This document shows positions 1-64,000 of a stretch of DNA of 64,000 nt, piece after piece. Below the pieces are notes generated by a model, which saw nothing but the letters and a program-made list of their open reading frames with translations, did no database searches and was not told where the DNA came from. The translations under genes were made by a program, and so were the position numbers. The stretch comes from Oceanibaculum nanhaiense (lineage in GTDB: Bacteria > Pseudomonadota > Alphaproteobacteria > Oceanibaculales > Oceanibaculaceae): the NCBI RefSeq assembly GCF_002148795.1, contig NZ_MPOB01000004.1, positions 248,001 through 312,000 of the forward strand. Direction: 5' to 3'. Position 1 is the first letter of the stretch. Each line of letters opens with the position of its first letter.

Positions 1-2
1 GG

Positions 3-539
3 CAGGAGAATATCGTCCATCTGCACCGGCTGCGCGCGCTGGCCGATTGCGTGCTGGTCGGCGCCGGCACAGTGGCGGCGGACGATCCGGCGCTGACCGT
101 ACGCCATGTGCCGGGGCGCAACCCGGTGCGCGCGGTGATCGACCCGATGGGCCGCCTGCCAGCGGACCGCAAGATATTCACTGACGGAGCGGCGCGGACG
201 CTGGTGCTGACGGGAATTGCCGAGGGGCCTGGCGAAAGGCTGCTTGTGACATCAGGGCCGGATGGTATGGCGCCTGCTGATATTCTGGCAACGCTGCGCG
301 GACTCGGCCTTAACCGCATTTTCATTGAGGGCGGCGGGCGCACCGTCTCGACATTCCTGCAGGCCGGGCTGCTGGACCGGTTACAGATCGCGGTGGCGCC
401 GATGCTGATCGGCTCCGGCATTCCCGCCATCACCCTGCCGGTGATCGACAGTCTGGACAGCGCGCTGCGGCCGCCCGGCCGCATCCTTCCGATGGGCACA
501 GACGTGCTGTTCGACTTCTATCTCGGGATGCGGGCTTAG
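3..539 (+). CDS. RibD C-terminal-domain (pyrimidine/pteridine reductase) protein, 5'-truncated by window edge
   Basis: The frame is open from base 3, so the true start lies upstream of the window. The visible protein carries the dihydrofolate-reductase-like RibD_C fold: a VGAGTV-x-ADDP-x-LTVR segment near the visible start, an IFIEGGGRTVS-x-FL nucleotide-binding segment and an APMLIGSG segment. In riboflavin synthesis this domain reduces the ribosyl side chain of 5-amino-6-ribosylaminouracil phosphate with NADPH. No deaminase domain is visible, but the missing N-terminus could hold one. The stop overlaps the convergent methyltransferase stop by 4 bp. Because the neighbours are a PTPS-fold protein, a glycosyltransferase and a methyltransferase, it more likely serves a specialised pathway than housekeeping riboflavin synthesis; that part is inference. 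Confidence 0.85.
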   Translation, partial: QENIVHLHRLRALADCVLVGAGTVAADDPALTVRHVPGRNPVRAVIDPMGRLPADRKIFTDGAARTLVLTGIAEGPGERLLVTSGPDGMAPADILATLRGLGLNRIFIEGGGRTVSTFLQAGLLDRLQIAVAPMLIGSGIPAITLPVIDSLDSALRPPGRILPMGTDVLFDFYLGMRA

Positions 540-1393
540 GTGGGCGGCAGCGCCAGCAGGTCGGTATGCCCGACGCGGTGGCGGCTGGTGCCGGCGCCGA
601 TGGCGAAGCGGCGGCGCTGCCGCCAATGCTCGATCTCTCCGGCGCGATCCGGCGCGATCTCCAGCGTGGCCTGGACATAGCCGGCCAGCAGCGCTTCCTG
701 CATGTCCCGGTCTTCGGCTTCCAGCTGCCAGTCGCTGCGGCCGGTCTCGACCGTGAATCCGGCGGCCCTGAAGGCTGCTGCCGCTGCTGGTGCGGCATCG
801 GGACCGAGCGCCGGGCCGAAGCTCTTGGTGCCGCGCTGATGCCGGTCGAACAGTGTGTGCATCTCCGTATCCAGCCGGTCCACCGGGGTCCAGTCCAGGC
901 GTCCGTCATAGCTGAGGGCGGCATAGCAGGCGAGGCTATGCAGCCGGCAGAAATCCACCAGCCGCGCCAGCCAGTCGGCGGACACCAGATCGATCAGCGC
1001 AGAGGCGGTGAGCAGCCTCACACCATCCAGCGGCAGGGCATCCATCCGAGCGGACAGATCGGCGTGCTGTGGCGCGAATTTGGCGGAAAAGCCCTTGCCG
1101 GTCACGGTATTGCCGGCCATCACATGGCCGGCCGCCGCCGCCCAGCGGGCGGTGTGGTCCGGGATCGCCTTCAGCAGCGCCGGATCATGGTCAGCCATTA
1201 TCCAGCACTGCCGTCCGCCCAGCAGCGGCGCCAGCGCCCTTAAGGAGGCACCGGTGCCGCAGCCAAGATCGAGAATGCCGATCTCGCCCATCCGCACCCG
1301 CCAGTCGCGCAACCGCTCCAGCAGCGCCTTGTCGCGTGCGGCGGCGTCATAGGGCGCACGCAGGGTAAGCCAGTCGGGGGAGAATCCGCTCAT
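536..1393 (-). CDS. Class I SAM-dependent methyltransferase
   Basis: A 285-residue protein with motif I of Rossmann-fold methyltransferases (ILDLGCGTGAS, residues 40-50) and an acidic motif II around residue 68 (MADHD). The rest is typical of small-molecule methyltransferases, with no RNA-binding or DNA-binding extension. Its ATG overlaps the stop of the upstream glycosyltransferase by 4 bp (ATGA), which implies translational coupling. It is the last gene of a minus-strand operon of MDR dehydrogenase, PTPS-like protein, glycosyltransferase and methyltransferase. The substrate cannot be read from the sequence. The context suggests it methylates a glycosylated heterocyclic product of the cluster. 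Confidence 0.85.
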   Translation of the reverse strand: MSGFSPDWLTLRAPYDAAARDKALLERLRDWRVRMGEIGILDLGCGTGASLRALAPLLGGRQCWIMADHDPALLKAIPDHTARWAAAAGHVMAGNTVTGKGFSAKFAPQHADLSARMDALPLDGVRLLTASALIDLVSADWLARLVDFCRLHSLACYAALSYDGRLDWTPVDRLDTEMHTLFDRHQRGTKSFGPALGPDAAPAAAAAFRAAGFTVETGRSDWQLEAEDRDMQEALLAGYVQATLEIAPDRAGEIEHWRQRRRFAIGAGTSRHRVGHTDLLALPPT

Positions 1394-2430
1394 AGCGTTT
1401 CCAGAATCCGGGCGAAGGCGCGGGCCTGATCTGGCCAGTGCGGCAAGGTTGTGCGGGCTTTCAGCGCGCCCTGGCGCAGGCTCTGGCGCAGGTTGGTATC
1501 GGCCATCAGCTTTTCCAGCGCTTGCGCGAAGGCGTCGGCATCGCCCGGCGGTACCAGCAGCCCGGCATCGCCCGGCACAGTCGTCGGGATCGCGCCGCCG
1601 GTTGTGCTGAGGACCGGCAGGCCACGCGCCAACGCCTCGGCGAACACCATGCCATAGCCCTCATAATGCGAGGCCAGCGCGAACAGATCGGCCCGGTCGT
1701 AGAGGGCGGCCAGAGCCTCAGCATCGACCTCTCCAAGAAGGGTGATTCGGTCGGACAAGCTCTTGTCCTGAATCAGTTTTTCGACGAGGTCCGCTGTCGC
1801 TTTGTCGCGCGCGCCGCCGGCCAGCGTCAGCGTCCAGTCATGATGGAGAAGTGTACCCAGCGCGGTCAGCAGCACATCATGCCCCTTGCGCGGCGTCAGC
1901 GTGCCGACGGCAAGGATATTCAGGCCAGGGCCGCCGCCGCCCTTCGCGACGGGAGCGGGGTCGGTACCGGGCAGGATCACCGTCACACGCTCTGCCGGCA
2001 CGCCATAATCGGCAAGGGCGCTGGCGGTGAAGGGGCTGGTGACGATGCTATGGCGGACCATCGCCAGCGCCGCTTTCTCGCTCTCGAACAGCCAGTGCCG
2101 GGCGGCCTCGTCCAGTCCGGTTTCCTCCGCCAGCGGGTGATGCACCAACCCAACAAGGCGCAGCCGCGCGGCATGCGGCGCGATCACGGTGGGCAGCAAG
2201 CCAAGCGCCAGCCCGTCGATCAGCACCCGAGCGTCATCGGGAATACCAGCCAGAATTTCCGCCGTATGTGCCAGCTCGGCCGCACCGGGGAAGGGGAAAT
2301 TGTCGGCCAGCCGGTGGTGATGGATTGTCCAGCCAAGCGCCTCCAGCCCGGCGGTGATGCGGGCATCGTAGAGATAGCCGCCGGTACGGCTGTCCGGATC
2401 GCCCGGCAGCAGGAAATGCAGAATGTTCAC
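1390..2430 (-). CDS. GT4-family (GT-B fold) glycosyltransferase
   Basis: A 346-residue protein that looks like a retaining GT-B glycosyltransferase. The C-terminal half holds the nucleotide-sugar site: a [11 protein letters not shown] segment (175-185) and an E-x7-E motif (E257 and E265, in [19 protein letters not shown]). The N-terminal acceptor domain has a glycine-rich loop ([10 protein letters not shown], residues 16-25). No transmembrane segment is visible, so it is cytosolic. It overlaps both the upstream PTPS-like gene and the downstream methyltransferase by 4 bp, so the three are coupled. A lone GT4 enzyme beside pteridine-type enzymes and away from polysaccharide genes suggests a small-molecule acceptor. 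Confidence 0.85.
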
Positions 2431-2831
2431 GCCGGAAGACTGCCCTCATAGGCGGCCCAGGCGGCGTGGCTTTCGTGCAGGACCACCTTCATGCCAGCGA
2501 GGCCGCCGGCCTGCGCGCCGAGATCGCCGGAAGCAATGCGTGCCGCCATGCGGTCGAACACCACCTTGGCCATGAACTCGGTGGTGGTGTTCTGGCCGCG
2601 AAACTGTGCCTCGTCGTCCAGATTCTTGAAGTTGAATTCGGCCAGCACGGCTTTCAGCGCCTCGGTCGCGCGGCCGATATCGACGACGATGCTGTCGCTG
2701 TCCAGCTTCGCGCGGCGGAATTCGACATCCACCACATAGGTAGCACCGTGCAGCGCCTGGGCGGGGCCGAAGACTTCGCCGACGAAGCTGTGGGCGATCA
2801 TGAAATGGTCGCGGACGGTGACGCTGAACAT
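2427..2831 (-). CDS. PTPS/QueD-fold (6-carboxytetrahydropterin synthase family) protein with substituted catalytic residues
   Basis: A 134-residue tunnelling-fold protein. The start at 2831 is chosen because GAGGAA precedes it at good spacing; a longer frame would run into the upstream gene. The fold signature is clear: an AH motif (H14), an LHG-x-TY motif (H28), DIG, and a C-terminal LHE-x6-AAY segment with the conserved Glu. Compared with QueD and eukaryotic PTPS, three hallmark residues differ: the catalytic Cys four residues before the zinc His is Ala24, the second His of HGH is Ala30, and the LDH catalytic His is Asp (LDD near residue 71). Zinc ligation and chemistry must therefore differ. 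It begins 10 bp after the dehydrogenase and overlaps the glycosyltransferase by 4 bp. It is not expected to act in queuosine synthesis. Confidence 0.8.
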
Positions 2832-2841
2832 CGGGATTTCC

Positions 2842-3825
2842 TCAGTAACGGATGCGGTGGCACAGAGTGCCAATGGGAGTACCGGAAGGGGTGGTGGAGA
2901 GTGTCACCATCAGCTCCGGCAGTTCCTCGAACGGGCTTTCGCCGGTAATCAGCGCGTCCAGCCGGTCATCGGCGAGCAGTGACAGGGCCAGCGCCATACG
3001 GTCGGCATAGGAACGCCGGGCGCGCCGGGCGGGGGATACGCCGCCAACCTGGGATGACTTCAGGATCAATCTCTTGGAGTGAAACTCTTCGCCTAATGGT
3101 AGAGGAACCAGTGTGCTGCCATACCAGCTCATTTCCAGGATCGTGCCCTCATAGGCGGCGAGGGTAAGAGCGCTTTGCAGCCCCATCGGGTTGCCGCTGG
3201 CATGGATGACGATATCGGCATCGCGGATGGCGTCGCGGGTCAGTGCGAAGGGCAGACCCAGCGCCTCGGCGATGGCGGCCTTGGCCGGGTCGATATCGAT
3301 CAGCTCGACCTGTATGCCAGGTATGCGGCTGGCCAGAAAAGCGGCGAGGCAGCCGACCACGCCGGCGCCGATCACCGCGATGCGGTCGCCGACCAGCGGC
3401 GCGGCATCCCACAAACCATTGATCGCAGTTTCCATATTGGCGGCCAGCACGGCGCGCTGCGGCGGCAGGCTGGCGGGCAGGGTGGTAACGGCCTCGGCCG
3501 GCACGACATAGCGGTCCTGGTGCGGATACAGGCAGAAGACCGGCGTGCCGGCGGGCAGGGCGCCAGCCTCGACCACACCGACATTGATGTAGCCATATTT
3601 CAGCGGCGCCGGGAAGAACCCACCCTGGAAGGGCGCGCGCATCGCCTGCCACTGGCTCTGCGGCACCTTGCCCTGGAAGACCAGGCTCTCCGTACCCCGG
3701 CTGACAGCGCTGTAGAGGGTGCGCACACGAACCTCCCCCTCGGCCAGATCCGGCAGGCTTTCCTCGCGGATCGCGCCCTTGCCGGGCCGGTCGATCCAGA
3801 AGGCGCGGGCTGTGTTGGCTGTCAT
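2842..3825 (-). CDS. MDR-family zinc-type alcohol dehydrogenase/oxidoreductase
   Basis: A 327-residue medium-chain dehydrogenase/reductase. The nucleotide-binding loop GAGVVG is at residues 153-158, followed by an acidic residue in a LIDIDP segment, which suggests NAD(H). Where classic zinc enzymes have a Cys ligand, this one has Ser in an AVSRGTE motif (residues 40-46), and the four-Cys structural zinc lobe is absent. This resembles the bacteriochlorophyllide dehydrogenase (BchC)-like branch. It is the first gene of the minus-strand operon and lies 10 bp before the PTPS-like gene. It probably oxidises or reduces a hydroxyl intermediate of the same pathway; the substrate is unknown. Confidence 0.8.
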
Positions 3826-3854
3826 TCGATAATCCTGCCGGAAATGCTTTGACG

Positions 3855-4766
3855 TCAGGTAGATAGCGCGGCCATCTGCGCTTTCAAGAAATCGGCGAGA
3901 AGCTGGAATTCCGCGCGCCGGGCTGTGCCGCGCCGCCAGATCAGCCCAATCTCGCGCTTCGCCTCGGCATCGTCCATCGGCCGCGCGACCAGCCTTGTAC
4001 CATCCAGCAGCTTGCCGTCGAGCGCCAGCTTCGGCAGCAGCGTGACGCCCAGCCCGTTATCGACCATCTGCACCAGCGTGTGCAGGCTGGTGGCCCGGAA
4101 GCCCTGCGCGTTACGGGCGCTTTCCATCTGGCAGGCGGCCAGCGCATGGTCGCGCAGGCAATGGCCTTCTTCCAGCAGCAGCAGGCTTTCGTCCTTCAGT
4201 GCCTCCGCCGGGATCAGGTTCTGCTGGGCCAGCGGATGATTGGCCGGGCAGGCGAAGTAGAAGCGGTCTTCCCCCAGCACGGCACTTTCCACGTCGCCGG
4301 CATCATAGGGCAGGGCCAGCAGCAGGATATCCAGCGTGCCATCCTTCAACTGTTCGACCAGCCGTTCGGTGCGGTCCTCCGTCAGGTACAGTTTCAAGGA
4401 GGGGTAGGTCTCACGCAGGGCGGGCAGGATGCGCGGCAGCAGGAACGGCCCCACCGTCGGGATGACGCCCATGCGCAATCTGCCGCTCATGGGCTGACGC
4501 CCGGCGGCGGCTTCCTCCACCAGTTCTTCCGCGTCGCTGAGGAGCTTCCTAGCGCGGTGCAGCACGGCCTCGCCCACGGGCGTGAAGATGATTGTGCGCT
4601 TGCCGCGGTCCACCAGAACCGTGCCCAGCAATGTCTCCAGCTCCTGAATGCCGGCGCTGAGCGTGGATTGGGTGACGAAACAGGCCTCGGCGGCCCGGCC
4701 GAAATGATGATGTTCGGCCAGTGCGACGAGATAGCGGAGCTGCTTCAGGGTAGGAAGTTGGGTCAT
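3855..4766 (-). CDS. oxyR: OxyR, hydrogen-peroxide-sensing LysR regulator
   Basis: A 303-residue LysR protein: winged helix-turn-helix at residues 5-64 and an effector domain from about 92. The OxyR signature is present: C203 and C212 in EEGHCLRDHALAAC, with the same 9-residue separation as the redox pair Cys199/Cys208 of E. coli OxyR. Peroxide would oxidise this pair to a disulfide and switch the tetramer to its activating form. It is divergent from ahpC, with 109 bp between start codons, which is the classic arrangement for control of alkyl hydroperoxide reductase and self-regulation. The gap after the MDR dehydrogenase start is 29 bp, but that operon is functionally unrelated. Confidence 0.93.
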   Translation of the reverse strand: MTQLPTLKQLRYLVALAEHHHFGRAAEACFVTQSTLSAGIQELETLLGTVLVDRGKRTIIFTPVGEAVLHRARKLLSDAEELVEEAAAGRQPMSGRLRMGVIPTVGPFLLPRILPALRETYPSLKLYLTEDRTERLVEQLKDGTLDILLLALPYDAGDVESAVLGEDRFYFACPANHPLAQQNLIPAEALKDESLLLLEEGHCLRDHALAACQMESARNAQGFRATSLHTLVQMVDNGLGVTLLPKLALDGKLLDGTRLVARPMDDAEAKREIGLIWRRGTARRAEFQLLADFLKAQMAALST

Positions 4767-4774
4767 TGATTTTA

Positions 4775-4791
4775 TCGATTGTAATTATCGA
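4775..4791. promoter_or_regulatory. Candidate OxyR operator between oxyR and ahpC
   Basis: A perfect inverted repeat TCGAT-N7-ATCGA sits 9 bp upstream of the oxyR start codon in an AT-rich stretch. Its size and T-N11-A-type geometry fit a LysR-family half-operator. The position would let OxyR repress its own gene and activate ahpC on the other strand. The assignment rests on symmetry and context only. Confidence 0.5.
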
Positions 4792-4875
4792 ATTAACTCA
4801 TTGGAAAGAATGAGTGCGGTGCAGCATGTTTCCTGTGTCGGCTTAACCGAACCCAATTTATGGAGATACCGCATT

Positions 4876-5415
4876 ATGCTTACCATTGGCGACAAGTTCC
4901 CCGCATTTTCCCTGAAGGCCGTCGAGTCGGCCGAGCTGCCGAAGGATTTCCCGGTTCTGAACCAGGACAGCTTCGAGGGCAAGTGGAAGGTCTATGTCTT
5001 CTGGCCGAAGGACTTCACCTTCGTGTGTCCGACCGAGATCGTGGCGTTCGGCGAGCTGAACGAGGATTTCGCGGATCGCGACGCCGTGCTGGTCGGCGCC
5101 TCCACCGACTCCGAATTCGTCCATGTGGCCTGGCGCCAGAGCCGCGATGACCTGAAGGCTGTCACCTATCCGTGGCTGGCCGACATCAAGAAGGAGCTGA
5201 GCGCAGCCCTCGGCATCCTCGACAAGGAAGAGGGTGTTGCCAACCGCGCCACCTTCATCGTCGATCCGGACGGCATCATCCGCTTCGTGTCGGTGAACGA
5301 CCTGTCGGTCGGCCGCAACCCGAAGGAAGTCATCCGGGTGCTCGACGCGCTGCAGACCGACGAGCTGTGCCCGTGCAACTGGCAGAAGGGCGAAGAGACC
5401 CTCAAGGCCGCCTAA
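4876..5415 (+). CDS. ahpC: AhpC-type peroxiredoxin (AhpD-linked class)
   Basis: A 179-residue typical 2-Cys peroxiredoxin. The peroxidatic Cys is C51 in FTFVCPTEI, and C-terminal cysteines C165 and C167 (ELCPCNW) act in resolution. The start at 4876 is chosen because GGAG lies about 10 bp upstream and the fold begins MLTIGDKFPAF; a longer frame from 4801 adds only non-homologous sequence. It reduces hydroperoxides and peroxynitrite and is re-reduced by AhpD, encoded 113 bp downstream, rather than by AhpF, as in mycobacteria. OxyR control is expected from the divergent regulator. Confidence 0.93.
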   Translation: MLTIGDKFPAFSLKAVESAELPKDFPVLNQDSFEGKWKVYVFWPKDFTFVCPTEIVAFGELNEDFADRDAVLVGASTDSEFVHVAWRQSRDDLKAVTYPWLADIKKELSAALGILDKEEGVANRATFIVDPDGIIRFVSVNDLSVGRNPKEVIRVLDALQTDELCPCNWQKGEETLKAA

Positions 5416-5528
5416 ACAGCGCCTGAGGAACGGCGGATGGGACGCCCGTCATCTCATCCCTCTCATCCCCCGCGGGTGACCTGTCCGCCGACCTGCCCTT
5501 TTTGCAATCCCTCTCGAAGGAGCCTGCC

Positions 5529-6086
5529 ATGAGCATCGACACATTGAAGAGCGCGCTGCCCGATTACGCGCGCGACCTGAAGCTGAACCTGTCCAGCCTC
5601 GCCGATGAGGAGACCCTGACCCAGCAGCAGCTGTGGGGCACTTTCCTCGCTTCTGCCATCGCCTCGCGCAATGCGGGTGTGATTGCCGCAATCGAGGCGC
5701 AGGCGGCCGAGAAGCTGTCGCCCGAGGCGCTGACCGCCGCGCGCGCCGCCGCCGCGATCATGGGCATGAACAACATCTATTACCGCTTCGTGCACCTGTC
5801 CTCGAACGAGGAATACAGCACCATGCCGGCGCGGCTGCGGATGAACGTCATCGGCAAGCCGGGTGTGGAGAAGGTTGATTTCGAGCTGTGGAGCCTTGCC
5901 GTCTCCGCCGTCAATGGCTGCGGCATGTGCATCGATTCGCACGAACATGAACTGCGCAAGGGCGGGCTGAAGAGCGAGGCCATCCAGGCCGCGATCCGCA
6001 TCGCCTCTGTCGTGCATGCGGTCGCCGTCACCCTTGAAGCGGAGGCTGTGAGCGCGCAGGTTAACAAGGCGCAGGAGGCCGCGTAA
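5529..6086 (+). CDS. ahpD: AhpD alkylhydroperoxidase, reductant partner of AhpC
   Basis: A 185-residue all-helical AhpD. The active-site motif is C131-x2-C134-x3-H138 (CGMCIDSH), preceded by a Glu-containing helix. In mycobacteria, AhpD receives electrons from lipoyl proteins and passes them to AhpC through the C-x-x-C pair. The start at 5529 has AAGGAG 6 bp upstream; the longer frame from 5502 lacks such a site. It follows ahpC on the same strand with no obvious terminator, so co-transcription is likely. Confidence 0.93.
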
Positions 6087-6144
6087 CCCAGGTTACTATC
6101 GGCCATCCCCCAGGGTCATCCTCGGCAACCGGAAGGAGAGTCGG

Positions 6145-6624
6145 ATGGGCACGAGCACGGAAATCGATATCGGCATCGGCAAGAAGGACCGCAAGGCGAT
6201 CGCGGACGGGCTGTCCCGACTGCTGGCTGATACCTACACGCTGTATCTGAAGACCCATTATTTCCACTGGAACGTGACGGGTCCGATGTTCAACACGCTG
6301 CATCTGATGTTCGAGACGCAGTACACCGCGCTGGCGCTGGCGGTGGACGAGATCGCTGAGCGTATCCGGGCTCTGGGTTTTCCGGCACCGGGCAGCTATT
6401 CGCAGTTCGCCAAGCTGTCCACGGTGAAGGAAGCAACCGAGGTGCCGTCGGCCGAGGAGATGATCGCCCAACTGGTCAAGGATCAGGAAGCGGTCACCCG
6501 CACGGCGCGGGAGGTATTCCCGCTGGCCGAGAAGGCGAGCGACGAGCCGACCGCTGATCTGCTGACTCAGCGCATGCAGATTCACGAGAAGACTGCCTGG
6601 ATGCTGCGCAGCATGCTGCAATAG
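6145..6624 (+). CDS. dps: Dps-family ferritin-like DNA-protection protein
   Basis: A 159-residue four-helix Dps protein, the usual length. Inter-subunit ferroxidase ligands are visible: H41 (FHWNV), H53 (LH), D68 and E72 (VDEIAERI). It oxidises ferrous iron with peroxide and stores it in a 12-mer, sparing DNA from Fenton chemistry. The N-terminal tail is short and only moderately lysine-rich, so direct DNA binding is uncertain. GGAAGGAG lies just upstream of the ATG. It lies 58 bp after ahpD on the same strand, forming a peroxide-defence block with oxyR and ahpCD. Confidence 0.93.
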
Positions 6625-6710
6625 GCATTGCCGAATAGTCTCGCATCGGGCGACGGGCCAGCTTAAAAAGTCCGGCGCCTTTTTGCGTGTGCATAACGAG
6701 AGAACCCTTG

Positions 6711-7511
6711 ATGGCAAGCGTCGAACTGTTCTTTGCCGGCCTGCCGATGATCTGGATTGGCGTGATCGCCAGCCTGGCCGCCGGTGCGGCGACCGGCGTC
6801 GGCGCGCTGCCTGTTTTCGCGGTAACCACGATCTCTCAGCGCACCCAGGACATGATGCTGGGCTACGCTGCCGGCGTCATGCTGGCGGCCGCCTGCTTCT
6901 CGCTGATCGTGCAGGGCATCGATATCGGCGCGGCACAATATGGCAGCGCGATGAGCGGTGTCGTCGTCGTCATCGTTGGCATGATGATCGGCGCCTATTC
7001 CCTCTATATCGTGCACCGCTATCTGCCGCATGAGCATCTCATCAAGGGGCCGGAGAATGCCGATGCCGTTGAAATCCGGCGGGTCTGGCTGTTCGTGCTG
7101 GCTATCACCTTCCATAATTTCCCGGAAGGGCTGGCGGTCGGCGTCGGTTTTGGCGGCGGCGATATCTCGAACGGTCTGTCGCTGACCAGCGGCATTTTCA
7201 TTCAGAACCTGCCGGAAGGCTTTATCGTGGCGCTGGTCATGCTCGGGCTGGGCTACAGCCGCGCGGTGGCCATCGGCATCGCGCTGCTGACCGGCGTGGT
7301 CGAGGTGTTCGGCGGCTTCATCGGCGCGGCGCTGGTCAGCGTCGTGGAGCCGGCCCTGCCCTGGGCGCTGGCGGCGGCGGCGGGCGCCATGATCTTCGTC
7401 ATCAGCCACGAGGTCATCCCCGAGACCCATCGCAACGGCTACGAGACGCCGGCCACCTTCTCGCTGATGGCCGGTTTCGTCACCATGATGTTCCTGGACG
7501 CCGCGATCTAG
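6711..7511 (+). CDS. ZIP-family divalent metal transporter (ZupT-like)
   Basis: A 266-residue integral membrane protein with about eight hydrophobic helices. The ZIP metal-transport motifs are in consecutive helices: HNFPEG (135-140) and QNLPEG (165-170), plus a later SHEVIPE segment. It would import zinc, iron or manganese into the cytosol. The ATG at 6711 is preferred over an upstream GTG at 6687 because it gives a normal N-terminal helix start and is preceded by a purine-rich GAGAGA. It is 86 bp downstream of dps, and metal import beside Dps suggests a coordinated iron/manganese response to peroxide. The stop overlaps the convergent transporter gene by 4 bp. Confidence 0.88.
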   Translation: MASVELFFAGLPMIWIGVIASLAAGAATGVGALPVFAVTTISQRTQDMMLGYAAGVMLAAACFSLIVQGIDIGAAQYGSAMSGVVVVIVGMMIGAYSLYIVHRYLPHEHLIKGPENADAVEIRRVWLFVLAITFHNFPEGLAVGVGFGGGDISNGLSLTSGIFIQNLPEGFIVALVMLGLGYSRAVAIGIALLTGVVEVFGGFIGAALVSVVEPALPWALAAAAGAMIFVISHEVIPETHRNGYETPATFSLMAGFVTMMFLDAAI

Positions 7512-8470
7512 TTGCGCTTCGCCAGCCGCGTTTCGCGGTGCCAGATGAACAGGTTGGAACCGATAACCACAGCGGCGCCGGCCAGCATGGTTGCGTTCGG
7601 CACATCACCCCAGAACAGATAGCCGAAGATCGTCGCCCAGAGCAGGTTGATGAAGCGGAAGGGCGCGATCAGCGCCGCCTCGGCGAAGCGGTAGGCGGTG
7701 ATCAGCAGGAAATGCGCCGAGGCCAGCAGCACGCTGGTGGCGGCCAGCAGCAGCACCAGCTTTGTGTCCAGCGGCACCCAGCCCAGCGGCCAGGTGAGGA
7801 GGCCGGACAGCGTCACGCAGAAGGTGGTCACCAGCAGCGTGCCGGAGGTGGTCTCGGTCGCCATCAGCTTGCGGGTGACGATATCGCGGACAGCGCCGGT
7901 GCAGGCGCCGCACAGCGGCAACAGCACGATCCAGCCGAGTTCGCCCGTCATCGCTGCCTGCGGGCGGACCATCAGCAGCACCCCGGCGAAGCCGATCAGC
8001 ACGGCGGCCCAGCGCCGCCAGCCGACGCGCTCGCCCAGGAAGAACGGCGCCAGCGCGGTGGTAAAGAGCGGCCCGGCGAAGCCGATGGCGACGACATCGG
8101 CCAGCGGCAGATACTTCACCGAATAGAAGAAGAAATAGGAGCCGGCGACGACCAGCGCGCCGCGCAGCAGCTGCGCCTTCCAGCGGCCGACGCGCAGGGT
8201 ACGCCAGCCGCCGGTCAGCACCGCCAGCAGGCAGATGAAGGGGATGGCGAAGCCGCCGCGCATGAACAGCGCCTCGCCGACTGGCAGGAAGGCCGACAGC
8301 CACTTCATGATGGCGTCGTTGAAGGTGATGATCGCCGTGCCGCCGACGGTCAGGCCAATGCCCTTGCCCGGCGCGGTCGAGACCGAGACCGGCCGCACCG
8401 GTGCCGCCGACTGCGCGGTCGGCGAGCTGGGCAGCGGGATCGCTGCCGGCCTATCGTCTCTGTCGGGCAA
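7508..8470 (-). CDS. EamA/DMT-superfamily transporter (paralogue 1)
   Basis: A 320-residue protein with ten predicted membrane helices in two EamA repeats; the VGWRRW-x-AVLIGFAG segment marks the middle. The start is a TTG at 8470: GGGAGG lies 6 bp upstream and no good ATG exists in the frame near the upstream gene's stop, giving a 20-bp overlap with it. It closely resembles the next gene (for example AIITFNDAIMKWL versus AIITLNDTAMKWL), so the pair is a tandem duplication. DMT members export or import small metabolites. The neighbouring hydrolases suggest a role with their substrates or products. Confidence 0.85.
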   Translation of the reverse strand: MPDRDDRPAAIPLPSSPTAQSAAPVRPVSVSTAPGKGIGLTVGGTAIITFNDAIMKWLSAFLPVGEALFMRGGFAIPFICLLAVLTGGWRTLRVGRWKAQLLRGALVVAGSYFFFYSVKYLPLADVVAIGFAGPLFTTALAPFFLGERVGWRRWAAVLIGFAGVLLMVRPQAAMTGELGWIVLLPLCGACTGAVRDIVTRKLMATETTSGTLLVTTFCVTLSGLLTWPLGWVPLDTKLVLLLAATSVLLASAHFLLITAYRFAEAALIAPFRFINLLWATIFGYLFWGDVPNATMLAGAAVVIGSNLFIWHRETRLAKRN

Positions 8471-9359
8471 GCGTCGCCTCCCGTCGGAAGATGAACAGCC
8501 CGCTGCCGACCACCACGGCGGCACCGATCCATTGCCAGATATCCGGCACATAGCCCCAGATCACGAAGCCGATGACCGCACCCCAGATCAGCTGGGTGTA
8601 TTTGAACGGCACCACGAGGCCAGCCTCGGCGAGGCGCAGGCTCTCGATCACCAGATAATGCGCCAGCACCATGCAGCAGGCGGCGGCCACCATGATCGCC
8701 AGATGATCGGCGCGCGGCACGATCCAGTCACCGGCGAAGGCGGTCGGCACGCTGGTCAGCGTGACCATGATCGTGGTGACCATCAGGATCGAGGCGGAGG
8801 TCTCGGTGGCACTCATCTTGCGTGTCAGGATGTCGCGCACCGCGCCGACGAAGGCGGCGATGATCGGCAGCATGGCAAAGGCCAGTACGATGTCGCCGCC
8901 CGGCCGCATCATGATCAGCATGCCGGCGAAGCCGACCAGAACCGCCGTCCAGCGCCGCCAGCCGACCCGCTCGCCCAGCAGCGGCACCGCCAGCGCGGTG
9001 ACGAACAACGGGGCGACGAAGGACAGGCTGATGGCGGTCGCCAGCGGCAGGTGATGCAGGGCGTGGTTGTAGATGAAGGCGGCCAGCCAGAACAGGAAGC
9101 CGCGGGCAAGCTGCGCCTTCCAGCTGTTCACCCGCAGCGATTCGCGGCCGAACAGCCGGCGCATCGTCAGATAGACCAGCAGGATGGCGACGCAGCCGCG
9201 GATGAACATGACCTGTCCGACAGGCACGCCGTCGGTCGTCAGCCATTTCATCGCGGTGTCGTTCAGCGTGATGATCGCCGATCCGACGATCATGCACAGG
9301 ATGCCTTTCACCGCGTTGGGCAGGCCGGGCTGTTCAGAGTGTGGGGCCGGGGAGGACAT
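8451..9359 (-). CDS. EamA/DMT-superfamily transporter (paralogue 2)
   Basis: A 302-residue ten-helix transporter with two EamA repeats. The ATG at 9359 begins MSSPAPHSEQ and is followed directly by the first helix; the longer frame upstream overlaps the serine hydrolase gene and is a shadow. It lies 8 bp after that hydrolase and overlaps paralogue 1, so all three should be one transcript. The substrate is unknown. Two sister copies side by side may form a heteromeric pump or simply reflect duplication with divergence. Confidence 0.87.
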   Translation of the reverse strand: MSSPAPHSEQPGLPNAVKGILCMIVGSAIITLNDTAMKWLTTDGVPVGQVMFIRGCVAILLVYLTMRRLFGRESLRVNSWKAQLARGFLFWLAAFIYNHALHHLPLATAISLSFVAPLFVTALAVPLLGERVGWRRWTAVLVGFAGMLIMMRPGGDIVLAFAMLPIIAAFVGAVRDILTRKMSATETSASILMVTTIMVTLTSVPTAFAGDWIVPRADHLAIMVAAACCMVLAHYLVIESLRLAEAGLVVPFKYTQLIWGAVIGFVIWGYVPDIWQWIGAAVVVGSGLFIFRREATLARQRR

Positions 9360-9367
9360 ACCGCCCC

Positions 9368-10477
9368 CTAGCGCATCGCCTCCATCACGCGTCGGCAGAA
9401 ACCGTCGATGCCCGGCTTGCCGATCCAGCGCACCACGGCGACCAGATCGTGCGCCGGGTCCATCCAGATGATAGAATTGCCGGCGCCGACCGCGAAGAAG
9501 CTGGTCTCCGGTGCGCTGGGATACTGTTTCCGGCCGGTGTTCAGCCACCACATATAGCCGTAGATCGGCTGCAGGTCGCAGGGCTGGAGCGAGGCCTCGA
9601 TCCAGCTTTCCGGCAGGATTTCCGTGCCGTTCCACTTGCCCTTGTTGGCCATCAGCAGGCCAACGCGGGCATGGTCGCGCGAGCCGATCATCATGCCGCC
9701 GCCCCAATGGCCGCCGCCGGAGACGGACTGCACCTGCTTACCGCCGATCTCGACATAGGAATTGCGGTAGCCATGCCATTCCCAGTCCTGCGAGGCGTCG
9801 ATCGGGTCCATCACCTCGCGCTTCAGCACGGCGGGCAGGCCTTCGCCCAGCACGCGGAGCAGGGCCAGCGACAGCCGGTTCACGCGGATGTCGTTATATT
9901 CCCAGAAAGTACCTGGCTTCTGCAGGTCGCGGTGGGTGCCCTTCTTGGAATTGGCGCCCTCGCTGGTCAGGTCGCGGTGGCGGTCCAGCAGATCCGGCTT
10001 GTCCCACAGCGTGCCTTCCCACTCGCTGGTCTGCTGCAGCAAATGATGCCAGGTGATGTCGCGGTTCTGCTCGGAGTCGAAGCCGCCATCCTTTACCAGT
10101 TCGTGGATCGCGGCGTGGATGTCCTTGATCAGCCCCTTCTTGATCGCAAGGCCGGCGCAGATCGAGAGATAGCTCTTGGACACCGAGAAAGTCATGTCGG
10201 CGCGGTTGGTGTCGCCCCATTCGGCGACGATGCGCCCGCCCTTCAGGATCAGTCCGTTCGGCCCGCCGCGCTCGCGCACCGGCCCCAGGATCTCGTTATA
10301 GGGCGGCGGCTCGAAATGGCCCTCGGTCAGCACTTTCATGATGTCGCGGTCCCAGCCGGTCTCGTTGGCGACGGCATGATCGACGGCGGCCTGAAGAGCG
10401 GCGGAATCGAAACCGGCGGCTTCCGGCTCCTGCCGTTCCCAATCGGAACCGGCAGCCGGGAAATAGGTCTTGGTCAT
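9368..10477 (-). CDS. Serine hydrolase, class C beta-lactamase/esterase family
   Basis: A 369-residue penicillin-binding-protein-like serine hydrolase. The SxxK catalytic motif is S98-V-S-K101 (FSVSKSYLS), and a YxN-type motif occurs in WEYNDIR near residue 194. No signal peptide is visible, so a cytosolic esterase or amidase is more likely than a cell-wall enzyme. It lies 44 bp after the amidohydrolase and 8 bp before the EamA transporters. The operon of amidohydrolase, serine hydrolase and two transporters suggests uptake or efflux and hydrolysis of a ring- or ester-containing nitrogen compound. Confidence 0.85.
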   Translation of the reverse strand: MTKTYFPAAGSDWERQEPEAAGFDSAALQAAVDHAVANETGWDRDIMKVLTEGHFEPPPYNEILGPVRERGGPNGLILKGGRIVAEWGDTNRADMTFSVSKSYLSICAGLAIKKGLIKDIHAAIHELVKDGGFDSEQNRDITWHHLLQQTSEWEGTLWDKPDLLDRHRDLTSEGANSKKGTHRDLQKPGTFWEYNDIRVNRLSLALLRVLGEGLPAVLKREVMDPIDASQDWEWHGYRNSYVEIGGKQVQSVSGGGHWGGGMMIGSRDHARVGLLMANKGKWNGTEILPESWIEASLQPCDLQPIYGYMWWLNTGRKQYPSAPETSFFAVGAGNSIIWMDPAHDLVAVVRWIGKPGIDGFCRRVMEAMR

Positions 10478-10521
10478 GGTTTTGGGCGTTTCTTTTTTGA
10501 AGGTTGAGTGACGATTCGAAG

Positions 10522-11970
10522 TCAGTTTAGCCGGTCAACGGTGCGATAGGCCATAGGCGCAAGCTCGTCGGCGCTGCGGCCGTTCCAGTCCAGCTTCGAG
10601 ACTTTCTTCAGCGAGCGCTGCTGCGCCTCCTGCAGCGCCTCGGAGGCGGCCTGCAGATCGATGGTCAGGCATTTGCCGTCCTTCACCACCTGGTTGCCAT
10701 CGACGAACACATCGTTCACCGCGCGGTCGCCGGCGACATAGACTAGGCTGCGCACCGGTTCGCGCAGCGGCATCATCGCCGGGTGTCTGGCATCCAGCAG
10801 CACGATATCGGCCTTGAACCCCGGCGCGATGCCGCCGATGTCCGGCTGGCGCAGGGCCTTGGCCCCGCCCATGGTCGCGGCGTTGAACACGTCGGAGGTG
10901 TTCAGATCGTCCACGCTCTCGCCGATGACGCGGGCATACATGGCGACGCAGCGCATCTCCTCCAGGAAATTATGCGGATAGGTGTCGGTGCCGATGCCCA
11001 TATTCACCCCGGCGCGGAGATAGCCACCGAAGGTGCGCAGGGTGATGCCGCGCCGCGCGAACACGGTCGGGCAATGCGCCACGGTCGAGCCGCTATCGGC
11101 CAGCAGGCCCAGATCCTTGCGCGTCGTCCAGTGCAGCCAGGGGTGATGGTCGAGGAAGATGCCATGGCCGATGATCGAGTGTTCGCCCAGCGCGCCGATG
11201 GAGTCCATCCACTGGATCGGCGTCAGCCCATGCCGGCGCTGCATCTCCAGGAATTCGGTCACCGACTGCGCGGCGTGAATCTGGAAGGGCAGGTTCTTCT
11301 CGACGGCGAGGTCATAGCTGTCGCGGATCAGCTCCGGCGAGCAGGTGTCGATCTGCGCCGGGCAGACCATGCCGGACAGCCGCCCGGACGGGTGCTGCTT
11401 GGCGAGGTCGAGCAGCCGCGCCGCCTTCTCGAAGCCCTTGCGGCCGTTTTCCTTGTTCCAGTCATATTTCAGCTCATGGCCATCGGTCGTGTACCAGCGC
11501 GCATCGCGGTACATCGGTGCGATGACGGCACGGATGCCGCTGTCCGCCAGCGTGTCGAGCCAGCCATCAAAGGCGATGGACAGATCGGCGACGGTGGTGC
11601 AGCCGCTCATCAGCAGCTCGGCCAGCGCGACCTGCATGCAGGCGGCATAGCCGTCCGGGTCGTTCTCGAAGGTGGAGAGATATTCGTAGAGCGAGGAATG
11701 CCAGAAGCCGGGGCTGCGGGTCTCGTCGGTGATGCCCTTGCGCAGCGGCTCGCTGGTCGGGTGTGAATGGACATTGATCATGCCCGGCATGACGACGCGG
11801 TTGCGGCCGTCGATCTCGACATCCGCCTTGCCCTCGTAGCCCTTGCCGACATGGGTGATACGGTTGCCCTCGAAGGCGACATCGGCATCGCGCAGATAGA
11901 CATGCTCGCCTTTCGCCTTGTCAAAGGCCACGACCCAGTCGGCATTGCGGATTACGGTGGTTTCGGTCAT
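10522..11970 (-). CDS. Amidohydrolase-superfamily deaminase/chlorohydrolase-type enzyme
   Basis: A 482-residue metal-dependent hydrolase of the AtzA/TrzN/adenosine-deaminase-like group. The metal and catalytic residues are in order: H68-x-H70 (NVHSHP), H232 (FQIHAA), H269 (IIGHG) and D329 (GTDTYPHN). The start at 11970 fits the usual beta-sandwich N-terminus; the extra 37 residues of the longer frame are unrelated. These enzymes deaminate or dechlorinate purines, triazines and similar rings. It heads the minus-strand operon with the serine hydrolase and EamA pair. The substrate is not readable from sequence. Confidence 0.87.
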   Translation of the reverse strand: MTETTVIRNADWVVAFDKAKGEHVYLRDADVAFEGNRITHVGKGYEGKADVEIDGRNRVVMPGMINVHSHPTSEPLRKGITDETRSPGFWHSSLYEYLSTFENDPDGYAACMQVALAELLMSGCTTVADLSIAFDGWLDTLADSGIRAVIAPMYRDARWYTTDGHELKYDWNKENGRKGFEKAARLLDLAKQHPSGRLSGMVCPAQIDTCSPELIRDSYDLAVEKNLPFQIHAAQSVTEFLEMQRRHGLTPIQWMDSIGALGEHSIIGHGIFLDHHPWLHWTTRKDLGLLADSGSTVAHCPTVFARRGITLRTFGGYLRAGVNMGIGTDTYPHNFLEEMRCVAMYARVIGESVDDLNTSDVFNAATMGGAKALRQPDIGGIAPGFKADIVLLDARHPAMMPLREPVRSLVYVAGDRAVNDVFVDGNQVVKDGKCLTIDLQAASEALQEAQQRSLKKVSKLDWNGRSADELAPMAYRTVDRLN

Positions 11971-12116
11971 CGCATGGACATCCCTAAATGTAAGTACCGC
12001 TATCAAGTTGGCCGCAGAATGCCCCGGCAGGCAAGGGGGAATTTCCACGCTGCCATTGACTTCGCGGGCGCGACGGGGCACCTAACGCCCACGTTTCGAA
12101 ACGCCTGAAGAGCCCC

Positions 12117-13706
<1,590 letters not shown>

Positions 13707-13718
13707 GGCCACATTTAA

Positions 13719-13799
13719 TCGTCATGGTCGGACTTGATCCGACCATCCAGCGAACGGCGAAGCCTCTCTGGACCCTCGGGTCAAGTCCGAGGGTGACGA
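13719..13799. repeat. Double-hairpin intergenic repeat, family A, divergent short copy
   Basis: Two hairpins with arms GGTCGG/CCGACC (13726-13744) and CCCTCGG/CCGAGGG (13773-13793) separated by about 28 bp. The outer ends CGTCAT and GGTGACG match the other family-A copies in this window. It sits between the convergent prfC and hyuB stops and could act as a bidirectional transcription end. Confidence 0.8.
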
Positions 13800-13806
13800 T
13801 AATGAA

Positions 13807-15540
13807 TTACTCCGCTGCCACCTGCGCGCGGCGCTGCTGCGTGGCCGATTCGTCCACATCGTAATAGTCGTTCAGCACCACGCCATAGTCGCGTTCCGCC
13901 GCCTCGCGGGAGACGAATCCGGCCAGCACATCGGCCGCGACTTCCGCTGCCGGCCGGTCATGGGCGCGGCCGAAACCGCCACCGCCCGGCATCTCCAGCA
14001 CCAGCGTCTCGCCGCCGGGGATCGGCTGGCGACCCTTCGGCTTCATGCCGAGGCCGCTGTCGCGCTGATACATCTTGCCGACCTGGCCCTCGCCGCCGCC
14101 CTTGCGGCCGCGCGGCGGGTGGATCATGCGGTCGAACATCGAGGAAATCGCGAAGGGCGCGCCCTCGGCATGGGTGATGACCATGACCTGCCCGGTGCCG
14201 CCGCGATAGCGCCCGGCGCCGCCGGAATCGGTGCGGTATTCCTTCTTCCAGACGATCAGCGGGGCGACCGTCTCGTTGATCTCCACCGGGGTGTTGCGCA
14301 CGCCGGACGGGAAGGCGGTGGCCGACAAGCCGTCCTTGGTCGGACGCGCGCCGGTGCCGCCGGTATGGAACAGGTTCACGGCAAACGGCGTGGCCTTGCC
14401 GTAATCGGCATCGCCGACGAGGCCATGCCCGCCCAGCAGCATCGGGTTCCACAGGCAGGACGTGCCTTCCGCCGGCACCTCGCCGATCACCTGCTCCAGG
14501 CAGCCCAGGACCACGTCCGGCAGCATCTGGCCGACGGCATGGCGCGCGGCGACGGCGCAGGGATGCGGCGCGTTCAGGATCGAGCCTTCCGTCGCGGTCA
14601 CCCGCACCGGCGCCAGCGAGCCGGCATTGTTCGGCACCTTGCCGCCGATGATGCAGCGCACGCCGAAGCTGGCATAGGCCTGGGTATAGGTCAGCGGCAC
14701 GTTGATGCCATAGGTGGAGACGGCGGAGGTGCCGTCGAAATCCACGTCGATGCCGTCCTCGCCGACTGTCATGGTGGCGACGATGTCGATTGGCTTGTCA
14801 TAACCGTCGATGCGCATGGCGTTCTTGTAGGTGCCCGGCTTCAGCGCGCGGATCTCATCCAGCATCGCCGCCCGGCTGTGTTCGATGATGTGCTCGCCCA
14901 GCGGATCGATGGAGTCCAGGTTGAACTCGCGCATCATATCGACCAGGCGACGGCTGCCGGTCTCGTTGCAGGCGGCCAGCGAATAGAGGTCGCCCTCGAC
15001 CTGCACCGGCTCGCGCACATTCACCCGCACGATGTGCAGCAGCGATTCATTCATCACGCCGCGCTTGGCCAGCGCCATGATCGGGATGTTGATGCCTTCC
15101 TCATAGACCTGCCGCCCGTCGGCCCCGAAGCCGCGCCCGCCGACATCGACGACATGGCTGGTCGAGGCGAACAGGGCGACCATCTTGCCGTCCTTGAAGG
15201 TCGGCGTGACGACGGTGAAATCGTGCAGATGGCCGGTGCCGAGCCAGGGATCGTTGGTGACGTAAACGTCGCCTTCCTCCATCGTTTCCGCCGGGAACCG
15301 CTCTAGGAAGAAGCCGACCGAGGCCGCCATCGCGTTCACATGGCCGGGCGTGCCGGTGACCGCCTGGGCCAGCATGCGGCCGCGCGCGTCGAACACGCCG
15401 GCGGACAGATCGCCGGCCTCGCGCACGGAGGTGGAGAAGGCAGTGCGGATCAGCGCCTGTGCCTGTTCCTCGACGACCGAGAGCAGGCGGTTCCACATGA
15501 TCTGCAGATGGATCTGGTCGAGCGCGGAATTCTTGGTCAT
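13807..15540 (-). CDS. hyuB: Hydantoinase/oxoprolinase B-subunit family protein
   Basis: A 577-residue HyuB-family protein, the usual length. It has the conserved N-terminal region (SVREAGDLSAGVFD, TGTPGHVNAM, TNDPWLGTGHLHD) and the C-terminal glycine-rich GGGGFG motif. With the A subunit it forms an ATP-dependent enzyme that opens 5-membered cyclic amides such as N-methylhydantoin or 5-oxoproline, or carboxylates acetone-type substrates in related complexes. It is 14 bp downstream of hyuA on the same strand, so the two form one operon. The precise substrate is not determined. Confidence 0.9.
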   Translation of the reverse strand: MTKNSALDQIHLQIMWNRLLSVVEEQAQALIRTAFSTSVREAGDLSAGVFDARGRMLAQAVTGTPGHVNAMAASVGFFLERFPAETMEEGDVYVTNDPWLGTGHLHDFTVVTPTFKDGKMVALFASTSHVVDVGGRGFGADGRQVYEEGINIPIMALAKRGVMNESLLHIVRVNVREPVQVEGDLYSLAACNETGSRRLVDMMREFNLDSIDPLGEHIIEHSRAAMLDEIRALKPGTYKNAMRIDGYDKPIDIVATMTVGEDGIDVDFDGTSAVSTYGINVPLTYTQAYASFGVRCIIGGKVPNNAGSLAPVRVTATEGSILNAPHPCAVAARHAVGQMLPDVVLGCLEQVIGEVPAEGTSCLWNPMLLGGHGLVGDADYGKATPFAVNLFHTGGTGARPTKDGLSATAFPSGVRNTPVEINETVAPLIVWKKEYRTDSGGAGRYRGGTGQVMVITHAEGAPFAISSMFDRMIHPPRGRKGGGEGQVGKMYQRDSGLGMKPKGRQPIPGGETLVLEMPGGGGFGRAHDRPAAEVAADVLAGFVSREAAERDYGVVLNDYYDVDESATQQRRAQVAAE

Positions 15541-15554
15541 GGGGGCGTCCTTCC

Positions 15555-17651
15555 TCAGGCTGCCGGCTTGCGGACGAGAACAATATAGTCCAGCTCGTTG
15601 ATCAGCGCATCGAAGCTCGACGAGACGACGGTGGTGGTCTGCTCCTCGGCGATCAGCGCCGGACCGGGAATTTTCATGCCCGGCTTCAGATCGGGCCGCC
15701 AGTAGATGCCGGCCTCGACATGATCGGTCTTCACGGGATCGAAAATCTGCTTGCGGCTCTTCGGTTCCGGGGCGGGCAGGGTGGCCTTCGGCATCGGCAC
15801 CGGCGCCGGCTTCTCCACCTTCGTGCTGGTGGTCAGCGTCCAGCTCAGGATTTCGATGTCGAGATTGGGGATGGTGCGGCCATACAGCGCCGAATAGGCC
15901 TCAGCAAAGACGCTGGCCATATGCTGGGCGTCGGCCTGCGTCAGGTCGCGCACCGGCACATCGACGGCGATCTCGTGGCCCTGGCCGACATAGCGCATAT
16001 AGGCCTGGCGGATTTCCACCAGATCGGCGGTCGGCGCGCCCTCGCGCACGATGGCCAGCGCCTCTTCCTGCATCTCCTTCAATGTCGCATTGGCGACGGA
16101 TGAGTCGAACTGCGACAGCTTCATGTGCCGGCTGCGCACCACCTCATAGGCGACCGGCGCCTTCAGGAAGCCCAGCGCCGAGCCGACGCCGGCCCCGGTC
16201 GGGATGATGATGGTGTCGATTTCCAGCTTCTCGGCCAGCCGCGCGGCATGCAGCGGGGCGGCGCCGCCGAAGGCGATCATCGCGCGCCGGGCGATATCCT
16301 TACCCCATTCGATGGCATGCACGCGCGCCGCGTTCGCCATGTTCTCGTCCACCACCTCGGCGATGCCGAAGGCAGCCAGCGCGTCGCTGAGGTTCAGCTT
16401 GCTGCCGATTTCTGCCTGCATCGCGGCCTTCGATTTTTCCGGCGCCAGATGCACGGTGCCGCCGGCAAAGACCGACGGGTCAATGCGGCCCATAACCACA
16501 TCGGCGTCCGTGACGGTCGGCCGCGTGCCGCCCTGATCGTAGCAGGCCGGGCCGGGGACGGAGCCCGCCGATTCCGGGCCGACGGTGATGCGCTTCATCG
16601 TATCGACATGGGCGATGGAGCCGCCGCCGGCGCCGATCTCCACCATCTCGATGACCGGAATGCGGATCGGCAGGCCGCTGCCCTTCATGAAGCGATAGAC
16701 GCGGTCCACCTCGAAGGTGCGCGAGGCCAGCGGCTGTGCCTTGTCGATCAGGCACAGCTTCGCCGTGGTGCCGCCCATATCGTAGGACACCACCTCGTCC
16801 AGCCCGCATTCGGCGGCGATGCGGCTGGCCAGGATGGCGCCGCCCGCCGGGCCGGATTCGACCAGCCGGATCGGGAATTTCATCGCCGTGTCCAGCGCCG
16901 TCAGCCCGCCGCCGGAGGTGATCATGAAGAACGGGCAGCCATAGCTCAGTTCGTGCAGCTGCGCCTTCAGCCGGGCGAGGTAGCTGGCCATCAGCGGCTG
17001 CACATAGGCATTGGCGCAGGTCGTCGATTGGCGTTCGTATTCGCGCACTTCCGGGCAGACCTCGGAGGACAGCGAGTAGGACAGGTCGGGCAGGGCCTCG
17101 CGCAGGATTTCCGCGGTGCGCTGCTCATGCGCCGGGTTGGCATAGGCATGGATGAAGCCGATGGCCACGCTCTCCACGCCGTACTGCTTCAGCACCGGGA
17201 TCAGGTCGTGGACCGACTGCTCGTCCAGCGCGATCAGCGCCTCGCCCTTCACATTCAGCCGCTCGCGCACCGGCAGGCGCAGATGGCGCGGCACCAGCGG
17301 CTTCGGCCGGTCGATATTGATGTCGTACTGCTCGAATCGGTTCTCGTAGGCCATCTCGACGGAGTCGCGGAAGCCCTCGGTGGTCAGCAGCGCGGTCTTG
17401 GCGCCCTTGCGCTCGATCAGCGCATTGGTCGCCAGCGTCGTGCCGTGGATGATGATCGACACGTCGGACGGGCTGATGCCGGCCTGCCCGATCACCTTGG
17501 CGATGCCGGTCAGCACGCCTTCCTCGGGGGCGGCGGGGGTGGTCAGTACCTTGGTCGTCACCAGCCGGCCGCCGACCTCCAGCGCCACATCGGTGAAGGT
17601 GCCGCCGATATCGACGGCGAGACGGGCACCAGCGGAAGAGGAAGCAGTCAT
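15555..17651 (-). CDS. hyuA: Hydantoinase/oxoprolinase A-subunit family protein (ATP-binding)
   Basis: A 698-residue HyuA-family ATPase. The ASKHA-type phosphate-binding motif is near the N-terminus (AVDIGGTFTDVAL), the hinge motif IHGTTLATNALIER follows, and YDMGGTTAK is the second phosphate motif. It supplies ATP-driven activation for ring opening by the B subunit. The next gene downstream is hyuB. Upstream, 115 bp separate it from a divergent ferredoxin-fold protein, where the shared promoters must lie. An amidase nearby fits catabolism of cyclic and linear amides. Confidence 0.9.
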   Translation of the reverse strand: MTASSSAGARLAVDIGGTFTDVALEVGGRLVTTKVLTTPAAPEEGVLTGIAKVIGQAGISPSDVSIIIHGTTLATNALIERKGAKTALLTTEGFRDSVEMAYENRFEQYDINIDRPKPLVPRHLRLPVRERLNVKGEALIALDEQSVHDLIPVLKQYGVESVAIGFIHAYANPAHEQRTAEILREALPDLSYSLSSEVCPEVREYERQSTTCANAYVQPLMASYLARLKAQLHELSYGCPFFMITSGGGLTALDTAMKFPIRLVESGPAGGAILASRIAAECGLDEVVSYDMGGTTAKLCLIDKAQPLASRTFEVDRVYRFMKGSGLPIRIPVIEMVEIGAGGGSIAHVDTMKRITVGPESAGSVPGPACYDQGGTRPTVTDADVVMGRIDPSVFAGGTVHLAPEKSKAAMQAEIGSKLNLSDALAAFGIAEVVDENMANAARVHAIEWGKDIARRAMIAFGGAAPLHAARLAEKLEIDTIIIPTGAGVGSALGFLKAPVAYEVVRSRHMKLSQFDSSVANATLKEMQEEALAIVREGAPTADLVEIRQAYMRYVGQGHEIAVDVPVRDLTQADAQHMASVFAEAYSALYGRTIPNLDIEILSWTLTTSTKVEKPAPVPMPKATLPAPEPKSRKQIFDPVKTDHVEAGIYWRPDLKPGMKIPGPALIAEEQTTTVVSSSFDALINELDYIVLVRKPAA

Positions 17652-17766
17652 GAGGCACTCCGATCAGGCGGGCCGGGAAAGGAAGGAACGGCACGCTACA
17701 ATCGCCCCCGGAGTTGTGCAACATTGATGACAACTTTAGCCAACCGCTATGTGAAAGGGAGACGAG

Positions 17767-18438
17767 ATGGCGTTGCAGGGCACCGGCATGCTGATCGTGG
17801 GAACCGATATTCCCGCCGCCGAGGAGGAGGAGTTCAACCGCTGGTACGACCGCGAGCATGTCGCGGAGCGGGTCGGGATTCCAGGCTTTCTGTCGGCGCG
17901 GCGCTACATCGCCGTATCCGCCAGCCCGAAATATATCTCCTTCTATGAGACGGAGGATTTCGCCGTTCTCTCCAGCCCGGCCTACAAGCAGATGCTGGCG
18001 AACCAGACCGCCTGGTCGAAGGCGGTGATGGCGAACTTCAAGAATGTGAAGCGCCAGGTTGCCCGCACGACCGCGGGCCTTGGGGCGGGCCTTGGTGGGG
18101 CTGCCGCCGTCATTCGCCTGCGCCCCTCGGACAATGATGCGGCCACGGCGCGCGAGGCGCTGAAGGCGGTGCTGGCCGAGCTGGTGACACAGGACGGCAC
18201 GCTGGCCGCCCATATCATGGAAAGCGACCCGGAGCTGTCCAAGCCGCTGGCCGAGCACAAGGACGCGCCGAAAGACGCCCCGGAAGCGAAAGACTGGATC
18301 GTGCTGGTCGATACCACCTCGGCGGAAGTCGCCGCCGCTGCCGCCAAGGCGGTGTCGTTGGCCACGCTGCCGGGGCTTAAGACGATCGACAGCGGTACCT
18401 ATGCGCTGATGTGGGTGCTTGGCAAGGCGGAGCTGTAA
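17767..18438 (+). CDS. Uncharacterised protein with two ferredoxin-like (dimeric alpha-beta barrel) repeats
   Basis: A 223-residue soluble protein. Both halves look like ferredoxin-fold units: the first contains the NRWYDREHVAERVGIPGFLSARRY pattern, seen in DUF4286- and EthD-like families, and the second begins around AAAVIRLRP. A GGGAGACG site precedes the ATG. It is divergent from hyuA and convergent with the amidase. Members of such folds bind small aromatic or cyclic compounds or act as isomerases and monooxygenases, but no catalytic residue can be named here. Confidence 0.7.
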   Translation: MALQGTGMLIVGTDIPAAEEEEFNRWYDREHVAERVGIPGFLSARRYIAVSASPKYISFYETEDFAVLSSPAYKQMLANQTAWSKAVMANFKNVKRQVARTTAGLGAGLGGAAAVIRLRPSDNDAATAREALKAVLAELVTQDGTLAAHIMESDPELSKPLAEHKDAPKDAPEAKDWIVLVDTTSAEVAAAAAKAVSLATLPGLKTIDSGTYALMWVLGKAEL

Positions 18439-18444
18439 GGTCTT

Positions 18445-18468
18445 CCCTCGCCCCTTCCGGGGCGAGGG
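18445..18468. terminator. GC-rich hairpin between convergent genes
   Basis: A perfect 10-bp stem (CCCTCGCCCC / GGGGCGAGGG) with a TTCC tetraloop sits between the convergent stops at 18438 and 18475. It lacks a T-run, so it may slow or stop transcription from either side with Rho rather than as a classical intrinsic terminator. Confidence 0.6.
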
Positions 18469-18474
18469 GTACGG

Positions 18475-19863
18475 TTACATAAACCCCTTCAGGTTCGGTG
18501 CCGGCGGCGCGCCGAACAGCTCTTCCATTGCCAGCGCGATGGCGAGTGCCTGTTCTTCCGCGAAGCCGGGGCAGAGCAGCTGCAGGCCAATCGGCAGCCC
18601 GCCATCGGTCAGATGCTGGATTGGCGTCGAGGTGCCGGCCTGGCGGAACAGGTTGCCGGGCTGGGTGTTCTGCGTCACCAGCCGGGCGAAATGCCCGCCG
18701 ACCTCCGGATCGTCCAGATCGGCGACGGGGGCGGCCTGGATCGGCAGGGTCGGCGTGATCCAGCCATCCAGCCCGCCCATGCGCTGCTCGGCGATCTTCT
18801 CCAGGTCGCGGGTGCGCCAGATCGCGTGCAGATATTCAGGCGCGGCAATCTCCAGCCCCTGCGCGGCCCGGGAGCCGACAACCGGGTCCATCTTGCGGCG
18901 GCCGGCCTTGAAGCGCTTGCGCCCCAGCGCCGCCACCAGCTCGACCGGCAGCACGACCGGGAAGATCTTGGTGCGCTCGGCGGCTTCCGGCACCTCGATA
19001 TCGACGATGGCAGTGCCGGCCTTGACCAGCTTCTCCAGCGCCTTCTTGGTCGCCTGCGCGACCGGCTTTTCCAGATTATCGAAGAAATAACCCACCGGGC
19101 GGCCAAGCCGCAGCCCGTCCAGCGGTGCGGACTGCACCACCGGGCGGCCGGTCAGGCCGGCGAACACCTGTGCCGCATCCGCCGCCGATCTGGTCAGCGG
19201 GCCGATGGTGTCGAAGGTCGGCGACAGCGGGAACACCCCGTCGGTCGCCCACAGCCCGACCGTGGTCTTCAGCCCGAACAGCCCGCACAGCGCCGCCGGG
19301 ATGCGCACCGAGCCGCCGGTGTCGGAACCGATGGCGAAACCGCACAATCCGGCAGCGGTCGCCACGGCGGAGCCGCTGGAGGACCCGCCCGGCAAGCGCG
19401 CCACCTTGGCATCCCACGGGTTCCACGGCGTGCCGCGCGGCTTGCTGATGCCGGTGGCGCCGAGGGCGAATTCGACGGTCTTGGTCTTGCCGAGGATGAT
19501 GCAGCCGGCGCGGCGCAGCATCTTCACGAAGCTGCCTTCCCCGCCGATCAGGTCGGCCACATCCAGCTTCGTGCCGGCATGGGCCTTGGTGCCCTCGATG
19601 GCGAACAGATCCTTCACCGCCACCGGCACGCCCATCAGCGGACCCAGATCGGTGCCGGCGGTCAGCAGCTTGTCGATGGCCCTGGCGGTCGTCAGGGCCT
19701 GCTTGCCCATCACCAGCTGGAAGGCGCCCAGCTTCGGGTCCAGCGCCTTGATGCGGTCGAGATAGGCGCGGGTCGCGGCCTCGGCTGTGGTCTTGCCGGC
19801 GCGCAGGTCGCGGCCATAGGCGGCGATGCCGCGGGCGAGGGGATCGGGAGGAAGGGCGGTCAT
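18475..19863 (-). CDS. Amidase-signature-family hydrolase
   Basis: A 462-residue amidase with the Ser-cisSer-Lys triad: K84 (VAVKDLF), the cis-Ser within 161-163 (LPGGSSSGSA) and the nucleophile S185 (GSDTGGSVRIP). The ATG at 19863 begins MTALPPDPLA; the upstream 31 residues of the longer frame are low-complexity and without homology. The family hydrolyses amides, including indoleacetamide, malonamide and aryl amides; GatA is excluded because no gatB or gatC lies nearby. It is a single gene that faces the ferredoxin-fold gene. Confidence 0.87.
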   Translation of the reverse strand: MTALPPDPLARGIAAYGRDLRAGKTTAEAATRAYLDRIKALDPKLGAFQLVMGKQALTTARAIDKLLTAGTDLGPLMGVPVAVKDLFAIEGTKAHAGTKLDVADLIGGEGSFVKMLRRAGCIILGKTKTVEFALGATGISKPRGTPWNPWDAKVARLPGGSSSGSAVATAAGLCGFAIGSDTGGSVRIPAALCGLFGLKTTVGLWATDGVFPLSPTFDTIGPLTRSAADAAQVFAGLTGRPVVQSAPLDGLRLGRPVGYFFDNLEKPVAQATKKALEKLVKAGTAIVDIEVPEAAERTKIFPVVLPVELVAALGRKRFKAGRRKMDPVVGSRAAQGLEIAAPEYLHAIWRTRDLEKIAEQRMGGLDGWITPTLPIQAAPVADLDDPEVGGHFARLVTQNTQPGNLFRQAGTSTPIQHLTDGGLPIGLQLLCPGFAEEQALAIALAMEELFGAPPAPNLKGFM

Positions 19864-20010
19864 GGGATGTCTCTCGAAATTGAAACGGGAAGGCGAAAGC
19901 GAAACCGGCGGGAAATCGGAGGCGCCATCCTGCCGCGCTTTCACCGGGCGGGCCAAGTGCGATCTTCAAAAGAAGCGACGGAATTTAGCCGCAATGGCGT
20001 TGGAATATGA

Positions 20011-20035
20011 GGAACCGGGTAGCGGGAAACCCGTT
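20011..20035 (+). promoter_or_regulatory. EcfG-type general stress promoter upstream of the glycine-zipper lipoprotein gene
   Basis: GGAAC (20011-20015), exactly 16 bp, then CGTT (20032-20035). This matches the consensus of the alphaproteobacterial extracytoplasmic sigma factor EcfG. It ends 39 bp before the lipoprotein ATG, a good distance for a short leader. Confidence 0.7.
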
Positions 20036-20074
20036 TCACCCATGTAAGACTTCATCCCACAAGGGAGAGTAAAG

Positions 20075-20548
20075 ATGCGTACCAGGATCATCGCTATCGC
20101 GCTCGCTGCCCCGCTGGCGCTCGCCGCCTGCGAAAACAGCGGCATTGGCACGAAACAGGGTATCGGCGGCGTTCTCGGCGGTGTCGGTGGCGCTGTCGCC
20201 GGCGCGCAGTTTGGCAGCGGCAGCGGCCGGCTCGCGGCGACGGCGGCAGGCGCATTGCTGGGCGCCTATCTCGGCTCCGAGGTTGGCAGCGGCCTTGACG
20301 ATGCCGATAAGCTGAAGGCGCAGAGCGCGTTCAACCAGTCGAACAGCGCGCCGGTTGGCCAGACCATCAACTGGAACAACCCGAATACCGGCAATTACGG
20401 CAGCGTCACCCCGGTGCGTGACGGCACGTCCTCGACCGGCGAATATTGTCGCGAGTACCAGACCACCGTCTATGTCGATGGCAAGTCGCAGGCCGCCCAT
20501 GGCGTGGCCTGTCGTCAGGCCGATGGCAGCTGGAAGATGGTGCAGTAG
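20075..20548 (+). CDS. Glycine-zipper lipoprotein (17-kDa surface-antigen type)
   Basis: A 157-residue protein. An N-terminal signal ends in a lipobox (LALAAC, Cys about residue 19), so it is lipidated and placed in the envelope. A glycine-zipper helix follows (GGVLGGVGGAVAGAQFG, and AGALLGAYLGSEVG), as in the rickettsial 17-kDa antigen and SlyB-like outer-membrane lipoproteins. The C-terminal half has two Cys (CREYQ, ACRQADG) that could pair. AAGGGAGAG precedes the ATG. An EcfG-type promoter lies upstream, so general-stress control is likely. It is followed 9 bp later by a peptidoglycan-binding-domain gene. Confidence 0.88.
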   Translation: MRTRIIAIALAAPLALAACENSGIGTKQGIGGVLGGVGGAVAGAQFGSGSGRLAATAAGALLGAYLGSEVGSGLDDADKLKAQSAFNQSNSAPVGQTINWNNPNTGNYGSVTPVRDGTSSTGEYCREYQTTVYVDGKSQAAHGVACRQADGSWKMVQ

Positions 20549-20557
20549 GAGAGGGTG

Positions 20558-21196
20558 ATGCGCGTGAAAAATCTCGCATCCGCAAAGGCGGAGCCGGGGC
20601 GGATCGCCCTGCTGGCGCTGGCTGCGGTTCTCTTCTGGGCGCTGGCCAAGCCGGCGGTTGGCCTGACCCTGCCGCCGGTGCCCGAGCATGCGCCGGTGCC
20701 GACTCCGCTGGTGCTGGCGCAGGCGGTGGACAGCATGCCGGATCAGATGCGCAGCGCCACCATCCGGGCGATCCAGGAAACCCTGAACGAAAAGGGCTTC
20801 ACCGCCGGTCCGGTGGACGGCGCGATGGGGCCGCGCACGCGCAGCGCCATCCGCGACTATCAGCGCAAGGCCGGCCTGCCGGTCGATGGCGTTGCCAGCA
20901 AGGATGTGCTGGACCATATGAAGTTCGCCCGGCCGGAAGTGACCGCAGGCACGGGCAGTACAGCCCCGAAGCAGGCGGCGGGCGATCCGCTAACCCGCGA
21001 TGTGCAGCGCGAGCTGTTGCGGCTGGGCTATTATGACGGTGCCATTGACGGGCTGTACGGCCCGGCGACCCGGCAGGCCATTGAGCGTTACCAGTATGAT
21101 CACAACAAGAGCGTTACCGGCAATGTCGGCCAGCCATTGCTGGAGGAACTGCGCGGCATGACGCCGGGACAGGCGGGCTCCGGTCTTCGCACCTAG
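20558..21196 (+). CDS. Membrane-anchored protein with two peptidoglycan-binding (PGB_1-like) domains
   Basis: A 212-residue protein. One hydrophobic segment near residues 16-36 anchors it in the membrane or serves as signal. Two peptidoglycan-binding repeats follow, at about 65-115 (EKGFTAGPVDGAMGPRTRSAI) and 145-195 (LGYYDGAIDGLYGPATRQAI). The ATG at 20558 is used because AGGAGAGG is well placed; a GTG lies one codon before. Nine bp separate it from the lipoprotein, so the pair is probably one EcfG-driven transcript that shapes the envelope under stress. No catalytic domain is visible. Confidence 0.85.
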   Translation: MRVKNLASAKAEPGRIALLALAAVLFWALAKPAVGLTLPPVPEHAPVPTPLVLAQAVDSMPDQMRSATIRAIQETLNEKGFTAGPVDGAMGPRTRSAIRDYQRKAGLPVDGVASKDVLDHMKFARPEVTAGTGSTAPKQAAGDPLTRDVQRELLRLGYYDGAIDGLYGPATRQAIERYQYDHNKSVTGNVGQPLLEELRGMTPGQAGSGLRT

Positions 21197-21258
21197 CAAA
21201 GCGTCCCGGTCCGCCGCTATCATCCTCCCAACGATAAAAAACGGGAGGATGAGACGCC

Positions 21259-22893
21259 ATGCTGCGAGCAGCGGCAAGCTACGAGGATGCCGTCGCCGGA
21301 TTCCGCTGGCAGGTGCCCGCACGCTACAATATCGGCGTCGATATTTGCGACCGGCACGATCCGGCGGCGCTGGCGCTCATTCATGAAGATGAGGACGGCT
21401 CGGTCCGGCGCTACAGCTTCGGCGAGATAACGCGCCTGTCGAACCGGCTTGCCAATGTGCTGCTGGCGCAGGGGCTGAAGCCGGGTGACCGGGTCGGCAT
21501 CCTGATGCCGCAGCGGCCGGAGACGGCGATTGCCCATGTCGCCTGCTACAAGGCCGGGCTGATCGCGGTGCCGCTGTTCACCCTGTTCGGACCGGAAGCG
21601 CTGGAATACCGGCTTGGCAATGCTGGCTGCCGCGCGCTGGTCACCGATGCCGAGCGGCTGCCGGTGATTGCGGAGATTCGGCCGAGCCTGCCGGAGCTGT
21701 CGCTGGTGCTGGCGGCCGATGCGGCGAAAGACGGTGATTTCTTCCTGTCGCTGGAGGCCGCGCTGGCGCAGGCCAGTGACCGCTTTATGCCCATCGACAG
21801 CGCCGCCGACGATCCGGCCCTCATCATCTACACCTCCGGCACCACCGGCCAGCCCAAGGGGGCGCTGCATGCCCACCGCACGCTGCTGGGCCATCTGCCG
21901 GGCGTGGAGTTCCCGCAGGAATTCTTTCCGCAGCCTGGCGATCTGTTCTGGACGCCGGCCGACTGGGCCTGGATTGGCGGGCTGATCGATGTGCTGCTGC
22001 CAAGCTGGCATCACGGCGTGCCGGTGCTGTCCCACCGCATGCGGAAATTCGACCCGGGGCATGCCTTCCACCTGATCGCCAAGCATGGCGTGCGCAACGC
22101 CTTCCTGCCGCCGACCGCTTTGAAGATGATGCGCCAGGTCGAGAACCCGAAAACCCGCTGGGACTATGCCATGCGCTCTATCGGCTCCGGCGGCGAGACG
22201 CTGGGGGCGGAGTTGCTGGACTGGGGACGCGACACCTTCGGCCTCACCATCAACGAGTTCTATGGCCAGACCGAATGCAACCTGGTTATCGGCAATTGCG
22301 CCTCGATCCTGCCGGTCCGGCCCGGTGCGATGGGGCGGGCCATTCCGGGCCATGATGTGCAGATCGTCGATGGGGAAGGGAATATTCTCCCCACCGGAAG
22401 CGTCGGTACTGTGGGCATCCGCCGGGGCGATCCCGTCATGTTCCTGGAATACTGGAAGAACCCCGAGGCGACGGCGGCGAAGTTCGCCGGCGATTTCCTG
22501 CTGACCGGCGACCAGGCACGGCAGGATGAGGAGGGGTATTTCTGGTTCGTCGGCCGCGATGACGATGTCATCACCTCGTCGGGCTACCGAATCGGCCCGG
22601 CGGAGATCGAAGATTGCCTGCTGAAGCATCCCGCTGTGGCGATGGCAGCCGTGATCGGCGTGCCGGACCCCTTGCGCACCGAGGCGGTAAAGGCTTTCCT
22701 TGTGGCGAAACCGGGCATCGTGCCCGACCCGCAACTGGTTGCTGACATTCAAGACTTCGTGAAGACGCGGCTGGCGGCGCATGAATATCCCCGCCATGTC
22801 GCGTTCGTGGATAGTCTGCCGATGACCGCGACCGGCAAGATCATGCGGCGCGAATTGCGTGCGCTCGAAATCGAAAGGCAGACCCCGTCATGA
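21259..22893 (+). CDS. AMP-binding acyl-CoA synthetase (medium-chain acetyl-CoA-synthetase type)
   Basis: A 544-residue adenylate-forming ligase. The P-loop-like A3 motif YTSGTTGQPKG is at about 191-201, FYGQTE is the A5 region, LLTGDQA the A7 region, and the catalytic Lys near residue 526 is in TGKIMRREL. It activates a carboxylic acid with ATP and loads it on CoA. The sequence style resembles the medium-chain/ACSM branch, so aromatic or branched acids are possible. Its stop overlaps the next ATG by 4 bp, tying it to a DsbA-fold isomerase used in aromatic degradation. Confidence 0.88.
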   Translation: MLRAAASYEDAVAGFRWQVPARYNIGVDICDRHDPAALALIHEDEDGSVRRYSFGEITRLSNRLANVLLAQGLKPGDRVGILMPQRPETAIAHVACYKAGLIAVPLFTLFGPEALEYRLGNAGCRALVTDAERLPVIAEIRPSLPELSLVLAADAAKDGDFFLSLEAALAQASDRFMPIDSAADDPALIIYTSGTTGQPKGALHAHRTLLGHLPGVEFPQEFFPQPGDLFWTPADWAWIGGLIDVLLPSWHHGVPVLSHRMRKFDPGHAFHLIAKHGVRNAFLPPTALKMMRQVENPKTRWDYAMRSIGSGGETLGAELLDWGRDTFGLTINEFYGQTECNLVIGNCASILPVRPGAMGRAIPGHDVQIVDGEGNILPTGSVGTVGIRRGDPVMFLEYWKNPEATAAKFAGDFLLTGDQARQDEEGYFWFVGRDDDVITSSGYRIGPAEIEDCLLKHPAVAMAAVIGVPDPLRTEAVKAFLVAKPGIVPDPQLVADIQDFVKTRLAAHEYPRHVAFVDSLPMTATGKIMRRELRALEIERQTPS

Positions 22894-23492
22894 GCATCAT
22901 CGTCGATTACTATTTCACGCCGCAAAGCCCGTGGGCCTATCTGGGCGGCAAGCGCTTCGCCGAGATCGCGAAGAAGTATGGCGCCACGGTCGCGGTGAAG
23001 CCCATCGACCTCGGCAAGGCCTTCTCCGTTTCCGGCGGTCTGCCGCTGGCCAAGCGCCCGCCGCAGCGCCAGGCCTACCGGCTGCTGGAGCTGGCGCGCT
23101 GGAAGAAGAAGCTGGGCGTGCCGCTGGTGACCCACCCCAGCAATTTTCCCGGCGATGGCAAGCCGGCCAGCCTGATGATCATCGCCGCGCGCATGAATGG
23201 CGACGATGCGCTGGCGCTGGCCAATGCCTGTGGCGCGGCGCTCTGGGCGGAGGACCGTAACGTCGCCGACTGGGACGTGCTGGTCGATGTGGCCAACAAG
23301 CTCGGCATGGATGGCAAGGGGCTGCGGCTTGCCGCCGAGACCAATTCCGAGGTCGAGCAGGATTTCCAGATCGCGACCGAGGAGGCGATGGCCCGCGATG
23401 TGTTTGGCGCGCCGAGCTACATCATCGACGGCGAACTGTTCTGGGGCCAGGACCGGCTGGAGTTCGTCGAGGACAAGCTGGCGGGACGGTGA
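22890..23492 (+). CDS. 2-hydroxychromene-2-carboxylate isomerase / DsbA-family thiol protein
   Basis: A 200-residue thioredoxin-fold protein of the HCCA isomerase (kappa-GST-like) family. The motif YYFTPQSPWAYLGG carries the conserved Ser in the place of a thioredoxin Cys, and the cis-Pro loop is GAPSYII with ELFWGQDRLEFVE near the end. Known members isomerise naphthalene-pathway intermediates with glutathione; others are general GSTs. It overlaps the acyl-CoA synthetase by 4 bp, so the pair may process an aromatic acid. It is followed by two intergenic repeats. Confidence 0.87.
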   Translation: MSIIVDYYFTPQSPWAYLGGKRFAEIAKKYGATVAVKPIDLGKAFSVSGGLPLAKRPPQRQAYRLLELARWKKKLGVPLVTHPSNFPGDGKPASLMIIAARMNGDDALALANACGAALWAEDRNVADWDVLVDVANKLGMDGKGLRLAAETNSEVEQDFQIATEEAMARDVFGAPSYIIDGELFWGQDRLEFVEDKLAGR

Positions 23493-23506
23493 GGAGTGGC
23501 TGCCCT

Positions 23507-23595
23507 ATGCTTCGAGACGCCGACTACCCAAGGGGTTGGGCAGCCGGCTCCTCAGCATGAGGTCACCAGGAGGCGCTGCCGGTAATTCAATTCTC
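23507..23595. repeat. Palindromic intergenic repeat, family B, truncated copy
   Basis: Matches the left and middle parts of the full copy at 59526-59655: ATGCTTCGAGACGCCG at the left end and CGGCTCCTCAGCATGAGG in the body, then a diverged stretch. The right palindromic arm of the full copy is missing, and a family-A repeat begins at 23600, immediately after. It lies between a plus-strand and a convergent minus-strand gene. Confidence 0.7.
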
Positions 23596-23599
23596 CAAC

Positions 23600-23700
23600 C
23601 GTCATTCCCGCACTTGTTGCGGGAATCCAGGATTCAGCTTACGCGGGCGGGTATCCAGCTAGCGGAAGCTTGGACCCCCGGCACAAGGCCGGGGGTGACG
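23600..23700. repeat. Double-hairpin intergenic repeat, family A
   Basis: Left hairpin ATTCCCGC/GCGGGAAT around CACTTGTT-type loop (23604-23626), a spacer of about 48 bp, then right hairpin CCCCCGGC/GCCGGGGG (23675-23695). Outer ends are CGTCATTCC and GGGGTGACGG. Same architecture as the copies near 29.0, 50.5, 55.0 and 59.4 kb. Confidence 0.85.
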
Positions 23701-23742
23701 GGCAGAGATGAACGGGGAAGAGAAGCGGGCGTACGCTAACGC

Positions 23743-24915
23743 CTACAGCCTGCCCGCCACCGCATCCTCGAACAGCTTTTGCAGGATGGCGGCGTCCAGC
23801 GGGATCGGGTTGCTGCCCGCCGTGGGGTCGATGGCGGCGTATTTGCCGATCTCCCCGGCGCGGGCGGCATCGACGCCGATCTTCGCCAGGGTGTGGGGAA
23901 TACCGAGATCGCGGCGGAAGGCGAGCACCCAGTCCAGGAAGCCATCGAACCCGCCCGCGATGCCCAGGAAGGCGGCCAGCCGGCCGATCTTCGCCTCCAC
24001 CGCCGGGCGGTTGAAGGCCAGCACATAGGGCATGACCACGGCGTTGGTCAGCCCGTGATGCGTGTCGTACAGCGCGCCGACCGGATGGCTGATCGAATGG
24101 ATGCCGCCCAGCCCCTTCTGGAACGCCGTGGCGCCCATGCTGGCGGCGATCAGAATCTGGCCGCGCGCCTCGATATCGGTGCCGTCCTTGTAGGCACGCG
24201 GCAGATATTCCTTCACCAGCCGCATACCCTCCAGCGCCACGCCCTCGGCCAGCGGATGGAAGGAGGGGGCGCAATAGGCCTCGAGGCAATGGGTGAAGGC
24301 ATCGATGCCGGTCGCCGCCGTCAGATGCGGCGGCAGGCCGATGGTCAGTTGCGGATCCTCGATCACCACCGCAGGCAGCATCTTCGGGTGGAAGATGATG
24401 ATCTTCTGGTGGGTCTCCTCATTCACGATGACGCCGGCACGGCCGACCTCCGACCCGGTGCCCGCCGTGGTCGGCACGGCGATGATCGGCGCGATGCCGT
24501 CCAGCGCGGCATCCTTCCAGCCGGGGCCGTTATCGTCGAAATGCCAGACCGGCAGGCTCTGCCCGGCCATGAAGGCGATCACCTTGCCGGCATCCATGGC
24601 GCTGCCGCCGCCGATCACCACCACGCCATCATGCTTGCCGGCGCGGAACGCCTTGAGGCCGGCCTCGACATTGCCGCCGGTCGGGTTCGGCTTCACTTGC
24701 GCGAAGATCTCGGCGCCAAGGCCGGCCTTGCGGCAGTCTTCCAGCATGGCGGCAACCATCGGCGTGCCGGCGAGGCCCGGATCGGTGACCAGCAGCGGCC
24801 GGCTCATGCCCTGCTCGGTGCAGGCCTTCGGCAACAGCGAGATCGAACCCGATCCGAAGCGGATCACCGTCGGGAAGCTCCAGGTGGCGCGCAGGGTATT
24901 GAAGTCGTGTGTCAT
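23743..24915 (-). CDS. Iron-containing (group III) alcohol dehydrogenase
   Basis: A 390-residue metal-dependent alcohol dehydrogenase. The NAD-binding motif is GGGSAMDAGK (near residue 100), the AGTGSEV motif follows, and iron ligands D and H are in IDAFTHCLEAYCAP and ISHPVGALYDTHHG. The ATG at 24915 is 1 bp after the stop of the glutamine-synthetase-like gene upstream, so the genes are coupled; the longer frame extends into that gene. It oxidises or reduces a primary alcohol, aldehyde or lactaldehyde-type substrate. With the amide ligase upstream it could belong to amino-alcohol or polyamine catabolism (inference). Confidence 0.88.
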   Translation of the reverse strand: MTHDFNTLRATWSFPTVIRFGSGSISLLPKACTEQGMSRPLLVTDPGLAGTPMVAAMLEDCRKAGLGAEIFAQVKPNPTGGNVEAGLKAFRAGKHDGVVVIGGGSAMDAGKVIAFMAGQSLPVWHFDDNGPGWKDAALDGIAPIIAVPTTAGTGSEVGRAGVIVNEETHQKIIIFHPKMLPAVVIEDPQLTIGLPPHLTAATGIDAFTHCLEAYCAPSFHPLAEGVALEGMRLVKEYLPRAYKDGTDIEARGQILIAASMGATAFQKGLGGIHSISHPVGALYDTHHGLTNAVVMPYVLAFNRPAVEAKIGRLAAFLGIAGGFDGFLDWVLAFRRDLGIPHTLAKIGVDAARAGEIGKYAAIDPTAGSNPIPLDAAILQKLFEDAVAGRL

Positions 24916-24916
24916 G

Positions 24917-26284
24917 TCAGATGATCTCGAAATAGCGTTGCAGTTCCCAGTCGGAGATGTGCTTGCGGTATTGCCGCTCCTCCCATTCGCGGGTGGCGGC
25001 GAAATGCTCGACAAAATCGTCGCCGAGCAGCGCGCGGGCGGGCTTGGAGCGGCGCAGCCGCTGTGCCGCCTCCCACAGCGTTGCGGGAAAGGCGAGGCGG
25101 GCCGGCGGCTTCACCTCATAGGCGTTGCCCTTCACCGGGGCTTCCGGCTCGATTTCGTTCTCGATGCCCCACAGGCCGGAGGCCAGCGCCGCCGCCTGCA
25201 CCAGATAGGGGTTTCCGTCCGCCGCCGCCACCCGGTATTCGACCCGCTGCGATTTCGGCGAGCCGCCGATGACACGCAGCGCGCAGGTGCGGTTCTCCAC
25301 GCCCCACAGCGATGCCGTCGGCGCCCAAAAGCCGGGGATGAGACGGGAAAAGCTGTTCACCGTGGGGGAGATCATCGCCAGCATCTCCGGCATCAGCTTC
25401 TGCTGGCCGCCGAGGAAATGCCGCATGGTCGTGCTCATGCCGTGTTCCGCCTTGGCATCGTGGAACACCGGCTTGCCCTCGGCGTCGGTCAGCGACAGAT
25501 GCAGATGGCCGCTCTGCCCCGGATAGTCGGGCGACCATTTCGCCATGAAGGTGGCCATCATGCCGTTGCGCTGCGCCAGCACCTTGGTGAAGCTCTTGAA
25601 CAGCGCGGCCTTGTCGGCCGCCGCCAGCCCGTCATCCACGGTGATGGCGGCTTCCAGCACGCCAGGGCCGGTCTCGGTGTGCAGCCCTTCGATGGGGAAG
25701 TCCATGGTCTCCGCCAGTTCCAGCAGGCCGCGGTAGAAGTCGGCGTGGACGGTGGAGCGCAGCACGGAATAGCCGAACATGCCGGGGGTGATCGGTTTCA
25801 GCCCGTAATAGCCCTTCTCGCGGATGCTGTCGGGCGTCTCGTCGAACAGGAAGAATTCGTACTCGAAGGCGGCCTTCACGCCGAACCCCATGGCGGCCGC
25901 CTTGTCCAGCGCCCGGCGTAGCGTGCCGCGCGGACAGATGGCTTCCGCCGCCTGCTCGAACTCGCCCAGGAAGAACAGCATATTGTCCTCGAAGGGCAGT
26001 TCGCGGCAGCTCTCCGGCAGGATGCGCACCATCGCGTCGGGATAGGCGGTGTGCCAGCCGGTGAAGGCGGTATTGTCGTACAGCTCGTCATGCATGTCCC
26101 AGCCGAGCACCACGTCGCAGAAGCCGAAACCGCCCTCCAGCGCCGAGAAGAACTTGTCGCGCGCCATGTACTTGCCGCGCAGCACGCCATCGATGTCGGA
26201 CACGCCGATCTTCACATGGCTGAGGCCGCGCGCCTCGACGATCCGCCTGGCGTCGGCGGCTGACTTCACCTCTCTGGCCTGCAT
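24917..26284 (-). CDS. Glutamine-synthetase-family gamma-glutamyl ligase (GlnA-like, PuuA-type)
   Basis: A 455-residue GS-fold enzyme. N-terminal beta-grasp (KIGVSDIDGVLRGKYM) and catalytic metal residues are visible: the EYEFFLFD motif, a TGPGVLEAAI stretch, the HLHLSL loop and the Arg-rich NRTCALRVIGG region. No adenylylation-site loop of housekeeping GlnA is evident. The start at 26284 has AGGAGG upstream, though the spacing is about 11 bp; 26329 lacks any such site. Such proteins ligate glutamate to putrescine, ethanolamine or other amines. The coupled iron-type alcohol dehydrogenase supports use of an amino alcohol. Confidence 0.85.
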   Translation of the reverse strand: MQAREVKSAADARRIVEARGLSHVKIGVSDIDGVLRGKYMARDKFFSALEGGFGFCDVVLGWDMHDELYDNTAFTGWHTAYPDAMVRILPESCRELPFEDNMLFFLGEFEQAAEAICPRGTLRRALDKAAAMGFGVKAAFEYEFFLFDETPDSIREKGYYGLKPITPGMFGYSVLRSTVHADFYRGLLELAETMDFPIEGLHTETGPGVLEAAITVDDGLAAADKAALFKSFTKVLAQRNGMMATFMAKWSPDYPGQSGHLHLSLTDAEGKPVFHDAKAEHGMSTTMRHFLGGQQKLMPEMLAMISPTVNSFSRLIPGFWAPTASLWGVENRTCALRVIGGSPKSQRVEYRVAAADGNPYLVQAAALASGLWGIENEIEPEAPVKGNAYEVKPPARLAFPATLWEAAQRLRRSKPARALLGDDFVEHFAATREWEERQYRKHISDWELQRYFEII

Positions 26285-26593
26285 GTTTCGCCCTGCCTCC
26301 TGTTCGGTCGGTGCGGCATCCATTTTCATATACGTGCCTATGATCCCGGATCAGACCGGAAAACCGCGCTGCTGTCGAGCGGTGCGGGGCGCATCATGGC
26401 GCGATTTCACTAAGCGGTCCGTTCACAGCAATTGTCATTCCCGCAAAAGTGCTGGGGTGACGGCCTTGGGGCTCAAGCTGCATTTTGTCCGGTCTGCCTT
26501 GATAGGGCCTGTGCGTGACCTGCCGAATGGTCTGCGCTAAAGTTAATGAAACGGACGCCGGGATGCGGCGCGGATATTGGGAATAGGTCAATC
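26285..26593. other. 309-bp divergent intergenic region
   Basis: Lies between the divergent GS-like gene and the periplasmic molybdopterin-fold gene, so it should hold both promoters. A reading of both strands showed no clear sigma-70 boxes, no EcfG motif and no riboswitch. The only recognisable element is the family-A repeat remnant at 26433-26462. Confidence 0.6.
26433..26462. repeat. Deletion remnant of a family-A repeat
   Basis: GTCATTCCCGCA fused directly to AAGTGC-x-GGGGTGACGG joins the left and right ends of a family-A element without the middle of about 70 bp. It suggests an internal deletion between the two hairpins. Confidence 0.6.
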
Positions 26594-27154
26594 ATGAAAT
26601 CTCGTCTGCTCGGCGCCTTCGTCGCCCTTGGCTTGCTGGCCTCCGGCGCTGCCTCGGCGCAGCAATTGCCGGAGCCTGCCGGGCCGGTCGTCCTGACCAT
26701 CACCGGCAGCGTGGACAAGTCCAACCGCGGCCCGTTCGACCCGTTTCTGGACGGTCTGCTGAACAGCCATGGCGTCACCGGTTTCCAGAAGGCCGCCACC
26801 TTCGATGTCGCCATGCTGGAAGCGCTGGGCATGAAGAGCCTGAAAGTGCGCTATCCTGAATGGCCGAAGGGCTACACCTTCGAAGGGCCATTGCTGCGCG
26901 ACGTGCTGACCGCCGCCGGCGCCAGGGGCAGCACCATCCGTTTTCTGGGACTGGACGGTTACGAGCCGGAAATCCCGGTGACCGACGCCTATAATCACGA
27001 TGCCGTGCTGGCGGTGAAAATCGATGGCCGCTATCTCGGCATCGGCGACCGCGGGCCGGTCTGGCTGGTCTATCCGCGCGACACCGACCCGAAGCTGAAG
27101 GGCATGGACGATTCGAAATGGCTGTGGGCCGGCTTCTTCATGACCGTGGAATAG
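26594..27154 (+). CDS. Exported molybdopterin-binding-like (sulfite-oxidase-fold) protein without Cys
   Basis: A 186-residue protein. A clear signal peptide ends near residue 22 (ASGAASAQQ), so it is periplasmic. The body matches the oxidoreductase molybdopterin-binding-like domain used by SUOX-type enzymes: ITGSVD at the start, [11 protein letters not shown] and a WLVYPRD segment. The protein has no cysteine at all, so the Cys that binds molybdenum in this family is absent and enzymatic molybdenum chemistry is unlikely. The ATG at 26594 is chosen because the signal peptide begins there. It is followed 10 bp later by a luciferase-like monooxygenase gene. Confidence 0.72.
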
Positions 27155-27164
27155 AGGAAAGCCG

Positions 27165-28166
27165 ATGATTCCCTTTTCGGTTCTCGATCTGGCGCCGGTA
27201 CCGCAGGGCTCGACGCCCGGTGATGCGCTGCGCAACACACTCGATCTCGCCCGCCATGCGGAAGGCTGGGGCTATAACCGCTACTGGCTGGCCGAGCATC
27301 ACAACATGACCGGCATCGCCAGCGCCGCCACAGCCGTGGTGATCGGCCAGGTGGCCGCCGCGACGAAGACCATGCGGGTGGGGGCGGGCGGCATCATGCT
27401 GCCGAACCATTCGCCGCTGGTGATCGCGGAGCAGTTCGGCACGCTGGAATCGCTGTTTCCGGGCCGTATCGACCTTGGCCTTGGCCGCGCGCCGGGCACT
27501 GACCAGATGACCTGGCGGGCACTGCGCCGCGACCCGATGGCGTCCGACCAGTTCCCGCAGGATGTGCTGGAGCTGCAGGCACTGCTGGGGCCGCTGCAGC
27601 CGGACCAGCGTATCCAGGCGGTGCCGGGAACGGACACCAACGTGCCCTTATGGATCCTGGGATCCAGCCTGTTCGGCGCGCAGCTGGCGGCGATGCTGGG
27701 CCTGCCCTATGCCTTCGCCTCGCATTTCGCGCCGGGCGCGCTGATGCAGGCGCTCGCCGTCTATCGCGAGGGCTTCAAGCCGTCGGCGCAGCTCGACCGG
27801 CGGCACGCCATGGTCGGGGTGAATGTGTTCGCCGCCGATACCGACGATGAGGCGAAATATCTGTTCACCTCCGCGCAGCAGCGGGTCATCGGCATGTTCC
27901 GCGGGCGGCGTGGCCAGTTGCCGCCGCCGGTCGAGGATATCGAGAGCCTGTGGTCGCCGGACGAGAAGGCGCAGGTTGGGCGCATGCTGGCCTGTTCCTT
28001 CGTCGGCTCTGCGGCGACGGTACGCGCCGGGCTGGAACGCTTCATCGCCGACACCGGCGCTGACGAACTGATTGTCGCCTCGGCGATTTACGATCATAAG
28101 AAGCGCCTGCGCTCCTACGAAATTCTCGCCGGCATCGTCAGCGACATGCGCCGCGCGGCGGCATAA
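27165..28166 (+). CDS. LLM-class flavin-dependent oxidoreductase
   Basis: A 333-residue bacterial luciferase-like (TIM-barrel) protein that resembles the YhbW type. Conserved segments are [20 protein letters not shown][10 protein letters not shown] and GLGRAPGTD. It would use reduced FMN with oxygen to oxidise a small substrate, with FMNH2 supplied by a separate reductase. AGGAAAG precedes the ATG. It starts 10 bp after the exported molybdopterin-fold protein, so both may be co-transcribed, though a functional link is not obvious. The substrate is unknown. Confidence 0.88.
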
Positions 28167-28187
28167 CTCCTTGATGGAACAAGTATT

Positions 28188-28400
28188 GTGACAGTGAAAG
28201 ACAGCAACGGCACGGCGCTGGTCGATGGCGATTCGGTTCAGGTCATCAAGGACCTGAAGGTGAAGGGCACCTCGGTGACGCTGAAGCGCGGCACGCTGAT
28301 CAAGAATATCCGCCTCACCAGCGACGAGGAGGAGATCGAGTGCAACGCCGACAAGGTGAAGGGGCTGGTGCTGAAGACCTGCTTCCTGAAGAAAGCCTGA
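28188..28400 (+). CDS. PhnA/YjdM C-terminal-domain protein
   Basis: A 70-residue protein equal to the C-terminal SH3-like PhnA domain (VKDSNGTALVDGDSV, DLKVKGTS, LKRGTLIKNIRLT). The N-terminal zinc-ribbon of full-length YjdM is absent. The start is a GTG with only a weak ribosome site, so the precise start is uncertain. Despite the name, PhnA-type proteins are not proven to act in phosphonate use. It stands alone, 21 bp after the luciferase-like gene. Confidence 0.8.
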   Translation: MTVKDSNGTALVDGDSVQVIKDLKVKGTSVTLKRGTLIKNIRLTSDEEEIECNADKVKGLVLKTCFLKKA

Positions 28401-28409
28401 TTCAGCGCC

Positions 28410-28892
28410 TCAGCGCCAGGGCATGATCGGCACGCTGGTTACCGCATTCTGCGGGCTGCCCTCGATCAGCCGGTCGGAATAGGTCAGATAGACCAGCGTA
28501 TTGCGCTTCTTGTCGTAGAAGCGCACGACCTGCAGCTTCTTGAAGATGATCGAGCGGCTTTCGCGGAACACCGTCTTGCCCTCGCCGGGATCGGCGTCGG
28601 CGATCTTCTTTGGCAGGCTGATCGGTCCGGTCTGCCGGCAGGCGATGGAGGCGTCCGACGTATCCTCCGCCAGCCCGACCCAGCCCTTGATCCCGCCGGT
28701 CTTGGCGCGGCTGATATGACAGGACACGCCCGGCACCTCGGGATCGTCGAACGCCTCGATGCAGATCTTGTGGTTCGGGCCGATCCACTGGAAGGCGCTG
28801 TCCACGCAGCCGATCTCGTCGGCTTTCGCGGCAGGCGCGGCTATGGCGCCGAGCCCGATCAGCAGGGCGGCCAGCAGGAAGAGGCGATGCAT
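28410..28892 (-). CDS. creA: CreA-family exported protein
   Basis: A 160-residue protein with a signal peptide ending about residue 24 (PAAKADEIG). It matches the CreA family: IGCVDSAFQWIGP-x-HKICIEAFDDPEVPGV-x-CHISRAKTGG and a C-terminal YLTYSDRLIEGSPQN region. Three Cys suggest a periplasmic disulfide. The function in E. coli, near creBCD, is unsettled. It is convergent with the PhnA-domain gene, 9 bp apart, and its upstream region holds a hairpin and a family-A repeat. Confidence 0.88.
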   Translation of the reverse strand: MHRLFLLAALLIGLGAIAAPAAKADEIGCVDSAFQWIGPNHKICIEAFDDPEVPGVSCHISRAKTGGIKGWVGLAEDTSDASIACRQTGPISLPKKIADADPGEGKTVFRESRSIIFKKLQVVRFYDKKRNTLVYLTYSDRLIEGSPQNAVTSVPIMPWR

Positions 28893-28934
28893 GGTGGAGG
28901 TTCCTTCATTCGTTCATCGTGCCGCCGTTAGCCA

Positions 28935-28959
28935 ACCCTCTCCCGCAAGGGGAGAGGGT
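28935..28959. repeat. Short GC hairpin
   Basis: CCCTCTCC and GGAGAGGG arms around a CGCAAGG loop, between creA and uvrB (both minus strand). It lies upstream of creA, so it may end read-through from uvrB; there is no T-run. Confidence 0.5.
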
Positions 28960-28998
28960 AAGGAAAGCTGAATCATATAGCGGTGCCGTTTCTCCTTC

Positions 28999-29100
28999 CG
29001 TCATTCCCGGCCTTGTGCCGGGAATCCAGGGTTCAGCTTACTCTACCGGCGATTCAGCTGGTTGAAACCTGGACCCCCGCAACAAGTGCGGGGGTGACGG
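28999..29100. repeat. Double-hairpin intergenic repeat, family A
   Basis: Left hairpin ATTCCCGGC/GCCGGGAAT around CTTGT, spacer, and right hairpin CCCCCGC/GCGGGGG around AACAAGT. Outer ends CGTCATTCC and GGGGTGACGG. It lies downstream of uvrB on the minus strand. Confidence 0.85.
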
Positions 29101-29130
29101 GCAGAGATGGAAGGGGAGAGGGAGGGCCTA

Positions 29131-31368
<2,238 letters not shown>

Positions 31369-31417
31369 GGCGCTAACATAGGACCGCGCGCAGACGGTTT
31401 CCAGCGCCGAACGCAGC

Positions 31418-32185
31418 CTACTCCTTGTAGCTGGGGTCCAGCTTGTCGAGGCGGCGCAGATGGCCCGGCCAGTCGCGGGTGCCCAGGATGCCGAACGCCT
31501 CGTACTGGCGCGCGGTGTGCTCGCAGACCTGGCCCGGCGGGATGGTCAGCTTCTGGCCGCCGGACAGCGCGTCGATCTGCGACTGGCAGCATTTCTCCAG
31601 ATAATGGATCAGGCTGAACGCCTCGGCGACGGTGCGGCCGGCCGACAGCAGCCCGTGATTGCGCAGGATCATCGCGCGGTGCGTGCCCAGGTCGCGCACC
31701 AGCCGCTTCTTCTCGTCCTCATCCTGCGCCAGCCCTTCATAATCGTGATAGCCGAGCCGGTTGTAGAAGCGCATCGAGTGCTGGCTGATCGACAGCAGGC
31801 CGCATTCCATCGCGGAGACCGCCATGCCGGCGCGGGTATGGGTGTGCAGCACGCAGTCCACATCCGGGCGTGCGGCGTGGATTGCGGAATGGATGACGTA
31901 GCCGGCCTTGTTCACCGGGTAGGGCGAGGGCAGCAGAATATTGCCGTCATGATCGACCTTCACCAGGCTGGAGGCGGTGATCTCGTCGAAGAACATGCCG
32001 TGCGGGTTGATGAGGAACTGCCCCTCGACGCCAGGCACGCGGGCGGAGATATGGGTCGCGGTCAGGTCGGTCATGCCATACAGCGCGGTCAGCCGATAGC
32101 AGGCGGCGAGATTGACGCGGGTTTCCCATTCCTCGGCGCTCACGAGATCGCGGACAGGGCGGTCCAGGGCAGTCACGGCATTCAT
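31418..32185 (-). CDS. Class II aldolase/adducin-domain protein
   Basis: A 255-residue class II aldolase-like protein. Zinc ligands are visible as H-T-H in [10 protein letters not shown] and a third His in [11 protein letters not shown]; an [10 protein letters not shown] loop binds phosphate in family members. The start at 32185 has GAGGAGG upstream; the longer frame extends into the MFS gene. Family members cleave fuculose or ribulose phosphates, while others act in methionine salvage, but phosphate ligands are only partly conserved. It lies 26 bp after the MFS gene, so the pair may be an operon. Confidence 0.87.
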
Positions 32186-32211
32186 TCCAGTTTCCTCCTC
32201 GGTATATTTCT

Positions 32212-33447
32212 TCAAGCTTCTAACGCCTGACCCATCCGGGGCAAGCGTTTCATCGACCAGCCCCAGGCCACCAGCGACAGGATGCAGGCGGCGGCCAGCG
32301 GCCAGTGCAGGCCGAACAGCTCCGATGCCGCGCCGAGGGCGAGTGCACCCAGCGCCGGCCCGCCGCGGAAGATCATCCAGTAGATGCCCATGACGCGGCC
32401 GCGCATCTCGCCCGATACGGCGTTCTGCATCAGCGTCTGCATGCCGACGCCGTTCACCACCAGCGCCGCGCCGGCAAAGCACATGGTGATCATGCCGATG
32501 GTCAGATCCTCGGTCGCGGCGAAGCCCAGCAGCGCGATGCAGGAGGCGAAGACCGCCCACAGCGAGATGCGGGTCAGGCCGCGCACGCTGCCGCGCAAGC
32601 CCAGCCAGATGCCGGACAGGATAGCGCCGGCGCCGGTCGCGGCGACCAGCATGCCCAGCCCCTCGGCGCCGGCCTGGAACACGCCGTCGGCATAGGCCGG
32701 CATCAGCTCCAGCACGGCGCGCAGGCTGGTCGAGGTGACGATGACCAGCACCAGCAGCGGGCCGATGCCGGCATGGCGTGCGGCATAGAGATAGCCTTCG
32801 CCCATCTCGGTGAAGAGCGGCCGGTTGCCATCCTCGCGCGGCTTGTGTTCCGGCAGTTTCAGCAGCAGCAGCGCGACCAGAAAGGCAAAGTAGGTCACGG
32901 CGTTGGTGGCGAAGGTCCAGCCCGCGCCGCCCATCGCGATGACGCCGCCGGCAATCGCCGGGCCGATGAAGCGCGCGAGGTTGAAATTGATCGAGTTGAT
33001 GGCGATGGCCGCCCCCAGATCCTCGCGCGGCACCAGCATGGGGATCATGGCGAGGCGGGCCGGCTGATAGAAGGCGGTGACAGCGCCGAGGAAGGCGGTC
33101 AGCCCGATCAGCATCCAGATATCGAGAAGGCCGGTAAAGGTCAGGACGGCCAGCGTCACTGCCTGCGCGATGGCAAGGTACTGGGCGAATTTGGCGACCT
33201 TCATCGGGCCGATGCGGTCCACCGCGACCCCGGCGAAGGCGGTGACCACCACGGTCGGGAACAGATCGGCGAAGGCGACGATGCCGAGCCAGGCGCTGGA
33301 ACCGGTCAGTTCCCACGCCACCCAGCCGATGCCGATGCGCTGCATCCAGGTGCCGATGAGCGAGGCCATATTACCGGTCACGTAGAGCCGGTAATTCGGG
33401 TGGGAGAGGGCGCGGCCGACAGGGCCAAGGCGGGCGGATAAAGGCAT
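32212..33447 (-). CDS. MFS_3-family (EntS-like) exporter
   Basis: A 411-residue twelve-helix major facilitator protein of the enterobactin-exporter-like branch (GNMASLIGTWMQRIGIGWVAWELT at the start; IGPMKVAKFAQ and QTLMQNAVSGEMRGRVMG). It would export a small molecule or drug across the inner membrane. The aldolase gene follows 26 bp later. There is no siderophore cluster here, so the substrate is unknown. It is divergent from the aminotransferase gene with 215 bp between. Confidence 0.86.
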   Translation of the reverse strand: MPLSARLGPVGRALSHPNYRLYVTGNMASLIGTWMQRIGIGWVAWELTGSSAWLGIVAFADLFPTVVVTAFAGVAVDRIGPMKVAKFAQYLAIAQAVTLAVLTFTGLLDIWMLIGLTAFLGAVTAFYQPARLAMIPMLVPREDLGAAIAINSINFNLARFIGPAIAGGVIAMGGAGWTFATNAVTYFAFLVALLLLKLPEHKPREDGNRPLFTEMGEGYLYAARHAGIGPLLVLVIVTSTSLRAVLELMPAYADGVFQAGAEGLGMLVAATGAGAILSGIWLGLRGSVRGLTRISLWAVFASCIALLGFAATEDLTIGMITMCFAGAALVVNGVGMQTLMQNAVSGEMRGRVMGIYWMIFRGGPALGALALGAASELFGLHWPLAAACILSLVAWGWSMKRLPRMGQALEA

Positions 33448-33544
33448 GGTCTGGATGATAGCCTGTTTTCAAGGCAATAGCCGAGACTTGCTTGCTGGGC
33501 CGCTATGTCCGGTTGGCGCGCGGGCGGTTTGCGCAAAATCCCCG

Positions 33545-33573
33545 GAAATACCGCGAAATACCGCGAAATATCG
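33545..33573. repeat. Tandem 10-bp direct repeats in a divergent promoter region
   Basis: Two identical GAAATACCGC units and a third imperfect unit (GAAATATCG), in direct phase of 10 bp, about 90 bp before the aminotransferase start. One-helical-turn spacing suggests side-by-side protein binding. Confidence 0.6.
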
Positions 33574-33653
33574 TTGAACGATGGCGATACCGGGCGTAGG
33601 GTTCGCGGCTGTCGGCATCGCCGTCATTCCAGCCTGTCAACCAGCCCCCGTGA

Positions 33654-34865
<1,212 letters not shown>

Positions 34866-34884
34866 TCGGCGCGCGAACGGATAA

Positions 34885-34917
34885 GAAAAACCCCCGGCAT
34901 CTGCCGGGGGTTTTTTT
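34885..34917. terminator. Bidirectional intrinsic terminator
   Basis: Perfect 9-bp stem CCCCCGGCA / TGCCGGGGG with a TC loop at 34891-34910, a T7 run on the plus strand, and an A-run (GAAAAA) before it that serves the minus strand. It ends the aminotransferase and the convergent permease. Confidence 0.92.
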
Positions 34918-34940
34918 CGTGGCCTTCTTCTTGTGCTGGC

Positions 34941-36086
34941 TTACTCCATCGCGGCGCGTAGGGCGGGCGGCGTGCCGGGCAGATTGCTCACCATGATCTT
35001 CGCGACGGTCAGGATCGGCACCGCCAGAAGCGCGCCGGGCAGGCCCCACAGCCAGCCCCAGAAGATCACTGCCAGGAACACCAGAATCGGGTTCAGAGTC
35101 AGCTGCCGGCCCAGCAGCAGCGGCGTGATGAACTGCCCTTCGATAACCGTCAGCGCGTAGGCGGCCAGCGGCGGTATCAGGATCTGCGTCCAGCTGTCGA
35201 AATTCAGCAGCGCGGCGCTGGCGATGATGGCCGCCGTGATTGCCGGGCCGATATAGGGCAGGAAGTTCAGCACTGCCGCCAATACCCCCCAGAGCAAGGG
35301 GTTGGGCATGCCCAGCGCCCACATCGCGGCCGCGGTCAGCAGGCCGAGCGCCAGGCTGATGAGGGTGAAGGTGCGCAGATAGATCGATATTTTCCACTGC
35401 ACCTCCAGCAGGATGCGCTTCATGCGCCGTCGCTGGTCGGTCTGGGTTATGGCCTCGACGATGCGGCTGGCGGTGGACGGGCCGGCGGCCAGCATGAAGA
35501 ACAGCAACACCACGGTGATGGCGGAAGTCATCAGGATGGACTGCGCCTGATTGGCCAGGGTTTCGATCAGGCTGCCCTCCACAACGACGATCTGCGGCTT
35601 CCTGTCATTCTCCAAATTCGCCATTTCGGCGATTTTCTCGGTGGTCTCCCGCGCCCGGCGCAGCGGCAGTTTCAGTTCGGTCAGTTTCCGTTCGATCTTG
35701 TACATGACGCTGGGACCGAGATCGAGATGCTCCGCCGCCGGGCCGGCAAGCTGCACCGCGCCGACGGTCAGGCCTGCGCCCAGCATGGCGACGACGAGCA
35801 GTGCGCTCAGCGTTTGCGGCAGCCGAAGGCGGGTCAGCAGCCGCACAATTGGCAACAGCAGGATCGCGAAGATCAGCGCCAGGAAGATCGGCAGCAGCAC
35901 CGGTTTCGCGAAATAGGCTGTGTAGATCAGCGCCAGCGCGAACAGGCCGATGGCGGCCATGCGGGTGACGCTGCTCGCCTGCAGAAAGGCGAGAGACGAG
36001 CTCTCGTCGGACTCCGTATCGCCCGCAACAGAATTATCAGAGTCAGCAGAATTCGGCGGGGTCTGGGAAATACCGGGTTCAGTCAT
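34941..36086 (-). CDS. AI-2E/PerM-family (UPF0118) membrane permease
   Basis: A 381-residue membrane protein with the typical seven or eight helices and an extra soluble loop in the middle. The end of the family shows NPLLWGVLAAVLNFLPYIGP and a GQFITPLLLGRQL segment. Relatives are called AI-2 exporters or Na+/H+ exchangers; the transported molecule here is unknown. It has a hydrophilic N-terminal tail rich in Ser, Asp and Glu. It is convergent with the aminotransferase across a bidirectional terminator and divergent from the DUF883-type gene. Confidence 0.87.
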   Translation of the reverse strand: MTEPGISQTPPNSADSDNSVAGDTESDESSSLAFLQASSVTRMAAIGLFALALIYTAYFAKPVLLPIFLALIFAILLLPIVRLLTRLRLPQTLSALLVVAMLGAGLTVGAVQLAGPAAEHLDLGPSVMYKIERKLTELKLPLRRARETTEKIAEMANLENDRKPQIVVVEGSLIETLANQAQSILMTSAITVVLLFFMLAAGPSTASRIVEAITQTDQRRRMKRILLEVQWKISIYLRTFTLISLALGLLTAAAMWALGMPNPLLWGVLAAVLNFLPYIGPAITAAIIASAALLNFDSWTQILIPPLAAYALTVIEGQFITPLLLGRQLTLNPILVFLAVIFWGWLWGLPGALLAVPILTVAKIMVSNLPGTPPALRAAME

Positions 36087-36250
36087 CGAAAATTACTGCC
36101 TCACAGATAAATTTTTTAATTTCATGATTTGGAAATACTCTATCCCTCGCATTAACGTTTCTGCGTGTTTGCGGTTCCTTCCAGCCTTTCATCAATGTTT
36201 TGACTCATCGGAATGTTACGCCGCCGGAGGAAATTTTCTCGACTGACGCG

Positions 36251-36275
36251 GGAACATTGGCCAGGTGTCCCCGTT
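36251..36275 (+). promoter_or_regulatory. EcfG-type general stress promoter upstream of the DUF883-type gene
   Basis: GGAAC (36251-36255), exactly 16 bp, then CGTT (36272-36275), matching the EcfG consensus. It ends 63 bp upstream of the start codon. The same motif and spacing occurs at 20011-20035. Confidence 0.72.
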
Positions 36276-36338
36276 TATTGCAACAGAGGCACATGCCTTG
36301 ATGAAACCAGACTTTACGAATGACGAAAGGAGTCACCC

Positions 36339-36653
36339 ATGGCGACTCGCGAACCTGCCGACGATATCCAGGCTTTGAAGAACGACCTCGCGGCGCTGCG
36401 CAAGGATATTGGCGCGCTGGCCAAGACGGTCGGCGACCAGGCCTCCACAACCTCCGATGATGCGATGGATGGGTTGAAGGAGAGGATTGCCGCACTGCGC
36501 AGCGAACTCGAAGGGGCGGCCAAGTCGGCCCGGGCGCGCGGTGCCGAGGGTGTCGCGGCCGTCGAGCACCATATAGAGCAGAAGCCGCTGCAGAGCATGC
36601 TGATCGCGCTGGGTGCCGGCCTGCTCATCGGCAAGCTGCTGGACCGCCGCTGA
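36339..36653 (+). CDS. DUF883/ElaB-YqjD-like membrane-anchored protein
   Basis: A 104-residue protein with a long amphipathic helix (residues 5-65, many Lys, Asp and Glu) and a single C-terminal membrane helix (LQSMLIALGAGLLIGKLL) followed by RR. This is the ElaB/YqjD/DUF883 layout; E. coli YqjD binds ribosomes and anchors them to the membrane in stationary phase. GAAAGGAG precedes the ATG. The EcfG-type promoter upstream suggests stress induction. The next gene starts 11 bp later and encodes a YqjE-like membrane protein. Confidence 0.85.
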   Translation: MATREPADDIQALKNDLAALRKDIGALAKTVGDQASTTSDDAMDGLKERIAALRSELEGAAKSARARGAEGVAAVEHHIEQKPLQSMLIALGAGLLIGKLLDRR

Positions 36654-36664
36654 GCGGACGCATC

Positions 36665-37132
36665 GTGCGATATCTTCTCGATATAGCGCTTCCTTACGCG
36701 CAGGCGGAACTCCGCACCGCTAAGGAAAGCGCCGGGCGGCTGTGCTGGCGGGTGGCGGGTTTCGCCGCCGCCGGCCTCGTCGCGGCCCTCGGTCTCGGCT
36801 TCCTGGTGCTGTCCTTCCATCTGTGGCTGCTGCGCCATGTGCCGGCGCCAGACGCCGCGCTGTGGACGGGGTTGCTGTGCATCGCCGTCGCGGCGTCGGT
36901 CGTGCTGGTTGTCTGGCTCATCACACGGGCCGGTGCGCGAAGCCGCCACCGCGAGGTGGCTAAGGCCGCCGCGCTGGCGGAGCTGCAATTGCTTCAGATA
37001 GAACTGGAGCAGGGGCTGCGTGCCCACGCCAAGACCGGCACGCTCGGTATGCTGGTGGCCGGTCTGGCGCTGGGGGCAAGCCCCGATTTGCGCGGGATGC
37101 TCCGCGACCTCGTGCGCTCGGCGAAGCTATAA
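36665..37132 (+). CDS. YqjE/phage-holin-III-like membrane protein (DUF1469-type)
   Basis: A 155-residue protein with two strong helices (about 30-58 and 65-90) flanked by soluble helices, the YqjE layout. The start is a GTG at 36665. It pairs with the upstream YqjD-like protein as in E. coli yqjDE, and both probably share the EcfG promoter. The stop overlaps the convergent alpha/beta hydrolase by 6 bp. The function is unknown; a membrane-stress role is inferred. Confidence 0.78.
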   Translation: MRYLLDIALPYAQAELRTAKESAGRLCWRVAGFAAAGLVAALGLGFLVLSFHLWLLRHVPAPDAALWTGLLCIAVAASVVLVVWLITRAGARSRHREVAKAAALAELQLLQIELEQGLRAHAKTGTLGMLVAGLALGASPDLRGMLRDLVRSAKL

Positions 37133-37984
37133 CCCCATCTGGGCCAGCATGGCGCGGACCAGCGGATGTCTGGCTTCGCCCATGCGGTCGCAGATCGAAA
37201 AGTGATTCTCGCGGCCGATCTCCCAATAATCGGTCGTAAGGCCGCGTTCCCGGCACAGCTTCGCGAAATCGGCCGATTGCCGGATCCAGTCCGGCGTTTC
37301 GCCGCCGCCGACCGCCACCAGGATCGGGCAGACCGGTCGCGGCAGGTTGGCAACCAGGCTGTTGCGTGCCGCCTCATCGGCTGTCAGGCCGATCTCCGAA
37401 TTGACCTTCAGCATCGTTACCGGCTCCAGCTCATAGACGCCGGAGACCGCCACCACGCCCTTCACAATGTCGGCGGGGCGGCCTTCTGCAGCCCAATCGC
37501 GGGCCAGCATCATCGCCGCCAGATGCGCGCCGGCGGAATGGCCGGACAGATACAGCCGGTCCGGGTCGCCGCCGATCTGCCGTGCGTTGGCGTGCAGCCA
37601 GCGTACCGCGTCCGCGGTCTGGCCGACAATGCCGCCGATCGTCAGGGTAGGCGCCAGATCGTAGTTCAGCATCGCCACCGTGGCGCCGGCGGCAACCAGC
37701 GGTTCGGCGATATAGCTGTAGAAGTTCTTGTCCAGCCCGCGCCAGTAACCGCCATGGATAAAGACATGGATCGGCGCGTTGGGTGTCTTCGCCGGAAAGA
37801 TATCCATCGTCTGCAAGGGGCCGTCGCCATAGCGCATGTCCAGCGAGCCGGTCAGCGCGTCCCGGGTCTTTGCGCTGCGGCTGGCCTGGGCGTCAAGATA
37901 GGCCTGGAAGTTCGGCGCGGCGAGGCGCGGGTTATATTCCCGCTCCAGCGCCTCGCCGGCGAGCCCTTTATAGCTTGCAGACAT
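37127..37984 (-). CDS. Alpha/beta hydrolase of the kynurenine-formamidase-like family
   Basis: A 285-residue alpha/beta hydrolase. The oxyanion segment FIHGGYWRGLDK, the nucleophile elbow GHSAGAH (Ser near residue 148) and a C-terminal NHFSICD His resemble the animal-type arylformamidase/carboxylesterase branch. The ATG (37984) overlaps the upstream FAH-family TGA by one base, so translation is coupled; the longer frame is a shadow. It is the third gene of the SDR, FAH-protein, hydrolase operon. The substrate could be a formamide or ester product of the same pathway. Confidence 0.82.
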   Translation of the reverse strand: MSASYKGLAGEALEREYNPRLAAPNFQAYLDAQASRSAKTRDALTGSLDMRYGDGPLQTMDIFPAKTPNAPIHVFIHGGYWRGLDKNFYSYIAEPLVAAGATVAMLNYDLAPTLTIGGIVGQTADAVRWLHANARQIGGDPDRLYLSGHSAGAHLAAMMLARDWAAEGRPADIVKGVVAVSGVYELEPVTMLKVNSEIGLTADEAARNSLVANLPRPVCPILVAVGGGETPDWIRQSADFAKLCRERGLTTDYWEIGRENHFSICDRMGEARHPLVRAMLAQMGL

Positions 37985-38832
37985 CAGCCCTTGTATCCCA
38001 CGACGTCCTGCTGCTGTTCGCCAAGCCCCTCGATACCGAGCTTCATAACGTCGCCCGGCTTCAGGAACATCGGCGGCTTCATGCCGGCACCCACGCCCGG
38101 CGGCGTGCCGGTCGGGATGATGTCGCCCGGCATCAGCGTCATGAACTGGCTGATATAGCTGACCAGATGCTTCACACCATAGACCATGGTGGTGGTGGAG
38201 CCGTCCTGGCAGCGCTTGCCGTTCACATCCAGCCACATCTTCAGCTGCTGCGGATCGGCGATCTCGTCCTTCGTCACCAGCCACGGGCCGATCGGCGCGA
38301 AGGTGTCGGCGCTCTTGCCCTTCACCCACTGGCCATGGCGCTCGATCTGGAATTCGCGTTCCGAGATATCGTTCACCAGCACATAGCCGGCTACATGGTC
38401 GAGGCTGTCCTTCTCCTCGACATATTGCGCCTTCTTGCCGATGACGATTCCCAGCTCGACTTCCCAGTCGGTCTTTTTGGAATTCTTCGGGATGATGACG
38501 GTGTCGTTGGGGCCGTTGATGGAGGTCGTCGCCTTCATGAAGATGATCGGCTCCGCTGGCACCTGCATGCCGGTTTCGGCGGCATGGTCGGAATAGTTCA
38601 GGCCGACGCAGATGATCTTGCCAATGGCGCCGACCGGGCAACCAAGGCGCGGATCGCCGGACACGGCCGGCAGGCTGGCCGGGTCGAGGGCGGCCAGCTT
38701 CTTCAGGCCTTCGGGCGAGATCGTTCCGCCATCGATGTCGGCGACATGACCGGACAGATCGCGCAGGGTGCCATTGGCATCCAGCAGGCCGGGCTTTTCC
38801 TTGCCGGCTTCTCCGTAGCGCAAAAGACGCAT
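37984..38832 (-). CDS. Fumarylacetoacetate-hydrolase-family protein (diketo-deoxysugar-acid hydrolase type)
   Basis: A 282-residue FAH-family hydrolase with an N-terminal domain and the catalytic domain from about residue 75. Metal-binding residues are in DWEVELGIVIG and NDISEREFQ. Its sequence style is that of 2,4-didehydro-3-deoxy-L-fuconate/rhamnonate hydrolases (often annotated ureidoglycolate lyase). An SDR dehydrogenase gene lies 47 bp upstream, as in the L-fucose/L-rhamnose oxidative route. It is coupled to the hydrolase downstream by a 1-base overlap. Confidence 0.83.
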   Translation of the reverse strand: MRLLRYGEAGKEKPGLLDANGTLRDLSGHVADIDGGTISPEGLKKLAALDPASLPAVSGDPRLGCPVGAIGKIICVGLNYSDHAAETGMQVPAEPIIFMKATTSINGPNDTVIIPKNSKKTDWEVELGIVIGKKAQYVEEKDSLDHVAGYVLVNDISEREFQIERHGQWVKGKSADTFAPIGPWLVTKDEIADPQQLKMWLDVNGKRCQDGSTTTMVYGVKHLVSYISQFMTLMPGDIIPTGTPPGVGAGMKPPMFLKPGDVMKLGIEGLGEQQQDVVGYKG

Positions 38833-38879
38833 GGTTACTCTCCCTGTTTTGGCGTGCGTTGGATCAGAGGGTCAGTTCA

Positions 38880-39623
38880 TCAGAGGGTCAGGCCGCCATC
38901 GATCAGATGGGCCACCCCCGTTGTATAGGCGGATTCGTCGGAAGCGAGATAGAGCGCCAGCGCCGCGATCTCCTCCGCTGTGCCCAGCCGTCCCATCGGC
39001 TGGCGGGCGATGAAGGCCTGGCGCGCGGCGGCCGGATCGTCGAAGGCGTTGATGCGGTCGTGCAGCGAGGGGGTCTCCACCGTTCCCGGACAGATCGCGT
39101 TGCAGCGTATGCCCTTGGCGATGAAGTCGATGGCGATGGATTTGGTCATGCCGATCACGGCGGCCTTGCTGGCGGTATAGACGAAGCGATTCGGTACCCC
39201 CGCCGCCGAGGAGGCGACCGAGGACATCAGGATGATGGAACCGCCGCCATTATCGATCATCGCCGGCAGGAAGGCACGCGTCACGCGGTACATCGCCTTG
39301 CTGTTCAGCTCGAACGAGAAGTCGTAATCCTTCTCCTCGCACTCCAGGATGGTGCCGCTGGCAACGAAGCCGGCGCAGCTGAATAGCGCATCGACCGGGC
39401 CGACATCCCTGGCGGCTTCCTGCACGGCGGCGCTGTCGGTCACGTCCAGCAACCGGGTCTCGATGCCGGGCGCTTCCGCCTTCAGCGAGTCGAGCGCCGC
39501 CGCATTGATGTCGGTCGCGACGACCCTTGCCCCTTCGCGCGCGAAGGCCAGCGCCGAGGCGCGCCCGATGCCCTGTCCGGCGGCGGTGATGAAGGCTTTC
39601 TTCCCGCTCAGGCGGTTTCCCAT
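38880..39623 (-). CDS. Short-chain dehydrogenase/reductase (2-keto-3-deoxy-fuconate/BDH2-like)
   Basis: A 247-residue classical SDR. The NAD-binding motif is TAAGQGIG (13-20) followed by DIN at about 38-40, which fits NAD. The catalytic residues are S135, Y149 and K153. It closely follows the pattern of 3-hydroxybutyrate dehydrogenase type 2 and 2-keto-3-deoxy-L-fuconate dehydrogenase. With the FAH-family gene downstream it probably oxidises a deoxy-sugar acid. No fucose or rhamnose isomerase or dehydratase is in the window, so the upstream steps must be elsewhere. Confidence 0.85.
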   Translation of the reverse strand: MGNRLSGKKAFITAAGQGIGRASALAFAREGARVVATDINAAALDSLKAEAPGIETRLLDVTDSAAVQEAARDVGPVDALFSCAGFVASGTILECEEKDYDFSFELNSKAMYRVTRAFLPAMIDNGGGSIILMSSVASSAAGVPNRFVYTASKAAVIGMTKSIAIDFIAKGIRCNAICPGTVETPSLHDRINAFDDPAAARQAFIARQPMGRLGTAEEIAALALYLASDESAYTTGVAHLIDGGLTL

Positions 39624-39735
39624 TGCGTCTGCCCCTCATGCGTTTTGTTTCTTTATTAGGAGTCCTGATAACGGCTTGGGGGCCTGTCTGGCAAGGCTGT
39701 CGCGTTCACGGCAGGAATGCAGGGAGAGGAGGGGA

Positions 39736-40236
39736 CTAGAGGTTCAGCAGGCTGGGCGCCCGCTCGATGATTTCGTTCAGGATATTCTCGGCGACCTCGA
39801 TGTTGCGCTCCGCCTCCTTGTCCAGCAGATGGGCGTAGCGCGGTTCGGCCAGCCGCTTCTTGGCCTCATGCAGATTGTGCAGCTCCTGCACGAAAATCTC
39901 GCGCGAACCGATCGGCAGGGCGGTGCTCTTGCTCAGCGCCAGGAAGAATTTCGTGCTGGTGCGCAGCACTGATTTGGAGATCAGGATGTTCAGCGCATCG
40001 AACTGTTCGTCCAGCCGCTCGTCGCGGCCGGTTTCCAGATTCTTCAGCCGGTTCTCGATGAGGATGCCGAAGGTCTCGAATTCCGAGATCTTGTCGCGGA
40101 ACTGCCGGTAGGAATGGAAACTGTGCTGATGGACGTTCTTCTCGGTCTGTGCCGCCAGCACGATGATTTCCCGCGCCTGCCGTTCCAGCGCGGCTAGCAT
40201 TTCCTGGGCTTCTTTCCTGCTATAGCTGCGTGACAT
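39736..40236 (-). CDS. Uncharacterised alpha-helical protein
   Basis: A 166-residue protein not recognised as a known family. It is almost entirely helical and rich in Glu, Arg, Leu and Lys. Segments such as KISEFETFGILIENRLKNLE and EKEAERNIEVAENILNEIIE suggest long coiled coils or a helical bundle. The start at 40236 has AAGGA 8 bp upstream; the longer frame to 40281 has none. No signal or membrane segment is visible. It stands between the SDR operon and a chemoreceptor-like gene with which it is divergent, so a signalling link is possible but unproven. Confidence 0.7.
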   Translation of the reverse strand: MSRSYSRKEAQEMLAALERQAREIIVLAAQTEKNVHQHSFHSYRQFRDKISEFETFGILIENRLKNLETGRDERLDEQFDALNILISKSVLRTSTKFFLALSKSTALPIGSREIFVQELHNLHEAKKRLAEPRYAHLLDKEAERNIEVAENILNEIIERAPSLLNL

Positions 40237-40598
40237 CGCCAGCATCCTTGTCGGCAAGAAAGAGAATAGACCAGGTTTCAAACCATCGGCTCATATTCGA
40301 CATCTTATCTCTTTGCTTTCTGGAATCTTCCTTAAACTAGCATTTGCGACTTGATTAAAAAGATAGAAATACGTTGAATGCTCGCCTTGTCTGCGCTTTT
40401 CGCTTTTCAGGCGACTGAATCCTTAGGTCCCGGTCCAGGACGGTAAGGAAACCTTAATAATCCCAATGCCAGCATGCATTGGAAAAAGCCTGCCTCGAAG
40501 CGGGCCGTTGAGATGAATCCAGCTTCCGGCACTCCCGGCAATCCTCCCCAGGTGCGCCGGGCTTGATCGTATTTTGCGCTTTTGCCCGGAGAATTCTC
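40237..40598. other. 362-bp divergent intergenic region, AT-richer than surroundings
   Basis: Holds the control region for the helical-protein gene (minus) and the chemoreceptor-like gene (plus). Its central part is unusually AT-rich for this genome. I see one clean inverted repeat (40463-40482) and no riboswitch, tRNA or coding frame of note. Promoter boxes could not be assigned with confidence. Confidence 0.6.
40463..40482. promoter_or_regulatory. Perfect 7-bp inverted repeat, possible operator
   Basis: CCAATGC (40463-40469), 6-bp spacer, GCATTGG (40476-40482). It lies about 117 bp upstream of the chemoreceptor-like gene start in an otherwise non-coding stretch. The symmetry suits a dimeric regulator; no binding protein can be named. 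Confidence 0.45.
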
Positions 40599-41669
40599 TT
40601 GATTGCGTTTCAGCAGAACCAAAAAAACAGCCTGGCCGCGGCCGACGATAACAAGCCAGAGCGGATTATCGAACTGACCTCCGATCTTGCGGCCCTGACG
40701 CGGGACAAGATCACGGCCATCCGGGCGATCACCAGCCGTACCAAGATCCTGGCGCTGAATGCGCTGATCGAGGCCAACCGCGCCGGCGAGGCGGGGCGCG
40801 GCTTCGCGGTGGTGGCCGGTGAGGTGAAGTCGGTATCGGGTGAGATCGAGATGATCTCCAACTCGCTGGAAAGCGAGCTGTCGCACAGGGTTGACGGGCT
40901 GCAGCGGCTGGGCAGCAATCTGGTCGATCACATGCGCGGCGACCGGCTTGTCGATCTGGCGCTGAACGCGGTGGAGCTGATCGACCGCAACCTCTACGAA
41001 CGCACCTGTGATGTGCGCTGGTGGGCGACCGACAGCGCCGTGGTCGATTGCGCGGCGGATGCCTCGGCGGAGCGTTGTTCCTACGCCGCCAAGCGGCTGG
41101 GCGTCATCCTGTCGGCCTATACGGTCTATCTCGACCTGTGGATCGCCGATCTGAACGGTCAGGTCATCGCCAATGGCCGGCCGGATTCCTACCATGTGAA
41201 AGGCACGGACGTGTCGCGCGAATCCTGGTTCCGGGACGCGCTGCACACCGCCACGGGCGATGATTACGCGGTGGCGGACATCGCCGCCTCGCCGCAGCTT
41301 GGCAACAGGCCGGTGGCAACCTATTCGGCGGCGATCCGCGAGGGCGGGGAAGCGCATGGCAAGGTGCTTGGCGTGCTGGGCATTCATTTCGACTGGGGCC
41401 CGCAGGCCGACGCCATCGTGAAGGGCGTACGCCTGACCCCGGAAGAGGGGGAGAACACGCGGGTTCTGCTGCTGGACAACCGCTTCCGGGTGATCGCGTC
41501 CTCGGACGGCAAGGGCATCCTGGCCGAGACGCTGCGGCTGAACACCGGCCAGGCGCGCAGCGGCCATTACCGCGACGAGGCAGGGGGCCGCGTCGGCTTC
41601 GCGCTGACGCCGGGCTACGAGACCTATGCCGGCCTCGGCTGGTATGGCTGCATCGTGCAGCGCACCTGA
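40599..41669 (+). CDS. Soluble MCP-like sensor: N-terminal signalling hairpin, C-terminal Cache domain
   Basis: A 356-residue protein. The conserved hairpin tip of chemoreceptors lies near the N-terminus ([19 protein letters not shown], about 58-76), flanked by only short helices. The C-terminal two-thirds looks like a Cache-type ligand domain ([48 protein letters not shown]). No membrane helix is visible, so it is cytosolic. Usual receptors have the sensor first and signalling module last. The TTG start has GGAGA 6 bp upstream; a longer start at 40563 is possible. Without adaptation regions it may talk to CheW or another partner. Confidence 0.75.
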
Positions 41670-41688
41670 ACGTATTCCGGAGGGGGAA

Positions 41689-41763
41689 TGGTGGGCGGTA
41701 CTGGGATTGAACCAGTGACCCCACGCGTGTGAAGCGTGTGCTCTCCCGCTGAGCTAACCGCCC
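41689..41763 (-). tRNA. tRNA-Val (anticodon CAC), CCA encoded
   Basis: On the minus strand the sequence folds as a cloverleaf: acceptor GGGCGGT/ACCGCCC, D arm GCTC...GAGC, anticodon arm CACGC-TTCACAC-GCGTG with anticodon CAC, and a T arm with GGTTCAATCC. Discriminator A is followed by an encoded CCA. It reads GUG codons. Confidence 0.95.
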
Positions 41764-41847
41764 TTTAGGCCCGCCGCTTGGCGGCGGAGGGCCTTCGTAT
41801 AGGGCCCGTGCTTCCGGCTGTCAAGCGATGGCGTACTTCTTTGAGCC

Positions 41848-43137
41848 CTACAGGCTCGTCGGCTCGTCGGGGCCGCCCTGGCCTTCCTCGGCAAGGCTGC
41901 GGCCGGCGCGCCGGATGGTGCCGTTCAGCATGACCATGAAGCCGAACATCACGAACAGGATCACCCCGGCGAGATAGGGCAGGCTGGGGTCGATCTTGTA
42001 GAGCGGCATGGCGAAGACCGGCGAGATCACATGCCCGGCAGCGCCCGTTGCACCGACCAGCCCGGCCACCGATCCCTGCTCGTCCTGCCGCACCGACAGC
42101 GAGGCGGCGGCGGCGATGCCGGGGCGGGCGAGGCCGAAGGCCAGGCCGGAGATAACCAGCGCGAACACCAGCGGCCCGTAACTGTCGGCCAGCAGGAACA
42201 TGATATAGGCGGCGATACCGATGACGCAGCCGATGCGCATCAGGAACTGCGCCGACGGGTTCAGCCGCGGGATGATGACAAGCTGCGCCATCACCGCTGC
42301 CATGGCCGAGGCCATCAACCCGACGCCGACATACTGCACCGTCTCGGCGGCGGCCAGCCCCAGCACATCCATGAAATAGAAGGCGGCGGTCTGGATGGTC
42401 AGCGCCTGCACCGTGGTGATCATGATGCTGGCCAGCAGGAAGGGCCGCACGCGCCGGTCGAACGGGCTGAGCCGCGGCCGCATCGTCTGACCCTTGGGCT
42501 GGGTCTGCTCCGGCAGCATCAGATAGAGCGACACGGCGCTTGCCAGCGCCAGCAGGGCGATGCCGTAGAACGGCATCAGCAGGCCGAACACCACCAGCGC
42601 CGCACCGACGCCGGGGCCGATGGTCACGCCCAGGCTGAAGCCGGCATTCATGCCGGCCACGGCGCGCACGCGCTCCGCGCGGCTTGTCCGGTCGGCGACA
42701 TAGGCCTGGCCGGCGGCGATGGTACCCGATCCCAGCGCGCCATAGAGGATGCGCGACAGTACCAGCAGCACGACGGTGGGAACGACGGCCAGCCAGCCCC
42801 ACAGCGCCATCTGGATGACGAAGCCGAAGGCGGCGGTGGAGACGGCATAGGCGATCAGCCCGACCAGAATGACCGGGCGGCGGCCCCAGATATCGCTGCG
42901 CCGGCCCAGAATCGGCGAGCAGAACACCCAGAAGATCGCCGACACCATGAAGATCGCGCCGACATGGAATTCCGAGAATCCCAGCTCACGGGCGATCGGC
43001 GGCAGGTTGGCGAACATCAGTGACTGCCCCATGCCAAGGCAGGTCAGGCTGAAGAACAGCAGCTTGAAGGCGCGCTTGCGGGTTTCCGGCGACGAAGGCT
43101 GTCGTGGCTGGTCGGCGGTTTCTGGCGCGTCGCTCAT
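41848..43137 (-). CDS. MFS drug/metabolite exporter (DHA1-type)
   Basis: A 429-residue twelve-helix MFS protein. Motif A-like GRRSDIWGRRPVI and an early ILYGALGSGTIAAGQAYVADRT segment match TetA/DHA1 exporters. The ATG at 43137 overlaps the stop of the EamA gene upstream by 4 bp, so the two transporters are coupled; the longer frame is a shadow. It starts with a hydrophilic, Pro- and Arg-rich tail. The tRNA-Val gene lies 84 bp downstream on the same strand. The substrate is unknown. Confidence 0.86.
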   Translation of the reverse strand: MSDAPETADQPRQPSSPETRKRAFKLLFFSLTCLGMGQSLMFANLPPIARELGFSEFHVGAIFMVSAIFWVFCSPILGRRSDIWGRRPVILVGLIAYAVSTAAFGFVIQMALWGWLAVVPTVVLLVLSRILYGALGSGTIAAGQAYVADRTSRAERVRAVAGMNAGFSLGVTIGPGVGAALVVFGLLMPFYGIALLALASAVSLYLMLPEQTQPKGQTMRPRLSPFDRRVRPFLLASIMITTVQALTIQTAAFYFMDVLGLAAAETVQYVGVGLMASAMAAVMAQLVIIPRLNPSAQFLMRIGCVIGIAAYIMFLLADSYGPLVFALVISGLAFGLARPGIAAAASLSVRQDEQGSVAGLVGATGAAGHVISPVFAMPLYKIDPSLPYLAGVILFVMFGFMVMLNGTIRRAGRSLAEEGQGGPDEPTSL

Positions 43138-44051
43138 GCCGGCCGCCTCCGGCCGCCAAGGGCACCTTCGGTGCGGATCAGCAGGATGCCGATGGCGACC
43201 AGCACCATGCCAATGATGGCGGAGATGCCGAAGGTCTCGCCGAACATCAGCCAGGCCAGGATCGCGGTGAAGGGCGGCACCAGATAGAACAGGCTGGCGA
43301 CCTGCGAGGCCGCGCCGCGTTTGATCATCACATAGAGCAGGGTGGTCGCGCCGATCGACAGGATGATGGCCTGCCAGGCCAGCGCGAATACGAATTCGCC
43401 GGTCCAGTGCACCACATTCGTCTCGAACAGCAGCGCCCCAAGCCCGAAGGCGAAGATGACGGTGACGAACTGCACGCAATTGCCGCCGACGACATCGACG
43501 CCGTGGCAGTATTTCTTCTGGTAGAGCGTGCCCAGCGTGATGGCGAGCAGGCTGGCCACGGCATAGAGCGTCGCCCAGGCGGCATCGGCGCTGGCGGTAT
43601 CGATCTTCTCTGCGATGACGGCGGCCACGCCGGCCAGGCCGAACAGCAGGCCGAGCCATTGCCTGCGAGTGACCTTCTCGCCCAGCATCGGGCCGGCCAG
43701 CGCCGCTGTCAGGATCGGCTGCGCGCTGACGATCAAGGCGGCAACGCCAGCCTGAACACCGTTATGGATGGCGATGAACACGCCGCCGAGATAGACGCCC
43801 TGCACCAGCAGGCCGACCAGCGCGACATGCTTGATCTCGTGCCGTTTCGGCCAGCTGATTTTCAGCATCAGGGCAATCGGCACCAGCAGCGCCGCCGCCA
43901 GCACGAAACGCAGCAGCAGATAGGTCAGCGGTTCGGCATAGGGCAGGCCGAATTTCGCGCCGACGAAGCCGGTACTCCACAGGAAGGTGAAGAGCAGCGG
44001 CGACAGGGCGATCCAGACGGTTTGCGTGCGGCTGGCGGGGGAAGGCGGCAT
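43134..44051 (-). CDS. EamA/DMT-superfamily transporter (RhaT-like)
   Basis: A 305-residue protein with ten helices in two EamA repeats; landmarks are FTFLWSTGFVGAKFGLPYAEP near the N-terminus and MLGEKVTRRQWLGLLFGLAG in the middle. It is not closely related to the EamA pair at 7.5-9.4 kb. It overlaps the MFS gene by 4 bp, giving a two-pump operon. Such proteins export amino acids or other metabolites; the neighbouring transsulfuration operon raises amino-acid efflux as a possibility, but this is a guess. Confidence 0.85.
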   Translation of the reverse strand: MPPSPASRTQTVWIALSPLLFTFLWSTGFVGAKFGLPYAEPLTYLLLRFVLAAALLVPIALMLKISWPKRHEIKHVALVGLLVQGVYLGGVFIAIHNGVQAGVAALIVSAQPILTAALAGPMLGEKVTRRQWLGLLFGLAGVAAVIAEKIDTASADAAWATLYAVASLLAITLGTLYQKKYCHGVDVVGGNCVQFVTVIFAFGLGALLFETNVVHWTGEFVFALAWQAIILSIGATTLLYVMIKRGAASQVASLFYLVPPFTAILAWLMFGETFGISAIIGMVLVAIGILLIRTEGALGGRRRPA

Positions 44052-44147
44052 TGGCGTTGAATCTATGGATACGGGCGGTGGTTCAGTAAGAACCCGCTTC
44101 GCAGCTTCCGCAACCGCCTTCTGTGCGTTTCAGCTATGACAGCAACC

Positions 44148-45317
44148 CTACGCCAGCGCTGTCTCCAGATCGGCCAGCAGGTCCGCCAGATCCTCGACGC
44201 CGACGGAGAGCCGCACCAGCCCGTCGGAGATGCCGAGTTCGGCGCGCACCTCCGGCGGGATCGAGGCGTGGGTCATGATCGCCGGATGCTCGATCAGGCT
44301 CTCGACGCCGCCCAGGCTCTCGGCCAGGGCGAACAGCTTCGTGCGTTCTAGGAAGCGCCGGCTCTCATCCAGCCCGCCCTTGATGACCGCGGTGACAATG
44401 CCGCCGAAGCCGCCAATCATCTGGCGCTTGGCGAGCTCGTGCTGCGGATGGCTGGCAAGCCCCGGATAAATCACCTTCTCGATCTTCGGATGCGCCTCCA
44501 GCCATTGCGCGATGGCCAGCGCGTTGGCGCAATGCCGCTCCATGCGTAGATGCAGCGTCTTCAGTCCGCGCAGTGCCAGGAAGCTGTCGAACGGGCCGGC
44601 GACCGAGCCGATGGCGTTCTGCAGATAGGCGAGAGGCTGGCGGAGCGGGCTGCCCTCGCGCACCACGGCGATGCCGCCCACCATGTCGGAATGGCCATTC
44701 AGGTACTTGGTCATCGAATGGATGACGATATCGAAACCGTGATCCAGCGGCTTCTGCACATAAGGCGAGGCGAAGGTGTTGTCGGCCACGGCAATCAGCT
44801 TGTGCTTTTTGGCAATGGCGGCAATCGCCTGCAGATCGACCAGCCGGAGCATCGGGTTGGTCGGGCTTTCGACCCAGACCATCTTCGTGTTTGGCTTGAT
44901 CGCGGCTTCCAGCGCCGCCGGGTCGGACAGGTTCACGAAGGAGAATTCCAGCCCGGAAGAGCGCTTGCGCACATTTTCGAACAGACGGTAGGAGCCGCCA
45001 TAGAGATCGTCCATGGCGGTGACATGGCTGCCGCTGTCCAGCAGCTCCAGAACCGTGCCCATGGCAGCGAGGCCCGAGGCGAAGGCGAAGCCGGCCTCGC
45101 CATTCTCCAGATCGGCGACGCAGGCTTCCAGCGCCATCCGGGTCGGGTTCTGGCTGCGCGAATATTCATAGCCCTTATGCACGCCGGGGCTCTGCTGCAC
45201 ATAGGTCGAGGTGGCGTAGATCGGCACCATGATGGCGCCGGTCGTCGGGTCCGGCTCCTGGCCGGCATGGATGGCGCGCGTGCCGAAGCCGGCGCGGTTG
45301 GTCTTGTTCTGGGTCAT
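44148..45317 (-). CDS. Cystathionine gamma-lyase/gamma-synthase family PLP enzyme
   Basis: A 389-residue Cys/Met-metabolism PLP enzyme. The Schiff-base Lys is in HSMTKYLNGHSD (near residue 208), with ESPTNPMLRLVD and the N-terminal YSRSQNPTR segment. It follows the cystathionine beta-synthase gene by 3 bp, which favours gamma-lyase in reverse transsulfuration (cystathionine to cysteine, 2-oxobutyrate and ammonia). Gamma-synthase activity cannot be excluded by sequence. Together they would let the cell make cysteine from homocysteine. An additional family member, metZ, lies at 61-62 kb. Confidence 0.9.
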   Translation of the reverse strand: MTQNKTNRAGFGTRAIHAGQEPDPTTGAIMVPIYATSTYVQQSPGVHKGYEYSRSQNPTRMALEACVADLENGEAGFAFASGLAAMGTVLELLDSGSHVTAMDDLYGGSYRLFENVRKRSSGLEFSFVNLSDPAALEAAIKPNTKMVWVESPTNPMLRLVDLQAIAAIAKKHKLIAVADNTFASPYVQKPLDHGFDIVIHSMTKYLNGHSDMVGGIAVVREGSPLRQPLAYLQNAIGSVAGPFDSFLALRGLKTLHLRMERHCANALAIAQWLEAHPKIEKVIYPGLASHPQHELAKRQMIGGFGGIVTAVIKGGLDESRRFLERTKLFALAESLGGVESLIEHPAIMTHASIPPEVRAELGISDGLVRLSVGVEDLADLLADLETALA

Positions 45318-45320
45318 GAT

Positions 45321-46691
45321 TCAGGCCACCGATTGACGGAGATGATTGATGAGATCGACCTTGGTGATCAGGCCGAGGAATTTACTGCCTTCGACGACGA
45401 TGGCGACATGGTCCTGGCGGAAGATCGGGATCAGGTCGGGGATTTTCGCGGTCGGCGCCAGGGTTTCCAGCCGGCTGGTCATGGCGCCCCGGACCGGGGA
45501 TTTGAAGCATTCCGGATTGTCGTGGGTTGCCAGCAGCAGATCGCTTTCATCGAGGATGCCGACGATGCGGTCATTCTCCAGCACCGGCAATTGCGAGATG
45601 TCGTAGAGCCGCATCCGGCCATAGGCGGTCAGCAGCGTATCGCCCGGCTCAACGCTGATCACCTCGCCCTTCGGGGCCTGACGGCTGATCAGGTCGCGCA
45701 GGTCACCGGTCTGCTCGCGGGCAGTCAGCCCCTGATCCTGCAGCCAGAAATCATTATAGGCCTTGGAGAGATACTTGTTGCCGCTGTCGCAGACGAAGGT
45801 GACGACGCGCTTCGGCGTGGTCTGTGCGCGGCAGTAGCGCAGGGCGGCGGCGATCAGCGTGCCCGACGAGGTGCCGGCCAATATGCCTTCCTTAATCAGT
45901 AGCTCGCGCACCGTGGCGAAGGCTTCGGTATCGTCCACCGTGATGGCCGTGCTGACCAGATCGAGGTCGCAATTCGGCGGAATGAAATCCTCGCCGATGC
46001 CCTCGACCAGCCAGGAGCCGGCCTCGCCGACATGGCCGGAGCGGGTGGCCTCGGCCAGGATCGAGCCTTTGGGATCGGCCAGCACCATCTCAACCTTGGG
46101 GGCGGCCTTGCGGAAGAACCGCCCCAGGCCGGTCAGCGTACCACCGGAGCCGACGCCGCAGACCATGGCGTCCATGTCGCCCTCCATCTGCGCCCAGATT
46201 TCCGGGCCGGTGCCGGTTTCGTGCGCCAGTGGATTGGCCGGGTTGGCAAACTGGTTCATCCAGTAGCCGCCGGGAACCTCCTTCTCCAGCCGCTCCGCCA
46301 TGTCCTGGTAATAGGCCGGATGGCCACGCCCGACATCGGACCGGGTCATGACGATCTCGGTACCCAGCGCGCGCAGATGGTTGATCTTCTCCTGGCTCAT
46401 CTTGTCCGGGATGACCAGCAGCAGCTTGTAGCCCTTCTGCGCCGCGACCAGCGCCAGGCCGAGGCCGGTATTGCCGGCGGTCGCCTCGATCAGCGTGGTC
46501 TTGCCCGGCGTGATCTTGCCCGCGCGTTCCGCCGCCTCGATCATCGACAGGCCGATGCGGTCCTTGATCGACCCGCCGGGATTCTGGCTCTCCAGCTTCA
46601 GGAACAGCCGGCACGGGCCTGTATCCAGGCGGGTGACTTCCAGCATCGGCGTGTTGCCGATCAGCGTGAGGACCGATTGCGGGGCGGGCAT
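45321..46691 (-). CDS. Cystathionine beta-synthase with C-terminal CBS-domain pair
   Basis: A 456-residue PLP fold-type II enzyme. The PLP Lys is in NPGGSIKDRIG (about residue 43), the PLP-phosphate loop is GVGSGGTLTG, and the asparagine loop TAGNTG follows. The C-terminal 120 residues are two CBS motifs (VISVEPGDTLLTAYGRM, AIVVEGSKFLGLI) that bind adenosyl ligands; in mammals they bind SAM and activate the enzyme. No haem domain is present. It condenses serine and homocysteine to cystathionine. The AT-rich leader (46692-46770) holds no SAM-II element. It is likely one transcript with the gamma-lyase gene. Confidence 0.92.
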   Translation of the reverse strand: MPAPQSVLTLIGNTPMLEVTRLDTGPCRLFLKLESQNPGGSIKDRIGLSMIEAAERAGKITPGKTTLIEATAGNTGLGLALVAAQKGYKLLLVIPDKMSQEKINHLRALGTEIVMTRSDVGRGHPAYYQDMAERLEKEVPGGYWMNQFANPANPLAHETGTGPEIWAQMEGDMDAMVCGVGSGGTLTGLGRFFRKAAPKVEMVLADPKGSILAEATRSGHVGEAGSWLVEGIGEDFIPPNCDLDLVSTAITVDDTEAFATVRELLIKEGILAGTSSGTLIAAALRYCRAQTTPKRVVTFVCDSGNKYLSKAYNDFWLQDQGLTAREQTGDLRDLISRQAPKGEVISVEPGDTLLTAYGRMRLYDISQLPVLENDRIVGILDESDLLLATHDNPECFKSPVRGAMTSRLETLAPTAKIPDLIPIFRQDHVAIVVEGSKFLGLITKVDLINHLRQSVA

Positions 46692-46772
46692 ATAATAATC
46701 CTGAATTTATTTGTGAATTATAAAAATCACTCACACATGACTGTAAATTGTATCTGGCCTTATCCGGTCAAG

Positions 46773-46836
46773 GAAAAAAGAAACCCCGGCCCGAAAACCG
46801 CCCATCGAAAATCAAGGGTGCGGCATCGGACCGGGG
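46773..46836 (-). terminator. Intrinsic terminator after the ABC operon
   Basis: On the minus strand the arms CCCCGGTCCG (46827-46836) and CGGGCCGGGG (46784-46793) pair with one mismatch, with a long loop of about 33 bases, followed by TTTCTTTTTT. It separates the ABC transporter operon from cystathionine beta-synthase. Confidence 0.7.
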
Positions 46837-46866
46837 CAGGAAAGGAACAGGGGAGGAGGGAAGGGG

Positions 46867-47592
46867 TTACGACAGGTCCAGTGCCTGGACGATCTTTTCC
46901 TTCCATTGCTGAAAGGCCAGCTCGGTGCGGGCGCGTGGGCGCGGCAGGTCGAGCGCGAATTCGGCATGGATATGGCCGGGATTGCCGCGCATCACCACGA
47001 TGCGGTCGCTCAAGGCCACCGCCTCCTCGACATCGTGGGTGACGAACACCATGGTGAAGCGCTCCTCGCGCCACAGCTCCAGCAGATGGTCCTGCAATTG
47101 CAGTCGGGTGAAGCTGTCGAGCGCGCTGAACGGCTCATCCAGCAGCAGGATGGAGGGGCGGCGCACCAGCGCGCGGGCAATTGCCACGCGTTGCGCCATG
47201 CCGCCGGACAGCTGGCGCGGATAGGCCAGCGCGAAATCGGCCAGCCCGACCTTCGCCAGCACATCCGCGATCTTGCGGTCCTGCGTCGCCTTGTCCTCAT
47301 CCTTCAGGGCAAAGCGGACATTATCGGCCACACTCAGCCAGGGCATCAGCCGGGCTTCCTGGAACACCATGCCGATTTCCGGGTGCGGGCCGTTGACCGG
47401 ATCGCCGTCGATAGCGACGCGGCCATGGCTGGCGCTTTCCAGCCCGGAGAGGATGCGCAGCAGCGTGGACTTCCCGCAGCCCGAGGTGCCGACGAGGCTG
47501 ACGATTTCCGACTGGTCGATGGCCAGATCGACATCGTTCAGCGCGATCACGCCATTCGGGAAGTGCTTGGCGAGACTATCGATTGCGAGCAT
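46867..47592 (-). CDS. NitT/TauT-type ABC transporter ATPase (SsuB/TauB-like)
   Basis: A 241-residue ABC ATPase. Walker A is GTSGCGKST (about 36-44), the signature LSGGMAQRVAIARAL and Walker B ILLLDEPFSALD are intact, and the His switch lies in VFVTHDVEEAV. It powers import with the membrane partner whose gene overlaps its start by 17 bp. Sequence resembles nitrate/sulfonate/taurine importers. The SAM-II switch at the head of the operon points to a sulfur substrate. A terminator follows. Confidence 0.92.
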   Translation of the reverse strand: MLAIDSLAKHFPNGVIALNDVDLAIDQSEIVSLVGTSGCGKSTLLRILSGLESASHGRVAIDGDPVNGPHPEIGMVFQEARLMPWLSVADNVRFALKDEDKATQDRKIADVLAKVGLADFALAYPRQLSGGMAQRVAIARALVRRPSILLLDEPFSALDSFTRLQLQDHLLELWREERFTMVFVTHDVEEAVALSDRIVVMRGNPGHIHAEFALDLPRPRARTELAFQQWKEKIVQALDLS

Positions 47593-48466
47593 GGGAGGCT
47601 CCCTTCATATCGCCGAAACCGTCCTGCCAGGCGAGGAACGGGCGCGCCGAGGCGGCCAGAATGGCATCGGTCAGCTTGCCGGCGATGGCGAACAGGATGA
47701 GGCTGGCGACGATCACCGCCGGGCGGCCGGTCATCTGGCCATCGACCATCAGATAGCCGAGGCCCTCGCTCGCCCCCATCAGCTCAGCGGCGATGACGAA
47801 CATCCAGCCCAGCGCCAGACCGGCGCGCAGGCCCACCACATAGGAGGGCAGGGTGGCCGGCAGCAGCACCCGGCGGACCAGATCCAGCCGGCTGAAGCGG
47901 TTCAGCTTCGCCACTTCCACCAGCTTGCGGTCAACGCCCTGAATGCCCTCGACCAGATTCAGATAGATCGGGAAGAAAACGCCGACCGCGATCAGCGTTA
48001 CCTTGGAGGCCTCGAAAATGCCGAACCACAGGATGAACAGCGGCACCCAGGCCAGCGAGGGCACCGCCTTCAGCGCCTGCAGCGTGGGATCGAGCAGCTC
48101 CCGCGTGGTGCGGGAATAGCCGGTCAGCGCGCCCAGCAGCGTCGCCGCCGCGGTGCCGGCGAGGAAGCCGAAGAACACCCGGGTCAGCGTGACGCCGATA
48201 TGGCTGGTCAGCTCGCCGCTGGCCCACAGGGCGGAGATTTCCGCCAGCACCGCTTCCGGGCTGGGCACCAGATTGGGCGCGAACACGCCGGTCCAGGACA
48301 GCGCCGCCCAGCCCGCCAGCAGCAGGGCCGGGACGATCAGCCCCTTGGTGCCGGCAAGTGCCGCCAGCGGATGCCGCCGGCGCGCCCCAACGACGGCTCC
48401 AGCGGCAGCCCCCGAGGGGACTGCCGCCGTATTCGCCGTGTCGCGGTCATAGACCTCGGCGGTCAT
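47576..48466 (-). CDS. NitT/TauT-type ABC transporter permease (SsuC/TauC-like)
   Basis: A 296-residue membrane protein with six predicted helices and the ATPase-contact EAA loop (ELMGASEGLGYLMVDGQ). The N-terminal part has a hydrophilic tail before the first helix. It overlaps the substrate-binding-protein gene upstream by 4 bp and the ATPase gene by 17 bp, so the three are one transcription unit. The transported substrate is probably an organosulfur compound, on regulatory grounds. Confidence 0.92.
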   Translation of the reverse strand: MTAEVYDRDTANTAAVPSGAAAGAVVGARRRHPLAALAGTKGLIVPALLLAGWAALSWTGVFAPNLVPSPEAVLAEISALWASGELTSHIGVTLTRVFFGFLAGTAAATLLGALTGYSRTTRELLDPTLQALKAVPSLAWVPLFILWFGIFEASKVTLIAVGVFFPIYLNLVEGIQGVDRKLVEVAKLNRFSRLDLVRRVLLPATLPSYVVGLRAGLALGWMFVIAAELMGASEGLGYLMVDGQMTGRPAVIVASLILFAIAGKLTDAILAASARPFLAWQDGFGDMKGASHARNR

Positions 48467-49470
48467 CGCTGCGCCGCCTGCTGCCGGTTGACGCGCTGGA
48501 TGTACTGGTCGTCGATCAGGTCGGCGACCAGCGCCGGCACGTCGGTATCGGGTTTCAGCACGCCGATCTCCTTCAGCACGGTGCCGGCGGCGGTCAGTGC
48601 CTTGCGGTGCTCCTCGCCAATCACCGGGTTGGTGAGGTCGGTGCGCTCGCCCAGCTGCTTCCGGGCGATCTCGTCCTCGACCTTCGCGGCCTTCACCAGG
48701 TAGGAGCGCAGCTCGTCCGGGTTCTCCAGGGAATATTTGCGGGCGCGCTCATAGACTTTCAGCAGCCGCTCGACGATCTCCGGGTTCTCCGTCGCGAAAT
48801 CCTCGCGGACATTCAGCACGCCATAGGTGTTCAGCGCCGGGTCGCGGTGGAACAGCCGGGCGCCTTCCTGCAGCTCATGCTTGGCCATGTGCGGGTCGAG
48901 GCCGGCCCAGGCATCGACCTGGCCGCTGACCAGCGCGCGCCCGCCATCGGGGTGCTGCAGCAGCACCGGCTTGATGTCCTTCTCGGTCAGGCCGGCCTGG
49001 TTCAGCGCCTGCAGCAGGAACAGATGCGGGTCGGTGCCGCGGGTCACGGCGACGCGCTTGCCCTTCAGGTCGGCGACGGATTTGATGCCGCTGTCCTTGC
49101 CGGTGACCAGCGCCGTCCATTCCGGGCGAGAATAGATGTAGATCGCCTTGATCGGGTTGCCGTTGGCCTTGCCGACCAGCGCCGCGCCGCCGGCAGTAGA
49201 GCCGAACTGGATGGAGCCGCCATTCAGGTATTCCAGCGCCTTGTTGGAGCCGAGGCTCAGCACCCAGCGGACATCGATGCCGTCCTTCTTGAACTCCTCC
49301 TCGACCCAGCCCTTGTCCTTCAGCAGCAGGCTGACCGGATTGTAATAGGCATAGTCGAGGCCGATGCGGTCGGGAGCGGCCTGTGCGGCGCCCGCCCCGA
49401 CTGTCAGGGCGATTGCGGCGGCGGCAAGCGTGCCGAGCTGAAAGGTGCGGCGGGTGATCTTGATGGTCAT
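48463..49470 (-). CDS. NitT/TauT-type ABC transporter periplasmic substrate-binding protein
   Basis: A 335-residue protein. The N-terminus has a twin-arginine-like signal (ITRRTFQLG, followed by a hydrophobic stretch and AQA cleavage near residue 34), so it is exported, perhaps by Tat. The mature part matches aliphatic-sulfonate/nitrate binding proteins (IQFGSTAGGAALVGKANGNP, KGKRVAVTRGTDPH). The start at 49470 has GGAGAG just upstream; the longer frame runs into the riboswitch leader. Its leader carries a SAM-II aptamer and terminator, so synthesis should stop when SAM is plentiful. A sulfur source such as a sulfonate or methionine-related compound is the best guess. Confidence 0.9.
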   Translation of the reverse strand: MTIKITRRTFQLGTLAAAAIALTVGAGAAQAAPDRIGLDYAYYNPVSLLLKDKGWVEEEFKKDGIDVRWVLSLGSNKALEYLNGGSIQFGSTAGGAALVGKANGNPIKAIYIYSRPEWTALVTGKDSGIKSVADLKGKRVAVTRGTDPHLFLLQALNQAGLTEKDIKPVLLQHPDGGRALVSGQVDAWAGLDPHMAKHELQEGARLFHRDPALNTYGVLNVREDFATENPEIVERLLKVYERARKYSLENPDELRSYLVKAAKVEDEIARKQLGERTDLTNPVIGEEHRKALTAAGTVLKEIGVLKPDTDVPALVADLIDDQYIQRVNRQQAAQR

Positions 49471-49557
49471 CTTGCTCTCCTTCGTGTGCGCCGGTTTTCC
49501 GGTCGCAGGTAAGGAGGCTCGGAAGAGTGGGGTGTCCGACTGGTCTTCGGCCAAGGC

Positions 49558-49594
49558 AAAAAAATATCCGCCTCGGCTCCAGAGCCGGGCGGAT
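49558..49594 (-). terminator. Riboswitch-controlled intrinsic terminator of the ABC operon
   Basis: On the minus strand, arms ATCCGCC and GGCGGAT with an inner GGCTC/GAGCC-type helix, then ATTTTTTT. The bases just 5' of it (AGAGCGGGCG, 3' side of the aptamer) can pair with the terminator's 5' arm (CGCCCGGCTCT, one bulge), which would form an antiterminator when SAM is absent. Confidence 0.85.
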
Positions 49595-49603
49595 TCGCCC
49601 GCT

Positions 49604-49656
49604 CTCTTTAGCAGAATTTATAAAGCGCCCCGCAAGCTGAGCCTCAAATCGGCGCT
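49604..49656 (-). promoter_or_regulatory. SAM-II riboswitch upstream of the ABC transporter operon
   Basis: Read on the minus strand, AGCGCC-GATTTGAGG... GGGGCGCT forms helix P1, followed by an A/U-rich TTTATAAATT strand and the invariant GCTAAAG at the 3' end. This order (P1 arm, GATTTG, GCTTGC, P1 arm, AT-rich joint, GCTAAA) is the SAM-II (SAM-alpha) consensus found in alphaproteobacteria. It begins about 10 bp after a sigma-70-like promoter and is followed by a terminator, so SAM should switch the operon off. Confidence 0.92.
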
Positions 49657-49664
49657 ATGAAGTC

Positions 49665-49693
49665 TTTGTAATCTACAGTTTCGGTGTCGTCAA
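49665..49693 (-). promoter_or_regulatory. Sigma-70-like promoter of the ABC operon
   Basis: On the minus strand TTGACG (-35, 49688-49693), 17 bp, TACAAA (-10, 49665-49670). The predicted transcript start is at about 49657-49659, at the first base of the SAM-II aptamer. Confidence 0.75.
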
Positions 49694-49723
49694 TCGAAAA
49701 AATTACACAGTACAGTTTTGTTG

Positions 49724-50251
49724 TTAGGCAGCCTTGGCTTTGCCATTGACCCTGTGGCTGACCGCCAGCACCGGCTTGGTGTTCAGCGTCTGGAACACCA
49801 CGCAATAGCGCTCGGTCAGCTTGAACAGGCTGGCCAGCTGCTCCTCGGTCGCGTCGGTGTCGATGTCGAAGCTGAGGCGGATATCGGTGAACCCGACCGA
49901 GGCGTCGCGGTCCACCGCCAGCGTGCCGCGGAAGTCGAGGTCACCCTCGGCTTTCACCGTGCCTTCGCGGATCTCGATGCCCAGCGCTGTGGCGACCGCC
50001 TTCAGCGTGACACCGGCGCAGGCCACCAGCGCCTGCAGCAGCATGTCGCCGGAACAGGCGGACAGCCCGTCGCCGCCGGTGGCGGGATGCAGGCCGGCCT
50101 CGACCAGCGCCCGCCCGGTATCGACGGAGCAGGTGATGGCTTCCTCACCCAGCTTGCCGTCGGCCTTCAGGGTGATCTTCGCGGCGTCCGGCTGGTCCTT
50201 GTACTGCGCCTTCAGCGGCGCCTGCAGGGCCTTCAGGGTGGTCGCGTCCAT
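49724..50251 (-). CDS. OsmC-family protein, SAM-II controlled
   Basis: A 175-residue OsmC/Ohr-superfamily protein. The redox Cys pair is C78 (QALVACAGVT) and C150 (TERYCVVFQTL), the usual spacing for peroxidatic thiol chemistry. The fold is a two-domain alpha/beta dimer that reduces organic hydroperoxides, or handles persulfides in some members. The start at 50251 has GGAG about 10 bp upstream; the longer frame adds no homologous residues. Its leader carries a SAM-II riboswitch and terminator, unusual for a peroxide enzyme. A role in sulfur metabolism, such as handling reactive sulfur, is inferred. Confidence 0.88.
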   Translation of the reverse strand: MDATTLKALQAPLKAQYKDQPDAAKITLKADGKLGEEAITCSVDTGRALVEAGLHPATGGDGLSACSGDMLLQALVACAGVTLKAVATALGIEIREGTVKAEGDLDFRGTLAVDRDASVGFTDIRLSFDIDTDATEEQLASLFKLTERYCVVFQTLNTKPVLAVSHRVNGKAKAA

Positions 50252-50273
50252 GATCCATCTCCGCATGCTCGTC

Positions 50274-50306
50274 AAAAAAAATCCGCCGCAGCTAAAGCTG
50301 GGCGGA
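50274..50306 (-). terminator. Riboswitch-controlled intrinsic terminator of the OsmC gene
   Basis: On the minus strand TCCGCCCAGCT / AGCTGCGGCGGA with a TT loop, then T8. GCAGCTAAAGC of the aptamer's 3' end is exactly complementary to GCTTTAGCTGC within this hairpin, so aptamer and terminator exchange partners. Confidence 0.92.
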
Positions 50307-50315
50307 ATGGGGCCG

Positions 50316-50369
50316 ACGCTTTAGCTGCATTTGTAAAGCGCCCGCAAGCTGCTGCTCAAATCGGCGCTA
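50316..50369 (-). promoter_or_regulatory. SAM-II riboswitch upstream of the OsmC gene
   Basis: On the minus strand TAGCGCC-GATTTGAGC... GCGGGCGCT forms P1, then TTTACAAATGC and GCTAAAGC. The same landmarks as at 49604-49656, with most of the aptamer shared but a different loop and a separate terminator. The two switches are about 660 bp apart and their sequence similarity suggests duplication. Confidence 0.92.
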
Positions 50370-50375
50370 AGCGGA

Positions 50376-50404
50376 AAAATACGGGCGGGGGATGGAGGAG
50401 TCAA
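50376..50404 (-). promoter_or_regulatory. Sigma-70-like promoter of the OsmC gene
   Basis: On the minus strand TTGACT (-35, 50399-50404), 17 bp, TATTTT (-10, 50376-50381). Transcription would start within a few bases of the SAM-II aptamer, like the promoter at 49665-49693. Confidence 0.75.
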
Positions 50405-50449
50405 CGGGGGAGCTTATGGGTTTCTTTCTTCGTCCCAGTTTCCTCAGAC

Positions 50450-50550
50450 CGTCACCCCCGCACTTGTTGCGGGGGTCCAGGCTTCCGTTTGCTGGATGTT
50501 TGCCGAGCAGGCTGAACCCTGGATTCCCGCAACAAGTGCGGGAATGACGG
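50450..50550. repeat. Double-hairpin intergenic repeat, family A, reverse orientation
   Basis: Ends CCGTCACCCCC and GGAATGACGG are the reverse complement of the other copies. Hairpins CCCCCGC/GCGGGGG and ATTCCCGC/GCGGGAAT flank a 45-50 bp spacer. It lies between queG and the OsmC gene leader. Confidence 0.85.
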
Positions 50551-50593
50551 TTTGAGGTGAACGCAGACGATCTTATGAGGAAGGAGAAGGACG

Positions 50594-51709
50594 TTAGGGC
50601 GCTTCCCACTCCGCCCTAACGTCTTCATCCGTCTCGGTCGGCAGATGCGTTTCACGCAACGCCGCGAACAGGCCGGCATCGAGCAGCCGCGACAGCGCCC
50701 AGACCGCCATGCCGCGCACCAGGGAAGACTCGTCAGTTAGAAGGGTTTCCGTAATTGGAACAAGCGTTTGCGATTCGCTGTTGCCAATCGCGATCAGCAC
50801 GTTGCGCACGAAACGGTCGCGGCCGATGCGCTTGATGGGGGAGCCGGAGAAGAGCTGCCGGAACCCGGCATCGTCGAGCTGCGCCAGGTCGGCCAGGCGC
50901 GGGGCCATCAGCTCGGCGCGCGGCAGGAAGGCCTCGTGGCCGGTGGGGGTCGCGTACTTGTTCCAGGGGCAGACGGCGAGGCAGTCGTCGCAGCCATAGA
51001 TGCGGTTGCCCATGGGCACGCGGAACTCGCGCGCGATGACGCCCTTATGCTCGATGGTCAGGTAGGAGATGCAGCGCCGGGCATCGAGCTGGTAAGGCGC
51101 GGGGAAGGCGTCGGTCGGGCAGACGGTCAGGCAGCGCGTGCAGCTGCCGCAATGGTCGATCTCCGTCGCGTCGGGGGCGAGGTCCAGCGTCGAATAGACC
51201 TCGCCCAGGAACAGCCAGGAGCCATAGCCGCGCGAGACCAGGTTGGTGTGCTTGCCCTGCCAGCCGAGGCCGGCCTGCTGGCCCAGCGGCTTTTCCATCA
51301 CAGGGGCGGTATCGACGAACACCTTCACGCCGCTGTCGATTTCGTCGGCCATCCAGCGCGCCAGCGCCTTCAGCCGGTTCTTCACATGATCGTGGTAGTC
51401 GCGCCCCTGGGCATAGACCGAGATGCCGGCGCGCTCCGGGTGGTCGAGGATCGCCAGCGGATCGCGGCCCGGCCCGTAATTCATGCCCAGCACGACGATG
51501 CTGCGCGCGTCGGGCCACAGCACCTGCGGGTCGCCGCGCCGATCGGCCTTATCGACCATCCAGCCCATATCGCCGTGCCGGCCCTCGGCCAGATACTCGG
51601 CCAGCCATTGCCGCACCTGATCGCTCAATTGCGCCGGCGCGAAGCCGACGGCGTCGAAGCCCAGCGCCAGCGCCTGCTCCCGGATGCGGGATTTGATGTC
51701 TTCCGTCAT
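50594..51709 (-). CDS. queG: Epoxyqueuosine reductase QueG
   Basis: A 371-residue corrinoid/iron-sulfur reductase that converts epoxyqueuosine to queuosine in tRNA. Two [4Fe-4S] motifs are visible: [12 protein letters not shown] and [11 protein letters not shown]-terminal HEAT-like region ([25 protein letters not shown]) binds tRNA. The start at 51709 overlaps the queF stop by 4 bp. It ends the queuosine operon, so the complete late pathway is in one transcript here. A family-A repeat lies downstream. Confidence 0.95.
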
Positions 51710-52170
51710 CCCCGGCCGCGATAGGAGGGCACGCCCTGATCGGGGATCCATACGCCCTCGGGTGCCGGGCCGGTCTGGTAGAACACATCGATGGGGATGC
51801 CGCCGCGCGGATACCAGTAGCCGCCGATGCGCAGCCATTCCGGCTGCATCGCCTCGACCAGCCGGCGCGCGATGGAGACGGTGCAGTCCTCATGGAACGC
51901 ACCGTGATTGCGGAAGGAGCCGAGGAACAGCTTCAGCGACTTGCTCTCGACCAGCCTTTCCTTCGGCACATAGTCGATGACCAGATGCGCGAAATCCGGC
52001 TGGCCGGTCAGCGGGCAGAGCGAGGTGAACTCCGGCGCGGCGAAACGCACCATGTAGCGCACGTCGCCCTGCGGGTTCGGCACGGTCTCCAGCACCGCCT
52101 TTTCCGGACTGTCCGGCAGGCCGGCCGCCTGGCCCAGCTGGGTGAGGCCGCTATAGATGCTGTCGGTCAT
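51706..52170 (-). CDS. queF: QueF, NADPH-dependent 7-cyano-7-deazaguanine reductase
   Basis: A 154-residue type-I QueF. The catalytic Cys is in [10 protein letters not shown], and the QueF motif [15 protein letters not shown] follows, with the NADPH-binding loop. It reduces preQ0 to preQ1. The ATG at 52170 is preferred over a longer start in the tgt region. It overlaps queG by 4 bp and lies 13 bp after tgt, so the operon is tightly coupled. It belongs to the T-fold family, related in shape to PTPS. Confidence 0.96.
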
Positions 52171-52183
52171 GGTCCTGGTCTCC

Positions 52184-53329
52184 CTAGAGCGCCGCGATAT
52201 CCCCGCCGGCCTGCTTCTCGTGGAAGTCCGCCACGAAATCCGCCAGCGACCCTGCTGCGATGGCATCGCGCAATCCCGCCATCAGCCGCTGATAATAGGC
52301 CAGATTGTGCCAGGTCAGCAGCATCAGCCCGAGAATTTCCTCGGCGCGGGTCAAATGATGCAGATAGGCCCGGCTGTAGTCGGTACAGGCCGGGCAGGGG
52401 CAGCCTTCTTCCAGCGGCCGGGGATCGTCCTGGTGCCGCTTGTTGCGCAGGTTGACCGTGCCGCGCGCGGTGAAGGCCTGGGCGGTGCGGCCGGAGCGCG
52501 TCGGCAGCACGCAGTCGAACATGTCGATGCCGCGCTGTACCGCGCCAACGATATCCGCCGGCTTGCCCACACCCATCAGGTAATGCGGCCGGTCGGTGGG
52601 CAGATGCGGCACCGTCTCCTCCAGCACGCGGAACATGATCTCCTGGCCCTCGCCGACCGCGAGACCGCCCACCGCATAGCCGTCGAAGCCGATGGATGCG
52701 AGCGCCTCCGCCGAGTGTCGCCTGAGATCGGGATAGACGCTGCCCTGCACGATGCCGAACAGCCCATAGCCGGGGCGCTTCTGGAATCCGTCCTTGGAGC
52801 GCTGCGCCCAGCGCATCGACAGCTCCATGGAGGACAGCGCCTGGTCATGCGTCGCCGGGTGCGGCGTGCATTCGTCCAGCACCATGGTGATGTTGGAATC
52901 GAGCAGATGCTGGATCTCGACCGAGCGTTCGGGCGACAGGAAATGCGCCGATCCGTCGATATGCGAACGGAAGGTGACGCCCTTTTCCTCGATCTTGCGC
53001 AGGCCCGCCAAAGACATGACCTGAAAGCCGCCGGAATCGGTGAGGATCGGCTTCGGCCAGTTCATGAATGTATGCAGGCCGCCCAGCGTCGCGACGCGTT
53101 CCGCACCCGGCCGCAGCATCAAATGATAGGTATTGCCCAGCAGGATTTCCGCCCCGGTCTCGGCGACCGATTCCGGTCGCATCGCCTTCACCGTGGCGGC
53201 GGTGCCGACCGGCATGAAGGCCGGCGTCTCGATGGTCCCATGGGCGGTCGTCACCCGGCCGCGCCGTGCCGCGCCATCGGTGCCGAGAAGCTGGAAGCCG
53301 AATTCTAGAGCTTGGGGTGCAGCAGACAT
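52184..53329 (-). CDS. tgt: tRNA-guanine transglycosylase
   Basis: A 381-residue TIM-barrel Tgt. The catalytic [10 protein letters not shown] and the [13 protein letters not shown] region are present, with zinc Cys/His in [16 protein letters not shown]. It exchanges guanine at position 34 of GUN tRNAs for preQ1. Its ATG at 53329 lies 25 bp inside the end of queA on the same strand, and the ribosome site is weak, so translation from queA is likely coupled. It is in the middle of the queuosine operon. Confidence 0.95.
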
Positions 53330-54333
53330 GCATCACCGTAGGAATAAAAGCGATAGCCGGCCTCTATCGCATGTTTGTAGGCCGATTGCATGCGCTCCAG
53401 CCCGGAAAAGGCGGAGACCAGCATGAACAGGGTGGAGCGCGGCAAATGGAAATTGGTCATCAGCAGATCCACCGCCTTGAAGCGGTAGCCCGGCGTGATG
53501 AAGATCGAGGTGTCGCCGGAAAAGGCCGGCACGCTGCCATCCTCGCGCGCCGCACTTTCCAGCAGCCTGAGCGAGGTGGTGCCGACCGCGACCACGCGGC
53601 CGCCCTTCGCCTTCGTCGCGGTGATGCGCGCGGCTGTCTCCGCATCGATGCTGCCCCATTCGGCATGCATGCGGTGATCGGCAGTATCGTCCGCCTTCAC
53701 CGGCAGGAAGGTGCCGGCGCCGACATGCAGCGTCACGAAGGCTGTGCCGATGCCGCGCGCCTCAAGGGCTGCCATTAGCCGCTCGGTGAAGTGCAGCCCG
53801 GCGGTCGGGGCCGCCACAGCGCCTTCCTCGCGGGCATAGATCGTCTGGTAGCGCTCGGCATCCGCCGGCTCCGCCTTGCCGCCGCGGATATAGGGTGGCA
53901 GCGGCATCGAGCCGTGGCGCTTCAGCGCCTCCAGCAGGTCGGCGGCGCCGGAGAAGGCAAGCCGCAGCTCGCCGCCCTCGCGCTTTTCCAGGGTCTCGGC
54001 GGCGAAATCCTCGGCGAAGCGGATGGTCTGGCCGATCTTCAGCCGTTTGCCGGGCCGGGCGAAGGCGAGCCAGGTGCCGTCGGCTTCCGCCTTGTGCAGC
54101 AACACCTCGACCGCGACTTCGCCGCGCCGCCCGTGCAGCCGGGCCGGGATCACGCGGGTATCGTTGAACACCAGCAAATCGCCGGGATTTAACAGGTCCG
54201 GCAAATCCAGTACGGCGCGGTCGGCCAGTGCATCCGGACGCACCTCCAGCAGCCGCGCCGAATCGCGCGGTTCGGCCGGGGTCTGGGCGATCCGTTCCGG
54301 CGGCAGCTCGAAATCGAAGAGATCGACCTTCAC
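53305..54333 (-). CDS. queA: QueA, SAM:tRNA ribosyltransferase-isomerase
   Basis: A 342-residue QueA. The N-terminus [12 protein letters not shown][12 protein letters not shown] and the central [24 protein letters not shown] and TLHVGAGTF motifs are diagnostic. It transfers and isomerises the ribosyl group of SAM onto preQ1-tRNA. A GTG start at 54333 is used: it overlaps the yhhQ stop by 4 bp, and a longer frame upstream has no homology. It consumes SAM, which is interesting in view of SAM-II switches nearby, but no switch was found at this operon's head. Confidence 0.95.
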
Positions 54334-54878
54334 GAGGGGCGCGCGGGCTTCATCGGCCGCACCACCGCCATCAGCAGGCGGAAGGGCGAGAGGAACAGGA
54401 AGGCCAGCGCCAGCTTCACCGCGAAATCGCCCAGCGCCAGCGTGACGAAGGGCACGGCGGTGCCGGCAAAGGCCAGCGTGAAGAACAGGGCGGTATCGAC
54501 CGCCGAGCCAAGGGTGGAGCTGGCCAGCGGCGCCTTCCACCAGCTGGTGCCGCGCAGCCGGTCGAACACATAGACATCCAGCAGCTGCGCCACCAGGAAG
54601 GCGGTGCCCGACGCCAGCGCGATGCGCGGGCTGGCCAGCCACAGCGAGCAGATGACCGCCAGCGCGAATCCGGCATAGACCACCTGGCGCGCCCGCTTCG
54701 GCCCATAGGCACGGTTGGTCAGGTCGGTGACCAGGAAGGTCGCCGGATAGGTCAGCGCGCCCCAGGTCAGCCAGTCATTGATCGGGATCTGGACCAGATA
54801 ATTCGACGCGCTGACCAGCACGATCATCGCCGCGATGGCGAGGATCATGCCGCCGGGAAAGGGATGGGCGATCTTCAT
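54330..54878 (-). CDS. yhhQ: YhhQ-family queuosine-precursor transporter
   Basis: A 182-residue membrane protein with six helices of the VUT/YhhQ (ECF-like) family. [25 protein letters not shown] is the family signature. It imports preQ0/preQ1-type deazapurines. It heads the operon yhhQ-queA-tgt-queF-queG, overlapping queA by 4 bp. No queC, queD or queE lies in the window, which fits salvage as an important source, unless the early genes are elsewhere. A family-A repeat lies upstream. Confidence 0.93.
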
Positions 54879-54959
54879 AGCGCGGCTTATAGGCCAACGG
54901 ACCGCAAAATTGAAGAGGATGCGTGGGCGGGCGTGAGGATCGTGGCCATTCTCATATTT

Positions 54960-55057
54960 GTCACCCCCGGACTTGATCCGGGGGTCCAGGGGCGGTGCCC
55001 AGCCTGCGCTGTCTCAGCCCGTTGCCCCTGGATTGCCGGGTCAAGCCCGGCAATGAC
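54960..55057. repeat. Double-hairpin intergenic repeat, family A
   Basis: Hairpin CCCCCGG/CCGGGGG around ACTTGAT (from 54963) and hairpin ATTGCCGGG/CCCGGCAAT around TCAAG near 55033-55053. Spacer about 50 bp. It sits between the divergent queuosine operon and mrp, so it may also be in a promoter region. Confidence 0.8.
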
Positions 55058-55159
55058 AAGCAGGGCAGGGGCGGGTTTCACACCCGCCCTTGCCGAACAG
55101 TCGGTTGATCGTGATATCTCTAGCGCAACGAACCGCACGGAACGGGAAAGAATCGACGA

Positions 55160-56362
55160 ATGGCACAGGTGACGGAACAGCAGGTCCTGGACGCGCTGAA
55201 AACAGTTCAGGACCCCGAACAGGGCAGGGACATCGTCTCGCTCGGCATGGTGACCGGATTGTCCGTGCAGGAGGGACGGGTCAGCTTCGCCATCGAGGTC
55301 GATCCGGCGCGCGGGCCGAAACTGGAAGGCCTGCGGCAGGAGGCGCAGAAGGCAGTGGAGGCGTTGCCGGGCATTGCCGCCGTCACCGCCGCGCTGACCG
55401 CGCACAGCGCCCGTGGCGCGTCCCAGCCCGCCGCACCGCAGCCGGCACCGCGGCCGTTGGGCGGCAAGCCGGCCGCCGGCAGCCGCACCGGCGGAACCGC
55501 CCCGCATTCGCATGGTCATTCCCACAGCCACGCGCCCCAGCAGCCGGCCCAGGCGAAGCCGCTGGTGCCCGGCGTGCGCGCCATCATCGCCGTGGCCTCG
55601 GGCAAGGGCGGCGTCGGCAAATCCACCACCTCGGTGAACCTGGCGCTGGCGCTGGCCGCCATCGGCCGCAAGGTCGGGCTGCTGGATGCCGATATCTACG
55701 GTCCGTCGCTGCCGCGCATGATGGGCATCACCGGCAAGCCGACTACCACGCCGGACGGCAAGACGCTGAAGCCGATGGAGAATTACGGCGTCAAATGCAT
55801 GTCGATGGGCTTCATGGTGGCCGAGGACACGCCGATGATCTGGCGCGGCCCGATGGTGATGAGTGCGCTGGAACAGATGCTGCGCGACGTCGAATGGGGC
55901 GATCTCGACGTGCTGGTGGTCGATATGCCGCCGGGCACCGGCGACGCCCAGCTGACCATGGCGCAGCGCGTGCCGCTGGCCGGCGCCGTCATCGTCTCGA
56001 CGCCGCAGGACATTGCCCTGCTGGATGCCCGCAAGGGCCTCAACATGTTCCGCAAGGTCGATGTGCCGGTGCTCGGCGTGATCGAGAATATGAGCTATTT
56101 CCTGTGCCCGCATTGCGGCGAGCGCAGCGATATCTTCTCGCATGGCGGCGCGCGCAAGGAGGCGGAGCGCATGGGCGTCGATTTCCTTGGCGAAATTCCG
56201 CTCGACATCGCCATTCGCGAGACTTCCGACGGCGGCAAGCCCATCGTGGTCTCGCAGCCTTCCAGCCCGCATGCGGCGGTTTACCGGTCCATTGCCGAGG
56301 CGGTCTGGGCGAAGCTGTCCGGCGGGGCCGTGCGCGCCACGCCGAAAATCAGCGTCGAATAG
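55160..56362 (+). CDS. mrp: Mrp/ApbC iron-sulfur cluster carrier ATPase
   Basis: A 400-residue MRP/NBP35-type P-loop protein. An N-terminal MIP18-like domain (residues 5-80) is followed by a Pro- and Ala-rich linker with a His-rich stretch (HSHGHSHSH, about 116-124). The deviant Walker A is GKGGVGKSTT, and the cluster-binding CPHC lies in YFLCPHCGERS. It binds and delivers a 4Fe-4S cluster to apo-enzymes. It starts a run of five same-strand genes spaced 8 to 35 bp apart. The His-rich linker is unusual and may bind metal. Confidence 0.93.
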   Translation: MAQVTEQQVLDALKTVQDPEQGRDIVSLGMVTGLSVQEGRVSFAIEVDPARGPKLEGLRQEAQKAVEALPGIAAVTAALTAHSARGASQPAAPQPAPRPLGGKPAAGSRTGGTAPHSHGHSHSHAPQQPAQAKPLVPGVRAIIAVASGKGGVGKSTTSVNLALALAAIGRKVGLLDADIYGPSLPRMMGITGKPTTTPDGKTLKPMENYGVKCMSMGFMVAEDTPMIWRGPMVMSALEQMLRDVEWGDLDVLVVDMPPGTGDAQLTMAQRVPLAGAVIVSTPQDIALLDARKGLNMFRKVDVPVLGVIENMSYFLCPHCGERSDIFSHGGARKEAERMGVDFLGEIPLDIAIRETSDGGKPIVVSQPSSPHAAVYRSIAEAVWAKLSGGAVRATPKISVE

Positions 56363-56370
56363 GCACGACG

Positions 56371-57141
56371 ATGGACGAGGCAACCCGCAGCCTTCTGGAG
56401 GTCACCGGGAAACCGATCTTCCCGCCGGCCTATGACGATGTGAAGCTGCCGGCGGGCGAGGATGCCTTCGAGGCTGCCCTTGCGGCGGCCCGGCAGGGCG
56501 CCGATCCGGCCACCCTGTTCTGGGAGGATCGCGCCGATAGGGTCGAACTCGCCATCGTGCTGCATCCGGAACAAGCGTTGGCGCAGGTCCTGCCGATCCT
56601 GCATGTCGGCATGATCGGCATTGGCGATGCGCTGGGCGCCATCGTGCCGCCGCAGGTCGCGGTGCTGTTTGGCTGGCCTGACCGGATCGAGGTGAATGGC
56701 GGGCTGGTCGGCGGGTTGCGGCTGGCTGCGCCGGAGGGCTGCGCGGCCGATGCGGTGCCGGACTGGCTGGTGCTGGGCCTCACCATCCTGGTGCAGCGGG
56801 AACTGGTCGGTGGCGAGGAGCCGGGCATGGACCCGACGCGCACCGCGCTGCATGAGGAAGGCTGCGGCGAGCTGACCGTGCCGGATATTCTGGAGGCGTT
56901 CAGCCGGCACTTCCTGCTCTGGGTGAACCGTTTCGGGGAGGAGGGGCTGCGGCCTGTTGCGGCGCACTGGCTGGAACGCGGCAGCGGCTACAAGGAGAGC
57001 GTCGCCCTGTCCTATGCCGGTGAACAGCATGCCGGCATTTTCACCGGGCTGGACGATTCCGGCGGCATGCTGCTGCAGACCGAGACGGTCGAGGCGCTGC
57101 CCTTGTCCGCCGTGCTGGCTGGGCCGAGCTGGGTGCTCTAG
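56371..57141 (+). CDS. Biotin/lipoate-protein-ligase-like protein (DUF4444-type)
   Basis: A 256-residue protein distantly like the catalytic fold of BPL/LplA proteins, with a C-terminal domain of about 50 residues (the DUF4444-like part). Neither a clear GRGRxG substrate loop of BirA nor the usual lipoate-ligase motif could be identified, so catalytic activity is unproven. The segment ILHVGMIGIGDALGAIVPPQVAVLFGWPDRI fits the beta-sheet core. Its ATG is 8 bp after mrp. It might attach or move a lipoyl or biotinyl group on an unknown partner; treat the name as tentative. Confidence 0.65.
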   Translation: MDEATRSLLEVTGKPIFPPAYDDVKLPAGEDAFEAALAAARQGADPATLFWEDRADRVELAIVLHPEQALAQVLPILHVGMIGIGDALGAIVPPQVAVLFGWPDRIEVNGGLVGGLRLAAPEGCAADAVPDWLVLGLTILVQRELVGGEEPGMDPTRTALHEEGCGELTVPDILEAFSRHFLLWVNRFGEEGLRPVAAHWLERGSGYKESVALSYAGEQHAGIFTGLDDSGGMLLQTETVEALPLSAVLAGPSWVL

Positions 57142-57149
57142 GGTCTGAT

Positions 57150-57632
57150 ATGCTGTTTCCCCGCACCATAAGGCTGGACGCCACCGACACACAGGTGTTC
57201 GAACAGGCGGCCGAGCCCGGCGAATGGGCGGTATCCGGCAGCTTCGCCTTCGCCGATAGCGGGCCGGGCGATCTGGTCGGCAAGCGCCGCGTTGCCTTCC
57301 GCAGCGCCTTCCTGGGGACGGGGAGCTTTGGCTGGTCCACCTTCGTGTCGATATCGGATATCGATGTGGCCTCCTATGAGGCGGTGGTGCAGAGGCTGGC
57401 AGAGCACTTCGTCGCGCGCTACGGTGCGCCATCGGTCGAGGTGGCCCTGCCGGTGGCCCGCGCCGAGGCGGAATTCGCCGCCGGGCTCGCCGCGGAGCAT
57501 CGGGTGAACATGCTGCTGGCGGTGGAGCGCGAGATGGAGGAGAACGGCATCCGCGAACGCTTCCGGGCGCTGCAGCCACCGCGCCCTGCTGACCATGCGA
57601 CCATCTGGAGCCTCGTTCCAGATGATGAATAA
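57150..57632 (+). CDS. Uncharacterised conserved protein (DUF6505-like)
   Basis: A 160-residue soluble protein that I recognise only by position and sequence style as one of the proteobacterial DUF6505-like proteins. It has mixed alpha/beta content and many acidic residues, no Cys and no membrane segment. The start is preceded by AGGGTCTG. It starts 8 bp after the ligase-like gene and 22 bp before the next gene, so it belongs to the mrp operon. No catalytic motif was found; the function is unknown. Confidence 0.6.
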   Translation: MLFPRTIRLDATDTQVFEQAAEPGEWAVSGSFAFADSGPGDLVGKRRVAFRSAFLGTGSFGWSTFVSISDIDVASYEAVVQRLAEHFVARYGAPSVEVALPVARAEAEFAAGLAAEHRVNMLLAVEREMEENGIRERFRALQPPRPADHATIWSLVPDDE

Positions 57633-57654
57633 GAGATTTAAGAAAGTTCTATAA

Positions 57655-58680
57655 ATGCCTGATTTTTGGCTATCTTCCGGATACTACCTGCTGGAGCGTG
57701 CAGCGGATAACCAGCTTGCGGTGACGGATGATTACCTGCGTGCCTATTTCAACCGGCCGGAGGTGGTGCCGGTCGAGGAATCCTGCGATGCCGAGCGCGC
57801 GCTGCACGCGGCGCTGATGGAAGCGCCGCGCCGCGCCGTGACTCCGGCCGAGCTGCTGCGCATCGAGGATGAGGATGCGCGCGAGAATTACGAGATCGTG
57901 CTGAACTTCCGCGATCACCTGCTGCGCCACGGCACCATCGAGGCGGCCTATGCCGCGCTGTTCAAGCTGGACGGGCCGGTGGAGCCGGTGCGCCTGGCGC
58001 CGATCTTCCTCGACCAGATGGTGCATGTGATCCTGCGCGGCCTGCTGGAAGGCTGCGAGGATCCGTTCCGGCTGCGCGCCGCCGAACTGCTGTTCCGCAG
58101 CCAGAAGGTGACGATCCAGGACGGCAACATCATGCTGGCCGACGAGGAGGTCATCGATCTGTATGCCTCGACCGGCGGCTTCGGCGATCTGGGCCGGCTG
58201 ATCGTCGAGGCGCAGACGCCGCTGCGGCAGATCGACCTCGACGTGATGACCGAGGAGAATGTGCATGATTACTGGGAGCGCGCGGACCGGTTCGACATGG
58301 TGCTGGACATCACCTTCGGCCGGCCGGGGCTGGATGCGCTGTGCCGCGTGCTGGAAATCTGGATCGCGCATTTCGTCGGTGCCGATGTGCGGATCGCGCC
58401 GGTACAATCGATCAGCGATGACCGCTGGAGCTGGCATGTCGGCCTCGACAGCATCTCGACCAACATCCTGAACGAGCTTTACGAGGGCCAGGAGGTCAGC
58501 GAGGAGCGGCTGGCCGATGTGCTCTCGCTGTTCCGGCTGGAATTCCGTGACCCGAACGCCATGCTGCCGCAACTGGCCGGCCGGCCGATCTATCTCGGGC
58601 TGGCCAAGGGAGAAAACGATCTGCTGCGGGTGAAACCGCAGAACCTGCTGGTGAATCTGCCGCTGGCGGAAACCGTCTAG
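57655..58680 (+). CDS. Uncharacterised conserved protein (DUF6352-like)
   Basis: A 341-residue soluble protein. The family recalled is DUF6352. The N-terminus is FWLSSGYYLL and the C-terminal half contains YWERADRFDMVLDITFGRPGLDALCRVLEIWI and many charged helices. It looks like an alpha-rich enzyme or scaffold. No metal motif, P-loop or membrane helix is visible. It is the fourth gene in the mrp operon, with 17 bp to the next. It must interact with the others or with a target of the Fe-S or lipoyl chemistry; this is inferred from position only. Confidence 0.6.
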   Translation: MPDFWLSSGYYLLERAADNQLAVTDDYLRAYFNRPEVVPVEESCDAERALHAALMEAPRRAVTPAELLRIEDEDARENYEIVLNFRDHLLRHGTIEAAYAALFKLDGPVEPVRLAPIFLDQMVHVILRGLLEGCEDPFRLRAAELLFRSQKVTIQDGNIMLADEEVIDLYASTGGFGDLGRLIVEAQTPLRQIDLDVMTEENVHDYWERADRFDMVLDITFGRPGLDALCRVLEIWIAHFVGADVRIAPVQSISDDRWSWHVGLDSISTNILNELYEGQEVSEERLADVLSLFRLEFRDPNAMLPQLAGRPIYLGLAKGENDLLRVKPQNLLVNLPLAETV

Positions 58681-58697
58681 CGCGAAGGGAGGACGCA

Positions 58698-58904
58698 ATG
58701 AACGAAGACGCCTTGAATATGAGCGTGCGGAAGTTCCTGAAGAAGGTCGGCGTGACGTCGCAGCGCGAGATCGAGCAGGCGGTGCGCGACGCTGTCGCAT
58801 CGGGAGAGCTGTCCGGCACCAAGCCGCTGAAGGCGACCATGCTGCTGACCATCGATGGGGTCGGTCTCAAGGTCGCTATCGACGGCGATATCGAGCTGGC
58901 CTGA
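58698..58904 (+). CDS. Small conserved protein (DUF6494-like)
   Basis: A 68-residue protein. A first helix (MSVRKFLKKVGVTSQREIEQAV) and a strand-rich end (ATMLLTIDGVGLKVAIDGDIEL) suggest a small alpha/beta fold. I recall it as DUF6494. It is preceded by GGGAGG and follows the DUF6352-like gene by 17 bp. No cofactor motif is visible, but its small size and conservation suggest a partner subunit of an unknown complex. Confidence 0.6.
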   Translation: MNEDALNMSVRKFLKKVGVTSQREIEQAVRDAVASGELSGTKPLKATMLLTIDGVGLKVAIDGDIELA

Positions 58905-58939
58905 CCGGGCTGGCCCAGCCCAGAGCAGGAGGGAAAGCC

Positions 58940-59290
58940 ATGGCCGTGACAGCGAAGGGCGCCTTTCTCGACCGTCCGGCGGCGCGCGCGCTGGCCGCGC
59001 TTGTTTTCGTCACGGCGGCTGGTTTCCTTGCCTATTACGAGCGCGACCGGCTGTTTGGCAGCGGTCCGGCGGATGCTGCCGCTGCCGCCGACGATCCCTT
59101 CGTGCAGTGCTTCGCCGAACGCGCGGCGCAGATCGACCAGATGGTGACGGACAAGGTCGTCACGGCGGATCAGGCCGCCCAGTTCAAGGGGCGGGCGGAA
59201 GCCATGTGCCGCGCTCAGACGCCAGGTGCCGGCGGTCCTCCCGGCGGCGCCGGTGGCCGCCCGCCGCCCGGCTTCACGCCGGTACGGTGA
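58940..59290 (+). CDS. Small membrane-anchored protein, not recognised
   Basis: A 116-residue protein with one helix (residues 14-33) and a periplasmic tail containing two Cys (C57 and C90) and a Pro/Gly-rich C-terminus (GGPPGGAGGRPPPGF). The tail has a helical middle. It follows the DUF6494-like gene by 35 bp, with GGAGGGAAAG before the ATG. I do not recognise a family. The two Cys could form a disulfide or bind a metal. Its place at the end of the mrp cluster suggests, but does not prove, shared function. Confidence 0.6.
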   Translation: MAVTAKGAFLDRPAARALAALVFVTAAGFLAYYERDRLFGSGPADAAAAADDPFVQCFAERAAQIDQMVTDKVVTADQAAQFKGRAEAMCRAQTPGAGGPPGGAGGRPPPGFTPVR

Positions 59291-59369
59291 GGCGGGCCGG
59301 TTCGTTTCCCCCTCAGCCAGTTCCCCATGTGGCTAGAGTGCGATCACGCTGGTACCCCATCCCTCCAGC

Positions 59370-59470
59370 CGTCATTCCCGGCCTTGTGCCGGGAATCCAG
59401 GGTTCAGCCTGCTCGGCAGATATCCAGCGAGCGGAAGCCTGGACCCCCGCAACAAGTGCGGGGGTGACGG
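59370..59470. repeat. Double-hairpin intergenic repeat, family A
   Basis: Left hairpin ATTCCCGGC/GCCGGGAAT and right hairpin CCCCCGC/GCGGGGG, ends CGTCATTCC and GGGGTGACGG. Its left half is nearly identical to the copy at 28999-29100. A family-B repeat follows within 56 bp. Confidence 0.85.
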
Positions 59471-59525
59471 GGAGAGATTAAAGGGAATGAAGCTGGGTGA
59501 GGGGAGATCGGCGCCAGGCCGCCCG

Positions 59526-59655
59526 ATGCTTCGAGACGCCGGCCCTAAGTGCCTTGGCGCCGGCTCCTCAGCATGAGGTCACCTGGACTCTCTGACGGTA
59601 TTCCAACAATGGCCTCGTCCTGAGGAGCCGGCATCAAGCCGGCGTCTCGAAGGAC
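59526..59655. repeat. Palindromic intergenic repeat, family B, full copy
   Basis: The left arm (ATGCTTCGAGACGCCGG... CGGCTCCTCAGCATGAGG) is mirrored by the right arm (CCTGAGGAGCCGGCATCAAG... CCGGCGTCTCGAAGGAC), with a short unrelated centre. The whole can fold into a large cruciform. A truncated copy is at 23507-23595. Confidence 0.8.
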
Positions 59656-59680
59656 ACAGGGGGCGGAAAGCCGCTGGCGC

Positions 59681-60661
59681 CTATTCCGCCGCGTGGGCGG
59701 TGTTGGGGTAGAGCCGGGCCAGCTCGGCGCTGAAGAAATCCGCCAGCGCGCCGCGCCCCGACAGGCCGGCGCGGGCCTCTGCCTCGGTGTTGTAGTTGGT
59801 GTTGGTGTTGATGTCGTAGGTGCGTGGCCGGCCATCGCTGCCGAGGATGAACTCGACGCCGGCGACCTCCACGCTGTTCTCGGCCAGCATGCGCTCGTAG
59901 CCGGCCTTCTGCACCGGGTCGATCTCCGTCACGATCTCGAATTTCGGGCGGGCGGCTTCTTCGCCGACCGGGCAGAAGGCGTCGCCGACTGCGCAGGCAT
60001 CCGCCGGGCACAGCTCGAACCCGCCGCTGGTATCGACGCGCACGGCGTAGAGGAAGCGCCCGCCAACGAACTCGCAGCGGGTGATGAAGGGCTCCGGCGC
60101 CTTGATGTATTCCTGCAGCAGGTGGATGCCGTCCACCGGTTCGTCATAGAGCGGGCTTTCGGCATAGGCGGCAAGCCCGTCCATGCTGTTGAACAGCTGC
60201 ACGCCCAGCCCCTTGCCGCCGCGATTGGGCTTCAGGATCACCGGCCCGTCACCGAAATGCGCCTTTGCCGCCTCGACCAGCCGGTCGCGGCCCAGCACCA
60301 TCACCGTGCGCGGCGTCTCGATGCCGGCCTTTTCCAGGGCCGCATACTGGCGCGCCTTGGAGAGTTCGAGGTCGAGCGCGCGCACGCCGTTCACCACGCG
60401 CCTGCCATGGCGTTCCAGCCAGGTCAGCAATCCTGCGGTCAGGTCGGTGGAGAAGCGATGGTCGCGGGTATGGGCCGAGGCGCTCATCCGGCTGAAGAAG
60501 ATACCGTGCGGCGGTTCGGCGGAGATGTCGATGGCGCCGTCTGACAAATCCCAGCCCCGCCAGGGCAGGCCGCGCGCGTCGAACAGCTCGGCCAGTGGCG
60601 CCAGCCAGTCGGCATTTTCGTACAGCACGTAAATGCGTGCGTCGTCCGATTCGGGGAACAT
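59681..60661 (-). CDS. RimK-like ATP-grasp ligase
   Basis: A 326-residue ATP-grasp protein. The ATP-binding Lys and glycine-rich loop appear in ILKPNRGGKGLGVQLFNS, with the metal-binding Glu and Asn in VAGVEFILGSDGRP and YDINTNTNYN. These enzymes form amide bonds between an acyl phosphate and an amine or thiol. It starts in a 1-base overlap with the OsmC gene, and both are in a metZ operon, so a sulfur-containing peptide or cofactor could be the product. No partner peptide gene is visible. Confidence 0.82.
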   Translation of the reverse strand: MFPESDDARIYVLYENADWLAPLAELFDARGLPWRGWDLSDGAIDISAEPPHGIFFSRMSASAHTRDHRFSTDLTAGLLTWLERHGRRVVNGVRALDLELSKARQYAALEKAGIETPRTVMVLGRDRLVEAAKAHFGDGPVILKPNRGGKGLGVQLFNSMDGLAAYAESPLYDEPVDGIHLLQEYIKAPEPFITRCEFVGGRFLYAVRVDTSGGFELCPADACAVGDAFCPVGEEAARPKFEIVTEIDPVQKAGYERMLAENSVEVAGVEFILGSDGRPRTYDINTNTNYNTEAEARAGLSGRGALADFFSAELARLYPNTAHAAE

Positions 60662-61086
60662 CAGCCCAGCTCCTCGATCACGACCTCATGGGTCATCGCC
60701 GCCGTCTTATTGATGATATGGGTGGCCGAGCAGTATTTCTCGACCGAAAGTTCGACCGCGCGGTTCACCGCGTCCGCCGACAGGCCGCGCCCCTTCACCA
60801 GGTAGCGCATATGCACCTTGGTGAAGACCTTGGGATGGTCCTCGGCGCGTTCCGCCTCGATCTCGACCTGGCAATCCTCGATCGGCTGGCGGCCCTTCTG
60901 CAGGATCATCACCACGTCGAAGGCGGTGCAGCCGCCAAGCCCCAGCAGCAGCATCTCCATCGGTCGCGGCCCCAGATTCTTGCCGCCATATTCGGGGGCG
61001 CCGTCCATGACGAGGGCATGGCCGGTGCCGCTCTCGCCCATGAAGGCCATGCCGTCGATCCACTTTACCCGCGTCTTCATGCTCAT
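60661..61086 (-). CDS. OsmC-family protein (YhfA-like), in the metZ operon
   Basis: A 141-residue OsmC-fold protein. Conserved Cys C53 (LGLGGCTAFDV) and C119 (VEKYCSATHI) form the thiol site. It resembles the YhfA subfamily, whose function is not settled. It overlaps metZ by 4 bp and the ATP-grasp gene by one base, so the three are tightly coupled. This is the second OsmC gene in the window placed beside sulfur-amino-acid genes or SAM switches, which points to a sulfur role (persulfide or organic peroxide) rather than osmotic stress. Confidence 0.87.
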   Translation of the reverse strand: MSMKTRVKWIDGMAFMGESGTGHALVMDGAPEYGGKNLGPRPMEMLLLGLGGCTAFDVVMILQKGRQPIEDCQVEIEAERAEDHPKVFTKVHMRYLVKGRGLSADAVNRAVELSVEKYCSATHIINKTAAMTHEVVIEELG

Positions 61087-62276
61087 ACCGCCTCCAGTGC
61101 CGCCGTCAGGTCGGCGATGATATCCTCCGCATCCTCCAGCCCGACCGAAATCCGCACCAGCCCGTCCCCGATGCCGAATTCGGCACGCTGTTCGGCCGGC
61201 ACGGCGCGGTGGGTGGTGGTCGCGGGATGGGTGATCAGGCTCTTCGAATCGCCCAGATTGTTCGAGATGTCGATAAGGTTCAGCCCGTTCAGCAGCCGGA
61301 ACGCGCCCTCCTTGCCGCCCGGCACGGTGAAGGCGATCAGGTTGCTGCCGCCCTTCATCTGCCGCTGCGCCAACTCATACTGCGGATGGCTGGACAGGCC
61401 GGGATACAGCACCGTGCCGACCTTGGGGTGCACCTCCAGCGCCTGGGCCACCGCCAGCGCGTTGCGGCCATGGCGCTCGACGCGCAGATCCAGCGTCTCC
61501 AGCCCTTTCAGCAGCACCCAGGCGTTGAACGGGCTCATCGACGGGCCGGTATGTTTGTAATAGGGCCAGAGGAATTCCTTGTGCCAGTCCGCCGGCCCCA
61601 GGATGGCGCCACCCATGCAGCGGCCCTGGCCGTCGATATGCTTGGTGGCGGAATAGACCACGATGTCGGCGCCAAGCTCCAGCGGGCGCTGCAGCATCGG
61701 CGTGGCGAACACATTATCGATGACGACACGCGCCCCTGCGGCATGCGCCAGTTCCGACACCGCCGCGATATCGACCAGTCCGAGGATCGGGTTCGACGGC
61801 GTCTCGAAGAACACCGCTTGCGCGCCGGGCTTCAGCGCGTCGCGCCAGGCTTCCAGATCGCCGCCATCGACCAGCACCGTCTCGATGCCATAGCGCGGCA
61901 GCAGGGTGGAGACGATCCAGTGGCAGGAACCGAACAGCACGCGCGACGACACCACCCGGTCGCCGGCTTTAAGGAAGCACAGCATCGCTGCTGCCACGGC
62001 CGCCATGCCGCTGGGCGTTGCGCGGCAGGTCTCGGCGCCTTCCAGCAGCCGCAGCCGTTCCTCGAACATGGCGACGGTGGGGTTGGAATAGCGCGAATAG
62101 ACGAAGCGCGAGCCTTCGTTCCTGAAGGCCGCCTCGGCCTCCTCGGCGCTGTCATAGACGAAGCCGGAGGTGAGATAGAGCGCCTCCGAGGTTTCGGAGA
62201 AGGGGCTGCGCAACTGCCCGCCACGCACCAGCTGCGTCTGCGGCTTCCAGTCTGCGCGTTTATCCTGATCGCCCAT
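61083..62276 (-). CDS. metZ: O-succinylhomoserine sulfhydrylase
   Basis: A 397-residue PLP enzyme of the Cys/Met group. The Schiff-base Lys is in VVYSATKHIDGQG (about residue 207), preceded by FFETPSNPIL, and the N-terminal FVYSRYSNPTV segment closes the active site. It makes homocysteine from O-succinylhomoserine and sulfide. The sequence follows the MetZ rather than MetB style. It heads an operon with OsmC and ATP-grasp genes. The 70 bp upstream, including 62277-62346, contains no SAM-II element, although this gene is a common SAM-II target elsewhere. Confidence 0.9.
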   Translation of the reverse strand: MGDQDKRADWKPQTQLVRGGQLRSPFSETSEALYLTSGFVYDSAEEAEAAFRNEGSRFVYSRYSNPTVAMFEERLRLLEGAETCRATPSGMAAVAAAMLCFLKAGDRVVSSRVLFGSCHWIVSTLLPRYGIETVLVDGGDLEAWRDALKPGAQAVFFETPSNPILGLVDIAAVSELAHAAGARVVIDNVFATPMLQRPLELGADIVVYSATKHIDGQGRCMGGAILGPADWHKEFLWPYYKHTGPSMSPFNAWVLLKGLETLDLRVERHGRNALAVAQALEVHPKVGTVLYPGLSSHPQYELAQRQMKGGSNLIAFTVPGGKEGAFRLLNGLNLIDISNNLGDSKSLITHPATTTHRAVPAEQRAEFGIGDGLVRISVGLEDAEDIIADLTAALEAV

Positions 62277-62346
62277 GTCGATGATTCCCGCCCTCTAATC
62301 AAGCAACGGACGGTAGGCGGGCGGCCAAGGCCGAGTCAAGGTGCCC

Positions 62347-62994
62347 TCAGGGCGTGACCGGGTTGCGCGCATCGGCAAGGATGCGCCCGCCGATGGCGAC
62401 GAAGCACACCCCGGCCAGCCGCTCGATCCAGTGCTGCGCGTTGCGGAAGCGGCGCATCACCGGGCCGGAGGACATGAACAGGCTGACGATGGAATACCAG
62501 ATCAGCGAGCTGGCCATCACCAGCGCCACCATCAGCCCCATGAACCAGAGCGGCGTGCCGGTGGTGACGGCGGGCGCGAACACGCTGGCGAACAGCACGA
62601 TGGCCTTCGGGTTGGTCAGCGTCACCAGGAAGCCGAAGACCAGCGGGTTGCCGCGCGGCCTGCCCGATTCGGTGGTGTCCTGAAGGACGATCTCCTCCAG
62701 CTTGCCGCGGCTGGCCAGGAACAGCCTTATGCCGAGATAGATCAGATAGAGGCCGCCCAGTACCCGCACGCTCCAGGCCAGCCACTGATACTCCGCCAGC
62801 ACCGCCGATAATCCCAGCAGGCTGAGGCTGGCATACATCCCCAGGCCGAGCGTGACGCCCAGTGTGGTCATCAGCCCCGCTGCCGTGCCGCGTGTCATGG
62901 AGGAGCGCACCACGGCGATGAAATCCGGTCCCGGCAGCATCAGGGCCGGGATAAAAATGGCGAACACGCTGGCGAGGATCAGGATCGGGGACAT
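62347..62994 (-). CDS. LysE-family amino-acid exporter (RhtB-like)
   Basis: A 215-residue six-helix LysE/RhtB exporter. Typical segments: PALMLPGPDFIAVVRSSMTRG near the start, and LVTLTNPKAIVLFASVFAP in the middle. The start at 62994 is the first Met before the first helix; the longer frame adds unrelated residues. It exports an amino acid, such as homoserine or threonine. It lies 70 bp upstream of metZ on the same strand, so a link with methionine/homoserine balance is possible. Confidence 0.87.
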   Translation of the reverse strand: MSPILILASVFAIFIPALMLPGPDFIAVVRSSMTRGTAAGLMTTLGVTLGLGMYASLSLLGLSAVLAEYQWLAWSVRVLGGLYLIYLGIRLFLASRGKLEEIVLQDTTESGRPRGNPLVFGFLVTLTNPKAIVLFASVFAPAVTTGTPLWFMGLMVALVMASSLIWYSIVSLFMSSGPVMRRFRNAQHWIERLAGVCFVAIGGRILADARNPVTP

Positions 62995-63156
62995 GGCGGA
63001 ACCGGCGCTGTGGTAGCTGCTACAGCCAATCCTAGCGCACCCGTTCACCCTGTCACGGGGAGTATTGTCGCCGTCACAATAGGCCACCTCTTGCCGATCC
63101 GTCATTTCGACGCTAGGAGAGGGCGCACTATTTCCAGCCCACAAAAGGCATCAGCC

Positions 63157-63393
63157 ATGACCGATCTGCCCGACCGTCTCTCCGTCAATCCGGCCAGCCC
63201 CTATCATGACGAGGAATTGCTGAAGCGCGGCGTCGGCGTGCGCTTCAAGGGTGTGGAGAAGACCAATGTCGAGGAATATTGCGTCAGCGAAGGGTGGATC
63301 CGTGTCGCCGCCGGCAAGACGCTGGACCGCAATGGCAATCCGCTGACCATCCTGCTGAAAGGCCCGGTCGAAGTCTTCCTGAAGGAAGAGTGA
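63157..63393 (+). CDS. DUF3297-family small protein
   Basis: A 78-residue protein. It matches DUF3297 closely: LPDRLSVNPASPYHDEELLKRGVGVRFKG and a GNPLTILLKGPVEVFL end. It is small, soluble and highly conserved in alphaproteobacteria, with an unknown role. The start at 63157 is the family start; the longer frame adds unrelated residues. It stands alone between the divergent LysE gene and the HD-GYP gene. Confidence 0.88.
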   Translation: MTDLPDRLSVNPASPYHDEELLKRGVGVRFKGVEKTNVEEYCVSEGWIRVAAGKTLDRNGNPLTILLKGPVEVFLKEE

Positions 63394-63560
63394 TATCTGC
63401 CATTCCGATTGATCCTTAGGGCGCGGCGTTCCTGCCTGTTAATATTCCCGGCCTGTGAGGCTGGGCTTTTCCTGTTTTCAGCGTCTTTCCTGTTTTCGTT
63501 GATTGAAGAAATTATAATGTTTCTTTTGCCGGTCGCGAGCCCAAGACACCGGGCTGCGCC

Positions 63561-64000
63561 ATGAGCATTTCCAATGGCGACTGGCTCGCCCGTCTGGAAG
63601 CCGATGCAACCCTGAGCGATGACGCCCGGTCGCGACTGCACGCACATCAGAACGCGGTCGGCGATGTGGCCAGGCTGATTGCCCGCCGGCTGCGCCTGGG
63701 CCGGTCGCTAGGCGAGGCCATCGGCAGGGCCGCTGCCTATCACGATATCGGCAAGCTGCGGATACCGTCGGATATCCTGTGCAAGCCGGGGCGGCTGACG
63801 GCGGAGGAATATTCGGTCATCCGCGCGCATTCGGCGATCGGCTATGATCTGCTGGCATCCCAGGCGGGCCGGCTGGCCCCGCTCGCCGCCCGGATCGCGC
63901 TGCATCACCATGAAGCGATGGACGGTTCCGGCTATCCCAATGGCTTGCGCGGACGCGACATCCCCCTGGAGGCCCGCATCGTCGGCGTGGCGGACGTCTA
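63561..64000 (+). CDS. HD-GYP-type metal-dependent phosphohydrolase, 3'-truncated by window edge
   Basis: The frame is open from ATG 63561 to the window end, so the gene is incomplete. About 146 residues are visible. The HD motif is H61-D62 (YHDIGKLRIP), followed by an IRAHSAIGYDLL segment, an HHHE and the GYP motif (MDGSGYPNGLRG). HD-GYP proteins degrade cyclic-di-GMP to pGpG or GMP, which promotes motility. No receiver domain precedes the HD domain in the visible part. A 167-bp leader with T-rich stretches lies upstream. Confidence 0.88.
   Translation, partial: MSISNGDWLARLEADATLSDDARSRLHAHQNAVGDVARLIARRLRLGRSLGEAIGRAAAYHDIGKLRIPSDILCKPGRLTAEEYSVIRAHSAIGYDLLASQAGRLAPLAARIALHHHEAMDGSGYPNGLRGRDIPLEARIVGVADV

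Follow-up and report, generated by a model that had tools for sequence, protein, structure and literature searches.

A SAM-II element precedes osmC in sampled Alphaproteobacteria, often with an SsuABC-like importer: a testable case for OsmC in sulfur and methionine supply

As a rule, OsmC proteins are classed with the responses to osmotic or peroxide stress. The closest described case of an osmC gene behind a SAM riboswitch is that of Candidatus Pelagibacter ubique, in which osmC reportedly lies behind a SAM-V riboswitch and, of all genes, showed the strongest mRNA increase when sulfur was limiting (PMC5069961). For SAM-II, an OFF-switch layout has been described and proposed (PMC1273637), and the largest regulon survey (Leyn et al., 2014) gives in its main text the targets metY, metA, metX, metC, hom, and metW, all of them genes of methionine synthesis, a text in which neither ‘osm’ nor ‘sulfonate’ is present (PMC4239095). 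Apart from the Pelagibacter paper (PMC5069961), nothing was found in the literature on SAM-II with ssuA or sulfonate, and no link of SAM-II to osmC was found in the searchable literature. Control of an osmC by a SAM riboswitch is not new, given P. ubique, and the claim of the first-pass annotation that no target of this type had been described is not supported as it stands, although the Pelagibacter element is SAM-V and not SAM-II. What is not described in the searchable literature is SAM-II control of osmC, its spread, and its pairing with an importer.

The window, which is the whole 64,000-nt stretch of DNA analysed here, carries on its minus strand, from position 50404 downward, a promoter, a SAM-II aptamer, an intrinsic terminator, a Shine-Dalgarno sequence, and osmC (Table 1), and the span of 50274-50404 marked in the first-pass annotation as a SAM-II riboswitch indeed reaches from the promoter through the terminator. 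The promoter motif TTGACT-17-TATTTT was found once against 0.2 expected, and a sequence resembling it occurs at the equivalent place in G001 and G003, two genomes of the same genus. The aptamer contains the invariant SAM-II core nucleotides and matches RF00521 at 34.4 bits (E = 1e-05, Rfam cmscan, 1.3 kb searched), which falls 1.6 bits short of the gathering score (36). It is also the top match in its genome, at 78 bits, to R1, a covariance model built from 26 related sequences, a score that is partly circular because the window’s copy was used in building the model. Sequences outside R1 score nearly as high (74 bits in G134 and 69 bits in G180).

Table 1. Coordinates of the features of the osmC leader, osmC, and the importer operon in the window.
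Feature	Position	Strand	Detail
Sigma-70-type promoter of osmC leader	50376..50404	-	TTGACT, 17-nt spacer, TATTTT
SAM-II (SAM_alpha) aptamer of osmC leader	50301..50377	-	RF00521 match
P1 of osmC-leader aptamer	50363-50367 with 50338-50342	-	
Pseudoknot P2 of osmC-leader aptamer	CUUGC 50344-50348 with GCUAAAG 50319-50325	-	extended by G50349-C50318
Antiterminator 5' arm GCAGCUAAAGC	50318..50328	-	overlaps the aptamer's 3' pseudoknot strand
Antiterminator 3' arm GCUUUAGCUGC	50288..50298	-	within terminator hairpin
Intrinsic terminator of osmC leader	50274..50306	-	10-bp stem, one bulge, UUUA loop, 8 U
osmC, 175 aa	49724..50251	-	PF02566; Shine-Dalgarno GGAG at 50259-50262
Second SAM-II aptamer, leader of ABC transporter operon	49587..49665	-	39.9 bits, gathering score 36
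Terminator of second SAM-II leader with overlapping alternative hairpin	49558..49592	-	z about -2.3 and -2.2
SsuA-family substrate-binding protein	48463..49470	-	TIGR01728, 258.8 bits, cutoff 163.5
ABC permease, SsuC/TauC-like	47576..48466	-	
ABC ATPase, SsuB/TauB-like	46867..47592	-	
Cystathionine beta-synthase-like gene adjoining importer operon (candidate member)	45321..46691	-	

P1 is well supported by covariation in the alignment of the 26 sequences, with 98% of its cells paired and changes on both sides in 4 of 6 pairs, and the pseudoknot core of CUUGC with GCUAAA keeps its 4 core pairs in every sequence (26/26); being invariant, this core gives no covariation evidence. A wider set of 62 distinct sequences was collected from fetched loci with the pattern GCGCCGATTTG-A..CAGCTTGC-GGGCGC..GCTAAA, and the core positions are conserved across this set and the window genus, a conservation that has to be read together with the fact that the pattern itself demands part of the SAM-II core. 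The innermost variable pair of the distal helix P2b is kept in 47 of the 62 sequences versus 26 in shuffles, and the outer pairs are weak. In the window aptamer, P2b adds a single C-G and a single G-U pair to the core, and it is weaker still in G001 and G003. Judged by its sequence, the osmC-leader aptamer belongs to a SAM-II subtype with a shortened distal pseudoknot, and the short P2b explains a score slightly under the Rfam cutoff. The subtype is common, some of its members likewise scoring slightly under the cutoff, and it also precedes the classic targets metY/metZ, metH, and metNI. Elsewhere, at L083, L087, L090, and L096, SAM-II elements were observed with an extra 15-30 nt between P1 and GCTAAA, with a hairpin apparent in some.

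The expression platform of the osmC leader is exclusive with the aptamer in calculated folds, as the first-pass annotation had proposed from the letters. The 5' arm of the antiterminator, GCAGCTAAAGC, is the exact 11-nt complement of GCTTTAGCTGC in the inner arm of the terminator, and each of the two occurs once in the window. The calculated terminator has an energy of -17.6 kcal/mol (z = -4.5). The unconstrained fold of the leader contains P1 and the 11-bp antiterminator (-45.1 kcal/mol); keeping the 3' segment of the aptamer unpaired, to imitate the SAM-bound pseudoknot, gives the terminator instead. In G001 and G003, the downstream antiterminator arm reads GCTTTGGCTGC (GCUUUGGCUGC in RNA letters), and its single change preserves the pairing as U-G; the calculated lowest-energy fold of the G001 leader has the terminator already without ligand.

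A second, better-scoring SAM-II element, absent from the first-pass annotation, lies about 60 nt downstream of osmC, ahead of an SsuABC-like importer, and both SAM-II elements are retained in 3 of the 4 genomes of the window genus. The cystathionine beta-synthase-like gene that adjoins the importer operon keeps its position in G001 and G003. A third SAM-II element of the window’s genome precedes metN-metI, a methionine importer (L002 1501-1575; G000:C3:386467-386541). Outside these leaders, the window contains an imperfect 52-bp inverted repeat (50442-50558) whose core, CCCGCACTTGTTGCGGG, occurs in the window in 5 exact copies, where 0.5 would be expected when up to 3 mismatches are allowed. 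The repeat resembles a small dispersed palindromic element. Plant miRNA families of Rfam matched at 50429-50572 because of this palindromic repeat, and were rejected with scores far under gathering.

The product of osmC matches PF02566 at 65.1 bits (cutoff 27.5), in agreement with the earlier family assignment, and NCBIfam OsmC_like_Se only weakly (38.6 bits, cutoff 95), and in the PDB its sequence matches a single entry, the hypothetical protein 2OPL. It carries the cysteine pair of the family (C78/C150), which aligns with that of OsmC2 (a protein with 1VLA, named OsmC, among its PDB relatives), and two subfamily-specific cysteines (C41/C66), which are common to its close relatives, even on contigs labelled as other phyla. 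A second OsmC gene in the window (60661-61086, YhfA/TM0919-like) is overlapped by metZ (61083-62276), both on the minus strand (60661-62276 together). Searches found no SAM-II before this pair, whereas G002, of the same genus, has SAM-II, metZ, and then a YhfA-like OsmC.

The recurrence of the pairing was examined in 385 alphaproteobacterial genomes searched with RF00521, the window OsmC protein, and model R1. An OsmC of the window type occurs in 43 of them, and its surroundings were examined in 41. SAM-II precedes the cluster in 12 of the 20 genomes with an importer-linked osmC and in none of the 21 with an unlinked one (Fisher p = 1.6e-5), a zero that is slightly softer than it appears because a contig end is close by in several of the 21; one of the 12, G074, has osmC divergent from the importer gene that SAM-II precedes. 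Eighty named contigs found by protein similarity give the same picture, with SAM-II at 15 of 32 importer-linked versus 1 of 48 unlinked osmC genes (p = 1e-6), usually in the order SAM-II, binding protein, permease, ATPase, and osmC. In these relatives, which span many genera (Microvirga, Bosea, and Alsobacter among others), importer and osmC form one operon behind a single SAM-II. The single exception among the 48 is Microvirga terricola (L102, 5400-6500), in which SAM-II is followed by osmC with the apparent fused ends of a binding-protein gene between them, suggestive of an internal deletion, and with permease and ATPase missing. A count over 28 genomes places 9 of 59 OsmC genes at most 4 kb downstream of a same-strand SAM-II, where 0.08 would be expected; it serves as an illustration and not as an unbiased rate because part of these genomes were chosen for the link already seen. 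The pairing is thus not unique to the window genome. Not every operon of this kind has SAM-II, as several Methylobacterium and Beijerinckiaceae contigs carry importer-osmC operons with no GATTTGA or GCTAAA core in the leader sequence examined. An Rfam scan of 11 osmC loci on contigs labelled as other groups, including Aquibacillus and Amycolatopsis, found no riboswitch, and no importer stands beside osmC there.

SAM-II and OsmC genes also meet in other arrangements. In G033, a 1.4-Mb genome, SAM-II stands directly before osmC, followed by metZ, and scores 37.6 bits, over the RF00521 gathering score. In one genus (G040, G167, G264, and G340), tandem SAM-II elements precede an OsmC-like gene, which falls under the Pfam cutoff in G340 and has lost both cysteines in G167; at the G167 locus, which was followed further downstream, a metY-like gene comes next. 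In G379 and G108, OsmC lies 1.6 kb downstream of tandem SAM-II, with a metY-like gene between them in G379 and probably also a metY-osmC order in G108. At the level of individual loci, the OsmC-like protein behind tandem SAM-II at L254 (670-1167) has lost both catalytic cysteines, two tandem SAM-II elements precede one gene at L254, L256, L265, L266, L270, L271, and L273, and the second aptamer of such loci is of a different subtype (CGCGG..GCTAAAGCGCCAC).

Further SAM-II targets in the sampled genomes include metH, a PAPS-reductase gene (cysH-like; checked against Pfam at L257 alone), sirohaem synthase, sulfite/nitrite reductase, and a solute-binding protein. Genes on the sulfate-assimilation side, and also a YeiH-like membrane protein, were seen behind SAM-II at L257, L269, L262, L273, L266, and L258. 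Together with metNI, these targets support SAM-II as a general sulfur-supply switch in Alphaproteobacteria and extend its regulon beyond methionine synthesis, to importers and sulfate assimilation.

The best explanation, in which we infer SAM binding, the direction of control, and the chemistry of OsmC, is that the SAM-II switch represses osmC at high SAM and that OsmC acts in sulfur and methionine supply, and we regard this as likely. Points against it are the short P2b and sub-cutoff score of the window aptamer, the G001 fold that already has the terminator without ligand, the lack of SAM-II at unlinked osmC in the sample, and the G167 OsmC with neither cysteine. With plentiful SAM, the bound aptamer would pair CUUGC with GCUAAAG in the pseudoknot and keep GCAGCUAAAGC from the downstream arm, such that the terminator forms and osmC is repressed; with scarce SAM, GCAGCUAAAGC would pair with GCUUUAGCUGC, destroying the terminator and allowing transcription of osmC. 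This OFF direction is suggested by the leader geometry and by the proposal that SAM-II elements act as OFF switches (PMC1273637). The second SAM-II element would act on the importer likewise, such that a shortage of methionine or SAM would switch on osmC and the importer alike. Because the SAM-II-osmC pairing recurs across the sampled Alphaproteobacteria, usually alongside an importer of the sulfur type or an enzyme of methionine synthesis, the window OsmC is probably part of the cell’s sulfur and methionine supply and not of general stress defence; a role in sulfur metabolism had also been suggested by the first-pass annotation. OsmC most likely serves as a thiol-based enzyme beside organosulfur import or methionine synthesis, acting by reduction or protection, and probably handles reactive sulfur or peroxide species made during organosulfur uptake and its conversion to methionine. 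More tentatively, the locus could represent an undescribed organosulfur salvage module, in which a SAM-II-controlled importer of a non-SsuD-type sulfur compound and the four-cysteine OsmC feed methionine synthesis, with OsmC acting directly on the imported compound or on its thiol or persulfide product; this version is possible but has the odds against it.

OsmC could instead be a passenger, a general peroxide or stress protein that merely shares a transcription unit in a regulon that really concerns the importer or metY/metZ. OsmC proteins are classically hydroperoxide reductases, which would suit such a role, and in the genome sample osmC without an adjoining importer never carries SAM-II, such that the importer, rather than OsmC, may account for some of the signal. 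However, osmC in the window genus has its own SAM-II, separate from that of the importer, four arrangements place OsmC members of distinct branches in SAM-II units, and M. terricola has seemingly lost the importer and retained SAM-II before osmC. These points make the passenger role rather doubtful. If the importer and OsmC served the classic alkanesulfonate route, OsmC would clear peroxide from the SsuD monooxygenase. The binding protein does score over its SsuA-family cutoff, and thiol peroxidases such as LsfA and AhpC are known from sulfate-starvation regulons. On the other hand, the window’s genome has no match at all to SsuD (TIGR03565), and a true SsuD over the cutoff occurs in only 3 of the 20 genomes with the importer-osmC pair. 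The importer substrate is therefore probably not a classic alkanesulfonate, and classic alkanesulfonate metabolism is very unlikely as a general explanation.

The score under the gathering cutoff and the weakened P2b in the window genus might also mean that the SAM-II of the osmC leader has decayed or changed and is unresponsive to SAM in the cell, being either constitutive or altered in its ligand. This is improbable, as the core is conserved in the genus and the 62 subtype sequences, within the limits of the collecting pattern, and as the same subtype precedes classic targets; moreover, SAM-V, a class without the distal pairing element, nevertheless binds SAM (PMC2704228). The likely reading is a SAM-responsive osmC, and its occurrence in several arrangements under SAM riboswitches, together with the Pelagibacter sulfur response, makes a testable case that some OsmC branches belong to sulfur and methionine supply.

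Compared with known systems, the window leader resembles the metA-type SAM-II (RF00521) in P1, the pseudoknot core, the upstream promoter, and the downstream intrinsic terminator, but differs in its target, osmC, and in its subtype (GCGCCGATTTGA..CAGCTTGCGGGCGC..GCTAAAGCG), whose distal P2b is short and partly unpaired. The SAM_alpha regulons in the main text of Leyn et al. likewise rest on SAM-II in Alphaproteobacteria, which there represses sulfur amino-acid genes. The window OsmC shares the PF02566 fold family and the two-cysteine pair with the OsmC/Ohr hydroperoxide reductases, yet belongs to a subfamily with two additional conserved cysteines, and the importer matches the SsuABC alkanesulfonate system in its SsuA-family binding protein, permease, and ATPase. 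In P. ubique, the riboswitch is a SAM-V acting on translation and no SsuABC-like importer is described; bhmT, a neighbour of osmC, carries SAM-II and SAM-V in tandem. By reported context, P. ubique and the window both have osmC behind a SAM riboswitch.
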